DNA of 50,184 nucleotides from an uncultured Prevotellaceae bacterium (GTDB lineage Bacteria; Bacteroidota; Bacteroidia; Bacteroidales; Bacteroidaceae). Below are positions 1 to 50,184 of this stretch, in pieces. How positions within the stretch are numbered: position 1 is the first letter of the stretch; every line of letters starts with the position of its first letter. The notes under the pieces are model-generated. The model was not told the DNA's origin and did not search any database. It was given only the letters and a program-made list of their open reading frames with translations. The translations under genes and the position numbers were made by a program. The stretch is from NCBI GenBank assembly GCA_902780635.1, contig CACZGH010000026.1:1-50184 (forward strand), given 5' to 3'.

Positions 1-20
1 CTAAGGGGCTTACTTTTTGA

Positions 21-66
21 AACACGAGTCCGCAATGCCTGTTTATCGGCAATGCGGACACGTGTT
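21..66 (-). terminator. Long hairpin downstream of the GH3 gene
   Basis: Arms at 21-39 and 48-66 pair over 19 positions with two mismatches around an 8-nt loop. It lies about 40 bp past the stop of the minus-strand GH3 gene, so it probably ends that transcript. There is no clear U-run after it on the minus strand, so it may instead protect the mRNA 3' end. Confidence 0.5.
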
Positions 67-104
67 CGGTCTGTTATTCATTTTTAGCGGACACCAATAG
101 ATTT

Positions 105-2318
105 TTATATCTCTGTTTCCTGATGCAACGGCAATTGGTTGGAAGAGCCGCCCACATGCACCACGATCTTGCCAGGCTCCAGCATCCAAGTTTGGGCTGC
201 CTCATCCCAGTGGCAGAGGTCGGCTCGGCGCACGGTGACAGACATGTTTTTTCGCTCACCTGCTTTTAGAGCCACACGCTTGAAACCCTTGAGTTCTTTG
301 ATGGGGCGCCAGATATGTGACTGTGGACGTGACACATACACCTGCGCCACCTCCTCCGCGTCGACAGAAGAGGTGTTGGTGAGCACAAAATGCACGTCAA
401 ACCCCTCTGCCGTAGGAACGACCTTGATGTCACTGTATTCAAATTGCGCATAACTGAGACCATATCCGAAGGGATAGGCCACGTCTACATTTTTACTGTC
501 ATACCAACGGTAGCCTACCATGCCCTCCTCGGCATAAGGTGCGATAAGTTGTTGGGAGCGTTGGTTGCTCTGGTTGTTGACCAAACCCACGAAGATGTCA
601 CCCTGGTTGTTGTTCTTGACTTCCTGTGGATAGGTGCCTGTAGCGTATGCCGGTACATCCTCCAATTTCCGAGGCCAGGTCATCGGCAACTTACCTGAAG
701 GCGACACCTCCCCGGCCAGTACTTCAGCTAGTGCTTGTCCGCCCATGGAGCCGTTGAACCAAGAGGCCAACAATGCGCCAGACACCTCGCTGACGGTAGA
801 CACGTCTACAGGACCGCCAGAGACGATGACGGTGATCATCCGTGGGTTGACCTTGGCCAAAGCTTTAGCCACCTCGTCTTGTCCGGAAGGCAAGGTGATG
901 GTTTTGCGGTCGGAGCCTTCGGTCTCCACCTCACGGTTGTCGCCAGCGAAGTAGATGATCAGGTCGGCGCGCTTTGCTGCCTTGACGGCTTGCGCGAGCA
1001 GTTGGTGGTCAGCTTGTTGCACAGGATCCAGACGTTGATTGCGGCTCTCACGGCCATAACTTTTGTAGCCGGGCACGTATGTGATGCGCACTTGCCCACC
1101 CAGTAGCTTCTGTAAACCTTCAAGTGGAGTGATCTCACATCTTGTTTTTACGCCGGCGCCCACACCGCCCAAAGCCATCGTTGTGACAGCGTTCTCACCA
1201 ATGACGGCAATACTTTTGACACGTTGAGGGTTGATGGGCAGCAGTCCGTTGTTTTTGAGCAGCACGATGGAGCGGCGTGCTACTTCAAGAGCCGTGGCCA
1301 TCTCCTCTGGATTGCCCACAGGCTGGCGGTTGGCCTGTTCCTTGGCGATGGGTGCCACCGTCAGCCTCACTCTCAGTATCTCCTTGACACGCTCATTGAT
1401 GACCTCTTCGCTCACTTTTCCGGCTTTCACCGAGTCAAGCAATGCCTGACCCATATAACGGCTGCCAGGCATCTCTACATTCATGCCTGCCGTCACGGCA
1501 CCGACAGTGGAGTGGACACCTCCCCAGTCGCTGATGACCATGCCAGGAAATCCCCACTGTTTGCGTAGGATGGTGGTGAGCAACTGTTCGTTTTCAGAGC
1601 ACCAGCGTCCATTGACTTTGTTATAGGCGGCCATCAGCCCCCAGGCGTCAGCCTCTCTCACGGCCATCTCAAATGGTCGTAGGTAAACTTCGTGCATGGC
1701 GCGGTCGGAGATGCGCACATCCACGAAGCCACGGTAGTTTTCTTGATTGTTGAGGGCATAGTGTTTCAGACAGACCGCTGTGCCATCGTCTTGTGCCCCA
1801 CGGGTGTAGGCCACAGACAGCATACCACTGAGCAATGGGTCCTCGCTCAGATACTCGTAGGTGCGTCCGCCCGTGGGTATACGTTGTATGTTGATGGCAG
1901 GACCTAAAATCATATCTTTTCCGCGCAGTCTTGCCTCACGGCTCATACCCCGTCCGTAGGCGTAGGCCCAGTCGGTGCTCCAGGTGGCAGCCAGTGCAGA
2001 GCCAGTGGGGAAGAAGGTGGCGGAGTCGGTGGTCAGATGAGCCGAGTTCCAGGAGTGTGGCTCCATCTCCTCTCGTATGCCAAAAGGTCCGTCGGCATAT
2101 TCTATGTCAGCGATGCCTAATCGTGGGATACCTGCTGAAGAGAACATGTTTTTGCCATGGAGCATGGCGATTTTCTCCTCCAGCGTCATGTCTTTGACGA
2201 TGGTCTCTATCTGAGCCTCATGGCTCAGCAGTCGGGTGGGGTAGGACTGCGCCATCGCTATGGTCGCGGTGCATAAAGTGGCGATGATGGCGATGGCCTT
2301 GATGTGTATGGTTTTCAT
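105..2318 (-). CDS. Glycoside hydrolase family 3 protein, beta-glucosidase-like
   Basis: A 737-residue secreted enzyme that probably removes beta-linked glucose or xylose from the non-reducing ends of oligosaccharides. It starts with a signal peptide of about 24 residues ending AMAQ. The N-terminal (beta/alpha)8 domain contains the family nucleophile motif SDW, with Asp264 as the predicted nucleophile. A second alpha/beta sandwich domain follows (IAVIGENA region, about 370-590), and a C-terminal fibronectin type III-like domain covers about 650-735 (AYPFGYGLSY, then VYVSRP and KELKGFKRV). The length is normal for the three-domain BglX-like type. It lies 17 bp downstream of the next minus-strand gene and is probably cotranscribed with it. 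The family is secure. Substrate is not settled by sequence: glucosidase, xylosidase or a dual activity are all possible. Confidence 0.93.
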   Translation of the reverse strand: MKTIHIKAIAIIATLCTATIAMAQSYPTRLLSHEAQIETIVKDMTLEEKIAMLHGKNMFSSAGIPRLGIADIEYADGPFGIREEMEPHSWNSAHLTTDSATFFPTGSALAATWSTDWAYAYGRGMSREARLRGKDMILGPAINIQRIPTGGRTYEYLSEDPLLSGMLSVAYTRGAQDDGTAVCLKHYALNNQENYRGFVDVRISDRAMHEVYLRPFEMAVREADAWGLMAAYNKVNGRWCSENEQLLTTILRKQWGFPGMVISDWGGVHSTVGAVTAGMNVEMPGSRYMGQALLDSVKAGKVSEEVINERVKEILRVRLTVAPIAKEQANRQPVGNPEEMATALEVARRSIVLLKNNGLLPINPQRVKSIAVIGENAVTTMALGGVGAGVKTRCEITPLEGLQKLLGGQVRITYVPGYKSYGRESRNQRLDPVQQADHQLLAQAVKAAKRADLIIYFAGDNREVETEGSDRKTITLPSGQDEVAKALAKVNPRMITVIVSGGPVDVSTVSEVSGALLASWFNGSMGGQALAEVLAGEVSPSGKLPMTWPRKLEDVPAYATGTYPQEVKNNNQGDIFVGLVNNQSNQRSQQLIAPYAEEGMVGYRWYDSKNVDVAYPFGYGLSYAQFEYSDIKVVPTAEGFDVHFVLTNTSSVDAEEVAQVYVSRPQSHIWRPIKELKGFKRVALKAGERKNMSVTVRRADLCHWDEAAQTWMLEPGKIVVHVGGSSNQLPLHQETEI

Positions 2319-2335
2319 TGTCTTTCAGATTTTTG

Positions 2336-4219
2336 TTAATACCCCAAACCTACATAACTGTGCGCCTGCAACTGTATGTCGAAGACGGTTTGTTGCTCAT
2401 TGTAGCCATAAAAGCGGTTGCGACTGTATTTCACCTCGGCGGGGGTGATACGCTCACCGGTGAGGAGGTTGCGCAGTGTCTTTACCTGGGCGTTGACCAC
2501 AACTCGCAGGTTGACCGCTTGGTCGTTGAAATTCTCCACCACCAAGGTCTTGTTGTCGTAGGCGAAAAGCGACACTTTTGATGGTCCCTCGATATAGGCA
2601 CCCACATCCTTGCTCATGGCACGGCGGATGATGTTGAGCGCGCCAGCAGGATAGTCGTAGAGATTGCCGAAATCGTCGGGGATGGTGAGCACGAAAAGCA
2701 TACCCTTGGAGTAGGTGTCGCGCAGCAAGATGGGGTAGCCGGAGACACCACCGGTGAGTGGGCGTCCGGCACTGACCACTTCCCAGGCGTCATTGGTGAA
2801 ATATTTCACTTGTGGGATGATGAATTCTCGGTCTGCCTTGCCGGCGAAGCCGAAGTCGTTGACGATGGCCTTGAGGTCGCCACAATACAGTTCCGCCACA
2901 TCAGCAAGGGGTTCTTTGATGGCTTTGAGCAGTCCGGTGGTGATGATGACATCGCCGCCCTTTCGCAGTTGCTGTTTGATTTTCTCCACGATCTGCGGGT
3001 CTTTGGCGGCCTGTTGGGTAAGCAGGATCTGCTGCTGGTTTTCCTTCCACTGTGGGTGCATATCCATGGGCAGGCCGATCATTCCGAGGTGGTTTTGCAG
3101 GAAGTCCTCACCCGAGGAGTGGTAGGGCTTGTAGGACACCAGACCGATAGGTTTGCCCAAATGCCCTATCAGCTGGTCGGTCTGACGAAGTGTCTGGTCA
3201 GCAAACCGCGCCATGGTGGTGGGAGTGATTGTCTTGCCGTTCTTAGTATAGGGAGCCACCATCTCGTCATAACGGAAACTGTTGCCTCCGGCGTTCTGCC
3301 ATGGAGCCCGCATGGCGGGGGTGATCTTCACTTCTGCCAGTTGCATATAGTTCCAGAGGATGATTTCGGGGGTCTTCGACAGCATGGTGAGATGGAGCTG
3401 TTCGGCATAGCGGTCCATGCTCATGTGGATGCCTCCAGCGTCTACCCATCCGCCACCATTGCGTCCGGGGGCAATGTTCTCAAAATAACACATGATGTTA
3501 TAACTCAGGTAGTTCTGCAGATGTTGGGCAGAAGCAGGGTCACGCGTTTCCGTGCCTGTCCATAGTCCGTCGAAGTAGGTCGGTTCCTCTTCGAGATTGA
3601 AACCCAGACCATGGAAGTGGTCGTACCAGTTGGGATATTTGATGATGACCTTGACCTTGGGGTTGACAGCTTTGGCGGGGTTGGCCACGAGTTCGCGCCC
3701 TGCGTCGGCCATGAGACGGAGTCGGTATTCTGTCCAACTTTTTGTGCCTTTGGCGGCTATCTCATCGTCATTTTTCAGGTCGATGAAGAAAAAGTCGTCG
3801 AGGATGATGTCATCAAAAAAACGGGCTGTGTACTCAGAGATTTCCTTCACCAACTGGCGCTCCTCCTCACGCGCGTAACTATAGGTCTCGAAGTCGGTGG
3901 GTTCTGACCGTGTGAAGGTGATGCCACCGCCTACTTCCAGTCCTTTTGAGAGAAAAAACTTTTTTACTTTGTTGAGTATTTTCTCCGGCACGATGAAAGC
4001 GTCGCGGTGGGTCTCAAGATAGATTTTGTCGAGGTCTACCTGGGTGCTCACGGTCTCCCATGTAGACTTGAGAAACTGGTCATCCTCCATCCTTGCTATG
4101 TCTTGCGCCCGGATGTAGGTGGAGACTTTGAAATGTTGGTACTTGCCGGCCTGTGTGGTGACAGCTGTCAGCAATGTCATGACAACTGTCAAGATGATCT
4201 TTAGAGCATTGTTTTTCAT
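2336..4219 (-). CDS. Secreted protein of unrecognised family, possibly a TIM-barrel glycosidase
   Basis: A 627-residue protein with a signal peptide (about 24 residues, ending TTQAG). I do not recognise a named family. Several features suggest a (beta/alpha)8 hydrolase-like fold: strand-like segments ending in acidic residues (DDIILDDFFFIDL at about 135-150), a KVIIKYPNWYDHFHG segment near 190, a glycine-rich WVDAGGIHMSMDRY segment near 260, and a later GGDVIITTGLL segment that looks like a class I glutamine-amidotransferase-like or trimerisation domain. The C-terminus (about 540-627) looks like a beta-sandwich. It is 17 bp upstream of the GH3 gene and probably forms a two-gene unit with it from the promoter near 4307. 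Function is inferred only from the secretion signal, the fold impression and the CAZyme neighbours. Confidence 0.75.
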   Translation of the reverse strand: MKNNALKIILTVVMTLLTAVTTQAGKYQHFKVSTYIRAQDIARMEDDQFLKSTWETVSTQVDLDKIYLETHRDAFIVPEKILNKVKKFFLSKGLEVGGGITFTRSEPTDFETYSYAREEERQLVKEISEYTARFFDDIILDDFFFIDLKNDDEIAAKGTKSWTEYRLRLMADAGRELVANPAKAVNPKVKVIIKYPNWYDHFHGLGFNLEEEPTYFDGLWTGTETRDPASAQHLQNYLSYNIMCYFENIAPGRNGGGWVDAGGIHMSMDRYAEQLHLTMLSKTPEIILWNYMQLAEVKITPAMRAPWQNAGGNSFRYDEMVAPYTKNGKTITPTTMARFADQTLRQTDQLIGHLGKPIGLVSYKPYHSSGEDFLQNHLGMIGLPMDMHPQWKENQQQILLTQQAAKDPQIVEKIKQQLRKGGDVIITTGLLKAIKEPLADVAELYCGDLKAIVNDFGFAGKADREFIIPQVKYFTNDAWEVVSAGRPLTGGVSGYPILLRDTYSKGMLFVLTIPDDFGNLYDYPAGALNIIRRAMSKDVGAYIEGPSKVSLFAYDNKTLVVENFNDQAVNLRVVVNAQVKTLRNLLTGERITPAEVKYSRNRFYGYNEQQTVFDIQLQAHSYVGLGY

Positions 4220-4306
4220 CTTGGTGTGTATTGATGGTATTTTAGTTTTTCAGATATTCAGAAAGGGTGTCGCCATACATCATTTCTTGATGGCACAAAT
4301 GATGTA

Positions 4307-4314
4307 CAAATATA
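4307..4314 (-). promoter_or_regulatory. Candidate promoter for the 627-aa protein and GH3 genes
   Basis: On the minus strand the sequence TATATTTG matches the Bacteroidetes -7 element TAnnTTTG. A TTG (plus-strand 4333-4335) sits 18 nt upstream, a little short of the usual 19-21. Predicted transcription start is near 4300, giving a leader of about 80 nt. Confidence 0.5.
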
Positions 4315-4395
4315 ATCAAAAAAACGTTTAACCAACTTGTAAAACCATTTTATTTCATTGACTGATAGTCTTTTTTAACTATTGTCGAAGTTTGT

Positions 4396-5034
4396 CTATT
4401 TATCAGTCCGTTGAAACAGAAAGCGCCCATCGCTGTAAACCCATCGGGCGAGGCCAAAACGTATGAGGCGTGAGAGGATGGCGATGGCTTGATATCTTCC
4501 CACTTTGGCTTTTCTGACCAGCTGTGACAGGGTGAGCGGCGTGTCGGTGTCGAGAGCGGCCATCACCTGATGCTCAGCCTCGCCATGACGGTAGAGTTGT
4601 CCTCGTTTGGAGGCCTCGTCGTGCCAGATGCGCAGATGTACGGGCGATGCTACGATGTTCTCGTCGGCAATGCGGATATAGGCACGTCGGCGCCCCTCCT
4701 CATCCACGGCTTTCACGGGCTTTTGTGTGGCCACAGGGACGGTGGCGATCACAATGGTGCGCCCCTCGGCATGGAATGTCTCAAAAGAGATGGGAGCCGC
4801 AGGTGAACAATAGGCACCTGCGGCTTCCTTCATCATGAATATTTCCTCCTCTGACCTCACCCCCGAGAGATGGCCGTCATCACGCACTCCGATGAGCAGG
4901 CGGCCACCGTCGGTGTTGGCAAAAGCCGACACCGAGTGCGCCAGTTTGCAGGCATCAGTGATCTTGTATTTGAAGTCCTGCTGTTGGTGCTCACCTTCGC
5001 TGATAAGGCCTGTAAGGTATCTTTTGTCATCCAT
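4396..5034 (-). CDS. AlbA_2 (Schlafen-type) domain protein with C-terminal winged-helix-like region
   Basis: A 212-residue cytoplasmic protein. The N-terminal 130 residues match the AlbA_2 / Schlafen AAA_4 domain pattern: EGEHQQQDFKYKI, then SVSAFANTDGGRLLIGVRDDG, then a YIRIADENIVASP segment. This domain is often annotated as ATP-binding or as a DNA-binding transcriptional regulator. The C-terminal 70 residues (TLSQLVRKAKVGRYQAIAILSRL) look like a winged helix. It has no signal peptide, unlike the enzymes on either side. It begins 16 bp after the stop of the two-domain carboxylesterase, so it is probably cotranscribed with it. A regulatory role for the cluster is possible but not shown. Confidence 0.85.
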   Translation of the reverse strand: MDDKRYLTGLISEGEHQQQDFKYKITDACKLAHSVSAFANTDGGRLLIGVRDDGHLSGVRSEEEIFMMKEAAGAYCSPAAPISFETFHAEGRTIVIATVPVATQKPVKAVDEEGRRRAYIRIADENIVASPVHLRIWHDEASKRGQLYRHGEAEHQVMAALDTDTPLTLSQLVRKAKVGRYQAIAILSRLIRFGLARWVYSDGRFLFQRTDK

Positions 5035-5050
5035 CTCCCAGAGGGGGCCG

Positions 5051-7447
5051 TTATTTCAACAGTTTATTTTTCTCTATCGTCCATCCCTTTCGTTGGGAGA
5101 GTTCGCAATTGTCGCCTACAAACATCCGGGCTGCCTTGGCGTCGCCTTTCAGTTGCCAGTTGAGCCATGCCAGTGCGACGATGGAGAACTCCCCGCCATG
5201 TGGCTGTGCATAGGTGCCACCGTGGCCTACAGGATAATTGACCGCGCATGCAGGCACATGGTCGATGCGATGGAAGTCGTCCATGCCATTACCGTAGGCG
5301 ATGTCTTTCTCACCACCCAGGATATAGATGATAGATGAATGGATCTCCTTAAGTTTCTCCTTGGGAGGCATCGGCATGCCCCCTACTGCGCTACTTGCAT
5401 TCTGTTGGTTGAACAGTCCACTGTTGCAGATCATAAGTGTTTTCACACGTGGATCGGCACAGTTGAAGAGTGCTTGCAGTCCTCCGCACGACATACCTGC
5501 CAGGGCGATGTTTTTCACATCTACCTTATGATAGTAGGGAGAGTTTTTGTCGTTGTTCTGGGCGATGATCCAGTCAATCGACTCAATCTGCTGTTCAGTG
5601 GTCGACATCGGTCCCATGTAGCGCTGGTCGCCATCGGGCATGTATCCAGTGGCCAGCACGATATACCCGTATGAAGCAATCTCGTTGAGGAACTTATAGT
5701 GCTCGAAAGGAGAGTTGGCACAGGCACCATTGCCCCATACCAGTACTGGCAACGGCTTGCGGGCGCTGAAAGATTTCAGGTTTTGTGGCGCGAAGACTGT
5801 ATGTGCCTTCAGCGAGGCCTCCGTCTTCATCACGGCTTTATAGGGACCCGTGCCACCATCTTCTACGACGACCTGCTGAGGTTTGCGAGCCCTTTCTGTC
5901 TCCTCACGTTGGAAGCGGAAGAAACGGTCGATGAAATTGATTTGGTCGCGGTTGGGCACCGTGATGAGTGACGCACCATTGCTGAACTGCATGGTTGTCG
6001 GTTTGTCTTTGTCAAATGAGGGCCAGTAGGGTAGTCCTTTCCCGTTGGGATTGCATGTCTTGGCAAAATTGACCCAATACTGTTGGATGATTTCCGCCAC
6101 AGCGGCCTCAGCTGGAAATTTGTCAGGCTGAGAGAGGAAAGCATTGTTGAGATAGAGGATGTCGTCAGCATGAGAGACACCATGGCGCTTTTTGTTGCCG
6201 GCGAAACTCATTATGGAGGGTTGTGCGAGGTAAGCAGCATAGGCGGGACTCTTGCCCGTCTTCGACTGCAGACTTGCCCAGGCGAACGAAGGCCAGGCGA
6301 AACCCATGTCACGGAAAGTGTCGCCACTGCTGAAATAAGCCTCCTCGTCAGTGTTTCCAGGATAGAGCCGCAAGGCCTCCTCTGCAAATGGCCCGAAGAT
6401 TTGCTCCGCGCTTTTGCGGTAGTTGTCTGCCGTGGTAGGACCAGTGAACAAAACCCCTTCGTCGGAATTGGTCATAATGATGACCGGCACGTCGTTGTAG
6501 TCGCCCCGCTCATAGTTGCGGTAGAGATCGTCGGTGATGACATAGCCGTCGACACACGGCCAGAAACCGCCGAAGCCCACATTGTCGCCTGTCAGCGCCA
6601 GTGGGTCCATTTGGCGGAGCTGCTTGAGCGACTTTTTCTTCAGGTGTTGCTGGAAAGCGAGACCATGCTGCTCAGCCCCTTTTTGTGAGGCGTTGGTCAA
6701 GAGCGTACGGGGAGCGTCCTGCCAGGGTGCAAACGAGCCGCCGCTCTGGCTGATGGCTGCACGAAACAGTCCCTTGGCCAGTGGCGATGCGCAGAGGATG
6801 CTACAACTGATGGCACCTGCCGACTCACCGAAGATGGTCACCTTGGAAGGGTCACCGCCGAAGTTGGCAATATTGCGCTGCACCCATTTCAAGGCTGCGA
6901 TCTGGTCGAGCAGGCCATAGTTGCCCGAATGTCCATTCTTTGACTCCTTGGTGAGTTCGGGATGCGCCATAAAGCCCAGTGCACCGGTGCGATACTCCAC
7001 ACTGACCACCACGACACCACGGCGTGCTAGACTGGTCCAGAGATCGCCGCCATAGTGCTCTGTCTGGAAACCTCCACCATGAATCCATACCATGACCGGC
7101 AAACGGTCGTTGGCAGAGGTGGCAGGGGTGGCGATGCCCAGGTAGAGGCAGTCTTCGCTCATCTTAGGGTGTGAACCGTCACGGCGTGACGGCTGTGGCG
7201 GCCATGGACCGAATTCCTCGGCTTTCAGTACCCCGCTCCAGGGTTTGGCTGGTTGTGGCTCTTTCCAGCGCAGGTCACCTACTGGTGGCGCTGCGTAGGG
7301 GATGGCTTTATAGATGGCCAGGTCGGTGCCATCTGCTGTTGCCTCCACATCACCAGTTTCCACATGTGTTTTCATCAAAGGCTGGCCATGGATGTTGCCT
7401 ATCGTGACAAACAGTCCTGCGGCCAAGATTAAAAAGATTTTTTTCAT
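5051..7447 (-). CDS. Secreted two-domain esterase: type B carboxylesterase fused to a second alpha/beta hydrolase
   Basis: A 798-residue protein using the ATG at 7447, which gives a standard signal peptide (MKKIFLILAAGLF, ending IHGQ). The frame extends 27 codons further upstream, but that would overlap the GH35 gene and bury the signal. Residues about 25-520 are a type B carboxylesterase with the nucleophile elbow GESAGA (Ser209) and an oxyanion region WIHGGGF. Residues about 560-798 form a second, chlorophyllase/dienelactone-hydrolase-like domain with its own elbow GMSCGG (Ser653), a candidate acid in GGEKDIAYG and a histidine in VGHGGTY. Both active sites look intact. It probably deacylates carbohydrate esters, with different specificities in the two halves. 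It sits between GH35 (62 bp) and the AlbA_2 gene (16 bp). Confidence 0.9.
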   Translation of the reverse strand: MKKIFLILAAGLFVTIGNIHGQPLMKTHVETGDVEATADGTDLAIYKAIPYAAPPVGDLRWKEPQPAKPWSGVLKAEEFGPWPPQPSRRDGSHPKMSEDCLYLGIATPATSANDRLPVMVWIHGGGFQTEHYGGDLWTSLARRGVVVVSVEYRTGALGFMAHPELTKESKNGHSGNYGLLDQIAALKWVQRNIANFGGDPSKVTIFGESAGAISCSILCASPLAKGLFRAAISQSGGSFAPWQDAPRTLLTNASQKGAEQHGLAFQQHLKKKSLKQLRQMDPLALTGDNVGFGGFWPCVDGYVITDDLYRNYERGDYNDVPVIIMTNSDEGVLFTGPTTADNYRKSAEQIFGPFAEEALRLYPGNTDEEAYFSSGDTFRDMGFAWPSFAWASLQSKTGKSPAYAAYLAQPSIMSFAGNKKRHGVSHADDILYLNNAFLSQPDKFPAEAAVAEIIQQYWVNFAKTCNPNGKGLPYWPSFDKDKPTTMQFSNGASLITVPNRDQINFIDRFFRFQREETERARKPQQVVVEDGGTGPYKAVMKTEASLKAHTVFAPQNLKSFSARKPLPVLVWGNGACANSPFEHYKFLNEIASYGYIVLATGYMPDGDQRYMGPMSTTEQQIESIDWIIAQNNDKNSPYYHKVDVKNIALAGMSCGGLQALFNCADPRVKTLMICNSGLFNQQNASSAVGGMPMPPKEKLKEIHSSIIYILGGEKDIAYGNGMDDFHRIDHVPACAVNYPVGHGGTYAQPHGGEFSIVALAWLNWQLKGDAKAARMFVGDNCELSQRKGWTIEKNKLLK

Positions 7448-7509
7448 GTTTTTATGATATTGGGTGATTGTTATTAAAGTATTGCACTTTTGCACTGCTA
7501 AGACATTCT

Positions 7510-9945
7510 CTAATATAGATAGATACAATATTTTGCAACGCTTCCTGGCGCACCCTGCTCAGCCCGTGGCAGATATTCCAGGGCTTTGATGGTTTGTTCT
7601 GCACCGAGGTCGATGACCAGCAAATGGGGAGCCGTGGCCGACTTTTCCGTCTGCCAGTAAGTGGACTCTTGCAGGTCGAACACCTTATCGCCGGTATGGT
7701 TGCCGTTCTCCTCTTCCGAGTTGGCATATTTCGTGGTCCAGGGCTCGCGGCTGATGCGTTTGCCGTCAGCACCTTGGAGGTAGAGTTCGGCGATGGCCAC
7801 ACGGTCGCCTTCCTTTTGTGTGGAGAGACATTCGATGGCGAGGTAGCGGCCTTTCATAGGCTGAGCGAAAGAGACGGTCTGCCAGCCGTTGCCAGCCTTG
7901 AAGGAGCCTTTGGCAACCGGTGTGGCGGAGTTGAGGTCGGGTTTGTCACCGATGTTGTTGTGCTTGTTGCTCTTTTCCAGTTGCAGTTTGTTGAGCTCAG
8001 GCTCGGCCTGTCCCCAAACCACACATTCTTTCGGTCCCACCACATCGAGGACGATGATCTCGTTTTTGCCCTTCTTCAGCCAGCAGCCCGGCACATAGAG
8101 AGTCTGCTGCGGACCAATAGACCAGATGCGTCCCATGGCATGGCCGTTGACCCATACCTGGCCTTTACCCCATGTCTCGAAGTTGAGGAAGGTGTCGCCT
8201 ACTTTTGAGAGGTTGAAGTAGCCACGGTGGTAGCCCGGCTTGAGGATATCGGCTTGTTTCTTCGATTCCTCATAGCCCTGCGTCAAGGCAAGTGCAGGAA
8301 CACTCCCCTTCACCTTGCCTGCAGCAACCTGGTCGTTGACACCCTTCACCATGTCAAGTGCCTTGACGGCTGTCTCGTAGTCGTCGGGGATGGCTACGTT
8401 CTGCCATAGCTTCGGCGTGAGCGTCATTTCTATATTGTCAGCCTCGGTGGTCAACGTGACGTTGCCGACAATGCCCTTGAAATCCTTGATGGCACGGCCG
8501 AAGTTGATGCGGCCCATGCCCTCGACGATGATAATCAGTTCGGCACCTTTCTTGACGGCGGGCAAGGTGAGCGACTTCTCGTTCTTCACACGGTCAATCT
8601 TACCGATGTATTTCTTATCGATAAACACTTGGGCGAAGTCGTGGAACTCACCAGTGAGCACGCTCTGCGAGGTAATCTCGGGCAGACGGGTAGAGTACAT
8701 CATCGTTCCCCAGCCCATGTCCATCTCCTCAAAGGTCTTGGGTGCGCCATTGACGGGCTTGGTCAAGGCAGACAACATTGGTGCAAACTCCGTCAACTCA
8801 AACTTCGGCACGGTGATGATGGGCATGGGAGCCTTGGGCACGGCGGGCAAGCCCCCCTTTCGTCCCCCCTGCAGGGGGAGGCCCCTTTCGTTGTATTTCG
8901 CCATCATTTCACGGAGTTCCCAGAATTTTGGTGTGGCGAGACCCCATTCATTGATCGGTGCGTCGTAGTCGTAAGAGGTGACATCTGGGGCAAAGCCTGG
9001 ACTGTTGGCACCGGCCCAGTGGCCGAAGGAGGTGCCTCCGTGTGTCATATAGAGTGAGAAGGAGATACCTTTGGAGAGCATCTCGTCCATACCCTCCACC
9101 ATGTCTTTCGCGGGGCGTGTCTCATGGCGTGCACCCCATTTGTCAAACCAACCGCTCCAAAACTCCGAACACATCTTTGGGGCGTCGGGGCGTAGTTCGC
9201 CCAGACGGCGGAACTGCTGGTCGATGTTGGCACCAGTACCGAAATTCATGGTCCATGTGAGGTCGTCGAGGCCGTTTTTCTCAAAATTGGACGACCAGTC
9301 GCACTGGAAGAGGGCCAGTTCTGGCCCGTAGATGCTGCGCAGGCAGTCGCGTATCTCACTGACGTAGGGTTTGTCCTCACCATATGAGCCATACTCGTTC
9401 TCCACTTGTATCATGATGATGGGGCCACCACGCTGGATGGTGAGCGGGGCGAGCTGTTCACCCACTTTCTGTTCGAAGATTTTCACGCGCTCCATGAAGT
9501 AAGGGTCTTGCTCACGCAGACGGATATCTTTTTTCTTCAGGAGCCACCAGGGCAGACCACCCATCTCCCATTCGGCGCAGACATATGGTCCTGGGCGCAC
9601 AATGACGTACATGCCGTTTTTCTGCGCCAGGCGGCAAAACTCTGCCACGTCGTTGTTGCCCGTGAAGTCGAACTCGCCCTCGCGCTGCTCATGGATATTC
9701 CAAAAAACATACAGACATAGTGTGTTCATGCCCAAGGCTTTGCACATTTTGATACGATGCTCCCAGTAAGGGCGTGGGATGCGTGGATAGTGCACTTCGG
9801 CAGCCTTGACGATGAAGGGTTGGCCATTGAGCAGGAATGTCTTATTGCCGGTGGTGAAAGTGCCGGGTTGACTGGCAGCAGCTGCAGGCAGGGCGGTCAG
9901 CAGTAGAGAGGCCAGGATGGTGGTAAGGATTTTTTTAGTTGTCAT
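7510..9945 (-). CDS. Beta-galactosidase, glycoside hydrolase family 35
   Basis: An 811-residue secreted enzyme predicted to release terminal beta-galactose from glycans. The signal peptide ends PAAAASQ. The catalytic TIM barrel (about 25-350) carries the proton-donor motif QVENEYGSYG (Glu184) and the nucleophile motif SEFWSGWFDKWG (Glu261), both as expected for GH35. The middle contains jelly-roll domains ending in the VWVNGHAMGRIWSIGPQQTLY segment typical of this family. The C-terminal 140 residues look like an F5/8 type C (discoidin) carbohydrate-binding domain. An arginine/glycine-rich insert at about residues 353-371 is encoded by a strong palindrome (see findings). The start at 9945 gives the only good signal peptide. 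Confidence 0.95.
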   Translation of the reverse strand: MTTKKILTTILASLLLTALPAAAASQPGTFTTGNKTFLLNGQPFIVKAAEVHYPRIPRPYWEHRIKMCKALGMNTLCLYVFWNIHEQREGEFDFTGNNDVAEFCRLAQKNGMYVIVRPGPYVCAEWEMGGLPWWLLKKKDIRLREQDPYFMERVKIFEQKVGEQLAPLTIQRGGPIIMIQVENEYGSYGEDKPYVSEIRDCLRSIYGPELALFQCDWSSNFEKNGLDDLTWTMNFGTGANIDQQFRRLGELRPDAPKMCSEFWSGWFDKWGARHETRPAKDMVEGMDEMLSKGISFSLYMTHGGTSFGHWAGANSPGFAPDVTSYDYDAPINEWGLATPKFWELREMMAKYNERGLPLQGGRKGGLPAVPKAPMPIITVPKFELTEFAPMLSALTKPVNGAPKTFEEMDMGWGTMMYSTRLPEITSQSVLTGEFHDFAQVFIDKKYIGKIDRVKNEKSLTLPAVKKGAELIIIVEGMGRINFGRAIKDFKGIVGNVTLTTEADNIEMTLTPKLWQNVAIPDDYETAVKALDMVKGVNDQVAAGKVKGSVPALALTQGYEESKKQADILKPGYHRGYFNLSKVGDTFLNFETWGKGQVWVNGHAMGRIWSIGPQQTLYVPGCWLKKGKNEIIVLDVVGPKECVVWGQAEPELNKLQLEKSNKHNNIGDKPDLNSATPVAKGSFKAGNGWQTVSFAQPMKGRYLAIECLSTQKEGDRVAIAELYLQGADGKRISREPWTTKYANSEEENGNHTGDKVFDLQESTYWQTEKSATAPHLLVIDLGAEQTIKALEYLPRAEQGAPGSVAKYCIYLY
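8851..8890 (-). repeat. C/G-rich palindrome inside the GH35 coding sequence
   Basis: Contains the perfect 14-bp palindrome CCCCCTGCAGGGGG at 8865-8878, flanked on both sides by CCCCTTTCG. On the coding strand it adds a short Gly/Arg/Leu/Pro stretch just after the catalytic barrel. Its composition resembles the C/G-rich hairpin in the intergenic region upstream of the same gene. Confidence 0.6.
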
Positions 9946-9975
9946 AAGGTATTGTGTTAGTTAACAAGTTGTGTC

Positions 9976-10007
9976 AGTAGACGAGTTGACAAGTAGACGA
10001 GTTGACA
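9976..10007. repeat. Two tandem 16-bp repeats AGTAGACGAGTTGACA
   Basis: Perfect copies at 9976-9991 and 9992-10007, in the 173-bp gap between GH35 and the upstream esterase gene. An 11-bp core (AGTAGACGAGT) recurs after the metallophosphoesterase gene at 20968-20978. The rest of this gap holds only the next repeat and no gene. Confidence 0.7.
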
Positions 10008-10066
10008 GGTTATTGGCATTGCGAACCGCGAACTGTGAATCCCTAATTCTGGTTCCACCCCTACCA

Positions 10067-10110
10067 CCCCTCCTTTGGAGGGGTTGGGGGAGGTGTTGGG
10101 TTGGGGGAGG
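10067..10110. repeat. C/G-rich intergenic hairpin and TTGGGGGAGG copies
   Basis: CCCCTCCTTTGGAGGGG (10067-10083) is a 7-bp perfect inverted repeat with a 3-nt loop. It is followed by TTGGGGGAGG twice (10084-10093 and 10101-10110). It lies directly downstream of the esterase stop on the minus strand and could help end that transcript, but it also looks like a dispersed intergenic element. Confidence 0.55.
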
Positions 10111-10118
10111 TATTTTCT

Positions 10119-10937
10119 TTAGAAACTATCAAGCCAGGCTTTCAGTTCCATGATCATCTCGATGTGATATTTGAATCCGAGGTTGCTGCCCCATCCGTGT
10201 CCGCCGTCGGGGTATACATGGAGTGAAGCTGGCACATCATGACGATATAGCTCTACATAATAGTTGGCGCCGTTGGCAGGAGGCACCACGGTGTCGTCGT
10301 CGCTCAGGGCTATCCATGCGCGAGGTGTGGTGCGGGTCACTTGTTGGTCGCTGCTGTAGTTTTTCTCTTGGCGTTTGCGGTTGCCCTTGCCCAGGAAATT
10401 GTCGTGCGACCCTTGGTGGGTGTAGCCTTGCATCATGGTGATAACGGGGTAGAAAAGGATCTGGAAATTGGGTTTGGCTGTGCGCTCTGACAGGGTGGCA
10501 ATCGTCGAGGCGAGATGTCCGCCGGCTGACGAGCCCATGATACCCACCTCATTGGACTTGATATGCCAGGTCATGGCATTGCGGCGCACCATTTTGATGG
10601 CCTCCTCGGCGTCAGAGATGGGCACCTCTGGGTTGCCGTGAGGCATACGGTATTTGAGAACGAAAGCGGCGATACCCATGTTCTGGAAGAATTTTCCCCA
10701 CTCATGTCCCTCATGCGACATGGCCAGGCCGGAATAGCCACCACCTGGGCAAATGACGATGGCGCGCCCTGTGGCTTTCTTGGCATCGGGCAGGTAAATC
10801 CACACCTTGGCGGTGTCGGCAGGGTCGCCGTTTTTATTGGGTGCCCCATAGGGCCACAGATTCATCACTTTCACACTTTGGGCCGACATGGCGACAGCCA
10901 TGCAGGTCAGGAGCAAGACAGATAATAGTTTTTTCAT
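10119..10937 (-). CDS. Secreted alpha/beta hydrolase, acetyl-esterase-like
   Basis: 272 residues from the ATG at 10937, chosen because MKKLLSVLLLTCMAVAMSAQ is a clear signal peptide; the frame continues upstream for 22 codons without one. The fold markers are an oxyanion-type ICPGGGYSGLAM near residue 60, the nucleophile elbow GSSAGG near 150, and a terminal DGGHGWGSN with the catalytic histidine. This layout matches small esterases found next to xylanases and pectinases (BD-FAE/acetyl xylan esterase-like). It is the first gene of the minus-strand run and has a -7 element at 10973-10980, giving a leader of about 30 nt. Probably removes acetyl groups from plant or host glycans so that the downstream glycosidases can act. 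Confidence 0.9.
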   Translation of the reverse strand: MKKLLSVLLLTCMAVAMSAQSVKVMNLWPYGAPNKNGDPADTAKVWIYLPDAKKATGRAIVICPGGGYSGLAMSHEGHEWGKFFQNMGIAAFVLKYRMPHGNPEVPISDAEEAIKMVRRNAMTWHIKSNEVGIMGSSAGGHLASTIATLSERTAKPNFQILFYPVITMMQGYTHQGSHDNFLGKGNRKRQEKNYSSDQQVTRTTPRAWIALSDDDTVVPPANGANYYVELYRHDVPASLHVYPDGGHGWGSNLGFKYHIEMIMELKAWLDSF

Positions 10938-10968
10938 TTGATAAAAATGTTGTTTTCTCTTTATATTA

Positions 10969-11000
10969 TTTGCAAAGGTACTGTTTTTTTTGTAATATTG
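10969..11000 (+). promoter_or_regulatory. Promoter for the sialate O-acetylesterase gene, touching a minus-strand promoter
   Basis: TTTG (10969-10972), a 20-nt spacer, then TAATATTG (10993-11000), one base off the TAnnTTTG form. Within the spacer, the minus strand carries TACCTTTG (plus-strand 10973-10980), the -7 element for the divergent esterase gene. The two promoters interlock face to face. Confidence 0.6.
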
Positions 11001-11045
11001 CATCCTATTTTAGGAATATATAACAACTTCAACGCCATCATTTCT

Positions 11046-12494
11046 ATGAAAAAACTGATTCTGTCAACATTGGTGTTGGCGCTCATTGCCATCACCTCGC
11101 AAGCCAAAGTGAAACTGCCACACCTCCTCGGCGACTATATGATACTCCAGCAACAAACCAACGCCCGGTTGTGGGGCTGGGCCAAGCCAGGAAGCAAAGT
11201 CGACGTGAGTGTATCATGGAGTGACAAGAATTACAGTACGAAAACCGGCCAAGACGGACGGTGGCTGGTGGAGGTGCTCACCCCCAAGGCCAGTTACACC
11301 CCCCTGTCTATCACCTTTGATGACGGCGAGTTGGTCACCATCAACAATGTGCTCTCTGGCGAGGTGTGGGTGTGTGCTGGGCAGAGCAATATGGAAATGC
11401 CTGTCAAAGGTTTTGGCAACTGCCCCGTCGAGGGTTACAACCAAGAGGTGGTGAACGCCAACCAATACAAAGGTATACACTATGTGAAGATACCCAGCGT
11501 GATGCGTGTGGAGCCACAGGAAGATGCTGACTGTGAATGGAAAGAGGTAGGGCCAGAGACGGTGGGCGATGCCTCTGCCACGGGGTATTTCTTCGCCCAG
11601 GTCATCAATAAGGCTCTTGATGTGCCCGTAGGTCTCATCATGGCCAACAAGGGTGGTACACGTGTGGAGAGTTGGCTCACCAAGGAAAACTTGGAGAAGT
11701 ATACTAATGAGCCTACCGACTCAATGGGCATCGTCAACTTCAAGCCACAGTGGGACTATCATCGCGCCCTGCTGTGGGGCAACGGCACCTTCAACCCCAT
11801 CCTCAAATACACGGTCAAAGGCATTATCTACTATCAGGGCTGCTCCAATGTGGGCGACCCGGGTGATCAGTATTCCGACCGTATGCAACTGCTTGTCAAC
11901 CAGTGGCGCACACAGTTTGCCTTAGGTGAGATACCTTTCTATTTCGTAGAGATTGCCCCGTATCATTACGACGATATCAATGGTGACGCAGGCGCGCGCT
12001 TGCGCGAACAACAATATATTGCGTCGACCAAGATACCCAATAGCGGCATGGTCTGTACCAACGACTTGGCCTATCCTTATGAGTTCACACAGATACATCC
12101 TGCGCAGAAGCGCCCGGTGGGTCAGCGGCTTGCTTATCTGGCGCTCAACCAGACCTACGGCATGAGCAATGTGTGGTGTAAGAGCCCGTCCTATAAAGAC
12201 ATGAAGATTGTGGGCGATGCGATTCATATCCATCTGGCTGACGACTACGGAGCCATTAACCGTTTTGAGGATATCCAGGGCTTTGAGATTGCCGGAGCCG
12301 ACAAGATGTTCCATCCTGCTCAGGCAGTGCATTTCTGGCAACCAGGCGGGGGCTATTGGGATGAGACCATCAAGATCTCTAGCCCTGAGGTGAAGCAGCC
12401 TGTCGCGATCCGCTACTGTTTCAAGAATTTCCAACTCGGCAATCTGAAAAACGCCGCCGGACTGCCCCTCATCCCCTTCCGCACGGATAAATAA
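11046..12494 (+). CDS. Sialate O-acetylesterase-type SGNH hydrolase
   Basis: 482 residues starting at MKKLILSTL (11046), which gives a signal peptide ending SQAK; the frame is open 36 codons upstream but those residues are not a plausible start. It has the family nucleophile motif CAGQSNMEMP (Ser114) and the catalytic D-x-x-H-type segment near QIHPAQKRPVG at about residue 360. N-terminal (about 20-105) and C-terminal parts are beta-rich, as usual. Enzymes of this group remove O-acetyl groups from sialic acids or from plant polysaccharides. The neighbouring glycosidases make a polysaccharide deacetylase role at least as likely as sialate work. It is transcribed away from the esterase and GH genes. 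Confidence 0.92.
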   Translation: MKKLILSTLVLALIAITSQAKVKLPHLLGDYMILQQQTNARLWGWAKPGSKVDVSVSWSDKNYSTKTGQDGRWLVEVLTPKASYTPLSITFDDGELVTINNVLSGEVWVCAGQSNMEMPVKGFGNCPVEGYNQEVVNANQYKGIHYVKIPSVMRVEPQEDADCEWKEVGPETVGDASATGYFFAQVINKALDVPVGLIMANKGGTRVESWLTKENLEKYTNEPTDSMGIVNFKPQWDYHRALLWGNGTFNPILKYTVKGIIYYQGCSNVGDPGDQYSDRMQLLVNQWRTQFALGEIPFYFVEIAPYHYDDINGDAGARLREQQYIASTKIPNSGMVCTNDLAYPYEFTQIHPAQKRPVGQRLAYLALNQTYGMSNVWCKSPSYKDMKIVGDAIHIHLADDYGAINRFEDIQGFEIAGADKMFHPAQAVHFWQPGGGYWDETIKISSPEVKQPVAIRYCFKNFQLGNLKNAAGLPLIPFRTDK

Positions 12495-12517
12495 CTCTCC
12501 TAACCCCTCTCCTCAAC

Positions 12518-13042
12518 ATGCATCCACTTGATACTTTCATGCGCTGCCCTGTCTGTGGCAGTGCATGTTTCCACATCCATGATTTCAAAAGCAAACGTTG
12601 CGCCGACTGTGGCTTTGTGTACTACCTGAATCCCAGTGGCGCCACCGTGGCCTTTATCGTCAACGAACAAGGCGCTCTGCTCGTAGCGCGCAGGGCACAA
12701 GACCCCGCACGTGGCACCCTCGACCTGCCTGGTGGCTTTACCGACATCGGTGAGACGGCAGAGGAAGGCGTCGCCCGCGAAGTGTTGGAGGAGACAGGAC
12801 TTACTGTCACCAACAGCCAATATCTCTTCAGTTTGCCTAACCGTTATCTCTTCTCAGGCATGCCCATTCCCACACTCGACCTGTTCTTCCGTTGTGAGGT
12901 GGCACCAGGTGCTCAGCCCCGCCCCGCCGATGACGCCGCTGAGTGTTTCTGGCTGATGCCAGAAGACATTCGTCCCGAACTGTTCGGACTCCAGTCTGTT
13001 CGTCTTGGAGTGGAGAGATTTCTTAAAAAATCTAAATTATAA
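12518..13042 (+). CDS. Nudix hydrolase with N-terminal zinc ribbon
   Basis: 174 residues, cytoplasmic. Residues Cys10, Cys13, Cys28 and Cys31 form a zinc ribbon like the one in NADH pyrophosphatases. The Nudix box is complete, running from Gly73 through Glu79, Arg87-Glu88, Glu91-Glu92 to Gly94-Leu95 and fitting GX5EX7REUXEEXGU. It hydrolyses a nucleoside diphosphate linked to some other moiety; the ribbon hints at dinucleotides such as NADH, but NudC-specific features after the box are not evident. It starts 23 bp after the SGNH gene. Confidence 0.9.
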   Translation: MHPLDTFMRCPVCGSACFHIHDFKSKRCADCGFVYYLNPSGATVAFIVNEQGALLVARRAQDPARGTLDLPGGFTDIGETAEEGVAREVLEETGLTVTNSQYLFSLPNRYLFSGMPIPTLDLFFRCEVAPGAQPRPADDAAECFWLMPEDIRPELFGLQSVRLGVERFLKKSKL

Positions 13043-13075
13043 CTATATAATAAGGTATATCACTAAAGTTTTGCT

Positions 13076-13083
13076 TACTTTTG
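13076..13083 (+). promoter_or_regulatory. -7 element of a likely topA promoter
   Basis: TACTTTTG fits TAnnTTTG and stands 26 bp before the topA start. No good TTTG is present at the usual distance upstream, so the promoter is only half supported. Confidence 0.4.
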
Positions 13084-13109
13084 CCGCTCGAATATTTTTT
13101 TGATGATAT

Positions 13110-15419
13110 ATGCAAGACAATTTAGTAATCGTAGAGAGCCCTGCCAAAGCTAAAACCATTGAGAAATTTCTAGGCAAGGACTACAAAGTAATGTCAAGTT
13201 ATGGTCATATCCGAGACCTGAAGAAAAAAGAAATCAGTATCGACCTCAACACCCTTGAGCCAGACTACGAGATTCCTGAGGAGAAGAAGAAACTGGCCAA
13301 TGAACTCAAAGCCAGTGCCCAGAAAGCCAAAAAAGTGTGGCTCGCATCCGATGAGGACCGTGAGGGAGAAGCCATCTCATGGCACCTGTGTGAAGTGCTG
13401 GGATTGGATGAGGATAAGACCAACCGCATTGTTTTTCATGAGATAACAAAACCGGCCATCCTCGAAGCAATCAAGACACCGAGGCGCCTCGACATGAACT
13501 TGGTCAACGCTCAGCAGGCCCGCCGCGTGCTCGACCGCCTGGTGGGATTCCGTCTTTCGCCCGTGCTTTGGCGTAAGGTGAAACCATCACTCTCAGCAGG
13601 ACGAGTGCAAAGTGTGGCAGTGCGCCTCATTGTGGAGCGCGAGCGCGAGATACAGGCATTTCAAAGTGAGCCATACTATCGTGTCAACGCGGTGTTCTCA
13701 CTGCCCAATGGCGGTGAAGCTGCCGAGGTGAAAGCTGAATTGTCTACCCGTTTCAAAACCCATGAGGAGGCTCTTGCGTTCTTGGAAAAATGCAAAGACG
13801 CCACCTTCACGGTAGAGAGTATCGTCAAGAAACCCCTCAAGCGTGTACCGGCACCTCCCTTCACCACCTCCACCCTGCAGCAAGAGGCCTCACGCAAACT
13901 GGGCTTCACCGTGTCGCAGACCATGATGGTGGCACAGCGTTTGTATGAAAACGGACTCATCACCTATATGCGTACCGACTCCGTCAACCTCTCCAGCCTG
14001 TGTATCAACGCCAGCAAGGAAGAAGTGACACGCCTGTATGGTGAGAAATACAGTAAGCCACGCAACTACAAGACCCATTCCAAGGGTGCACAGGAGGCTC
14101 ATGAGGCCATCCGACCCACCTATATGAACAACACTGAGATAGAGGGTAACAGTCAGGAAAAACGCCTCTATGAACTCATCTGGAAGCGCACCGCCGCCTC
14201 GCAGATGGCAGACGCCCTAATGGAGAAGACCACCGTCAATATTCTCATCAGTGGTATGGATGAGACCTTTGTCGCCAATGGCATGGTGGTGAAATTTGAC
14301 GGTTTCCTCAAAGCCTACCACGAGTCTAGTGATGACGAGGAGAACGTCGATGAGACCGGACATGTGCTTCCTCCCCTGCGTCAGGGCGACACGCTTATCC
14401 GCACTAGTATCTCCTCCACCGAGCGTTTCACAGTGGGTCCACTGAGATATACCGAGGCCAGCCTTGTGCATAAACTCGAAGAATTGGGCATCGGACGCCC
14501 CTCTACTTATGCACCCACCATCAGCACCATCCAGCAGCGAGAGTATGTGCAGAAAGGTGACAAGAAAGGCGTGGAGCGCCCCTATATCATCGATACGCTC
14601 AAAGGACAGAAAATCACCACCAAGACCAAGACAGAGATTGTAGGCAATGAGAAAGGCAAACTGTTGCCCTCTGACATTGGTATCGTGGTCAACGACTTCC
14701 TGCTGAAATACTTCCCCGATATCATGGACTACAACTTCACCGCCAATGTGGAGCAGCAGTTTGACAAAATCGCTGAAGGCAAGGCCAAGTGGTCGGGGAT
14801 GATCAAGAAATTCTACAAAGACTTTGAGCCTGTCGTGGAGAAGACCATGAATATTCGTGCCGAGCATAAAGCAGGCGAGCGCGAGTTGGGCAAAGACCCC
14901 AAAACCGGCAAACCCGTCTTTGTCAAGATAGGCCGCTTCGGTCCTATCGTGCAGATCGGTACCGCTGACGACAGCGAGAAACCACAGTTCTCACAACTGC
15001 CTTCCGACAAGAGCATGGAGAGCATTACCCTTGAAGAGGCTCTTGAACTCTTCAAACTACCTCGCACCTTAGGCGACTATGAAGGTTCGCCGGTGGTGAT
15101 TGGCGCTGGTCGTTTCGGTCCTTATATCCTGCACAACAAGAAGTATGTGTCGCTGCCCAAGACAGAAGACCCCCTTACGGTGGAACTGGAGACAGCCATC
15201 GAGTTGATTAACGAGAAGCGCAGCCAGGATGAGCAGCGCCACTTGCAGAAATTCGACGAAGACCCCAAGATGGAGGTGATGAACGGCCGCTATGGTCCGT
15301 ATATCTGCTATGACGGCAAGAACTATCGCATGCCCAAGGCCCTGCACCAGAAAGCCGGACAGCTCACCTACGAGCAATGCCTTCAAGTGGTCAATGCCGC
15401 CGACAACAAGAAGAAATAA
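13110..15419 (+). CDS. topA: DNA topoisomerase I
   Basis: 769 residues; a type IA topoisomerase that relaxes negative supercoils. It opens with the Toprim domain (IVESPAKAKTIEKFLG, then SSYGHIRDL, and ASDEDREGE for metal binding). The catalytic tyrosine is Tyr286 in GLITYMRTDS. Instead of the four-cysteine zinc fingers of the E. coli enzyme, the C-terminal 170 residues hold three glycine-rich repeats (GRFGPIVQIG, GRFGPYILHNKKYVSLP, GRYGPYICYDGKNYRMP). It is followed after 2 bp by aroK, whose ribosome-binding region lies in the topA stop region. Confidence 0.97.
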   Translation: MQDNLVIVESPAKAKTIEKFLGKDYKVMSSYGHIRDLKKKEISIDLNTLEPDYEIPEEKKKLANELKASAQKAKKVWLASDEDREGEAISWHLCEVLGLDEDKTNRIVFHEITKPAILEAIKTPRRLDMNLVNAQQARRVLDRLVGFRLSPVLWRKVKPSLSAGRVQSVAVRLIVEREREIQAFQSEPYYRVNAVFSLPNGGEAAEVKAELSTRFKTHEEALAFLEKCKDATFTVESIVKKPLKRVPAPPFTTSTLQQEASRKLGFTVSQTMMVAQRLYENGLITYMRTDSVNLSSLCINASKEEVTRLYGEKYSKPRNYKTHSKGAQEAHEAIRPTYMNNTEIEGNSQEKRLYELIWKRTAASQMADALMEKTTVNILISGMDETFVANGMVVKFDGFLKAYHESSDDEENVDETGHVLPPLRQGDTLIRTSISSTERFTVGPLRYTEASLVHKLEELGIGRPSTYAPTISTIQQREYVQKGDKKGVERPYIIDTLKGQKITTKTKTEIVGNEKGKLLPSDIGIVVNDFLLKYFPDIMDYNFTANVEQQFDKIAEGKAKWSGMIKKFYKDFEPVVEKTMNIRAEHKAGERELGKDPKTGKPVFVKIGRFGPIVQIGTADDSEKPQFSQLPSDKSMESITLEEALELFKLPRTLGDYEGSPVVIGAGRFGPYILHNKKYVSLPKTEDPLTVELETAIELINEKRSQDEQRHLQKFDEDPKMEVMNGRYGPYICYDGKNYRMPKALHQKAGQLTYEQCLQVVNAADNKKK

Positions 15420-15421
15420 GG

Positions 15422-15955
15422 ATGGTCAGAATCATCATCATCGGATACATGGGAGCCGGCAAGACCACGGTGGGCAAGTCACTCTCCAAAAACCTTGGCA
15501 TCCCGTTCTATGACCTCGACTGGTATATCGAGAGCCGCATGCGCAAGACGGTGCCGCAAATCTTCGCTGAGAGAGGCGAGGAGGGCTTCCGCCAGATAGA
15601 ATACAACATGCTGCATGAGGTGGCAGAGTTTGAGGATGTCATCATCAGCTGTGGCGGCGGCACACCCTGTTTCTTCGACAATATGGACTACCTCAACAGA
15701 ATGGGTGAGACCATTTACCTCAAAGCCACCCCGGAGGTGCTCTACAAGCACCTCAAGATGGGGAAGGTGGAGAGACCGCTGCTCAAGAACAAGACCCCTG
15801 AGGAGATGCAGGCTTTCATTAAAGAACAGCTCGAGAAGAGAGAGCCCTATTACACCAAGGCTAAGCACACCCTCGACGTCAACCTGCTTGACACCTACGA
15901 GAAAATCAGAATATCGGTCAACCGCATCCGCGGCATGCTCGGCATCACAGAATAA
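15422..15955 (+). CDS. aroK: Shikimate kinase
   Basis: 177 residues from MVRIIIIGY at 15422, 2 bp after the topA stop; an in-frame ATG 15 codons earlier lies within topA. It phosphorylates shikimate at the 3-OH with ATP in the chorismate pathway. The P-loop GYMGAGKT spans residues 8-15, with a DLDWYIE segment (shikimate-binding aspartate) and a CGGGTPCF segment matching the SK signature. The lid and adenine-binding parts follow in the KVERPLLK region. The length is normal. Probably translated from the topA message. Confidence 0.95.
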   Translation: MVRIIIIGYMGAGKTTVGKSLSKNLGIPFYDLDWYIESRMRKTVPQIFAERGEEGFRQIEYNMLHEVAEFEDVIISCGGGTPCFFDNMDYLNRMGETIYLKATPEVLYKHLKMGKVERPLLKNKTPEEMQAFIKEQLEKREPYYTKAKHTLDVNLLDTYEKIRISVNRIRGMLGITE

Positions 15956-15981
15956 TCACTCCCTTTAAACCCACACCAGGA

Positions 15982-17874
15982 ATGAAAAAATGGACTATTG
16001 AGGACTCCAAGGAGCTCTACAACATCAACGGATGGGGCATCTCCTATTTTGGAGTCAACGACAAAGGCAACATTTTCGTGTCTCCCTGCAAAGACCAGAC
16101 GCAGATAGACCTGCGTGAGGTCATGGACGAACTGGCGCTCAGAGACGTCACGTCGCCTGTGCTGCTCCGCTTCCCCGACATCCTCGACAACCGTATCGAG
16201 AAAACCTCCAGCTGCTTTAAAAAAGCCTCTGAGGAATATGACTACAAGGGTGACAACTACGTGGTTTACCCCATCAAGGTGAACCAGATGCAACCCGTCG
16301 TAGAGGAAATCATCTCACACGGAAGAAAATTCAACCTCGGACTGGAGGCCGGCTCCAAGCCTGAGCTCCACGCTGTCATCGCCATGCAGTGCCAGAGCGA
16401 CAGCATCATCATCTGCAACGGCTACAAAGACCAGAGCTATATCGAACTGGCCCTGCTGGCACAGAAGATGGGCAAGCAGATATTCATTGTGGTAGAGAAG
16501 ATGAACGAGCTGGAGATCATCGCCCGCGAAGCCAAGAAAATGAATGTGCGGCCCAATATCGGCATCCGTATCAAACTGGCCTCCAGCGGCAGTGGCAAAT
16601 GGGAGGAGAGCGGTGGTGACTCTTCAAAATTCGGTCTGACCAGCGCTGAACTCTTAGAAGCCCTCGACCTGCTTGAAAAGAAAGGCATGCGCGACTGTCT
16701 GCGGCTCATCCATTTCCACATCGGCTCACAGATCACCAAGATACGACGCATACAAACCGCCCTGCGCGAGGCATCGCAATTCTATATCCAGTTGCACAGG
16801 ATGGGCTACAATGTCGACTTCGTAGACTGTGGTGGCGGACTGGGTGTGGACTATGATGGCACGCGTTCGCCCAGCAGCGAGAGTTCGGTCAACTACTCCA
16901 TCCAGGAGTATGTCAACGACTGTATCTATACCTTTGTCGAAGCCTCCAATAAAAACCATCTGCCACACCCCAATATTATCACAGAGAGCGGACGCTCACT
17001 GGCCGCACACCATTCCGTGCTCGTCATCGACGTGCTTGAGACCGCCTCGCTGCCAGAGATGCCTGAGGAGTTTGAGCCTGATGAGACCAGTCATCAGCTG
17101 GTGAAAGACCTCTACGAGATCTGGGACAACCTCTCACCGCGCAATGTGCTCGAAGACTGGCACGACGCTGAGCAGATACGCGAGGAGGTGCTCGACCTCT
17201 TTGCCCATGGAATTGTCGACCTCAAGACCCGTGCCGAGATAGAAGCCATGTACTGGAGTGTGTGTCATGAGATACACGCCCTGGCCAAGAACCTGAAGCA
17301 CATACCCGAGGAACTGATGAACATCGACAAGTTGCTGGCCGACAAGTATTTCTGCAATTTCTCGCTGTTCCAGTCGCTCTCCGACTCATGGGCCATCGAC
17401 CAACTCTTCCCCATTGTGCCTATCCAGCGTCTCAACGAGCGCCCCACCCGCAACGCCACTTTACAGGATATCACCTGCGACTCAGACGGCAAGATTTCCA
17501 ACTTCGTGACCAATCGTCATAACTCACACTCCCTGCCTGTGCACGCCCTGCGCAAGAACGAGCGCTACTATCTGGGCGTGTTCCTCGTTGGCGCCTATCA
17601 GGAAATCCTCGGCGACATGCACAACCTTTTCGGCGACACCAATGCCGTGCACATCTCTGTCAAGGACAATGGTTATCACATCGATCAAATCATCGATGGA
17701 GAGACGGTGGAGGAAGTACTCAAATATGTGCAGTACAACCCCAAGAAGCTGGTTCGCCAACTGGAAATCTGGGTGACCAAGAGCGTCAAGGAGGGCAAGA
17801 TTACACTCGAAGAGGGCAAGGAATTCCTCTCCAACTATCGTTCAGGCCTTTATGGTTATACTTACTTAGAATAA
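15982..17874 (+). CDS. speA: Biosynthetic arginine decarboxylase
   Basis: 630 residues; a PLP-dependent group IV decarboxylase making agmatine from arginine, the first step to putrescine. The YPIKVNQ motif holds the PLP lysine at the start of the barrel (about residue 97). The HFHIGSQ motif and a CGGGLGVDY stretch contact the cofactor phosphate. A long helical insert near 350-450 and a C-terminal beta domain are typical of SpeA rather than lysA-type enzymes. The gene begins 26 bp after aroK and is followed by argB, so genes for arginine synthesis and use are side by side. Confidence 0.96.
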   Translation: MKKWTIEDSKELYNINGWGISYFGVNDKGNIFVSPCKDQTQIDLREVMDELALRDVTSPVLLRFPDILDNRIEKTSSCFKKASEEYDYKGDNYVVYPIKVNQMQPVVEEIISHGRKFNLGLEAGSKPELHAVIAMQCQSDSIIICNGYKDQSYIELALLAQKMGKQIFIVVEKMNELEIIAREAKKMNVRPNIGIRIKLASSGSGKWEESGGDSSKFGLTSAELLEALDLLEKKGMRDCLRLIHFHIGSQITKIRRIQTALREASQFYIQLHRMGYNVDFVDCGGGLGVDYDGTRSPSSESSVNYSIQEYVNDCIYTFVEASNKNHLPHPNIITESGRSLAAHHSVLVIDVLETASLPEMPEEFEPDETSHQLVKDLYEIWDNLSPRNVLEDWHDAEQIREEVLDLFAHGIVDLKTRAEIEAMYWSVCHEIHALAKNLKHIPEELMNIDKLLADKYFCNFSLFQSLSDSWAIDQLFPIVPIQRLNERPTRNATLQDITCDSDGKISNFVTNRHNSHSLPVHALRKNERYYLGVFLVGAYQEILGDMHNLFGDTNAVHISVKDNGYHIDQIIDGETVEEVLKYVQYNPKKLVRQLEIWVTKSVKEGKITLEEGKEFLSNYRSGLYGYTYLE

Positions 17875-17903
17875 TGGTGGGTTCTATTTCAAAAGAATAC
17901 TGC

Positions 17904-17922
17904 CTGAATTAAAACTGAATTA
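17904..17922 (+). promoter_or_regulatory. Direct repeat CTGAATTA in the argB leader
   Basis: Exact copies at 17904-17911 and 17915-17922, starts 11 bp apart, so about one helical turn. They lie in the 64-bp gap before argB, flanked by the inverted repeat GTTCTATT (17881-17888) / AATAGAAC (17922-17929). An operator is possible but untested. Confidence 0.3.
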
Positions 17923-17938
17923 ATAGAACACACCTAAC

Positions 17939-18700
17939 ATGAGACAACCCCTTACTGTTGTCAAAGTGGGCGGCGCCATCGTCGAGGACGAGGCGCAGCT
18001 CGCTTTGCTGATTTCACGCCTCTCCACACTCAGCGGCCGCAAAGTGCTCGTGCATGGAGGAGGCCGTAGTGCCACGCGCGTCGCAGCTGCTTTGGGCATT
18101 GAGAGCCAGATGGTGGGCGGTCGCCGCATCACCGATAGTGAAACACTCAAAGTGGTGACCATGGTCTATGGTGGCCTGGTCAACAAAAACATTGTGGCCC
18201 TCATGCAAGCTCACGGTATCGATGCTATGGGATTGACCGGTGCCGACATGGACGTGATACGCGCTCACCGACGCCCAGTCAAAGACATCGACTATGGCTT
18301 TGTGGGCGACGTAGACCATGCCGATGGTGCCAAACTCAGTGCCCTCATCGAACAAGGGGTCACCCCCGTGCTCGCCCCACTTACACACGACGGTTTGGGA
18401 CACCTGCTCAACACCAATGCCGACACCATTGCCGCCGAAGCCGCCAAGGCCTTGGCCCCACTCTATGATGTCACTCTGACCTACTGCTTTGAGAAAGAAG
18501 GCGTGCTAGATAACGATGGACAGCTGATACCCGTTATCACCCGTGAACTTTTCACCAAATATGTGGCCGACGGCACCATCAGCGGGGGCATGATACCCAA
18601 AATAGAGAATGCACTCGATGCCATCAGCCATGGTGTGGGCAGAGTGGTCATCACACAAGCTACCCATATCGGGCAGGAGAGTGGTACCATAATCTGTTAA
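17939..18700 (+). CDS. argB: Acetylglutamate kinase
   Basis: 253 residues; the amino acid kinase family enzyme that phosphorylates N-acetyl-L-glutamate in arginine synthesis. The N-terminal VVKVGGAIV with the conserved lysine and glycines, the VHGGG phosphate-binding loop near residue 38, and a terminal GGMIPKIENAL segment match the family. It lacks the N-terminal extension of arginine-inhibited hexameric enzymes, so allosteric control by arginine is unlikely. It follows speA by 64 bp and is followed after 65 bp by the sigma factor gene. Confidence 0.94.
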   Translation: MRQPLTVVKVGGAIVEDEAQLALLISRLSTLSGRKVLVHGGGRSATRVAAALGIESQMVGGRRITDSETLKVVTMVYGGLVNKNIVALMQAHGIDAMGLTGADMDVIRAHRRPVKDIDYGFVGDVDHADGAKLSALIEQGVTPVLAPLTHDGLGHLLNTNADTIAAEAAKALAPLYDVTLTYCFEKEGVLDNDGQLIPVITRELFTKYVADGTISGGMIPKIENALDAISHGVGRVVITQATHIGQESGTIIC

Positions 18701-18725
18701 CAAACCTTAAATCCCCGTCCTTTCT

Positions 18726-18750
18726 GTAACTATCCCTCCCACCAATCGTC
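18726..18750 (+). promoter_or_regulatory. Candidate ECF-type promoter for the sigma factor gene
   Basis: GTAAC (18726-18730), a 16-nt spacer and CGTC (18747-18750) resemble the -35/-10 pair used by many ECF sigma factors. It differs from the TTTG/TAnnTTTG promoters elsewhere in the window. It lies 15 bp before the sigma factor start, so the leader would be only about 9 nt. Confidence 0.4.
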
Positions 18751-18765
18751 ATTCCTTTAGACAAG

Positions 18766-19278
18766 ATGAGAAATATCAGTTTTCGAAACGATGTCCTGCC
18801 ATTGAAAGATGTGCTCTACCGTCTGGCACTGCGCATCACCCTCAAGCACGAAGAGGCTGAAGACATCGTACAAGACACGCTCATCAAAGTGTGGAATAAG
18901 CGTGACGACTGGGACAACATCGAGTCGATAGAGGCATTCAGTCTCACGGTGTGCCGCAATCTGGCGCTCGATCACGTCAAGCACAAGGGCAACCTCAACG
19001 AGTCGCTCGACAGTGTGCGGATTGACGCTCTGGACAAGAGTTACACCCCATATGAGAAAATGCTGCAAAAAGACAGAATGCAGCTGGTGAGACGCCTCGT
19101 AGACACACTACCCGAAAAACAGCGCAGTTGCATGCAGCTGCGCGATTTCGAGGGGAAACCCTATAAGGACATCGCCGCTATCATGGGTATCACTGAGGAG
19201 CAAGTGAAAGTGAATATCTACCGTGCCCGTCAGGCCATCAAGCAAAAGTATCAACAGATTGAAGACTATGGACTATAA
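18766..19278 (+). CDS. RNA polymerase sigma factor, ECF subfamily
   Basis: 170 residues. Region 2 is seen in LALRITLKHEEAEDIVQDTLIKVWNKRDDW and following residues, and region 4 in LPEKQRSCMQLRDFEGKPYKDIAAIMGITEEQVKVNIYRARQ, which contains the DNA-binding helix-turn-helix. No region 1 or 3, as usual for ECF sigmas. Its end overlaps the next gene by 11 bp, indicating translational coupling with a probable regulator. What signal it responds to is not evident. Confidence 0.93.
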   Translation: MRNISFRNDVLPLKDVLYRLALRITLKHEEAEDIVQDTLIKVWNKRDDWDNIESIEAFSLTVCRNLALDHVKHKGNLNESLDSVRIDALDKSYTPYEKMLQKDRMQLVRRLVDTLPEKQRSCMQLRDFEGKPYKDIAAIMGITEEQVKVNIYRARQAIKQKYQQIEDYGL

Positions 19279-19741
19279 GTATATCGAACAGCTGATGGAG
19301 CGCTACTGGGAGTGTGAGACCACTCTTGAGGAAGAGCACATCCTTCGCACTTTCTTCGCACAGGAGAACGTTCCGGCAAAGTTGCTCCCCTACAAAGACC
19401 TGTTCACATACGGTCTGCAAGACATCGAGGAGCATCGGCTGGGAGATGACTTCGACCAACGAATGCTCGACCTCGTAGGCGAGCCGGCACCTGTCAAGGC
19501 GCGCACTATCAAGCTCACAGAGCGGCTCAAGCCACTCTTCAAGGCTGCAGCCATCGTGGCTATCATTCTCACCTTAGGCAATGCGGCGCAAGTGGCTTTC
19601 CAGCCCAAGAGTCCTGACAACATTGCCAATGCCGAGGGATACACCAGCACCACTGAAGGTGTCTCTGTGGCAAAGGTAGACACCATGAGACAAGACTCTA
19701 TGCGCACGGTCAATATGACAGAGATGCCTCTCATCAAATAG
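19268..19741 (+). CDS. Single-pass membrane protein, probable partner of the ECF sigma factor
   Basis: 157 residues from the ATG at 19268, which overlaps the sigma gene by 11 bp. An acidic cytoplasmic part (1-80; MERYWECETTLEEEHILRTFF) precedes one membrane helix at about 91-110 and a short tail of about 47 residues outside. No named domain was recognised and it lacks a ZAS zinc motif. Position, coupling and topology fit a membrane anti-sigma factor or sensor, but this is inference. Confidence 0.75.
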   Translation: MDYKYIEQLMERYWECETTLEEEHILRTFFAQENVPAKLLPYKDLFTYGLQDIEEHRLGDDFDQRMLDLVGEPAPVKARTIKLTERLKPLFKAAAIVAIILTLGNAAQVAFQPKSPDNIANAEGYTSTTEGVSVAKVDTMRQDSMRTVNMTEMPLIK

Positions 19742-19849
19742 ATAATTTCTATGCTTTCTCTATAAAACCAACTGTTTAGTAAAACAAAAAAAAGAAACTG
19801 TGAAGTTTCAATTCTCTCAAATTTTTCATAACATACTAATGTAAGGACG

Positions 19850-19873
19850 GACCGTTGCCTGGGGGCAACGGTC
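19850..19873 (+). terminator. 10-bp perfect inverted repeat ahead of the metallophosphoesterase gene
   Basis: GACCGTTGCC (19850-19859), a 4-nt loop, then GGCAACGGTC (19864-19873). It could end the sigma-factor transcript or be a leader structure of the gene starting at 19893. No U-run follows on the plus strand, so the terminator reading is weak. Confidence 0.4.
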
Positions 19874-19892
19874 GTTCTGTAAGAATAAGGGC

Positions 19893-20957
19893 ATGATAGG
19901 ATACTTGCTGATGATTACCACGATACTGCTGGTGCCGGATTTGATCATCTGGAACCTGTATGTGTCACATGCCCCGCTTTTTTGGCAAGTAGTGGCTTTC
20001 CTCCCTACATTCTCCGTCACCATAGCACTGGTCATAGCACTGACGCGGGTGATAGGCGTCGGTAGGGGCATGCTCCTCTTTTTTTGCAGCTTTCTCCTTC
20101 TCGCCATTCCCAAGATGGTGTTTGCGTTGGTAGCATGGCCACTGGGCTGGCCATGTGGCTTGGTAGCAGCATTGCTCACAGCTGCCACCGTGGCGTTTGG
20201 TTTCATCAAAGGATGGCGTACTCTGGTGGTCAAGGAGGTGTGTTATCACTCTCCCGACTTGCCTGAGGCCTTCGATGGCTATCGCATCCTCCAGATTTCC
20301 GACTTACATATCGGCACCTTCTCCACCCATCCCGACTTCGTGACCGAAGTGGTGCAGACAGCCTGTCAGCTCCATCCCGACCTTATTGTCTTCACGGGTG
20401 ATTTGGTGAATGTGCTCCCACAGGAGGCAGAACCCTTCCTGCCCACCCTGAGTAAACTGAAGGCAAAAGATGGTGTCTACTCCATCCTTGGCAATCATGA
20501 CTATGAGAAACTGTCTCTGCTCATGCAATATGAGCGGGATCTGGGATGGAAGATCCTCAAAAATGAGCACAGCCTGATCAGCAGAGGTGATGACACCATC
20601 GCCATCATCGGCGTAGAGCATGTGGGCAAGCCGCCTTTTGGCTCCCGTGGACGTCTGATGGATGCAGTGAAAGGTTTGCCGAATGGGATGTTCAAGGTGC
20701 TGCTCAGTCACGACCCCAACCACTGGAGGATGGAGGTACTCGACAAGACCGACATACAACTGACACTTTCCGGCCACACTCATGCCGGGCAGATCAAAAT
20801 AGGCCCTATCTCACCGGCCCAGGGAGTCTACAAAGAGTGGCATGGTGCCTACACCGACCATGGGCGTATGCTCTATGTCTCTGCAGGTATCGCTGGCCGA
20901 CTGCCTTTCCGGCTCTTTGCATGGCCAGAAATCAATGTGATTAAGTTGATGAATTGA
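19893..20957 (+). CDS. Membrane-anchored metallophosphoesterase
   Basis: 354 residues. The first 125 contain about four hydrophobic helices (LLMITTILLVPDLIIW; VVAFLPTFSVTIALVIAL; MLLFFCSFLLLAIPKMVFALVAW; GLVAALLTAATVAFGF). The catalytic domain follows, with the ordered metal-binding motifs ISDLHIGTF, FTGDLVN, LGNHDYE, LSHDPNH and SGHTHAGQ, all intact. This is the YkuE/YaeI-like arrangement, often tied to lipid or UDP-sugar phosphoesters at the membrane. Substrate is unknown. The stop lies in the start of an AGTAGACGAGT-type intergenic repeat. Confidence 0.93.
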   Translation: MIGYLLMITTILLVPDLIIWNLYVSHAPLFWQVVAFLPTFSVTIALVIALTRVIGVGRGMLLFFCSFLLLAIPKMVFALVAWPLGWPCGLVAALLTAATVAFGFIKGWRTLVVKEVCYHSPDLPEAFDGYRILQISDLHIGTFSTHPDFVTEVVQTACQLHPDLIVFTGDLVNVLPQEAEPFLPTLSKLKAKDGVYSILGNHDYEKLSLLMQYERDLGWKILKNEHSLISRGDDTIAIIGVEHVGKPPFGSRGRLMDAVKGLPNGMFKVLLSHDPNHWRMEVLDKTDIQLTLSGHTHAGQIKIGPISPAQGVYKEWHGAYTDHGRMLYVSAGIAGRLPFRLFAWPEINVIKLMN

Positions 20958-20982
20958 TAAGTTGATAAGTAGACGAGTATAT
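20947..20982 (+). repeat. Intergenic repeat related to that at 9976
   Basis: GTTGAT/GAATTGAT/AGTTGAT steps followed by AGTAGACGAGT (20968-20978). The 11-bp core is identical to the copies at 9976 and 9992. It overlaps the stop region of the metallophosphoesterase gene. Confidence 0.55.
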
Positions 20983-21031
20983 ATGCGGTTGTAGATAATG
21001 AATAAAAACTATAAGTATTAATCTAAAAAAC

Positions 21032-21850
21032 ATGACTATCAAAAAACTATTTCTCACAGTGTTGCTCATCACTTGTGCGGTGTCAGCAACCCCTCAGACT
21101 TTGATCCAGCATCCCTGGCAAGGCAAGAAAGTGGCTTACTTCGGCGACAGCATCACCGACCCCCGCAACAGCGGTTCGAAGAAAAAATGGTGGGGATTCC
21201 TACAGAAATGGCTCCAGATAGAGCCATATGTATATGCCGTGAGCGGACGGCAATGGAATGATATTCCCCGTCAGGCGCAACAGTTGAAAGAGCAGCACGG
21301 CAATGATTTTGACGCCATCCTCATCTTCATCGGCACCAACGACTTCAACGCCGCTGTGCCTGTGGGCCAGTGGTACAACATCACGGAGGACTCGGTGCTC
21401 ACTGCCGTCCACAAGGACAAGAACGTGTCATTGCGCCGTCGACGCCAGCCTTCGATGAACAAAGACACCTACCGTGGACGTATCAACATCGCCATGAGCC
21501 AGCTCAAGGAGATGTTCCCCACCAAGCAGATCGTGCTGATGACCCCTATCCACCGCAGTTATTTCTATGGCAATGAGAAAAACATACAGCCCACTGAAGA
21601 GTATCAGAACGAGTGTGGCGAGTGGCTCGACCCCTATGTGGAGAGCGTCAAAGAGGCCGGCAACATCTGGGCTGTGCCCGTCATCGACATGAATGCCACC
21701 TCGGGCCTCTTCCCGATGGCTGCCTCGCAAATTGTCAACTTCCACAACGAGAACGACCTGCTCCACCCCAACGACTTAGGACATCTGCGCATGGCACGCA
21801 CGGTGATGTATCAGTTGCTTGCACTGCCCTGCGTGTTTGAGGAAGACTGA
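21032..21850 (+). CDS. Secreted SGNH/GDSL hydrolase
   Basis: 272 residues with a signal peptide ending SATPQ. Block I is YFGDSITDP with nucleophile Ser40; block III is FIGTNDF; block V is LLHPNDLGHLRMA with the catalytic Asp/His pair. The arrangement is complete. It is an esterase of the GDSL type, acting on a lipid, peptidoglycan or acyl-sugar ester. It is not the sialate O-acetylesterase type at 11046. A TCTAGA-rich tandem repeat follows its stop directly. Confidence 0.9.
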   Translation: MTIKKLFLTVLLITCAVSATPQTLIQHPWQGKKVAYFGDSITDPRNSGSKKKWWGFLQKWLQIEPYVYAVSGRQWNDIPRQAQQLKEQHGNDFDAILIFIGTNDFNAAVPVGQWYNITEDSVLTAVHKDKNVSLRRRRQPSMNKDTYRGRINIAMSQLKEMFPTKQIVLMTPIHRSYFYGNEKNIQPTEEYQNECGEWLDPYVESVKEAGNIWAVPVIDMNATSGLFPMAASQIVNFHNENDLLHPNDLGHLRMARTVMYQLLALPCVFEED

Positions 21851-21857
21851 AGCCTCA

Positions 21858-22004
21858 GATCTAGAAAATCAAGATGATCTAGAAAGTCTAGAAAATCTAG
21901 AAGATCTAGAAAGTCTAGAAGATCTAGAAAGTCTAGAAGATCTAGAAAGTCTAGAAGATCTAGAAAGTCTAGAAAATCTAGATGATCTATCTAGTCTAGA
22001 TATC
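21858..22004. repeat. Tandem TCTAGA-rich repeat, 18-bp unit
   Basis: The unit GATCTAGAAAGTCTAGAA occurs at 21876-21893 and in four perfect head-to-tail copies at 21903-21974. A 9-bp half unit lies between them, and degenerate units flank the array. Each 18-mer is two 9-bp subunits centred on TCTAGA, itself a palindrome, so single strands can pair in many registers. It fills most of the gap between the SGNH gene and metG. There are no unique spacers, so it is not CRISPR. Confidence 0.9.
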
Positions 22005-22038
22005 TTCTCAACTAAGAAACAACTTGTCAACTCAAAAC

Positions 22039-22069
22039 TTGTACATGTCGCAGATTCTACGTAATTTTG
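22039..22069 (+). promoter_or_regulatory. Promoter of metG
   Basis: TTG (22039-22041), a 20-nt spacer and TAATTTTG (22062-22069) fit the Bacteroidetes consensus. Predicted start of transcription near 22076 gives a leader of about 19 nt before the ATG at 22095. Confidence 0.65.
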
Positions 22070-22094
22070 CAGCATAATAAGCAAGACTATATAC

Positions 22095-24158
22095 ATGGAA
22101 CAGAAAAAATTCAAGCGAACGACCGTCACCGCCGCCCTGCCATACGCCAACGGCGGTGTGCATATTGGTCATTTGGCAGGTGTCTATGTGCCTGCCGACA
22201 TCTATGTGAGATACCTGCGGCTGAAGAAGCAGGACGTCATATTCATCGGAGGTAGCGACGAGCACGGTGTGCCTATCACTATCCGCGCCCGCAAAGAAGG
22301 TGTCACACCACAAGACGTGGTAGACCGCTATCATCAAATGATCAAAGACTCCTTCAGTGAGTTTGGCATCTCCTTCGACATCTACTCCCGCACCACCTCC
22401 AATATCCATCACCAATTTGCTGCAGACTTCTTCCGCAAACTCTATGATGAAGGCAAACTGACCGAGGAGACTACCACCCAGTATTATGACGAGGAGGCGC
22501 ATCAGTTCCTCGCCGACCGCTACATCACCGGCGAGTGCCCCCACTGCCACAATGAGGGAGCCTACGGCGACCAGTGTGAGAAATGCGGCCGCGACCTCTC
22601 ACCCACTGAACTGATCAATCCCCGCTCCACTATCAGCGGCTCACAGCCCGTGATGAAGGAGACGAAAAACTGGTATCTGCCGCTCAACCAATATCAGGAC
22701 TGGCTCAAACAGTGGATTCTGGAGGAGCACAAGGAGTGGCGCTCCAATGTCTATGGTCAGTGCAAGTCGTGGCTTGACATGGACTTGCAGCCCCGCGCCA
22801 TGACCCGCGACCTCGACTGGGGCATCCCCGTACCAGTGGAAGGTGCTGAGGGCAAGGTGCTCTACGTATGGTTTGACGCTCCTATTGGCTATATCTCCAA
22901 CACCAAAGAGCTCTGCGACCGTGAGCCGGAGCGCTGGGGCACATGGCAGAAATGGTGGCAAGATGAGGACACCCGCCTGGTGCATTTCATCGGCAAGGAC
23001 AATATCGTGTTCCACTGTATCATCTTCCCGGTCATGATGCGCGCCCACGGCAGCTATATCATGCCCGACAATGTGCCTGCCAACGAGTTCCTCAACTTGG
23101 AGGACGACAAAATCTCCACCTCACGCAACTGGGCTGTATGGCTCCATGAATACCTTGTCGACATGCCTGGCAAGCAGGATGTGCTGCGCTACGTGCTTAC
23201 CGCCAATGCGCCCGAGACCAAGGACAATAATTTCACTTGGCGCGACTTCCAGGAGCGCAACAACAACGAACTGGTGGCTGTCTATGGCAACTTTGTCAAC
23301 CGCGCTTTGCAACTCACCAAAAAATACTGGGGTGGGGTAGTACCCGCCTGTGGCGAATTGACAGACACTGACCGTGCCGCCTTGGAAGAGTTCAAGGACG
23401 TGAAAGCCAAGGTAGAAAACCTGCTCGATGTGTTCAAGTTCCGTGATGCTCAGAAAGAGGCGATGAACCTGGCCCGTATCGGCAACCGCTATATCACCGA
23501 GTGTGAGCCCTGGAAGGTGTGGAAGACAGACCCCAAGCGGGTGGAGACCATCTTGTATATCTCCCTGCAACTGGTGGCCAATCTCGCCATTGCCTTCGAG
23601 CCCTTCCTGCCCTTCAGCAGCAAACGGCTGCGTGGCATGCTCAACATCGACTCATTCGACTGGAATCAGCTCGGCGACACCGACATATTGAAGCCCGGAC
23701 ACCAGTTGGCCGAACCCGCTCTTCTCTTCGAGAAAATAGAGGATGAGGTGATAGAACGTCAGCTGAAAAAGCTGGAAGACACCCGCAAGGCCAACGAGGC
23801 CGCCAACTACAAGGCCAAGGAGATCAAACCCATCATCGACTTCAGCGATTTCGAGAAACTCGACATCCGTGTAGGTCATGTGAAAAACTGCGAGAAAGTG
23901 AAGAAAGCCAACAAACTGCTCAAATTCACCCTTGATGATGGCAGTGGCACCGACCGCACCATCGTGAGCGGCATTGCCAAGTTCTACCAGCCCGAGGATC
24001 TGATTGGTCGTGACGTGCTTTTCATCGCCAACCTCGCCCCACGCAAACTGATGGGTATTGAGAGCCAAGGCATGATCCTCTCTGCAGAAAACTATGACGG
24101 CGACCTGAGCGTCACCACACTTCTGCGCGAGGTCAAGCCCGGTAGCCAAGTTTGCTAA
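22095..24158 (+). CDS. metG: Methionyl-tRNA synthetase
   Basis: 687 residues. The class I signature appears as [20 protein letters not shown] near the N-terminus (HIGH). The four-cysteine zinc knuckle is at [17 protein letters not shown] (about 144-160). The KMSKS-type loop is seen as DKISTSRNW, a divergent but known form. An anticodon-binding domain follows, then a C-terminal EMAP/Trbp111-like tRNA-binding OB domain ([17 protein letters not shown], about 585-687) that supports dimerisation. Length and order are as expected for the MetG1 type. It has its own promoter and a strong terminator. Confidence 0.97.
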
Positions 24159-24190
24159 GATAGAGCAGCCAAGATGGCTGAACATGATAA

Positions 24191-24217
24191 GGGAGTACGG
24201 ATGTGCTCCCTTTTTTT
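24191..24217 (+). terminator. Rho-independent terminator of metG
   Basis: An 8-bp stem (GGGAGTAC / GTGCTCCC with one G-U pair) around a 4-nt loop, followed by seven T residues, 33 bp after the metG stop. Confidence 0.85.
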
Positions 24218-24320
24218 GTGTTTGGTGGACTATTATCAGCAAAGCAAATAACACTAAGAGCGATCAGCTAAAAGCAAATTGCCAGCAAGCTGAGCGAATG
24301 CGAACTTGAATCCTCCATAT

Positions 24321-24362
24321 AAAAAAGGGAGTGTGCCAAATTTCAATTTGACACACTCCCTT
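24321..24362 (-). terminator. Rho-independent terminator of the C10 protease gene
   Basis: Arms at 24325-24341 and 24346-24362 pair over 17 positions with one wobble. On the minus strand a run of six U follows. It is 25 bp past the protease stop. Confidence 0.9.
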
Positions 24363-24386
24363 GATGTCGATGCACAATGAATGATG

Positions 24387-27300
24387 CTATCTGATGTATT
24401 TCTTTCCGTTGATGATGTAGATGCCACGAGGCAGTGACTGGAGAGCCTCTGAGACGGAAGTGTTGTTGTGGGTCTTCACCTTAGAGCCTGAGATGCTGTA
24501 GACACTGAGCGTGCCATGGTTTGTCGGGGTGCTGATGTTCACGTCGCTGATGGCATCGGTGTCCTCAAATACGTCGATGTAGCTAGCCACATAAAGGGCG
24601 GCACCATCGAGGGGTTCTGATTCAGAAGTGAAGTAAGCACGGAACGGCTTGACAGTGGAGCTGGTGCTGATGTAGACAAAGTTGTTGCCGCCCATCTCCT
24701 CGTCGAGCTGGTAGACATATTTACCTTTAGTGGTGGTCTCTGCCAGAGAACCCTCAAAGTCGAAGTTCTGGGCATCGGCCACTGTCTTGCCTTTCTTGAC
24801 GGTAACGTCGACAGCACTGAATGTCAGAGGTTTGCCCACCAGACTGTATTCCTCGCCCTTGTAGTCGCCAGGCACGGTGATGATGTAGGGCATACCAGCC
24901 TTGAAAGTCTCGGCATTGGTGAAGTAGGCATAATAGCCCTCTTCGCCGTAGAACCGTCTCAGCCAGAAATTCTTGTCTTTATTTTGGCCTGGTTTGAACC
25001 AGTCTACCACTTGGTCGTTGGTGGTATTGGTGATGGTCTGCACATCAAATGGCAGCACGATAGTGCTCCAGTTGTTTTGGTTTCTCACACCCATGAATCC
25101 CTTTTCGAAGGTGCGGGTGTAACTGATTTCAGCGGCAGTGAAGTCTCTTGGTATGAAGCAAGAGTAGCCGTCTGTGAGCACAATCTTGTTGGCTGCGAGA
25201 TTGACAATCTGGTTGCGGTCAGCCAGTGAAGCGTATGACTTCGTGACATAGTAGAACGTGTTGGGGTTGCTGTTGGGCACGATGTCAGAAGGTACAGTGG
25301 AGAGGCTGGTGAGGTCGAGTGCCACAGCGTCTTCCGGCACGGTGAAGGGGTCTTTGGAAGTGGCCTGGAAATGTGCAGTGCCATCAGCCGTATAGTATCC
25401 GATACCACGCTTGGCAGTGATGTTGATGGAGAATCCAACCGTGGAGAACGTGTTGTTGTTGGAAGAGCTTTTTGACTTATAGTATCCTACCAGGTTGTAG
25501 GTGGCTCCATAGTCCATCAGTGTCTCGAAATAGAACTCCTGACTCCCTCCGACGGGGATATTTGCGAAGTACTTGGTGGTCTGGTCCCAGTAGACGTATT
25601 TTCTGAGGATACGGATATAGTCGTTGTAGTCCTCAGTGCCGTTGTTGGTCACGGTGACTTTCACGCGCATCATGTTGCCTATGACAGACTCACTCTCATT
25701 GTCGTAATTTTCTATTGAATAAGTGAATTTCAACTTATATGACACTGCGTCAAGTGCCTCTATCTCTTTGGAGAAGAGTACTTTGGTGTGAGCTGTATCG
25801 GTGCAGATGGTCAGTGTGTGCGGACCGATAGTCCTGGGATAGTAGAGGAACTCGATGTCATCGGAGGAATTCTTTTTGATATGTTCGAGCCTAATCTGCC
25901 GGATCTGGTCGTTGTCGAAGAGATAGAGGAAGCGGTTGTATTTCTCCATCATATTGTTGGTGACGTTGACTTTCATCCTTCTCACAGCACCGATGTACAG
26001 AGGCGTTTCGTCAATAAACTCAAATGAGTTGTATTCGACAGCTGGTATGGCTTTCATCTTGGCGATACCGTCGGCTATTTCTACCTGGATGTAGGCATTG
26101 GCGCTCTTGCAAGCATCGAAATGCCAGATGCCGTCGCCCTGGGAGAGTCTGCTGATGGGGTAGATGCGGTAGGTGCCGTCTTCCATATCACCGAATCCGA
26201 CAGGCCATGTGGTGGTGATGGTCTTGGTGTTGGAAGGGAACTGGAGGGTTTCATTGGCGAGCAGTTTCACCATCTTATAAGAACTGTCGTAAAGTCCCAG
26301 TCCGTATTCATACAATTTCTCGTTGACCGACTCGTTGCGGAGCTTGGTGGTGACTTCTATACCAGTGAATGTGAGAGATGTGAGCGAGAGGCAGGAATTG
26401 AGTAAGATGCTATCGTTGGCAGCCATCATATCTGTCTCGTCTGTCTCGTCTGTCACCTCTGTTTCATCTATTTCATCTGTTATCTCATCGTCGATATCGT
26501 CTGTCTCATCTTCATCCGTCTCTGGTGCATTGTCAGGCTCTGGATAAACGTTGAAGATAAAGCCAAGATTGTTCATGTAGTTGTAGTTGTCAGACACGTT
26601 TTTGTAGGGGCTGAGCAGTGTCAGTTTGAAATAACCTTTTGAAGATCCTTCCCATCCCCACTCAATATGGAAATAGTCGTCCTCGTCATAGCCGTCGACG
26701 AGGAACATGTGTCCAGACTTACCTGTGCTAAAGCCTGAGATCAGTACAGGCTGGCCTTTTGTCACCTGCTGATAGAGCAGGTCTTCCCACTCATTCATAG
26801 TTCTCCAGCTGGAATACCAGTAGTCTGAAGCATGATATCCGTATTGTCTGAGCAGGGTAGGTATCTTGGAGACATCGGAACTGGAGGTATTGGTGTTGAA
26901 GTCGCTTCTGAGCGCCTGACCTACATACCGCATGAGCCATCCTACGGCATTACCTTCAGTACTCGTATAGCTCTGTCTCTTATACATATTGCGCATATTG
27001 GTCCAGTCGAAGGGTACGGAGGGCAGGTCTTCGAGAACAAGCTGACGTGTAGGAGTGGTGTATCCTGTTACAGGCAATGAGTTTTCGGGATATTTGTAAA
27101 ACCCCATCAGCTCACTCATAGCGACGGCTGCACAACCGACTACGCAGGTGGAGTCGTTGACTTTGGGATTGAATTTGTTGAATGGAGCCATATGCCCCCA
27201 GAAGTTTTTGATCAGGGGTGCTACTGGAACACGGGCTTGTGACATCACTCTATGTATGGCTGTCTGCTGCACGTCGGCCGGTTCAAGCTGGTCGATCAAT

Positions 27301-27650
27301 GTCATCTCCTCTTGATAGCGTCTGAGCATAAAGGCCAGACCATCAGGCATGTTGTCAGGGTCAATTTGCCCTGTGTCTGAATAGCCAATCACAGCGTCGG
27401 TGCGGTCATCACCGGACATGATGACGAAGCCGTTGCCGTCTGTTGAGTTGAAAATGTAGTAAGGAGTATTGGCAGCTGTAGGGGCGCGATGGATTGTTAA
27501 TGCTTTGCTGCTGTTGAGTGTCAAGTTAAGATTGTGCTGGTTTAAGAACGACTTTGCCTTCTGGTAGGCGGTGTTTTGGTCGACAGGTGAAGCGAAGATG
27601 CTCAGCCCTATCATGAGATTGAAAACCAGTAAATAGAATTTTTTTGACAT
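24387..27650 (-). CDS. Secreted C10-family cysteine protease (streptopain-like) with C-terminal sorting tail
   Basis: 1087 residues. A signal peptide (about 20 residues, ending IFAS) and a pro-domain (to about 130; NTPYYIFNSTDGNGFVIMSGDDR) precede the peptidase domain. The catalytic cysteine is Cys173 in VVGCAAVAM and the histidine is His314 in GKSGHMFLVDGYD, followed by the HIEWGW stretch of the family. A highly acidic Asp/Glu/Thr linker at about 375-415 separates this from several beta-rich domains. The last 60 residues (LSVYSISGSKV, then LPRGIYIINGKKYIR) look like a type A secretion-sorting tail for the type IX system. Likely outside the cell or on its surface, degrading host or dietary protein. 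A long leader of about 145 nt separates its promoter from the ATG. Confidence 0.92.
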   Translation of the reverse strand: MSKKFYLLVFNLMIGLSIFASPVDQNTAYQKAKSFLNQHNLNLTLNSSKALTIHRAPTAANTPYYIFNSTDGNGFVIMSGDDRTDAVIGYSDTGQIDPDNMPDGLAFMLRRYQEEMTLIDQLEPADVQQTAIHRVMSQARVPVAPLIKNFWGHMAPFNKFNPKVNDSTCVVGCAAVAMSELMGFYKYPENSLPVTGYTTPTRQLVLEDLPSVPFDWTNMRNMYKRQSYTSTEGNAVGWLMRYVGQALRSDFNTNTSSSDVSKIPTLLRQYGYHASDYWYSSWRTMNEWEDLLYQQVTKGQPVLISGFSTGKSGHMFLVDGYDEDDYFHIEWGWEGSSKGYFKLTLLSPYKNVSDNYNYMNNLGFIFNVYPEPDNAPETDEDETDDIDDEITDEIDETEVTDETDETDMMAANDSILLNSCLSLTSLTFTGIEVTTKLRNESVNEKLYEYGLGLYDSSYKMVKLLANETLQFPSNTKTITTTWPVGFGDMEDGTYRIYPISRLSQGDGIWHFDACKSANAYIQVEIADGIAKMKAIPAVEYNSFEFIDETPLYIGAVRRMKVNVTNNMMEKYNRFLYLFDNDQIRQIRLEHIKKNSSDDIEFLYYPRTIGPHTLTICTDTAHTKVLFSKEIEALDAVSYKLKFTYSIENYDNESESVIGNMMRVKVTVTNNGTEDYNDYIRILRKYVYWDQTTKYFANIPVGGSQEFYFETLMDYGATYNLVGYYKSKSSSNNNTFSTVGFSINITAKRGIGYYTADGTAHFQATSKDPFTVPEDAVALDLTSLSTVPSDIVPNSNPNTFYYVTKSYASLADRNQIVNLAANKIVLTDGYSCFIPRDFTAAEISYTRTFEKGFMGVRNQNNWSTIVLPFDVQTITNTTNDQVVDWFKPGQNKDKNFWLRRFYGEEGYYAYFTNAETFKAGMPYIITVPGDYKGEEYSLVGKPLTFSAVDVTVKKGKTVADAQNFDFEGSLAETTTKGKYVYQLDEEMGGNNFVYISTSSTVKPFRAYFTSESEPLDGAALYVASYIDVFEDTDAISDVNISTPTNHGTLSVYSISGSKVKTHNNTSVSEALQSLPRGIYIINGKKYIR

Positions 27651-27967
27651 AATTGAAATATGATGTTTTTAGAAAGCTTCCTTCTTTTTGAGGAGTTTGT
27701 CTTAAATAATTGCGTCTTTATCAGTAAAAAATAGTTACTTCTTACCTTAATTTCAGGTGGAAAATATGTGCGTAAAACCTTCAATGGGCTAATATCTCGG
27801 CAAAATTACTACTTTGTCTCCGATTGGACAAATAATCGTGCCAATTTTTTGAATAATAAACATTTTTTATAATAATTAACTCAGGCCATTACTTTTATAG
27901 TAATGACAAGACACGATGTACAAAAAGTATCTGACTCTCAAACTAAAATAGTAATGAACCTTAAGGG
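27651..27967. other. 317-bp gene-free region with the C10 protease promoter
   Basis: AT-rich. It contains the promoter at 27801-27832 and the long leader of the protease gene. Towards 27890-27905 a short inverted repeat (ATTACTTTTATAGTAAT) may serve as an end signal for the sugar transferase gene, whose stop is at 27968. No coding potential was seen. Confidence 0.6.
27801..27832 (-). promoter_or_regulatory. Promoter of the C10 protease gene
   Basis: On the minus strand TTTG (27829-27832), a 20-nt spacer and TAATTTTG (27801-27808): an exact match to the Bacteroidetes consensus. Transcription would start near 27794. Confidence 0.75.
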
Positions 27968-29431
27968 TTAATAGGCGTTTTTGTCAGGAAAGAAGAGGGT
28001 GACGGCGGTCTTGAGTATAATTTTGATATCGAGCCAGAAGGTCCAGTTTTCTATATACCATATATCTTTCTGGATGCGTTCCTCCATCTGCCAGAGTTCT
28101 TTAGTCTCGCCTCTGCAGCCGCTCACTTGTGCATAGCCAGTGATGCCGGGCCGGCTGAAATGCCGCACCATATACTTGTCGATGATGTTGCCATACTGCT
28201 CGGTGTGTGTAAGCATATGTGGCCGTGGCCCTACGATGCTCATATCGCCTTTGAGGACGTTGAAAAACTGTGGGAACTCATCGATATTGGTCATGCGGAT
28301 GAAGTTGCCAAAAGGAAATTTCCTGGGGTCTTCTTTGGTGGCTTGCAGAGTGTCGGCGTCGTTGTTGACATGCATGGACCGGAATTTGTAGCAGATGAAA
28401 GTTTTGCCGTTGAGACCTGTACGTGCCTGTCTGAAGAAGACCGGTCCTGGGCTCTGGTGCTTGATGATGAGTGCGATGATGGGTATGAAGGGGAGCATCA
28501 CAATACATACGATGAGGCTTACGACGATGTCGAAAGATCGCTTCAGAAACCGGTTGAAAGGTGATGAGAGCGGCTCGTAATGGTTGGTGAACACCATGGT
28601 CTCGCCGAGTTGCTCTGCCTGCAGGTTGAGGAGGAAATTGCCCACCATACGGGGCACATAGTAAAAGTGAATGATGTTTTTGTCGCAAAACCTCATAATT
28701 TTGACAATCTCATCGTATTCGTCGTGTGAGAGACTGCAAAAGACCTCGTCTATCTTGCTGATTTTGAGCTGTTTTTTCGGGTTGCTATGTTCTTTGTCCT
28801 CATAGCTTGGTGCGGCATATCTGTCGGCTATCGCATTGAAATCACGGATACTGCCGAGGCGATGTATCTCCTTGGGGCAGTTGTCCATGTCGGCGTCAGC
28901 ATAATATCCCATCACCTTGTATCCAGTGGAGGAGTCGGAGATGAGATTTTTGTAGAGCATCAGGATAGAGGGGTCATTGCCGATGAAGATGACGCTGCGC
29001 GTGTTGCGTCCCGCCTGTCTGAAAAGCCTGATGAAGAGTTTCTCTATCAGTCGGCTGCAAAGGATAACAAATATCTCGACGATGAGAAAGAGCACCATGA
29101 AGCGAAACATGCCACCGCTCTCACCGATGAGGCGCAGGCATACAAACATGATAGAGACTTGCAGTAGGCACAGTTTGACCACTTGCAGGAAGACCTCCTC
29201 GAACGTGGTGCGCCGCCGGTGAATGATGACGCCGATGACCGACTGACTGATGATCATGGAGATATTGGCCATAATCAACGTGATGCGGGGCACCAGCGTA
29301 AAATATTTGGGATATATGCCGGAGAAATATTTGGCTGCCAACACCAACAGCATGTTCATGATAATGAAGTCGATCAAGATGACACATCCCTTGATGAGTT
29401 CATTGCCTGAAGAGTATTTACGTGGAGCCAT
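27968..29431 (-). CDS. Undecaprenyl-phosphate sugar phosphotransferase (exopolysaccharide initiation)
   Basis: 487 residues. The first 130 contain about four membrane helices, followed by a CoA-binding-like Rossmann segment (SVIFIGNDPSILMLYKNL, about 145-165). A further helix at about 290-310 (FDIVVSLIVCIVMLPFIPIIALI) opens the bacterial sugar transferase domain with SPGPVFFRQARTGLNGK, FICYKFRSM, and the RPGITGYAQVSG segment. This is the WbaP/CpsE-type polyprenyl glycosylphosphotransferase that loads the first sugar phosphate onto the lipid carrier for capsule or exopolysaccharide. No other capsule genes are in the window. A -7 element on the minus strand lies at 29510-29517. Confidence 0.93.
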   Translation of the reverse strand: MAPRKYSSGNELIKGCVILIDFIIMNMLLVLAAKYFSGIYPKYFTLVPRITLIMANISMIISQSVIGVIIHRRRTTFEEVFLQVVKLCLLQVSIMFVCLRLIGESGGMFRFMVLFLIVEIFVILCSRLIEKLFIRLFRQAGRNTRSVIFIGNDPSILMLYKNLISDSSTGYKVMGYYADADMDNCPKEIHRLGSIRDFNAIADRYAAPSYEDKEHSNPKKQLKISKIDEVFCSLSHDEYDEIVKIMRFCDKNIIHFYYVPRMVGNFLLNLQAEQLGETMVFTNHYEPLSSPFNRFLKRSFDIVVSLIVCIVMLPFIPIIALIIKHQSPGPVFFRQARTGLNGKTFICYKFRSMHVNNDADTLQATKEDPRKFPFGNFIRMTNIDEFPQFFNVLKGDMSIVGPRPHMLTHTEQYGNIIDKYMVRHFSRPGITGYAQVSGCRGETKELWQMEERIQKDIWYIENWTFWLDIKIILKTAVTLFFPDKNAY

Positions 29432-29509
29432 GATGTTTCAGATACGGTTTTTTTCTGCTTAGTGATATGCGGTTGTGGGTAAGCCGGATGGTCAGCCAAT
29501 ATGGATGTG

Positions 29510-29517
29510 CAAAGATA
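29510..29517 (-). promoter_or_regulatory. -7 element of a likely promoter for the sugar transferase gene
   Basis: TATCTTTG on the minus strand fits TAnnTTTG, about 80 nt before the ATG. No clear TTTG lies at the normal upstream distance. Confidence 0.4.
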
Positions 29518-29582
29518 ATATTTTTTTTCTATTGTGTGTCCTATCTTTTCATTTTTCTTTTCTTTCCTGGTGCCAAAACGCT

Positions 29583-30194
29583 TTATTCTTCGTCGAAGGG
29601 CAACATGAGTTGTGTGTCGCCCAACAGACGGTATGACTTGCGGTGATAGGGGGTGACACCATATTGACGGATAGCCTCTCGGTGGCGACGGGTGGGATAG
29701 CCTTTGTTGCGCTGCCAGTCGTATTGTGGATATTGTGTCGCCAACTGGTCCATGTAATCGTCGCGGAACGTCTTGGCCAGGATGCTTGCCGCTGCGATAG
29801 AGAGGTATTTACCGTCGCCTTTCACAATGGTAGCGTAGGGCAGATGCTGATATGGCTTGAAACGGTTGCCATCGACGATGATGGCCTCTGGACGTGTGGA
29901 GAGTTGGTCGAGGGCCCGGTGCATGGCGAGGAACGAGGCATTGAGGATGTTGATCTGGTCAATCTCTTCCGGGGTGACGACCCCCACGGCCCAGGCCACC
30001 GCGTCGCGCAGGATGACCTCTCGCAACTGATAACGCTGATGGGCGGTGAGCTGCTTGGAGTCGTTGAGGGCGGCGTTTTGATAGTCTTGCGGCAGTATGA
30101 CCGCTGCGGCGTAGACGCTCCCTGCGAGGCATCCCCTCCCGGCCTCATCACAACCGGCCTCTGTCAGTCCTTCGTGAAAGTGACTTTTCAGCAT
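29583..30194 (-). CDS. rnhB: Ribonuclease HII
   Basis: 203 residues. It cuts RNA in RNA-DNA hybrids and starts removal of single ribonucleotides from DNA. The motif CDEAGRGCLAG gives the first two metal ligands, Asp16 and Glu17. The later IVDGNRF and AAASILAKTFRD segments match the family's other acidic sites and substrate contacts. It starts 1 bp after the sufS stop and is the last gene of the rimP-to-rnhB array. Confidence 0.96.
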   Translation of the reverse strand: MLKSHFHEGLTEAGCDEAGRGCLAGSVYAAAVILPQDYQNAALNDSKQLTAHQRYQLREVILRDAVAWAVGVVTPEEIDQINILNASFLAMHRALDQLSTRPEAIIVDGNRFKPYQHLPYATIVKGDGKYLSIAAASILAKTFRDDYMDQLATQYPQYDWQRNKGYPTRRHREAIRQYGVTPYHRKSYRLLGDTQLMLPFDEE

Positions 30195-30195
30195 G

Positions 30196-31410
30196 TCAGA
30201 ACATTTTGCTTACACGTTTGATGCCTTCCACCAGCGTGTCGATTTCTTCTTGGGTGTTGTAGAGGGCAAACGAGGCGCGTACTGTGCCCTGTATGCCCAT
30301 GCGACGCATGAGTGGCTCGGCGCAATGGTGACCGGTGCGAACGGCGATGCCCAGCCGGTCGAGCAGAGTGCCCATGTCGAGATGATGGATGTCGCCCACC
30401 AGAAAACTGACCACGGCGTCTTTGCGGCTGGCCTCTCCGATGAGGCGCATGCCGTCGATGGCGCGCAGTTGCTCCATGCAGTAGCGGGTGAGAGCTTGCT
30501 CATGGGCGGCGATGTTTTCCATGCCGATGCGCTCGATGTAGTCGATGGCTACGGCGAGGCCATGGGTGGCGATGTAATCAGGTGTGCCTGCCTCGAATTT
30601 GAGGGGTGGCTTTTCGAAAGTGGTTTTCTCAAAACTCACGGAGCCGATCATCTCGCCACCACCTTGATATGGAGGCAGACGGTCGAGCCACGCTTCTTTT
30701 CCATAGAGCACACCGACGCCGGTAGGTCCGTACATCTTGTGGCCGCTGAAGGCGAAGAAGTCGCAGTCGAGTGCCTGCACGTCGATGCGGAGGTGGGGCG
30801 CGCTCTGTGCCCCGTCGATGAGTACGGGCACACCATGACTGTGTGCGATGCGGATGATGTCGGCCACAGGGTTGACCGTTCCCAGCACATTGCTCACATG
30901 CGTCACGCTGACCAGGCGAGTACGTGCGCTGAAAAGCCGCTCATACTCGTCGAGGAGCAGCTCTCCCTGGTCGTTGATGGGTATCACCTTGATGGTAATG
31001 CCCCGACGGGCTGCCTGCAGCTGCCAAGGCACGATATTGGAGTGATGCTCCATCGTGGAGACGATCACTTCGTCGCCTTCGCTCATCATCTCCTCACAGA
31101 AGCTACTGGCCACCAGGTTGATGGCCTCGGTGGTTCCCCGTGTAAAGACGATTTCGGTAGTGCTGCGGGCATTGATGAACTGCCTGACGCGCTCTCTTGC
31201 CGCCTCGTGCAGTTCGGTGGCTTGCTGCGAGAGATAGTGTACGCCACGGTGCACATTGGCATTGACGTTGAGATACTCATCGCGCATAGCGTCGAGCACG
31301 CAGAGTGGTTTCTGGGTGGTGGCGGCGTTGTCGAGGTAGACCAGTGGGCGGTCGTAGACCGTACGTGAGAGGATAGGAAAATCTGCTCTTATTTTGTCTA
31401 TATGAATCAT
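30196..31410 (-). CDS. sufS: Cysteine desulfurase SufS
   Basis: 404 residues from MIHIDKIRADFPIL at 31410. PLP lysine Lys225 lies in SGHKMYGP and the persulfide cysteine Cys363 in RTGHHCAEP, each one residue before the E. coli SufS positions, which supports this start. In-frame ATGs at 31431 and 31449 lie in the end of sufD and are alternatives. It takes sulfur from cysteine for Fe-S cluster assembly on SufBCD. No sufE or sufU partner gene is next to it in the window. Confidence 0.95.
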   Translation of the reverse strand: MIHIDKIRADFPILSRTVYDRPLVYLDNAATTQKPLCVLDAMRDEYLNVNANVHRGVHYLSQQATELHEAARERVRQFINARSTTEIVFTRGTTEAINLVASSFCEEMMSEGDEVIVSTMEHHSNIVPWQLQAARRGITIKVIPINDQGELLLDEYERLFSARTRLVSVTHVSNVLGTVNPVADIIRIAHSHGVPVLIDGAQSAPHLRIDVQALDCDFFAFSGHKMYGPTGVGVLYGKEAWLDRLPPYQGGGEMIGSVSFEKTTFEKPPLKFEAGTPDYIATHGLAVAIDYIERIGMENIAAHEQALTRYCMEQLRAIDGMRLIGEASRKDAVVSFLVGDIHHLDMGTLLDRLGIAVRTGHHCAEPLMRRMGIQGTVRASFALYNTQEEIDTLVEGIKRVSKMF

Positions 31411-31421
31411 GGTGTCGGTGT

Positions 31422-32765
31422 CTATTTGCATAGTTTGCAGCCTTCGCATTTGCTGAGTTCTCCTCTGAATCGTTTCTCCACCAGATAGTGAAGTCGGTCG
31501 CGAAGAGGCTCCACGTGTATGCTGTCGATGACTTCGTTGACAAAGGCCAGCTGGAGCAGCAGGCGTGCCTCATGTAGGCTGATGCCTCGCTGTCGCATAT
31601 AGAAGAGGGCGGCGTCGTTGAGCTGTCCGACGGTGCTGCCGTGCGAGCACTTTACGTCGTCGGCATAGATTTCGAGCATGGGCTGGGTATACATCCTGGC
31701 GCTCTTGGTGGCGCAAAGATTTTGGTTGACCTCCTCCGACGTGGTCTTTTGGGCGCCATGGCGCACCAGCACCTTGCCGGCGAAAGCACCTGTCGACTCC
31801 TCATCGAGCACATATTTGTAGAGTTCATGGCTGGTGCCATGTGGTGCCTGGTGGTCGATGAGGGTGTTGTTGTCCACATGCTGGTTTTTGTCGGCTATCA
31901 CACATCCGTTGAGCCAGCACTCTGCCCCCTCGCCTTTGAGGGCCACCTCGGTGCGGTTGCGTGTCACGCCGTTGTGCAGCGTGATGACGTTGTGATGCAG
32001 ACGGCTGTTGGCTTGCTGCTCGATGAAGAGGTTGCTCACCCGTGTGTTCTTGTAGTGGGTCTCCTCGAGACAGTACAGGTCGAGCGACGCATTCTCCCCG
32101 ACAAAGGCCTCAATGACCTGAGTGGTGAGAAAATGCTTGTCGTCGGCGGTGTGGTCGCAGAAGAGCAACTTCACCTCAGCTCCCTCCTCGACGATGATGA
32201 GCACACGGCGGTTGACCATCAGGTCGACATCTGCCCTGAGGATATTGATCACTTGTATGGTGCGGTCTACTTTCACTTGGCGTGGCACATAGACTAGCAG
32301 TCCGTCCTGTGCCAACATCGTGTTGAGGGCTGTCACGCTGTCCTCCTCTGTCCGGGCGATGGTGGCATAATGCTGCTGGATGAGCTGGGGGCGGGTGTCG
32401 GCGATGTGTCGCAGCGAGTCGATGATGACCCCCTCAGGCAGTTTGCTTTTGGGTAACGCCTTGGAATAGAAGATGTCATTGACGATGAAATAGAGCGAGG
32501 TGCTGAGATTGGGCACGTCGCAGCGAAAGGCGTCATAGGGATTGACGGGTATGTCGAGCCGACGCAGGTTGAGCCCATAGTCAGGCTCGAAGAGGCGCTG
32601 CATGTCGGTGTATTTGTAGCGTTCTACTTTTCTGGTCGGAAACCCTTGCTGTCGGAAGTCCCGAAAAGCCAGCTCACGGTGGCTGTTCATCACCTGCGCT
32701 GAGTGGGCACAGATCATGTCGTGGCACTGCTCATAGAGTGTGATGTATTGACTTTCGCTACCCAT
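31422..32765 (-). CDS. sufD: Fe-S cluster assembly protein SufD
   Basis: 447 residues. A mainly beta-helical scaffold partner of SufB and SufC. The C-terminal region shows the SufB/D signature (VKCSHGSTVGQLNDAALFYMRQRGIS). It starts inside the end of sufC with an 8-bp overlap and is followed by sufS. The N-terminal part is divergent, as usual for SufD. Confidence 0.95.
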   Translation of the reverse strand: MGSESQYITLYEQCHDMICAHSAQVMNSHRELAFRDFRQQGFPTRKVERYKYTDMQRLFEPDYGLNLRRLDIPVNPYDAFRCDVPNLSTSLYFIVNDIFYSKALPKSKLPEGVIIDSLRHIADTRPQLIQQHYATIARTEEDSVTALNTMLAQDGLLVYVPRQVKVDRTIQVINILRADVDLMVNRRVLIIVEEGAEVKLLFCDHTADDKHFLTTQVIEAFVGENASLDLYCLEETHYKNTRVSNLFIEQQANSRLHHNVITLHNGVTRNRTEVALKGEGAECWLNGCVIADKNQHVDNNTLIDHQAPHGTSHELYKYVLDEESTGAFAGKVLVRHGAQKTTSEEVNQNLCATKSARMYTQPMLEIYADDVKCSHGSTVGQLNDAALFYMRQRGISLHEARLLLQLAFVNEVIDSIHVEPLRDRLHYLVEKRFRGELSKCEGCKLCK

Positions 32766-33510
32766 CGATCTCAGATTTTATCCAGTCATAGCCTCTTGCC
32801 TCTATTTCCCGGGCCAGTTCGGGGCCGCCGGTCTTGACGATGCGTCCCTGGTAGAGCACATGCACCACATCGGGCTTGATCATATCGAGCAAGCGGTCGT
32901 AATGGGTGATGACGATGGTGGAGGTGTCTGGGGTGCGCATTTGGTTGACACCCTGTGCCACGATACGCATGGCGTCGACATCGAGGCCCGAGTCGGTCTC
33001 GTCGAGGATGGCGAGGCGTGGCTCCAACATGGCCATCTGGAAGATCTCGTTGCGCTTTTTCTCGCCGCCGCTGAAGCCCTCGTTGACAGAGCGGTGGGCG
33101 AGTTTGCTGTCAAGTTGCACAATCTGGCGTTTCTCTCTCATGAGTTTGAGAAACTCGGTGGCATTGAGAGGGGGCAGTCCTTGGTATTTTCTCTTCTCGT
33201 TGATGGCGGCTTTCATGAAGTTGGTCATAGAGACGCCGGGAATCTCCACTGGGTACTGGAAGGAGAGAAAGAGCCCCTCGTGGGCCCTGTCCTCTGGCTT
33301 CATGGCCAGCAGGTCTTTGCCGTTGAACCAGGCTTCGCCGTCTGTCACCTCGTAGAGCGGGTTGCCCACGAGCACTGCCGACAGGGTGGACTTGCCAGAG
33401 CCGTTGGGTCCCATGATGGCGTGGGTCTCACCGTCTTTGATTTCCAGGTCGATGCCTTTTAATATCTCTTTGCCGTTGATGGTGGCATGAAGATTCTTGA
33501 TTGTTAGCAT
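32758..33510 (-). CDS. sufC: Fe-S cluster assembly ATPase SufC
   Basis: 250 residues from MLTIKNLHATI at 33510; a longer in-frame start exists but would add a non-conserved 21 residues. ABC ATPase with Walker A GPNGSGKST, the signature SGGEKKRNEI and Walker B LAILDETDSGLD. It drives the SufBCD scaffold. It overlaps sufD by 8 bp, and lies 19 bp after the small secreted-protein gene that separates it from sufB. Confidence 0.96.
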   Translation of the reverse strand: MLTIKNLHATINGKEILKGIDLEIKDGETHAIMGPNGSGKSTLSAVLVGNPLYEVTDGEAWFNGKDLLAMKPEDRAHEGLFLSFQYPVEIPGVSMTNFMKAAINEKRKYQGLPPLNATEFLKLMREKRQIVQLDSKLAHRSVNEGFSGGEKKRNEIFQMAMLEPRLAILDETDSGLDVDAMRIVAQGVNQMRTPDTSTIVITHYDRLLDMIKPDVVHVLYQGRIVKTGGPELAREIEARGYDWIKSEIDG

Positions 33511-33529
33511 ATGATGGTGTGTTCTAATG

Positions 33530-33925
33530 TCAGAATAAAATGATATCGAGAAGCGTATTGATGAGACAACCACCCAGTGACATGTCCTCTATGGGGTCGT
33601 AGAAGAGTGGGGGAGGGTCAGGCACCTTGTATGGCCCGCACTTGAATGGAGAAAAGTCTATCAGGCGAGGTGTTATCCCATTATCAGGAACCATCGTCCA
33701 GTGATTCTGAATGGTATTGAGATACAAATCCCATCTATTGACAGAGTATGGCTTAAAACGAGGAGACAGAGACATCATGATGGAGTCGGTCTTCTGAAAC
33801 AAGTCCATACCAATGGTGTTTGTCTGTTGCAGCGGATTATAGCGTATGTGAAAAGACTGTGCCGACAGCCGTGTAGCAACAGATATAAAAACCAATGTCA
33901 ATATGATGGTCTTGATGTGTCTCAT
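33530..33925 (-). CDS. Small secreted protein of unknown function inside the suf array
   Basis: 131 residues with a convincing signal peptide ([23 protein letters not shown]). The mature part (about 108 residues) has no recognised domain. It contains [19 protein letters not shown] and a hydrophobic end ([15 protein letters not shown]), with two cysteines in the mature protein. Its ATG overlaps the sufB stop in an ATGA arrangement and it ends 19 bp before sufC. It is thus translated with the Fe-S genes, although its signal peptide sends it out of the cytoplasm. Its base composition is more AT-rich than the suf genes around it, hinting at later insertion. No function is proposed. Confidence 0.75.
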
Positions 33926-35373
33926 CCTACAGTGCCTTCTAATGATACCGACAATAGTTTTTGTGCCTCGACGGCAAACTCCATGGGCAGTTTGTTGAGC
34001 ACTTCCTTGGCATAACCATTGACAATGAGCCCTACGGCCTGCTCGGTGGGGATGCCGCGCTGGTTGCAGTAGAACAACTGGTCTTCGCTGATTTTTGAGG
34101 TGGTGGCCTCATGCTCCACGATGGCCGTGTCGTTGTGGATGTCCATGTAGGGGAAGGTGTGTGCGCCACAGTCGCTGCCCAACAGCAGAGAGTCGCAACT
34201 GCTGTAGTTGCGGGCGTTGTCGGCATGGGAGGTGGCTCGCACCAGTCCGCGATAGGAGTTCTGTGAGTGTCCGGCGGAGATGCCTTTGGAGATGATGGTG
34301 CTGCGGGTGTCTCGGCCGATATGTATCATCTTGGTGCCAGTGTCGGCTTCTTGGTAGTTGTTGGTCACGGCCACACTGTAGAACTCGGCTTGCGAGTGGT
34401 CTCCACGCAACACGCATGAGGGGTATTTCCAGGTGATGGCACTGCCTGTCTCCACCTGTGTCCAGGAGAGCTTGGAGTACTCTCCGCGCAGTTCACCACG
34501 CTTTGTCACGAGGTTGAAGACGCCGCCTCGACCGTTCTCGTCGCCAGGATACCAGTTTTGCACGGTGGAGTATTTCACCTCGGCGCGGTCGTTGACGATG
34601 ATCTCCACGATGGCGGCATGGAGCTGGTTCTCATCTCGCATCGGTGCGGTGCAACCCTCCAAATAACTGACGTAAGCATCATCGTCGGCGATGATGAGGG
34701 TGCGCTCAAACTGTCCGGTGTTGCGGGCATTGATGCGGAAATAAGAGCTGAGTTCCATGGGGCATCTGACCCCCTTGGGGATATAGACGAATGAGCCGTC
34801 GCTGAAGACGGCACTGTTGAGGGCTGCGTAGAAATTGTCACGGTAGGGCACGACGGTGCCCAGATACTGTCTCACCAGGTCGGGGTGCTGCCGGATGGCG
34901 TCGCCGATGGAACAGAAGATGATGCCTTTCTCTGCGAGCTTGTCTTTGAAAGTGGTCTTCACCGAGACGGAGTCCATGATGGCGTCGACGGCCGTTCCGC
35001 TCAGCGCAAGCCGCTCCTCCAAGGGGATGCCGAGCTTGTCGAAGGTTTTCTCCAACTCGGGGTCTATCTCCTTGTTCTTGGGTTTCTTGGCCAAAGGGTC
35101 GGCATAGTATGAGATGCCCTGATAGTCGATTTGTGGCAGTCGCACATGTCCCCATGTGGGCTGTTTGAGCGTGGTCCAGTATCTGTAGGCTTCCAATCTG
35201 AAGTTGAGCATCCACTCCGGCTCCTCTTTCTTTTTTGAGATGAGCCTCACCACGTCCTCGTTAAGTCCTTTGTCGATGATTTCGGTATGAATGTCAGTGG
35301 TGAAGCCGAACTCATATTTCTGTTCGGCCACCTGCCTGACAAACTGATTCTTCTCGTTTTTGTTTTTTTCCAT
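33922..35373 (-). CDS. sufB: Fe-S cluster assembly protein SufB
   Basis: 483 residues; the scaffold on which clusters are built with SufC and SufD. It shows the family's [16 protein letters not shown] and [16 protein letters not shown] segments and the C-terminal [17 protein letters not shown] stretch with conserved cysteines. Length as expected. It starts 24 bp after the infB stop, without room for an obvious terminator or full promoter, and it overlaps the small secreted-protein gene by 4 bp. Confidence 0.96.
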
Positions 35374-35397
35374 TTCTGGTTGTGCGGTCTCCTGAAA

Positions 35398-38367
35398 TTA
35401 CAGTTTCTGCTGCACCTCTATCTCCATGAAGGTCTCGATGATGTCGCCTACCTGGATGTCGTTGAAGTTGACCAATGAGATACCGCACTCCAGTCCGGTG
35501 GCCACTTCCTTGGCGTCGTCTTTATAACGTTTGAGGGCATCGATGTTGGCGGTGTGCACCACAATGCCGTCGCGCACCACGCGGGCCTTGTCTTTGTTGT
35601 GCACTTTTCCTTCTGTGACGAGTCCACCAGCCACGGTACCCACCTTGGAGATCTTGAAGACTTGCTTCACCTCGATTTCTCCGGTCACCACCTCTTTCTT
35701 CACCTTGTCGAGCATACCTTCCATGGTCGATTTCACCTCGTCGATAGCATCGTAGATGATGGAGTAGGTGTTGATCTCCACACCCTCGCGCTCGGCGAGC
35801 TTTCGGGCGTCGGCCGATGGGCGCACCTGGAATCCCACGATGATGGCGTCGGAGGCACTGGCAAGCATGACATCGTTTTCAGAGATCTGACCCACTGCCT
35901 TGTTGATGACATTGACTTGAACCTTCTCTGTAGAGAGTTTGATGAACGAGTCGCTGAGGGCCTCGATAGAGCCGTCGGTGTCGCCTTTGACGATGATGTT
36001 GAGTTCGTGGAACTCGCCGAGGGCGATGCGGTGTGAGATGTCGTCCAGACCCAGGGTCTTGGTGGTGCGCAGTCCCTGCTCACGTTGCAGCTGGAGGCGC
36101 TTGTTGGTGATGTCGCGGGCTTCTTGCTCTGTGGGCATGACGTGGAAGGAGTCGCCAGCGGTGGGTGCTCCGTTGAGTCCTAAGATGATGGCTGGCTCTG
36201 CCGGTCCTGCCTCCTTGATGCGCTGGTTGCGCTCATTAAACATGGCCTTGATGCGTCCGTAACTGGTGCCAGCCACCACGATGTCGCCCACCCTGAGGGT
36301 GCCGTTGGACACGAGTACGGTGGAGATATATCCACGTCCTTTGTCGAGCGACGACTCGATGATGGAACCAGTGGCTTTACGGTTGGGGTTGGCTTTGAGC
36401 TCCAGCATCTCTGCCTCGAGCAGCACCTTTTCGAGCAAGTCGTCGACACCGATGCCTTTCTTCGCTGAGATTTCCTGGCATTGGTATTTGCCGCCCCAGT
36501 CTTCCACCAACAGGTTCATGTTGGCCAGGTCTTCACGTATCTTGTCGGGGTTGGCTCCCGGTTTGTCTATCTTGTTGATGGCGAACACCATCGGCACGTT
36601 GGCGGCCTGTGCATGAGCGATTGCCTCTTTGGTGGTGGGCATGACGCTGTCGTCGGCTGCGATGATGATGATGGCGATGTCGGTCACCTGAGCACCGCGG
36701 GCACGCATGGCGGTGAATGCCTCGTGGCCCGGCGTGTCAAGGAATGTGATTTGGCGGCCGTCTTTCAGTTCCACGATGTAGGCTCCGATATGCTGTGTGA
36801 TACCTCCTGCCTCACCGGCGATGACGTTGGTGTTGCGGATATGGTCGAGCAGCGAGGTCTTACCATGGTCTACGTGGCCCATGACGGTGACGATGGGTGC
36901 GCGTGGTACGAGGTCGTTCTCGTCATCTTCTTCCTCGGTGATGGCGTTTTGCACCTCGGCACTGACGTATTCGGTCTTGAAGCCAAACTCGTCGGCCACG
37001 ATGTTGATGGTCTCAGCGTCGAGGCGCTGGTTGATGCTGACCATGATGCCTATGCTCATGCAGGTGCCGATGACTTGGTTGACGCCAACGTTCATCATAG
37101 TGGCCAACTCGCTCACGGTGACGAACTCTGTCAACTTGAGAATCTTGCTCTCGGCGCGCAACTCCTCTCTTTCCTCAAGAAGTTTCTCATGCACGGCCTC
37201 GCGCTTCTCCTTGCGGTATTTGGCGCCTTTCTTGTTTTGGTTTTTGCTGGTCAGACGGGCCAAGGTCTCTTTTACCTGACGTGCCACATCCTCCTCGTTC
37301 ACTTCGAGTGGGCGCTGGTTGCGCTTGCGGTTGCGGTCTTTCTTGTTCTTGTTCTTGCCACTGGCCTGTGCTGCGTTGCCGGCATTCTGAGCACTGCCTC
37401 CGCTTTGGCTGGCGGCGTTGATGTCGACACGCTCTTTGTTGATGCGTGCCCTCTTCTTCTTCTCATTGCCGGGAGCGGTGCCGTGCTGCTGCTGAGCTTT
37501 CTCCTCACGTTCCTTGCGCTTTTCCTCTTTGGTCTTTTTCTTCGGACGCGTGCTTTGGTTGATGGAGTCGAGGTCTATTTTGCCCAGGACATTCACCTTG
37601 GGAGCGTTCTTCTGCTCGCTCTTCAGTGTGAAGATTTTGTTTTCTGGGGCAGCGGGCTTTTCTTCAGCAGGCTGTGATGGTGCGGGTTCTTCTTTTGGCT
37701 GGACGGAGGTGGTGTCCAGTGCCTTGGCGGCTGGTTGTTCCACCTCAGGTTTTGGCTGAGTGGGGGCGGGCACTTCTTCTGCCTTCACCGTGAGAGGCTT
37801 TTCCTCCTTAGGCTGCTCTGTCACGACAGGCTGTGGCGCAGTCTCGGTCTTGACCTCAACCGGCTGGGGCTCTTGTGGCGTACTGACAGTCTTGCTTTCG
37901 GCAGGAGTGTCTGTGACCTGCTGCTTTGGCTGTACGGTTTTTTCTGGTTCTGCGGCCACTTTGGGTTCGGGACTTTCGGCAGTAGTCCTTTTGGGCGCTG
38001 GCTGGGCTGCGGCAGGTGTGACAGGCTCTGGTTTTGGAGCCGGTCTTCTGCCTATGGAGTCAAGGTCGATTTTCCCCAGAGGTTTGTATTTCACCCTGGT
38101 GGAGTCAAGCAGGTCCTCACCTTTGTGGTTCTCCGGCTCAACGCGCTTTTTCTCCTTGGGCCTCTTCTGAAGGAACTTGTCGGCTTGGTTTCTCACCTCC
38201 TTGTCACTTTTGAACTCTTCGACCAGCGCTTCGTATTGTGCGTCGTTGAGCTTGAAGTTCAAGTCGCCTTTCACCTCACCCAAGTTGCTTTTCTTTTCAA
38301 GGAATTCAACTGCCGTTTGAAGTCCTATGTTTAATTCTCTTATTGCTTTATTTAGTCTTATAGCCAT
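35398..38367 (-). CDS. infB: Translation initiation factor IF-2
   Basis: 989 residues from [15 protein letters not shown] at 38367; a further 13 upstream in-frame codons are lysine-rich and not conserved in type. The N-terminal part has an IF2-N-type helical segment then a long Pro/Glu/Lys-rich linker (about 80-400). The GTPase has G1 GHVDHGKTS (497-505), G3 DTPGHE, G4 NKID and G5 SAKKG. Domains II to IV follow. It delivers initiator tRNA to the 30S subunit. The order rimP-nusA-infB is standard; what follows (suf) is less so. Confidence 0.97.
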
Positions 38368-38423
38368 TCTTTTTTTTCTCGATTTAGTTGTCTTGTTATG
38401 TCGCACAATACCTGTAGGGGTTA

Positions 38424-39689
38424 TCAGCTCTCAAACTCGGCTTTGAGCACACGCAGCACGTTGTCTACGGTCTCTTCCTCAAGGTCGGCTTTCTCTACAA
38501 GCATGTCGCGGGGTGCGTTGAGCACAGCTTTTGCGGTGTCGAGTCCGATACGCTTGATGGCATCGATGACCCACATGTCGATCTCGTCGGCAAACTCCTC
38601 GAGGTAGATATCCTCCTCGGCCTCATTGTCTTCAATCTCGCGGAATACGTCGATGGTGTATCCTGTGAGCATGGAGGCCAGTTTGATGTTGAGACCGCCA
38701 CGTCCGATGGCGAGCGACACTTGCTCCGGCTGCAGGTAGACCTCTGCTTTGTGGTTCTCCTCGTCGATATTGATGCTCGACACCTTGGCAGGGCTAAGTG
38801 CACGCTGTATGTAGAGTTTGATGTTGGAGGTGTAGTTGATCACGTCGATGTTCTCATTGCAGAGCTCCCTGACGATGCCATGCACACGGCTACCCTTCAC
38901 ACCCACGCAGGCTCCCACGGGGTCGATGCGGTCGTCATAACTCTCCACGGCCACTTTGGCACGCTCACCTGGCATGCGAGCGATGTTTTTGATGGAGATG
39001 AGTCCGTCGTTGATCTCTGGCACCTCTCCTTCGAGCAGTCTCTCGAGAAACATGGGGCTGGTACGCGAGAGGATGATTTTGGGGTTGTTGTTCTCATTGT
39101 CCACTCTCAGGATGACGGCCCTGACGGTCTCACCCTTGCGGTACTGGTCGGCGGGTATCTGCTCCGACTTGGGCAGGATCAGCTCATTGTTCTCGTCGTC
39201 CACGAGCAGCACCTCGCGCTTCCACATCTGGTATACCTCTCCGCTGATGATCTGGCCCACGCGGTCTTTGTATTTATTATATAATGAGTCGTGCTCCAGT
39301 TCCAGTATTTTGGAGGCCAGTGTCTGGCGCAGGTTGAGGATGGCTCTTCTGCCGAATTTGGCGAAGTCGACCCTCTCACTGACGTCCTCACCTACCTCGT
39401 AGTCAGGCTCTATCTTCTGGGCATCAGAGAGTGAGATTTCTTTGTTCTGGTCTTCCACCTCGCCGTCGGGTACCACCATACGGTTGCGGTAGATTTCGAA
39501 GTCACCCTTGTCGGGGTTGACGATGACGTCAAAATTCTCGTCACTGCCGAAAATCTTGGCAATGACATTGCGAAAACTCTCCTCGAGCACGCTCACAAGA
39601 GTGGTACGGTCTATATTTTTGTTTTCCTTGAACTCCCTGAATGTGTCTATCATATTCGGTGTCGAATCTGAAACTTTTTTTGCTGCCAT
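38424..39689 (-). CDS. nusA: Transcription termination/antitermination protein NusA
   Basis: 421 residues. The N-terminal RNA polymerase-binding domain (1-130) is followed by an S1 domain (about 150-220; [21 protein letters not shown]) and two KH domains ([23 protein letters not shown], then [18 protein letters not shown]). It is shorter than the E. coli protein because the C-terminal acidic repeats are missing, the usual form outside proteobacteria. It lies 4 bp after rimP. Confidence 0.96.
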
Positions 39690-39693
39690 GGCT

Positions 39694-40161
39694 TTACTTG
39701 AAACTGATAATGTATTTTGTATATTTTACTTGATCCATCTGGAAGTCGATGTCCACATCTGTGAGCACGGGCCTTTTTTTACCTTCTGGTCTCACTTTTT
39801 CTTTCACCGTCACGGTGAAGTCATTGCCATCGACGGCTTTGAGGATGCCTTTGTGTTTTTTCCCTTCTTTGTCCAGCACTTCCACTTCTTTTCCGATGAA
39901 GTTGATATACTGCTGTGGCACCTTAAAAGGCTGGCCGAGGCCCGCAGAGCCTACTTCCAGCTCGAAGTCTTCTTTGTCACGGTCGAGTCTGTCTTCGATA
40001 TACTTGCTGAGCTCCACGCAATCCTCAATCCAGACACCGTCAGAATGGTCGATTTCCACTACAATCTTGTTGTCGGGACTGATCTGCACATCTACAAGGA
40101 AATAATCCTTTCCTTCGAGCCATTCCCCGACGAGTTGTTTTACTACGTTTTTATCTATCAT
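39694..40161 (-). CDS. rimP: Ribosome maturation factor RimP
   Basis: 155 residues from MIDKNVVKQLV at 40161, although the frame stays open far upstream. It helps mature the 30S subunit. Typical segments are FLVDVQISPDNKIVVEIDH, DCVELSKYIEDRLDR, and FELEVGSAGLGQPF, then the C-terminal SH3-like part. It is the first gene of the nine-gene array and follows a leader with a strong promoter and hairpin. Confidence 0.93.
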   Translation of the reverse strand: MIDKNVVKQLVGEWLEGKDYFLVDVQISPDNKIVVEIDHSDGVWIEDCVELSKYIEDRLDRDKEDFELEVGSAGLGQPFKVPQQYINFIGKEVEVLDKEGKKHKGILKAVDGNDFTVTVKEKVRPEGKKRPVLTDVDIDFQMDQVKYTKYIISFK

Positions 40162-40181
40162 ATATGGGTAATTAAAATGAA

Positions 40182-40209
40182 AATGAGGGGCCTTGTCAAG
40201 CCCCTCATT
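40182..40209 (-). promoter_or_regulatory. Leader hairpin before rimP, possible attenuator
   Basis: AATGAGGGGC (40182-40191) and GCCCCTCATT (40200-40209) form a perfect 10-bp stem with an 8-nt loop. On the minus strand it is followed by a T-rich stretch (TTTTCATTTTAATT) and lies between the predicted start of transcription and the rimP ATG. It could act as an attenuator. Confidence 0.55.
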
Positions 40210-40222
40210 CCACTGAACGGTG

Positions 40223-40254
40223 CAAAGGTACGAAAAAAAGGTTGTTCCCGCAAA
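40223..40254 (-). promoter_or_regulatory. Promoter of the rimP-nusA-infB-suf-rnhB array
   Basis: On the minus strand, TTTG (40251-40254), a 20-nt spacer and TACCTTTG (40223-40230). An exact consensus promoter for Bacteroidetes. Transcription should start near 40216, about 55 nt before rimP. Confidence 0.8.
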
Positions 40255-40303
40255 TAATTCGCCATTTTTTCCACCATGCGCCCTTATTTTGTCTTTTATG
40301 GTC

Positions 40304-41974
40304 TTATTTGGGCATGTTTCTGCCCAGTATTTTCCAGTATTCGGCAGGGTTGTCAATGAGTCTGCATGCCTCCTCCATCTGTTTGTCGCCGCGCAGGCTG
40401 TTCTCGATGGCTCCTGCCTGATAGTAGTATGCGGCCACGATGTCGCCGGCAAGTATTTTCTTGATTTGCTCTTTGTTGTAGTCGAGGTCTTTGGCGATGT
40501 TGTGTTTGAGTTTTTTCTCCAGACTGTCAAACTCGCTTTTCGCATCGTCATAATAACCCTCAAACTGTGCCAACTTGACCAGGTTTTTCAGGTATTTCTC
40601 ACTCTCACGGTCGTAGGTGAAGCCGCTGTCGATCACCCGCTGTTTGAAGTCCTCATAGTCGGCGTCGGAGATTTCGAAGTCTGCCGGGCATGCGATGGTC
40701 GGATGCTTGGCGATATAGTCTACCTCATAGTTGAGGAGCACTTCGGTGGAGTCGGCACCGGAGGTGGCCAGGTAGTAGCCGATGTTGGGCAGCGAGTCGG
40801 GCTGTATCTCCACGTCGGGCTTGATGCCTCCTCCGTCGCGCACCTCTCTGCCGTGTGCGGTGTAGAACACGTGGGTGAGCGAGTCGGGTATGTGCTCTTT
40901 GTATCCGCCCTGGTCGTGCTTGTAGTTGATGGCTTGTATGCATCGCCCGCTGGGGATGTAATATTTGTTGGTGGTGAGTTTGAGACTGCCGTTGTAGGGC
41001 AGGTCAAGGCTCATCTGCACCAGGCCTTTGCCGTAGGTGCGGGTACCTAAGATGACGGCCCTGTCGAGGTCTTGCAGGGCACCGCTGGTGATTTCACTGG
41101 CGCTGGCTGTCATGTCGCTCACCAGCACCACCACAGGCATGACGCTGTCGATGGGCTCCACTTTGGTGAAGTAGTCTTTGTTGGCCCTTTTCATCTTTCC
41201 CCTGTTGGACACAATCAGAAGGTCTTTGGGCACAAACATATTGACGATCTGCACCGCCTCGGCCTCAGAACCTCCGCCATTGCCACGCAGGTCGAACACC
41301 AGACCACGCATACCCTGGTCTTTCATGTCGATGAAGGCACGGCGCACCTCTTTGGCGCAGCCCTCTGTGAATTGTGAGAGGTTGATATAGCCTATCTTGT
41401 CAGGCCGCAGGCCATAGTAAGGCACGGAAGGCGTCTGGATGGTCTTGCGCGTGATTTTCATCTGCATTTTCTTGCCGGTCGACGGACGCTTGATCTTGAG
41501 CACGAAGGTGGTGCCGGGGTCTCCTCTGAGGTGACTGCTCACATACGACACGTCTTTGTCCACCATCGTCGAGTCGTCGATGCTGAGGATGATGTCTCCC
41601 TTTCGCAGTCCGGCCTGTGCGGCGGGCATGCCCTCGTATGGCTCATCGATGACCACTCTCTTGAGCTGGGTATTGTATCTGATGAGAGCTCCTATGCCGG
41701 CGAACTTGCCTGTATAGATCTCTTTCAGGTCGCCCATGTTCTCCTCGGGGTAATACTCTGTGTAGGGGTCGAGACTTCTGAGCATCGCCTTGATGCCCGT
41801 GCCTACCACTTCCTGAGCGTCGAGCGTGTCAACATACATAAGGTCAAGGTTTTTGTATATCGTGTTGAACACGTCGAGGTTTTTGGTCACGTCGAAGTAG
41901 TGGTCTTTCTCGCTTTGCGCCATGGTGGGCAGGCATGCGATGCAGATGAGTGTTTGCAGTAAAAAGCGTCTCAT
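40304..41974 (-). CDS. S41-family C-terminal processing peptidase
   Basis: 556 residues from MRRFLLQTLICIACLPTMAQ at 41974, chosen for its signal peptide; the open frame extends 52 codons further upstream over the promoter. A PDZ domain (about 85-170; KGDIILSIDDSTMVDK) precedes the tail-specific protease core. Catalytic serine in SDMTASASEITSGALQD and lysine in GTRTYGKGLVQ follow the S41 order. Cleaves C-terminal regions of periplasmic or envelope proteins. A -7 element lies on the minus strand at 42001-42008. Confidence 0.94.
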   Translation of the reverse strand: MRRFLLQTLICIACLPTMAQSEKDHYFDVTKNLDVFNTIYKNLDLMYVDTLDAQEVVGTGIKAMLRSLDPYTEYYPEENMGDLKEIYTGKFAGIGALIRYNTQLKRVVIDEPYEGMPAAQAGLRKGDIILSIDDSTMVDKDVSYVSSHLRGDPGTTFVLKIKRPSTGKKMQMKITRKTIQTPSVPYYGLRPDKIGYINLSQFTEGCAKEVRRAFIDMKDQGMRGLVFDLRGNGGGSEAEAVQIVNMFVPKDLLIVSNRGKMKRANKDYFTKVEPIDSVMPVVVLVSDMTASASEITSGALQDLDRAVILGTRTYGKGLVQMSLDLPYNGSLKLTTNKYYIPSGRCIQAINYKHDQGGYKEHIPDSLTHVFYTAHGREVRDGGGIKPDVEIQPDSLPNIGYYLATSGADSTEVLLNYEVDYIAKHPTIACPADFEISDADYEDFKQRVIDSGFTYDRESEKYLKNLVKLAQFEGYYDDAKSEFDSLEKKLKHNIAKDLDYNKEQIKKILAGDIVAAYYYQAGAIENSLRGDKQMEEACRLIDNPAEYWKILGRNMPK

Positions 41975-42000
41975 GTCGGTATAAATGTGTAATGTGGTTG

Positions 42001-42035
42001 CAAAAATACATCTTTCACGCCGTATAACATTCAAA
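42001..42035 (-). promoter_or_regulatory. Candidate promoter of the S41 protease gene
   Basis: TATTTTTG (42001-42008) on the minus strand with TTTG at 42032-42035. The 23-nt spacer is slightly long. It is divergent from the tRNA promoter. Confidence 0.45.
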
Positions 42036-42089
42036 AACGAGTGAAAAATTAACTTTTTTAGGATAAAAATAAAATTTTTCGGGAAAAAG

Positions 42090-42121
42090 TTTGGTGGAAT
42101 CAAAAAAACACTATACTTTTG
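42090..42121 (+). promoter_or_regulatory. Promoter of tRNA-Asn
   Basis: TTTG (42090-42093), a 20-nt spacer and TACTTTTG (42114-42121). Exact consensus; transcription would start about 16 nt before the tRNA. Confidence 0.8.
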
Positions 42122-42143
42122 CATCCGCAATCAAGCAAACACT

Positions 42144-42217
42144 GCTTCAGTAGCTCAGTTGGTTAGAGCACCTGACTGTTAATCAGGGGGTCGTTGGTTC
42201 AAGCCCATCCTGAAGCG
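42144..42217 (+). tRNA. tRNA-Asn (anticodon GTT)
   Basis: 74 nt. The acceptor stem GCTTCAG/CTGAAGC is perfect; D arm GCTC/GAGC; anticodon stem CCTGA/TCAGG with loop CTGTTAA. The T arm GTTGG/CCATC has one mispair at its second position. No CCA is encoded. It begins the accessory region and could be an integration site. Confidence 0.93.
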
Positions 42218-42228
42218 CGTTGAAAATC

Positions 42229-42257
42229 AAGGAGTTAGAGAAATCTAACTCCTTTTT
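42229..42257 (+). terminator. Terminator of tRNA-Asn
   Basis: A perfect 11-bp stem (AAGGAGTTAGA / TCTAACTCCTT) with a 4-nt loop and a run of T at its end, 12 bp after the tRNA. Confidence 0.85.
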
Positions 42258-42598
42258 ATTTTTCCATCGGGAACACATAGGGAACACACAGCCCCTGGTT
42301 TCAGCGTCTTCAAACGTGCTTACAGATTATCATTTGTTGTCAAGAGCAAGTAAGTGACACTTACCAATTCTCCAATAATCAAAGGTTTGTTTCTCTATAA
42401 AACACTCCCCGTATCCTGACTCACACATGCCTTTCTTTGGTGTATCAAGTCGTTACGTACACACATAATCGATAAGGAGATGTAAAGGAGGCTGTTAAGC
42501 CAAACAAAAATAAAGAACAACAACTGCGTTATTTGTGATTCTTGCTAAGCACCTTTTCTTTGGGATTGATGTTTATCATCATAGATTTAGTGATTCAT
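42258..42598. other. Gene-free junction between tRNA-Asn and the CBASS genes
   Basis: No credible gene. It begins with GGGAACACATAGGGAACACA (42269-42288), two GGGAACACA copies 11 bp apart. The rest is AT-rich and without clear structure. It may be a remnant of an integration junction; no integrase gene or second att copy was seen in the window. Confidence 0.5.
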
Positions 42599-43483
42599 TT
42601 AATCTTGGTGAACGTATTGATTAATCATTATGTGAGTACTTTCCTCTTGCTTGTCTCGCATGAGATTATAGAGGTAATCTGGAATCTTGAAAGCAGTTTT
42701 CCGATGCTTATATATTCCATCTTGTATTCTATACAAAACACCCTCGTTTATAGATCCTTGGTTCTTTTTCAATCTTTCAAGACAATTGTCAATAAATGAT
42801 TTCAAGGACTCACACGTTTCAATATCTTCTAAATTTTGTTTCCTTGTTGTAAAAAACCATTTAATGATAGGTACTAATGGAACACCTACAAAAACAACAG
42901 CTGTTTGCATACCTTCATTTTTATAAAAACCGACAAACAATATTAAGGCTAAAACACTCCAAGCGATACAATCTATAATAGTATTGAATTTCTTTCTTAG
43001 CTTTGAATCATAAGCCAGATTTGTTCTCTGACAAATAAGAGTAGCCTCTACTTTATTCAAGTCGCTAACTTGGATATCATACCAATTAACAAAGCCTTTA
43101 TCCGGAAGGTTGACATAATTATCATTAACATCTTCGGCAGAGGGTTTAGTTCCCCACACATAAGAATTCCATTCTAGTCCTAATACATCACAATCGAATA
43201 ACTGTTGAATTTTAGCAGCTAAATTTCGATGCTTTCCTGCCTTAGCTTCAAGGACGAAGCCGATGACAAGGGCAACAACACTGTACGCCATTAATGAATG
43301 AAGAACAAGATAATTGTCAGAACATATATAAAACCTGGCAAAAGATATAATTATGGGGATTAACACACAAAAAAGCATATAGGCTGTGGAATAATGCCCA
43401 GCTTTCGTGTAAAGGTGGTGTGCAGCTTTGAGCTGATTAATGTGTTCTTGCCTATTTTCTAATTCTACTATGTTATTTGCCAT
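42599..43483 (-). CDS. S-4TM-type membrane effector of CBASS
   Basis: 294 residues from the ATG at 43483; an ATG 7 codons upstream (43504) is an alternative with a larger overlap. It has two pairs of membrane helices: about 34-53 and 60-78, then about 174-193 and 198-216. The N-terminal NIVELENRQEHINQLKAAHHLYTKA and the CQRTNLAYDSKLRKKF segment before helix 3 match the SMODS-associated four-helix effector family. In such systems the effector is thought to disrupt the membrane once bound to the cyclic nucleotide. It overlaps the CD-NTase end by 11 bp and is AT-rich compared with the housekeeping genes. Confidence 0.82.
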   Translation of the reverse strand: MANNIVELENRQEHINQLKAAHHLYTKAGHYSTAYMLFCVLIPIIISFARFYICSDNYLVLHSLMAYSVVALVIGFVLEAKAGKHRNLAAKIQQLFDCDVLGLEWNSYVWGTKPSAEDVNDNYVNLPDKGFVNWYDIQVSDLNKVEATLICQRTNLAYDSKLRKKFNTIIDCIAWSVLALILFVGFYKNEGMQTAVVFVGVPLVPIIKWFFTTRKQNLEDIETCESLKSFIDNCLERLKKNQGSINEGVLYRIQDGIYKHRKTAFKIPDYLYNLMRDKQEESTHIMINQYVHQD

Positions 43484-44468
43484 ATCTAGGAAATTTAATG
43501 CCAAATACTTTAATCCATTTATTTATCGCGGCCTCAGTCATGTAATTCTGCTCATATTGAATAGCAGCACTAGCTTCAGAGGCGTCTCGTGATGCCATTA
43601 TTGCCAATCTTCTTCTATCATATAAATCCAAATCATTAATGCTACCCTGAAATCCTTTTGGGTCATAATAATCTCTCATTATTTGGAATGATAAGGTATC
43701 CAAAGCACTTTTAACAAGTTTGGGATAAGTTACGGGGAATGAGAGTAAGCTGTTAGCCCAATCAATCATTAAGTTTTCAAAAAGGTAAGAACCAACTTCA
43801 TCTCCCCAATGCTCCTTTTTCCAGTATTTCATAAGTCTTATCGCAGGCAATAATGCCCCATTGACCCGTTGGTTTGCTTGGGTCACTCTGTTTTGATCTA
43901 TTCGAGGATCCGTTCCCTTCCAGCTCCCATTTCCTTCAGGAATAACATAAAACCCTGTCGTTGTATAAAAACATGGTACTATGTCAAAGTTCCATTCATA
44001 CGAGGAGAGTTGAAGGGTAACAGCCTCTTGGTTACGGTGAATGTCGGCTTTACTATAACTGGGAATGGCACCCAACTCCCTTTTGATGGCCTCAATCATT
44101 TTTCTGGAATTAAGGACATTGCCATCACAATAATCTGGGAGCAATTTTGCATGTGGATTATTGACATATATGGGATATGTTTTTCTGGTAATCTTTGTCA
44201 CATCATCTGTCGTACATCCTTGTGCGTTAAACACAATCATGATGTCGATGTCATCCAACGGACGGATTTTTGTGTTTCTGGCAAAAGAGCCAAAGAAAAT
44301 ATGATTAGCTCCATTATATAATGGTGGAATCCTCTCGCTTTTAGCAAGGTCCTCTATTTTAAGAACAAGCCAGTCGCGGCTTGCTCTTGCTGTAGCTGTT
44401 CGTTCGGGATCAAGGTTTACGGAATCCCTCATGAAATCTTCGAAACATGAATTTACTGTGTATGCCAT
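43473..44468 (-). CDS. CD-NTase (SMODS-type nucleotidyltransferase) of CBASS
   Basis: 331 residues from MAYTVNSCFEDF at 44468; the frame extends 31 codons upstream with hydrophobic residues unlike the family. The active site is complete: Gly60-Ser61 in FFGSFARN, Asp73 and Asp75 in LDDIDIMI, and Asp162 in WNFDIVPCF. A GSWKGTDPRIDQNRV segment and an alpha-helical C-terminal part follow. Enzymes of this family make cyclic di- or trinucleotides on phage infection. With only a membrane effector beside it and no E1/E2, HORMA or TRIP13 genes, this would be a type I CBASS. Product is not predictable from sequence. Confidence 0.88.
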   Translation of the reverse strand: MAYTVNSCFEDFMRDSVNLDPERTATARASRDWLVLKIEDLAKSERIPPLYNGANHIFFGSFARNTKIRPLDDIDIMIVFNAQGCTTDDVTKITRKTYPIYVNNPHAKLLPDYCDGNVLNSRKMIEAIKRELGAIPSYSKADIHRNQEAVTLQLSSYEWNFDIVPCFYTTTGFYVIPEGNGSWKGTDPRIDQNRVTQANQRVNGALLPAIRLMKYWKKEHWGDEVGSYLFENLMIDWANSLLSFPVTYPKLVKSALDTLSFQIMRDYYDPKGFQGSINDLDLYDRRRLAIMASRDASEASAAIQYEQNYMTEAAINKWIKVFGIKFPRYGK

Positions 44469-44553
44469 TACAAGCTTTTTATTGAAAAGAAGAGCAAAAT
44501 AGATGCCAACCAACCAAATGGTGGTCATATGGTAATAATAAGGGAAAAGTATA

Positions 44554-44577
44554 TCAGTCATGTCACAGTATTACTGA
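44554..44577. promoter_or_regulatory. Inverted repeat in the CBASS/XRE divergent region
   Basis: TCAGTCAT (44554-44561) and ATTACTGA (44570-44577) pair at 7 of 8 positions around 8 nt. It lies between the divergent CD-NTase and XRE genes. It may be an operator for the XRE protein. Confidence 0.35.
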
Positions 44578-44657
44578 CAATTTGGCGTTTTCTTCAAATA
44601 TTTTGCGGTTTTTACTCAATTTTATCTCCGAAGAGAACAAATTTGGCAAAAATCATG

Positions 44658-44665
44658 TATCTTTG
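44658..44665 (+). promoter_or_regulatory. -7 element of the restriction-modification operon
   Basis: TATCTTTG fits TAnnTTTG, 26 bp before the XRE start. A TTTG at 44642-44645 is too close to be its partner. Confidence 0.4.
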
Positions 44666-44690
44666 TACTCGGATTATACATTATTGAAAT

Positions 44691-44897
44691 ATGGATAGTA
44701 AGCATCTCAACCGAATCAAAGTCGCTTTAGCCGAGAAAGAAAAGACTAACAAGTGGCTGGCTGAACAATTGGGCAAAGACCAAGCTACCATCTCCAAGTG
44801 GGTGACGAATACAACGCAACCTAATTTGGAGATGTTGCTCCAAATTGCAAAAGTACTTGATGTAAATATAAACGAATTAGTACGTCCTTTAGAATAA
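44691..44897 (+). CDS. XRE-family DNA-binding regulator
   Basis: 68 residues, made almost entirely of a Cro/C1-type helix-turn-helix (TNKWLAEQLGKDQATISKWVTNTTQPNLEMLLQIAKVLDVNINELV). Its TAATG stop overlaps the hsdM start by one base, so it is the first gene of the operon. By position it may act like the controller proteins of restriction-modification systems, delaying or limiting expression. It might also control the divergent CBASS genes. Confidence 0.92.
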   Translation: MDSKHLNRIKVALAEKEKTNKWLAEQLGKDQATISKWVTNTTQPNLEMLLQIAKVLDVNINELVRPLE

Positions 44898-46432
44898 TGG
44901 TAAGAAAGAAGAAAGAAACTTCTACAGGGTTGTTCGACAAGCCCAAGACCGCGCAAGAGCTTAGGCTGGAAGGTGTGCAGAACTTATACAACTTCCTGTT
45001 TGAGGCTTGCAATATCATACGCGGACCTGTGAGTCAGGACAACTTCAAAGATTATATAACGCCTATTCTCTATTACAAGCGCATCAGTGATGTGTATGAT
45101 GAAGAAACGTTGGATGCGCTTCAGGAAAGTGGTGGCGATGAAGAATACGCTTCGCTTCCAGAGCAGCACCGTTTTGTTATCCCTGACGGTTGCCACTGGC
45201 AGGATGTGCGAGAGCGCACGGAGAATCTTGGCGCTGCCATCGTTGGTGCCATGCGTGGTATAGAACTGGCTAACCCTGATACGCTCTATGGTGTACTCAG
45301 TATGTTCAGCGCACAGAAATGGACAGACAAGAAGAATCTTTCCGATGGGAAGATACGTGACCTTATTGAACATCTGAGCACTCGCAAACTGGGCAACAAA
45401 GACTATCCTACTGACCTGATGGGCGACGCCTACGAGATTTTGCTAAAGAAATTTGCTGATGACTCAAAGGCAAAGGCCGGTGAGTTCTATACTCCTCGTT
45501 CTGTGGTGCAGTTGCTTGTACGCATTCTCGATCCTCAGCCCGGTGAAAGTGTTTATGACCCTGCATGTGGATCTGGTGGAATGCTTATTGAGGCGGTCCA
45601 CCACATGAATCATAGCAGCCTTTGTTGTGGAAACATCTTCGGTCAGGAGAAGAACGTGGTTAACTCGGCTATTGCCAAAATGAACCTTTTCCTTCATGGC
45701 GCAAGCGACTTCAACATTATGCAGGGCGACACACTCCGCAACCCAAAGATTTTGCAAGGAGGCGAGGTGGCAAAGTTCGACTGCGTAATAGCCAATCCAC
45801 CATTCTCTTTGGAGAAATGGGGCTCAGTGGAATGGTCATCAGACAAATATGGACGTAACATCTGGGGAACACCCAGCGACTCATGCGGTGACTACGCTTG
45901 GATTCAGCACATGATAGCATCGATGGCTCCTGGCAAGGGGCGCATGGCGGTAGTGATGCCGCAAGGAGTTCTCTTCCGAGGCAATGAAGAAGGGCGCATC
46001 CGTGAAAAACTGGTGAAGAGCGACATGGTGGAAGCTGTTGTGACGCTTGGCGACAAACTCTTCTATGGCACAGGTCTTTCACCGTGCTTCCTGATCATTC
46101 GCAAGATGAAGCCTGCCACGCATAGTGCACGAATACTGATGATTGACGGCACAAAGATCCTGACCCCGAAACGTGCTCAAAACATTTTGGAGCAGAAAGA
46201 TATTGATCGCCTGTATGAGCTGTATTTCAATTATGAGAACGTAGAAGACTTCTCGCAAGTGGTCACGCTCAAAGAAATTGCAGCCAAAGGCTACGACCTT
46301 TCTCCTAACAAATATGTACAGTACCACCGCGAAGCAATCAAGCCCTACGCCGAGGTGCTCGCAGCATTCAAGGCTGCTTACGAAGAAGTGAAGCTTCGTG
46401 AGGCAGAGTTCAGAAACATCATTAACGCATAG
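44897..46432 (+). CDS. hsdM: Type I restriction-modification methyltransferase subunit, first copy
   Basis: 511 residues. It methylates adenine N6 together with the specificity subunit. An N-terminal helical domain (about 20-160; YNFLFEACNIIRG, ITPILYYKRISDVYDEE) precedes the methyltransferase, with the SAM-binding motif DPACGSGGM (Asp221 on) and the catalytic motif NPPF (300-303). Both are intact. The start overlaps the XRE stop by 1 bp and it is followed after 4 bp by the DUF1016 gene. It is clearly related to the second hsdM at 47480 but divergent along its length. Confidence 0.94.
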   Translation: MVRKKKETSTGLFDKPKTAQELRLEGVQNLYNFLFEACNIIRGPVSQDNFKDYITPILYYKRISDVYDEETLDALQESGGDEEYASLPEQHRFVIPDGCHWQDVRERTENLGAAIVGAMRGIELANPDTLYGVLSMFSAQKWTDKKNLSDGKIRDLIEHLSTRKLGNKDYPTDLMGDAYEILLKKFADDSKAKAGEFYTPRSVVQLLVRILDPQPGESVYDPACGSGGMLIEAVHHMNHSSLCCGNIFGQEKNVVNSAIAKMNLFLHGASDFNIMQGDTLRNPKILQGGEVAKFDCVIANPPFSLEKWGSVEWSSDKYGRNIWGTPSDSCGDYAWIQHMIASMAPGKGRMAVVMPQGVLFRGNEEGRIREKLVKSDMVEAVVTLGDKLFYGTGLSPCFLIIRKMKPATHSARILMIDGTKILTPKRAQNILEQKDIDRLYELYFNYENVEDFSQVVTLKEIAAKGYDLSPNKYVQYHREAIKPYAEVLAAFKAAYEEVKLREAEFRNIINA

Positions 46433-46436
46433 GCAG

Positions 46437-47483
46437 ATGGAAGAAATAGTTAATAAAAACAACGAGCTTGTCTTGTTTACCGATGTCTGTAGTATTATAG
46501 ATCAGACGCGAAATAGGATAGCGACATACGTCAATACAGAGGTTTGTCTTACCAACTGGCATGTAGGTAAGCGCATTAAGGAAGATGTGCTTTATAATCA
46601 GCGAGCCGAATATGGAAAGCAAATTCTTAAAAACCTCTCCAAAAAATTAACAGCTCATTATGGAGGAGGTTGGGGCTACGAGAAGTTGAAACATTGTGTA
46701 CGCAGTGCGTACCTTTTTTCGGAAGATGAAATAAGGTACGCAGCGCGTACCCAATTAACCTGGACCCATCTTCGGTCATTGATGGGGATCAAAGACTCTC
46801 TTGAACGCCAGTTTTATGCCCAGATGTGTAGCATGGAACATTGGGACACCCGGACTCTGGATGAGAAGATTGACCAGCAGCTGTATCAGCGAACAGCCAT
46901 CAGTAGGAAACCTGAAGAAGTCATTAGGCAAGAACTCGAAGAGGCTAAGACAAACAATCAGCTACTGCCAGACATGGTCTTCAGAAGTAGTTATATTCTC
47001 GATATGCTCGGCTTGCCAGATATCTTTACTGAGAAAGATTTAGAGTCCGCCATCATCACTCAAATAGAAAGTTTCATAAAAGAGTTAGGCACGGACTTCA
47101 CCTTCGTGGCACGTCAGAAACGCATCACGGTCGATGCCGTGGATTACTATATTGACTTGCTTTTCTTCCATCGGGAATTGAGACGCCTGGTTGCCATCGA
47201 TTTGAAACTGGGAAAATTTAAGCCCGAATACGAGGGGCAGATGTTACTATATCTGAGGTATCTGAACCAGAACGAAAGGAAGCAGTGGGAAGAATCGCCA
47301 ATCGGTCTTATTCTGTGCTCAGAGGGAAATACCGAGCACGTTGAATATCTCATGTTGGATGAGAATAGTCCCATAAAAGTAGCTCAATATTACACCCAAC
47401 TGCCTGACAAAAAACTTTTGGCTGACAAGCTGAAGAGAGCCATTGCCATAGCAAGAGAACAATATCAGGATCATAAGGAATGA
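46437..47483 (+). CDS. DUF1016/YhcG-type PD-(D/E)xK protein
   Basis: 348 residues from MEEIVNKNNEL at 46437, 4 bp after hsdM. The N-terminal half (TNWHVGKRIKEDVL, LSWTH-like LTWTHLRSLM) is the DUF1016 N domain. The C-terminal half has the nuclease-like pattern Asp240, then Asp255-Leu-Lys257 (AIDLK) and a downstream GQMLLYLRYL. Homologues often lie inside type I loci, but their part in restriction is unclear. It overlaps the second hsdM by 4 bp (ATGA). It contains two matching 16-bp near-palindromes. Confidence 0.9.
   Translation: MEEIVNKNNELVLFTDVCSIIDQTRNRIATYVNTEVCLTNWHVGKRIKEDVLYNQRAEYGKQILKNLSKKLTAHYGGGWGYEKLKHCVRSAYLFSEDEIRYAARTQLTWTHLRSLMGIKDSLERQFYAQMCSMEHWDTRTLDEKIDQQLYQRTAISRKPEEVIRQELEEAKTNNQLLPDMVFRSSYILDMLGLPDIFTEKDLESAIITQIESFIKELGTDFTFVARQKRITVDAVDYYIDLLFFHRELRRLVAIDLKLGKFKPEYEGQMLLYLRYLNQNERKQWEESPIGLILCSEGNTEHVEYLMLDENSPIKVAQYYTQLPDKKLLADKLKRAIAIAREQYQDHKE
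46698..46751. repeat. Pair of 16-bp near-palindromes in the DUF1016 gene
   Basis: GTACGCAGTGCGTACC (46698-46713) and GTACGCAGCGCGTACC (46736-46751) differ at one base, and each is nearly self-complementary. Starts are 38 bp apart. They lie in a less conserved part of the coding region. Confidence 0.6.
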
Positions 47484-49027
47484 TTACTATGAAGGAAGAA
47501 CATAAGAATACGCAATACCGCCGACCAGACGAGACCATCTCATTGGACGAACTGAAATCGTTCCTCTGGGGTGCTGCCACCCGTCTTCGTGGACAGATAG
47601 ACGCAGCCGGCTATAAGGAATACATCTTCCCGCTACTATTCTTTAAGCGCATTAGTGATGTATATGACGAACAGTTTGAGGGTTTTGTAGCAGAAGGTGG
47701 AGAGGAATATGCTGGTATGCAAGCTGCTGAGTTGGCCATCCGTATTCCTGACGGAGCCCATTGGCGTGATGTTCGAGAGGTAACGGAGAATGTTGGTCAG
47801 CGTTTAGTTGAAGCTTTTATCGCCATTGAACAGGCCAATCCTGGTGAAGAAGCGGATGGTCGTGTCATAGGTGGCTTGGACGGTATCTTTGGACCGAAAG
47901 ACGGATGGACCAACAAGAATAAGATGCCCGACCATATCATCACATCTCTCATTGAAGACTTCTCTCGCTATAACCTGGGGTTGTCCTCCTGTCCTGCCGA
48001 CGAGATGGGCCAGGCATACGAATATCTTGTAGGTAAGTTTGCCGACGATGCAGGAAACACTGCACAGGAGTTCTATACCAACCGAACGGTGGTAACACTG
48101 ATGGCAGAGATTCTCCAGCCACAGCCAGACGAGAGCATCTATGACCCAACATGTGGTAGTGGAGGTATGCTTGTGAAGTGTCTCGACTTCCTTCGTCAGA
48201 AAGGACAACCTTGGCAGGGTGTAAAAGTGTTCGGGCAGGAGATTAATGCACTGACTGCATCTATTGCCCGCATGAATCTCTACCTGAATGGCGTGGAGGA
48301 TTTCAGTATTGTTCGTGAAGACACACTGGCTCACCCGGCTTTTGTGGATGGTAGCCATCTGCGGAAGTTCGATATAGTGTTAGCTAATCCACCGTACTCT
48401 ATCAAGACGTGGAACCGCGAAGCCTTTATGAATGATAAGTGGGGACGCAACTTCCTTGGAACTCCTCCACAAGGACGTGCAGACTATGCTTTCATACAGC
48501 ATATCATAGCATCTATGAATACTCAACATGGCAGAAGTGCGACATTACTTCCCCATGGCGTTCTTTTCCGTGATGAAGAAAAAGAGCTACGCAAAAAAAT
48601 GGTAGAATCAGATGTCGTTGATTGCATTATCGGCTTAGGTCCTAATCTGTTCTACAATTCTCCAATGGAGGCTTGCATTATTATCTGTTCTAACAACAAA
48701 CCTGCTGAGCGGAAAGGCAAAATTCTGATGATCAATGCCATCAACGATGTCGTCCGCCAAAATGCAGAGAGTAAGTTGTTGCCCGAACATATTGAGAAAA
48801 TAACAAGGATATATCATTCATCTACCGAGATTGATGGTTATAGTAAGCTTGTTTCTAATGAAGACTTGGCAAAGAAGGACTATAACCTGAACATATCCCT
48901 CTATGCATATCGAAGTCAGTTTGTCCACGCCCAGACCTCGCTGGATGCGTCCTTGTCTGCATGGGATGAATGTAGTCAGTCTGTTTCGATAGAATATAAC
49001 ACACTAATGAAAATGTTAGAACCATGA
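47480..49027 (+). CDS. hsdM: Type I restriction-modification methyltransferase subunit, second copy
   Basis: 515 residues. Same architecture as the first copy: N-terminal helical domain with FPLLFFKRISDVYDEQFEGF, SAM motif DPTCGSGGM (from Asp222) and catalytic motif NPPY (303-306). A second ATG three codons in (47489) could also be the start. It overlaps the DUF1016 gene by 4 bp and hsdS by 4 bp. Being directly coupled to hsdS, it is the more likely partner of the specificity subunit. Both copies look active. Confidence 0.94.
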   Translation: MITMKEEHKNTQYRRPDETISLDELKSFLWGAATRLRGQIDAAGYKEYIFPLLFFKRISDVYDEQFEGFVAEGGEEYAGMQAAELAIRIPDGAHWRDVREVTENVGQRLVEAFIAIEQANPGEEADGRVIGGLDGIFGPKDGWTNKNKMPDHIITSLIEDFSRYNLGLSSCPADEMGQAYEYLVGKFADDAGNTAQEFYTNRTVVTLMAEILQPQPDESIYDPTCGSGGMLVKCLDFLRQKGQPWQGVKVFGQEINALTASIARMNLYLNGVEDFSIVREDTLAHPAFVDGSHLRKFDIVLANPPYSIKTWNREAFMNDKWGRNFLGTPPQGRADYAFIQHIIASMNTQHGRSATLLPHGVLFRDEEKELRKKMVESDVVDCIIGLGPNLFYNSPMEACIIICSNNKPAERKGKILMINAINDVVRQNAESKLLPEHIEKITRIYHSSTEIDGYSKLVSNEDLAKKDYNLNISLYAYRSQFVHAQTSLDASLSAWDECSQSVSIEYNTLMKMLEP

Positions 49028-50184
49028 GTGAAAATAACTTTGTTAAACTTGGAGATGTAGCCCACGAATGCAGACTTACTTGGAGTGGAGGGCAAACAGA
49101 CATTCCCATTGTTGGGTTAGAACATCTTGTCCCTGGCGAGATTGAGTTATCTTCATGGGATAGCAACATAGAGCATACATTCTCAAAGAAGTTCCTGAAA
49201 GGGCAAGTTCTTCTTGGGCGTCGTCGTGTTTATCTGAAAAAGGCGGTGGTGGCCCCGTGTGATGGTATTTGTTCTGGCGACATCACTGTGATAGAATCTA
49301 CAGGAGGAATACTTCCTGAACTACTTCCTTTTGTCATTCAAAACGACAGGTTCTTTGACTATGCGATGCAAGGCTCAGCAGGCTCGCTTTCACCTCGTGT
49401 AAAGTGGGAGCATCTAAAGAACTATGAATTTCCACTTCCTCCTCTCACTGAACAAAAGGTTCTTGCTGATAAACTTTGGGCGGCATATCGTCTGAAGGAA
49501 TCATACAAGAAACTGCTTGCTGCCACCGAAGAAATGGTGAAATCGCAATTTATCGAGATGTTTGGTAGTGGTAATTGGCCAGAAAAACGTTTGGGCGAAG
49601 TCGGTTCTTTTACGCGCGGAGGTGGATTTCAGAAATCAGATTATGTAGAACATGGCATCCCTTGTATTCATTATGGTCAGATACACACAAAATTTGGTCC
49701 TTTCATATCTTCACACATCACAGAAATATCTTCAGATTTAGAATCTAAAACAAAGTTTGCATCAAAGGGTGATGTAATTATCGCAATCACTAGTGAAGAT
49801 ACAGAAGGGTCATGTAAGAGTACAGCCTGGTTAGGTGACTATTCTGTTGCAGTAGGAGGCCATGCAGCCATATATAAACATAGTATGAATCCGCTGTATA
49901 TGACTTTCTTTCTTCACTCGACGTTATTTAACCACGCAAAAATGGAATATGTACACGGTACAAAAGTTTTTGAGATACGACCAGATGACATAGCTAAAAT
50001 ATTGGTTCCATGCCCTCCAATTAGTTTGCAAGAGAAATTTGCAACTATAGCTCATCAGGCCGATAAATCAGGATTTGACGGGCGCAAATCGCAATTTATC
50101 GAGATGACGGGTGATCCGCGAACAAATCCCAAAGGTTGGCCAGTAAAGACACTTCCTGAATTGGCTACTTATTCAATAGGGCTT
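49024..50184 (+). CDS. hsdS: Type I restriction specificity subunit HsdS, cut by the window end
   Basis: At least 387 residues, open at the right edge. It starts with ATG overlapping the hsdM stop (ATGA). Target-recognition domain 1 covers about 1-140, then a helical linker ending KSQFIEMFG (about 173-181). Domain 2 (NWPEKRLGEVGSFTRGGG to FEIRPDDIAKILVPCPPI) covers about 183-340, with a second linker ending KSQFIEMTG. A new domain start (GWPVKTLPELATYSIGL) then begins at about 370. Two domains are the rule for HsdS, so a third is unusual. The two linker ends are identical over 21 bp of DNA (see repeats). Confidence 0.92.
   Translation, partial: MSENNFVKLGDVAHECRLTWSGGQTDIPIVGLEHLVPGEIELSSWDSNIEHTFSKKFLKGQVLLGRRRVYLKKAVVAPCDGICSGDITVIESTGGILPELLPFVIQNDRFFDYAMQGSAGSLSPRVKWEHLKNYEFPLPPLTEQKVLADKLWAAYRLKESYKKLLAATEEMVKSQFIEMFGSGNWPEKRLGEVGSFTRGGGFQKSDYVEHGIPCIHYGQIHTKFGPFISSHITEISSDLESKTKFASKGDVIIAITSEDTEGSCKSTAWLGDYSVAVGGHAAIYKHSMNPLYMTFFLHSTLFNHAKMEYVHGTKVFEIRPDDIAKILVPCPPISLQEKFATIAHQADKSGFDGRKSQFIEMTGDPRTNPKGWPVKTLPELATYSIGL
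49540..49560 (+). repeat. 21-bp direct repeat in hsdS, copy 1
   Basis: Begins AAATCGCAAT and ends TTATCGAGATG, encoding KSQFIEM. An exact second copy lies at 50086-50106, 546 bp (182 codons) on and in the same frame. Confidence 0.9.
50086..50106 (+). repeat. 21-bp direct repeat in hsdS, copy 2
   Basis: Exact copy of 49540-49560, same strand and same reading frame. Together they flank the second target-recognition domain. Confidence 0.9.

What the first reader, a model, noticed from the sequence alone, without database searches (positions are those of the whole stretch)
49024..50184. hsdS with in-frame 21-bp direct repeats around domain 2 and the start of a third recognition domain
The sequence shows identical 21-bp segments at 49540-49560 and 50086-50106, both in the hsdS frame and 182 codons apart. 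Each is the end of a helical linker (KSQFIEM), and each is followed by a fresh recognition-domain start. Recombination between them would keep the frame, delete domain 2 and join domain 1 to domain 3, giving another DNA specificity. Phase-variable HsdS through recombination is known in Bacteroidales and other bacteria, usually via inverted repeats. A direct-repeat arrangement in one long frame with three domains is less common.
Basis: partly seen in the sequence, partly recalled or inferred. Interest (0 to 1): 0.7.

Follow-up and report, generated by a model that had tools for sequence, protein, structure and literature searches.

The report
TRD-shuffling type I restriction locus
A gut bacterium's restriction enzyme carries swappable DNA-recognition modules bounded by recombination sites; the same kind of system is known from pneumococcus, and here it is found in another phylum with clues to how the swap is steered.

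Summary
Two identical 21-bp copies (49540-49560, 50086-50106) lie in one hsdS frame 546 bp apart, the only copies in the 4.07-Mb assembly. The window is a whole contig, so the third domain runs off the assembly.

Relatives show the intact locus: hsdM1-(yhcG)-hsdM2-hsdS-tyrosine recombinase-silent recognition-domain (TRD) cassettes-hsdR. The repeat ("L") is one edge of a mobile TRD cassette; a second conserved site ("R", QADKS codons) is the other. L repeats directly: 93 copies, 0 inverted. The window's domain 2 is a silent-type cassette joined to domain 1.

Draft contigs from several genomes end at L or R, as expected if several junctions coexist; the window ends 99 bp from the start of its second L.

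Recombinase and sites are homologous to tvr-like streptococcal loci, so this is probably a Bacteroidota branch of the pneumococcal tvr (excision-reintegration) kind. Sister recombinases invert TRDs at AAAT-N4-ATTT sites. Inverting loci have reverse-complementary 4-bp centres; direct-repeat loci do not. That suggests the centre decides the mode.

Untested: activity, a circle, and whether the three-domain frame is a real state or a chimeric assembly path.

The parts
44897..46432 (+). hsdM1, type I methyltransferase subunit (first of two)
   Evidence: Pfam HsdM_N + N6_Mtase; PADLOC MTase_I; orthologs in the related loci
46398..47483 (+). YhcG/DUF1016-family PD-(D/E)XK nuclease between the two hsdM genes (ORF from GTG; an in-frame ATG lies at 46437)
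   Evidence: Pfam DUF1016_N + YhcG_C; among related loci seen between the hsdM genes in L051, L052, L055, L056
47480..49027 (+). hsdM2, second type I methyltransferase subunit, overlaps the hsdS start by 4 bp
   Evidence: Pfam HsdM_N + N6_Mtase; query
49024..50184 (+). hsdS, open at the 3' end because the contig ends; TRD1, TRD2 and the first 26 codons of TRD3
49540..49560 (+). L site, first copy (core AAAT-CGCA-ATTT at 49540-49551), left edge of the TRD2 cassette
   Evidence: sharp change of similarity exactly here
49561..50061 (+). TRD2 cassette body, homologous to the first silent cassette of Phocaeicola oris L082 and to the expressed TRD2 of L060
   Evidence: 85% aa to the L082 silent cassette; nucleotide mosaic
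50056..50076 (+). R site CAGGCC-GATAAATCAGGATTT (core AAAT-CAGG-ATTT at 50065-50076), right edge of the TRD2 cassette
50086..50106 (+). L site, second copy; left edge of the TRD3 cassette; preceded by the silent-cassette type linker
   Evidence: contig ends 99 bp counted from its first base
50107..50184 (+). start of TRD3
   Evidence: homologous to the TRD expressed in L062

Best explanation
[quoted passage not shown] Each cassette runs from an L site (end of the central linker) to an R site (start of the C-terminal tail). In intact relatives the expressed cassette is followed by its C-terminal tail and a tyrosine recombinase gene; then come, as a rule, two silent cassettes bounded by the same sites in the same direction, then hsdR. 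The recombinase joins L to L and R to R. L x L excises a circle with the expressed cassette, tail and recombinase; re-entry through R exchanges two cassettes and changes the DNA specificity. Excision without re-entry leaves TRD1-TRD2-TRD3 in one frame, the arrangement in the window. Shown by sequence: site and cassette anatomy, direct orientation, the same cassette in different positions in different loci, draft contigs ending at the sites, homology of recombinase and sites to tvr-like loci. Inferred: that this recombinase acts on L and R, that a circle forms, and that specificity changes. The same mechanism class was shown experimentally for the pneumococcal tvr locus (PMC6265443: abstract, section 14 and passages seen).
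For: Intact gene order in relatives. L core: 93 copies on the hsd strand, 0 inverted, up to 3 mismatches, in the window plus 73 loci. L codons nearly invariant while neighbouring codons vary. Nucleotide mosaic breaks at L: window vs L051 80-100% before, 15-36% after; window vs L060 25-43% over most of TRD1 (78-81% in the linker just before L), 88-95% after; window vs silent cassette L082 19-43% before L, 72-96% after L through R. 60 TRD pairs of at least 65% identity between loci, 44 with a different right-hand context. R-centre codon uniform within 18 of 18 loci, 0 of 20,000 shuffles as high. Of 15 contigs that end in the hsdS region and have a site, 7 end inside or within 5 bp after L or R and 4 end 55, 55, 99 or 141 bp from the start of a site core. 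One genome has one contig ending at L and another running from R to the next L. All 14 loci with the recombinase have the expressed tail; the 7 loci with another tail lack it. Streptococcal tvr-like loci have a 63-64% identical recombinase and L-like and R-like sites.
Against: No recombination was observed directly; no circle junction was seen or searched for. The window's own assembly has neither this recombinase (best 30% identity) nor this hsdR. Four of 15 contig ends are not explained (L060 346 bp, L105 82, L116 41, L283 64). Seven loci have the expressed tail but no recombinase (L059, L068, L071, L088; L184, L186, L187), so the link of tail and recombinase is one-sided. The L core also occurs in two viral contigs in a context unrelated to hsd genes (L281, L282). 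Runs with two L sites and no recombinase occur in the window and in three metagenome assemblies (L054, L072, L113) but in none of the isolate Bacteroidota genomes with full loci, so they may be assembly chimeras. Strain mixtures would also produce the contig ends.
Confidence: 0.82

Rival explanations
1. The three-domain frame in this contig is a chimeric assembly path (compatible with the best explanation for the locus as a whole). Some cells carry TRD1 joined to the domain-2 cassette, others carry that cassette in the silent array before domain 3; a short-read assembler strings the two together because a TRD (about 500 bp) is longer than a read. The shuffling system is real but the three-domain protein is not.
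For: Predicts exactly the observed order with no recombinase in between. Such runs are seen in the window and in three metagenome assemblies (L054, L072, L113) but not in the isolate or complete genomes L056, L070, L073, L075, L082, which have the full arrangement. In L067's genome the pieces are split at L and R.
Against: Excision without re-entry yields the same order; a shortened locus after loss of the circle is described for tvr mutants (PMC6265443, passages). L072 and L113 run on into hsdR, and the genomes of L054, L072 and L113 have no recombinase match at E 1e-60, which fits loss but also fits unbinned contigs.
Confidence: 0.45
2. Exchange is by ordinary RecA-type homologous recombination or gene conversion between short similar stretches over evolutionary time; L and R are conserved because the protein needs them, not as recombinase sites.
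For: L and R encode conserved residues (invariant columns). TRDs clearly move between lineages.
Against: Synonymous positions inside L are nearly fixed while those next to it vary. A recombinase gene sits inside the intact locus and ends next to an L site. In closed Lactococcus plasmids carrying a 60% identical recombinase, near-identical loci differ by inversions and swaps with breakpoints at the corresponding AAAT-CATC-ATTT sites. Contig ends cluster at L and R.
Confidence: 0.1
3. The direct repeats are remnants: the locus has lost its recombinase and is a static hsdS with an extra domain.
For: The recombinase is not in the window's assembly. Loci without recombinase and with a single L exist (for example L055, L058, L083).
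Against: hsdR of this locus and the rest of TRD3 are also missing from the assembly, so the downstream piece is simply absent. The contig ends 99 bp from the first base of the second L, as expected for a graph branch at that site. A near relative with 98% identical HsdM2 (L051) has the recombinase.
Confidence: 0.15

Closest known systems
tvr locus (SpnIV type I system) of Streptococcus pneumoniae, Kwun et al. 2018, PMC6265443 (abstract, section 14 and passages seen)
   Same: Tyrosine recombinase inside the locus; two kinds of direct repeat, one ~18 bp at the hsdS midpoint and one at the tail; all in one direction; TRDs on both sides of the recombinase; the TRD next to hsdM does not move; shortened locus in some mutants. 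tvr-like loci in unnamed Streptococcus genomes have a 63-64% identical recombinase and sites matching L (3 mismatches) and R.
   Different: Here two hsdM genes (and sometimes yhcG) instead of one; no Doc-type toxin or its partner was found between hsdS and recombinase; L and R centres are CGCA and CAGG/CAGA/CAAA against CCCG and CACA; found in Bacteroidota and several Bacillota.
SsuCC20p-type inverting type I systems (S. suis; PMC10790761, passages seen) and related Lactobacillales plasmid loci
   Same: Related loci share the recombinase family (about 60% identity) and the site core AAAT-N4-ATTT; recombinase dependence in S. suis is reported by that paper. The S. suis recombinase itself was not compared here.
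   Different: Sites flanking a TRD are inverted with reverse-complementary centres (TAAATCATCATTTA / TAAATGATGATTTA) and TRDs lie on both strands; here every site and TRD lies in one direction.
hsdS shufflon of Bacteroides fragilis NCTC 9343 (PMC3090145, passages seen)
   Same: Bacteroidales, type I hsdS shuffling, tyrosine integrase next to hsdS.
   Different: Four sets of inverted repeats (the 38-bp repeat quoted there does not look like L or R by eye); inversion, not direct exchange.
hsdS genes with direct repeats in Mycoplasma faucium (PMC11062135, passages seen)
   Same: Several hsdS genes between hsdM and hsdR with direct repeats; recombination suggested by the authors.
   Different: The passages seen name no recombinase in that locus; repeat sequences were not compared.

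Membership tests
Type I restriction-modification system | hsdM and hsdS genes of the type I families | tested here: met
   Pfam HsdM_N, N6_Mtase and Methylase_S over cut-off
Type I restriction-modification system | hsdR with the locus | tested here: inconclusive
   Absent from the window's assembly; directly downstream in orthologous loci such as L055, L056, L072
tvr-type excision-reintegration hsdS system | Tyrosine recombinase homologous to that of tvr loci, inside the locus | tested here: inconclusive
   Not in the window's assembly; present in 14 of 40 related loci tabulated; 63-64% identical to the recombinase of tvr-like streptococcal loci and grouped with them in a tree (support 94/87). 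The pneumococcal TvrR itself was not compared by name
tvr-type excision-reintegration hsdS system | Two kinds of direct repeat with a shared core, one at the hsdS midpoint and one at the tail | tested here: met
   L and R; in the window two L and one R are visible. The repeat sequences in the pneumococcal paper's supplement were not seen
tvr-type excision-reintegration hsdS system | All TRD cassettes on one strand | tested here: met
   93 L copies direct, 0 inverted; 24 and 16 copies in whole genomes, one strand per genome
tvr-type excision-reintegration hsdS system | Circular intermediate and recombinase-dependent switching | not testable with these tools
   Needs PCR or long reads
tvr-type excision-reintegration hsdS system | Toxin-antitoxin pair next to the recombinase (pneumococcal tvrAT) | tested here: not met
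   Between hsdS and recombinase 8 of 14 loci have under 50 bp or an overlap; 6 have at least one ORF on the hsd strand, the main one of each hitting no Doc or antitoxin family; present in L172 (TIGR01550). Taken as a feature of the pneumococcal locus, not of the mechanism. Not testable in the window itself
Inverted-repeat hsdS shufflon | Inverted repeats with reverse-complementary centres and TRDs on both strands | tested here: not met

The most novel reading that the evidence does not exclude
One recombinase family runs two kinds of hsdS shuffling, and the four bases at the centre of its site decide which. The site is two arms around a 4-bp centre, AAAT-N4-ATTT. If the two sites flanking a cassette have reverse-complementary centres (CATC/GATG, ACTA/TAGT, GATA/TATC), the cassette can be inverted. 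If the centres do not match (L CGCA with R CANN in Bacteroidota; CCCG with CACA in tvr-like loci), inversion is forbidden and only L x L and R x R exchange is possible: a natural counterpart of laboratory recombinase-mediated cassette exchange with incompatible sites. Support: in 13 of 14 loci classed as inverting the centres pair this way (the fourteenth shows only one site; two sets of four are near-copies); in 20 of 24 direct loci both sites were seen and none pairs; the two modes are separated by one change in a 39-row recombinase tree, support 94/87.
Probability: 0.5. Interest if true: 0.75.

Novelty: new variant of a known kind. Interest (0 to 1): 0.6.

Why it matters
A mechanism described experimentally in pneumococcus is here inferred in gut and rumen Bacteroidota (Segatella/Prevotella, Bacteroides, Phocaeicola, Parabacteroides) and in several Bacillota, so specificity switching by cassette exchange may be more widespread than reported and hidden by assembly breaks. 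Scans that look only for inverted repeats would miss it. The site comparison gives a concrete rule, testable on plasmids, for why some of these systems invert and others exchange, and the contig-end signature is a cheap way to find candidate shuffling loci in draft assemblies.

Tried and rejected
Looking for the missing downstream piece in the window's assembly: searches with an hsdR ortholog, a recombinase ortholog and a relative of TRD3 found nothing that continues the locus. In L067's genome (G934) I looked for a contig starting at the third R: of contigs C1-C50 the ends were read except the far end of C9 (whether more contigs exist was not checked); only C9 (= L067) and C50 showed sites; the hsdR piece was not found.

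Same-orientation alignment of L and R as the basis of their kinship: 11/15 matches, reached by 343 of 5000 shuffles, so not significant; the inverted alignment 14/21 is (1 of 5000). The core is nearly palindromic, and in the streptococcal sites the same-orientation core looks as good (by eye), so I claim no fixed relative orientation of arms beyond Bacteroidota.

Position classes printed are partly wrong (some expressed cassettes labelled S2), so I used only the right-hand context for counts; L052, cut by its contig end, was counted as expressed tail there. Dropped rows: 10 of 72 cassettes were incomplete; L076 (partial) was left out of the tree; L069, L085 and L111 were left out of the contig-end count because no credible site was found near the end. 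For recombinase against tail, the Fisher test (p 0.0007) used 25 loci and left out L052, L081, L117 and contigs that stop early; with L184, L186, L187 and L117 added it is p 0.006; relatedness is ignored in both. The null model for contig ends assumes uniform ends over 1150 bp and assembler k values recalled from memory; the assemblers of these records were not checked.

The 73 loci were fetched by HsdM2 similarity and L was called at up to 3 mismatches, so the near-invariance of L is partly by selection; most copies had 0 mismatches.

Two of the 14 loci classed as inverting do not show it by gene strands: L288 has its three annotated hsdS pieces on one strand and L176 contains runs of N; they were classed by recombinase and site.

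Scans of viral contigs with the L core (5 stretches, 3 of them hsd loci) and of plasmids with the recombinase were for relatives; neither tested for a circle.

Literature: 10 searches used. 'Translocating variable restriction' gave 5 papers, by titles and abstracts in the listing pneumococcal; no held paper combined hsdS, excision, circular and Bacteroidota. A REBASE survey (PMC7394358, passages) has no mention of direct repeats or excision in its main text. Subscription papers and preprints are not covered.
Full report
What was claimed and what is there. The two 21-bp copies are exact, in frame, and 546 bp apart in hsdS. They are the only two copies in the 4.07-Mb assembly. The window is the whole contig C26, 50,184 bases, so hsdS stops only because the contig does. 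hsdS follows hsdM1, a YhcG/DUF1016 nuclease gene and hsdM2. The own assembly holds no continuation: the matches to an hsdR ortholog and the recombinase are distant, and those to a TRD3 relative are the window itself.

The intact locus in relatives. HsdM2 was used to fetch 73 loci. In 14 of 40 Bacteroidota-type loci tabulated (two of the 14 are filed as Fibrobacter), hsdS is followed by a tyrosine recombinase gene (Rec), as a rule then by two silent TRDs and hsdR on the same strand (L076 has one silent TRD, L051 ends inside the silent array). Rec belongs to the Phage_integrase/XerA-like family (nearest solved structure by sequence XerA). In L056 its frame ends 4 bp before an L site; the silent frame starts with that L, carries a TRD, an R, another L and a last TRD.

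Two sites define a cassette. On the left is L, AAATCGCAATTTATCGAGATG (KSQFIEM). On the right is R, CAGGCC-GATAAATCA-N3-TTT or close to it (QADKSxF). L repeats directly: 93 copies on the hsd strand and 0 inverted at up to 3 mismatches in the window plus 73 loci. The repeat finder gives direct families covering L and R and no inverted pairs in L056, L062, L074 and L082. In 34 Bacteroidota-type loci the L codons are nearly fixed (TTT 34 of 34, ATC 34 of 34, TCG 30 of 31 serines) while neighbouring alanine, threonine and leucine codons vary (loci were chosen by similarity to L, a bias).

Cassettes move. Of 62 complete cassettes (of 72), 60 pairs in different loci share at least 65% protein identity and 44 of these have a different right-hand context; among 17 pairs of at least 90%, 12 do. 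The R-centre codon follows the locus, not the cassette: uniform in 18 of 18 loci with more than one cassette, mean 3.8 and maximum 11 in 20,000 shuffles. The window itself is a mosaic with its joint at L: against L051 identity is 80-100% up to and through L and 15-36% after it; against L060 it is 25-43% over most of TRD1, 78-81% in the linker just before L, and 88-95% after L; against the first silent cassette of Phocaeicola oris (L082) it is 19-43% before L and 72-96% from just after L through R to the next L. So the window's domain 2 is a silent-type cassette, linker included, joined to domain 1.

Contig ends as evidence for alternative junctions. A 21-bp repeat alone should not stop an assembler, but several coexisting junctions at it should (reasoning from how de Bruijn graph assemblers cut contigs, recalled). 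Fifteen contigs that end in the hsdS region have a site nearby. Seven end inside or at most 5 bp after L or R (L053, L063, L067, L091, L095, L097, L100; L091 is an isolate genome by its title). Four end at 55 (L051), 55 (L052, from R), 99 (window) and 141 bp (L065) from the first base of a site core, values that are common assembler word lengths (recalled). Four are not explained: L060 346, L105 82, L116 41, L283 64. Under uniform ends, 7 of 15 has probability about 8e-7 (a rough model). The clearest case is L067's genome: its hsdS contig ends at L plus TTT, and a separate 3,703-bp contig begins one base before R with the expressed tail, carries Rec and a silent cassette, and ends at the next L plus TTT. 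Mixed strains in a sample would give the same picture, so this speaks for recombination at these points in the population, not for its rate.

States of the locus. All 14 loci with Rec have the expressed tail; 7 loci with another tail lack Rec. This is what L x L deletion predicts, since tail and Rec leave together. But 7 loci have the expressed tail without Rec (4, 3), so the link is one-sided (Fisher p 0.0007 or 0.006 by the rows used, relatedness ignored). Two L sites in one run without Rec occur in L054, L072 and L113, as in the window; L054 and L072 are single frames of 530 and 551 codons, in L113 the domain-1 frame does not run on. Pfam sees three Methylase_S stretches in L054 and two in L072. 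All three are metagenome assemblies by title, so a chimeric path is not excluded.

Cargo. Between hsdS and Rec, 8 of 14 loci have under 50 bp or an overlap; 6 carry a main ORF on the hsd strand. In L062 (Parabacteroides) it is an AriAB-type protein (PADLOC, E 2.5e-205), in L057 and L070 an SLFN_AlbA_2/HATPase_c_4 protein; three have no hit. By the excision model this cargo would leave with the circle.

What it is related to. The pneumococcal tvr locus switches by recombinase-mediated excision and reintegration with two types of direct repeat (PMC6265443). In 147 Streptococcus genomes, 8 carry a close Rec homolog of at least 62% identity (the query's own genome is one of the 8). Three of those loci (L172, L174, L175) have the tvr layout: single hsdM, hsdS, two small genes, Rec at 63-64% identity, TRD, and hsdR where the contig reaches it; the small genes of L172 hit a MazE/Doc-partner antitoxin family (below cut-off) and a Doc toxin family, those of L174 and L175 look the same by eye. 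They have an L-like site AAATCCCGATTTAACGAGATG and an R-like site GACAAATCACAATTT or -TTG. The window's system works like tvr and is probably its Bacteroidota branch.

A rule about the sites. Plasmids carry Rec homologs of 55-67% identity. In 9 of 10 Lactobacillales plasmid loci read, annotated hsdS pieces lie on both strands (L288 is the exception). Closed Lactococcus plasmids pJM2A, pJM1A and pUCCL627F, 98.5-100% identical in their main matching blocks here, differ by inversions and swaps whose breakpoints overlap the sites AAAT-CATC-ATTT and AAAT-GATG-ATTT. The same sequences are the inverted repeats of S. suis SsuCC20p, whose switching depends on the recombinase in the locus (PMC10790761, passages). 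Across loci the core is AAAT-N4-ATTT. In 13 of 14 loci classed as inverting, centres occur as reverse-complementary pairs (two sets of four near-copies; the fourteenth shows one site). In 20 of 24 direct loci both sites were seen and no L centre is the reverse complement of an R centre. In Bacteroidota, L and inverted R match at 14 of 21 positions (1 of 5000 shuffles). In a tree of 39 recombinases the 23 direct and 14 inverting rows are separated by one change, support 94/87, with long branches among the rest. I read this as one enzyme family whose site centres decide whether cassettes invert or are exchanged directly. It is an inference from natural loci.

Verdict. New, as far as the ten searches of the held library show, are the spread of this kind to Bacteroidota with a two-hsdM locus, the second site R there, the contig-end signature and the centre rule. 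Direct repeats in hsdS are also reported for Mycoplasma faucium (PMC11062135, passages).

Noticed in passing
window 42599-43504 (-) and 43473-44561 (-): A CBASS-like pair beside the RM locus: an S-4TM effector (PF18159, E 8e-64) and a SMODS nucleotide cyclase (PF18144; PADLOC Cyclase, E 2.5e-114).
   Followed up: partly
L062:12666-14219; also L051, L057, L064, L070, L082 between hsdS and recombinase: Six of 14 intact loci carry an extra ORF in the segment that would be excised; in L062 it is an AriAB-type defence protein (PADLOC E 2.5e-205; AriAB is PARIS, recalled), in L057 and L070 a Schlafen/AlbA_2 protein.
   Followed up: partly
window 46398-47483 (+): A YhcG/DUF1016 nuclease gene (PADLOC PDC-S02) sits between the two hsdM genes; L051, L052, L055 and L056 have it there, the other loci printed do not.
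   Followed up: no
L150 (G280) and L185 (G773): Recombinase plus TRD cassettes with L sites but no hsdM or hsdR matched in the stretch read: orphan cassette stores or remnants.
   Followed up: no
L056:13712, L062:15307, L073:13724, L082:14838 and others: At the L site behind the recombinase the first codon is often ATG instead of AAA, giving the silent array a possible start codon right after the recombinase stop; it might be translated as a protein of two silent TRDs lacking TRD1.
   Followed up: no
L057:4753 and L113:12052: The frame of domain 1 does not run on into the L site, so hsdS looks switched off by a frame change just before L.
   Followed up: no
L061, L066, L083: Both L (KSRFIEM instead of KSQFIEM) and R (GGGTTT or GGGTCT) differ from the usual sites at the corresponding arm position, as if the two sites change together.
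   Followed up: no
L071:9998-12730: hsdM2 and hsdS lie in one 911-codon frame in this locus.
   Followed up: no
L292:8001-8999: A Rec homolog (58% identity) on a plasmid of the archaeon Methanosphaera sp. ISO3-F5 with no hsdS annotated within 8 kb.
   Followed up: no
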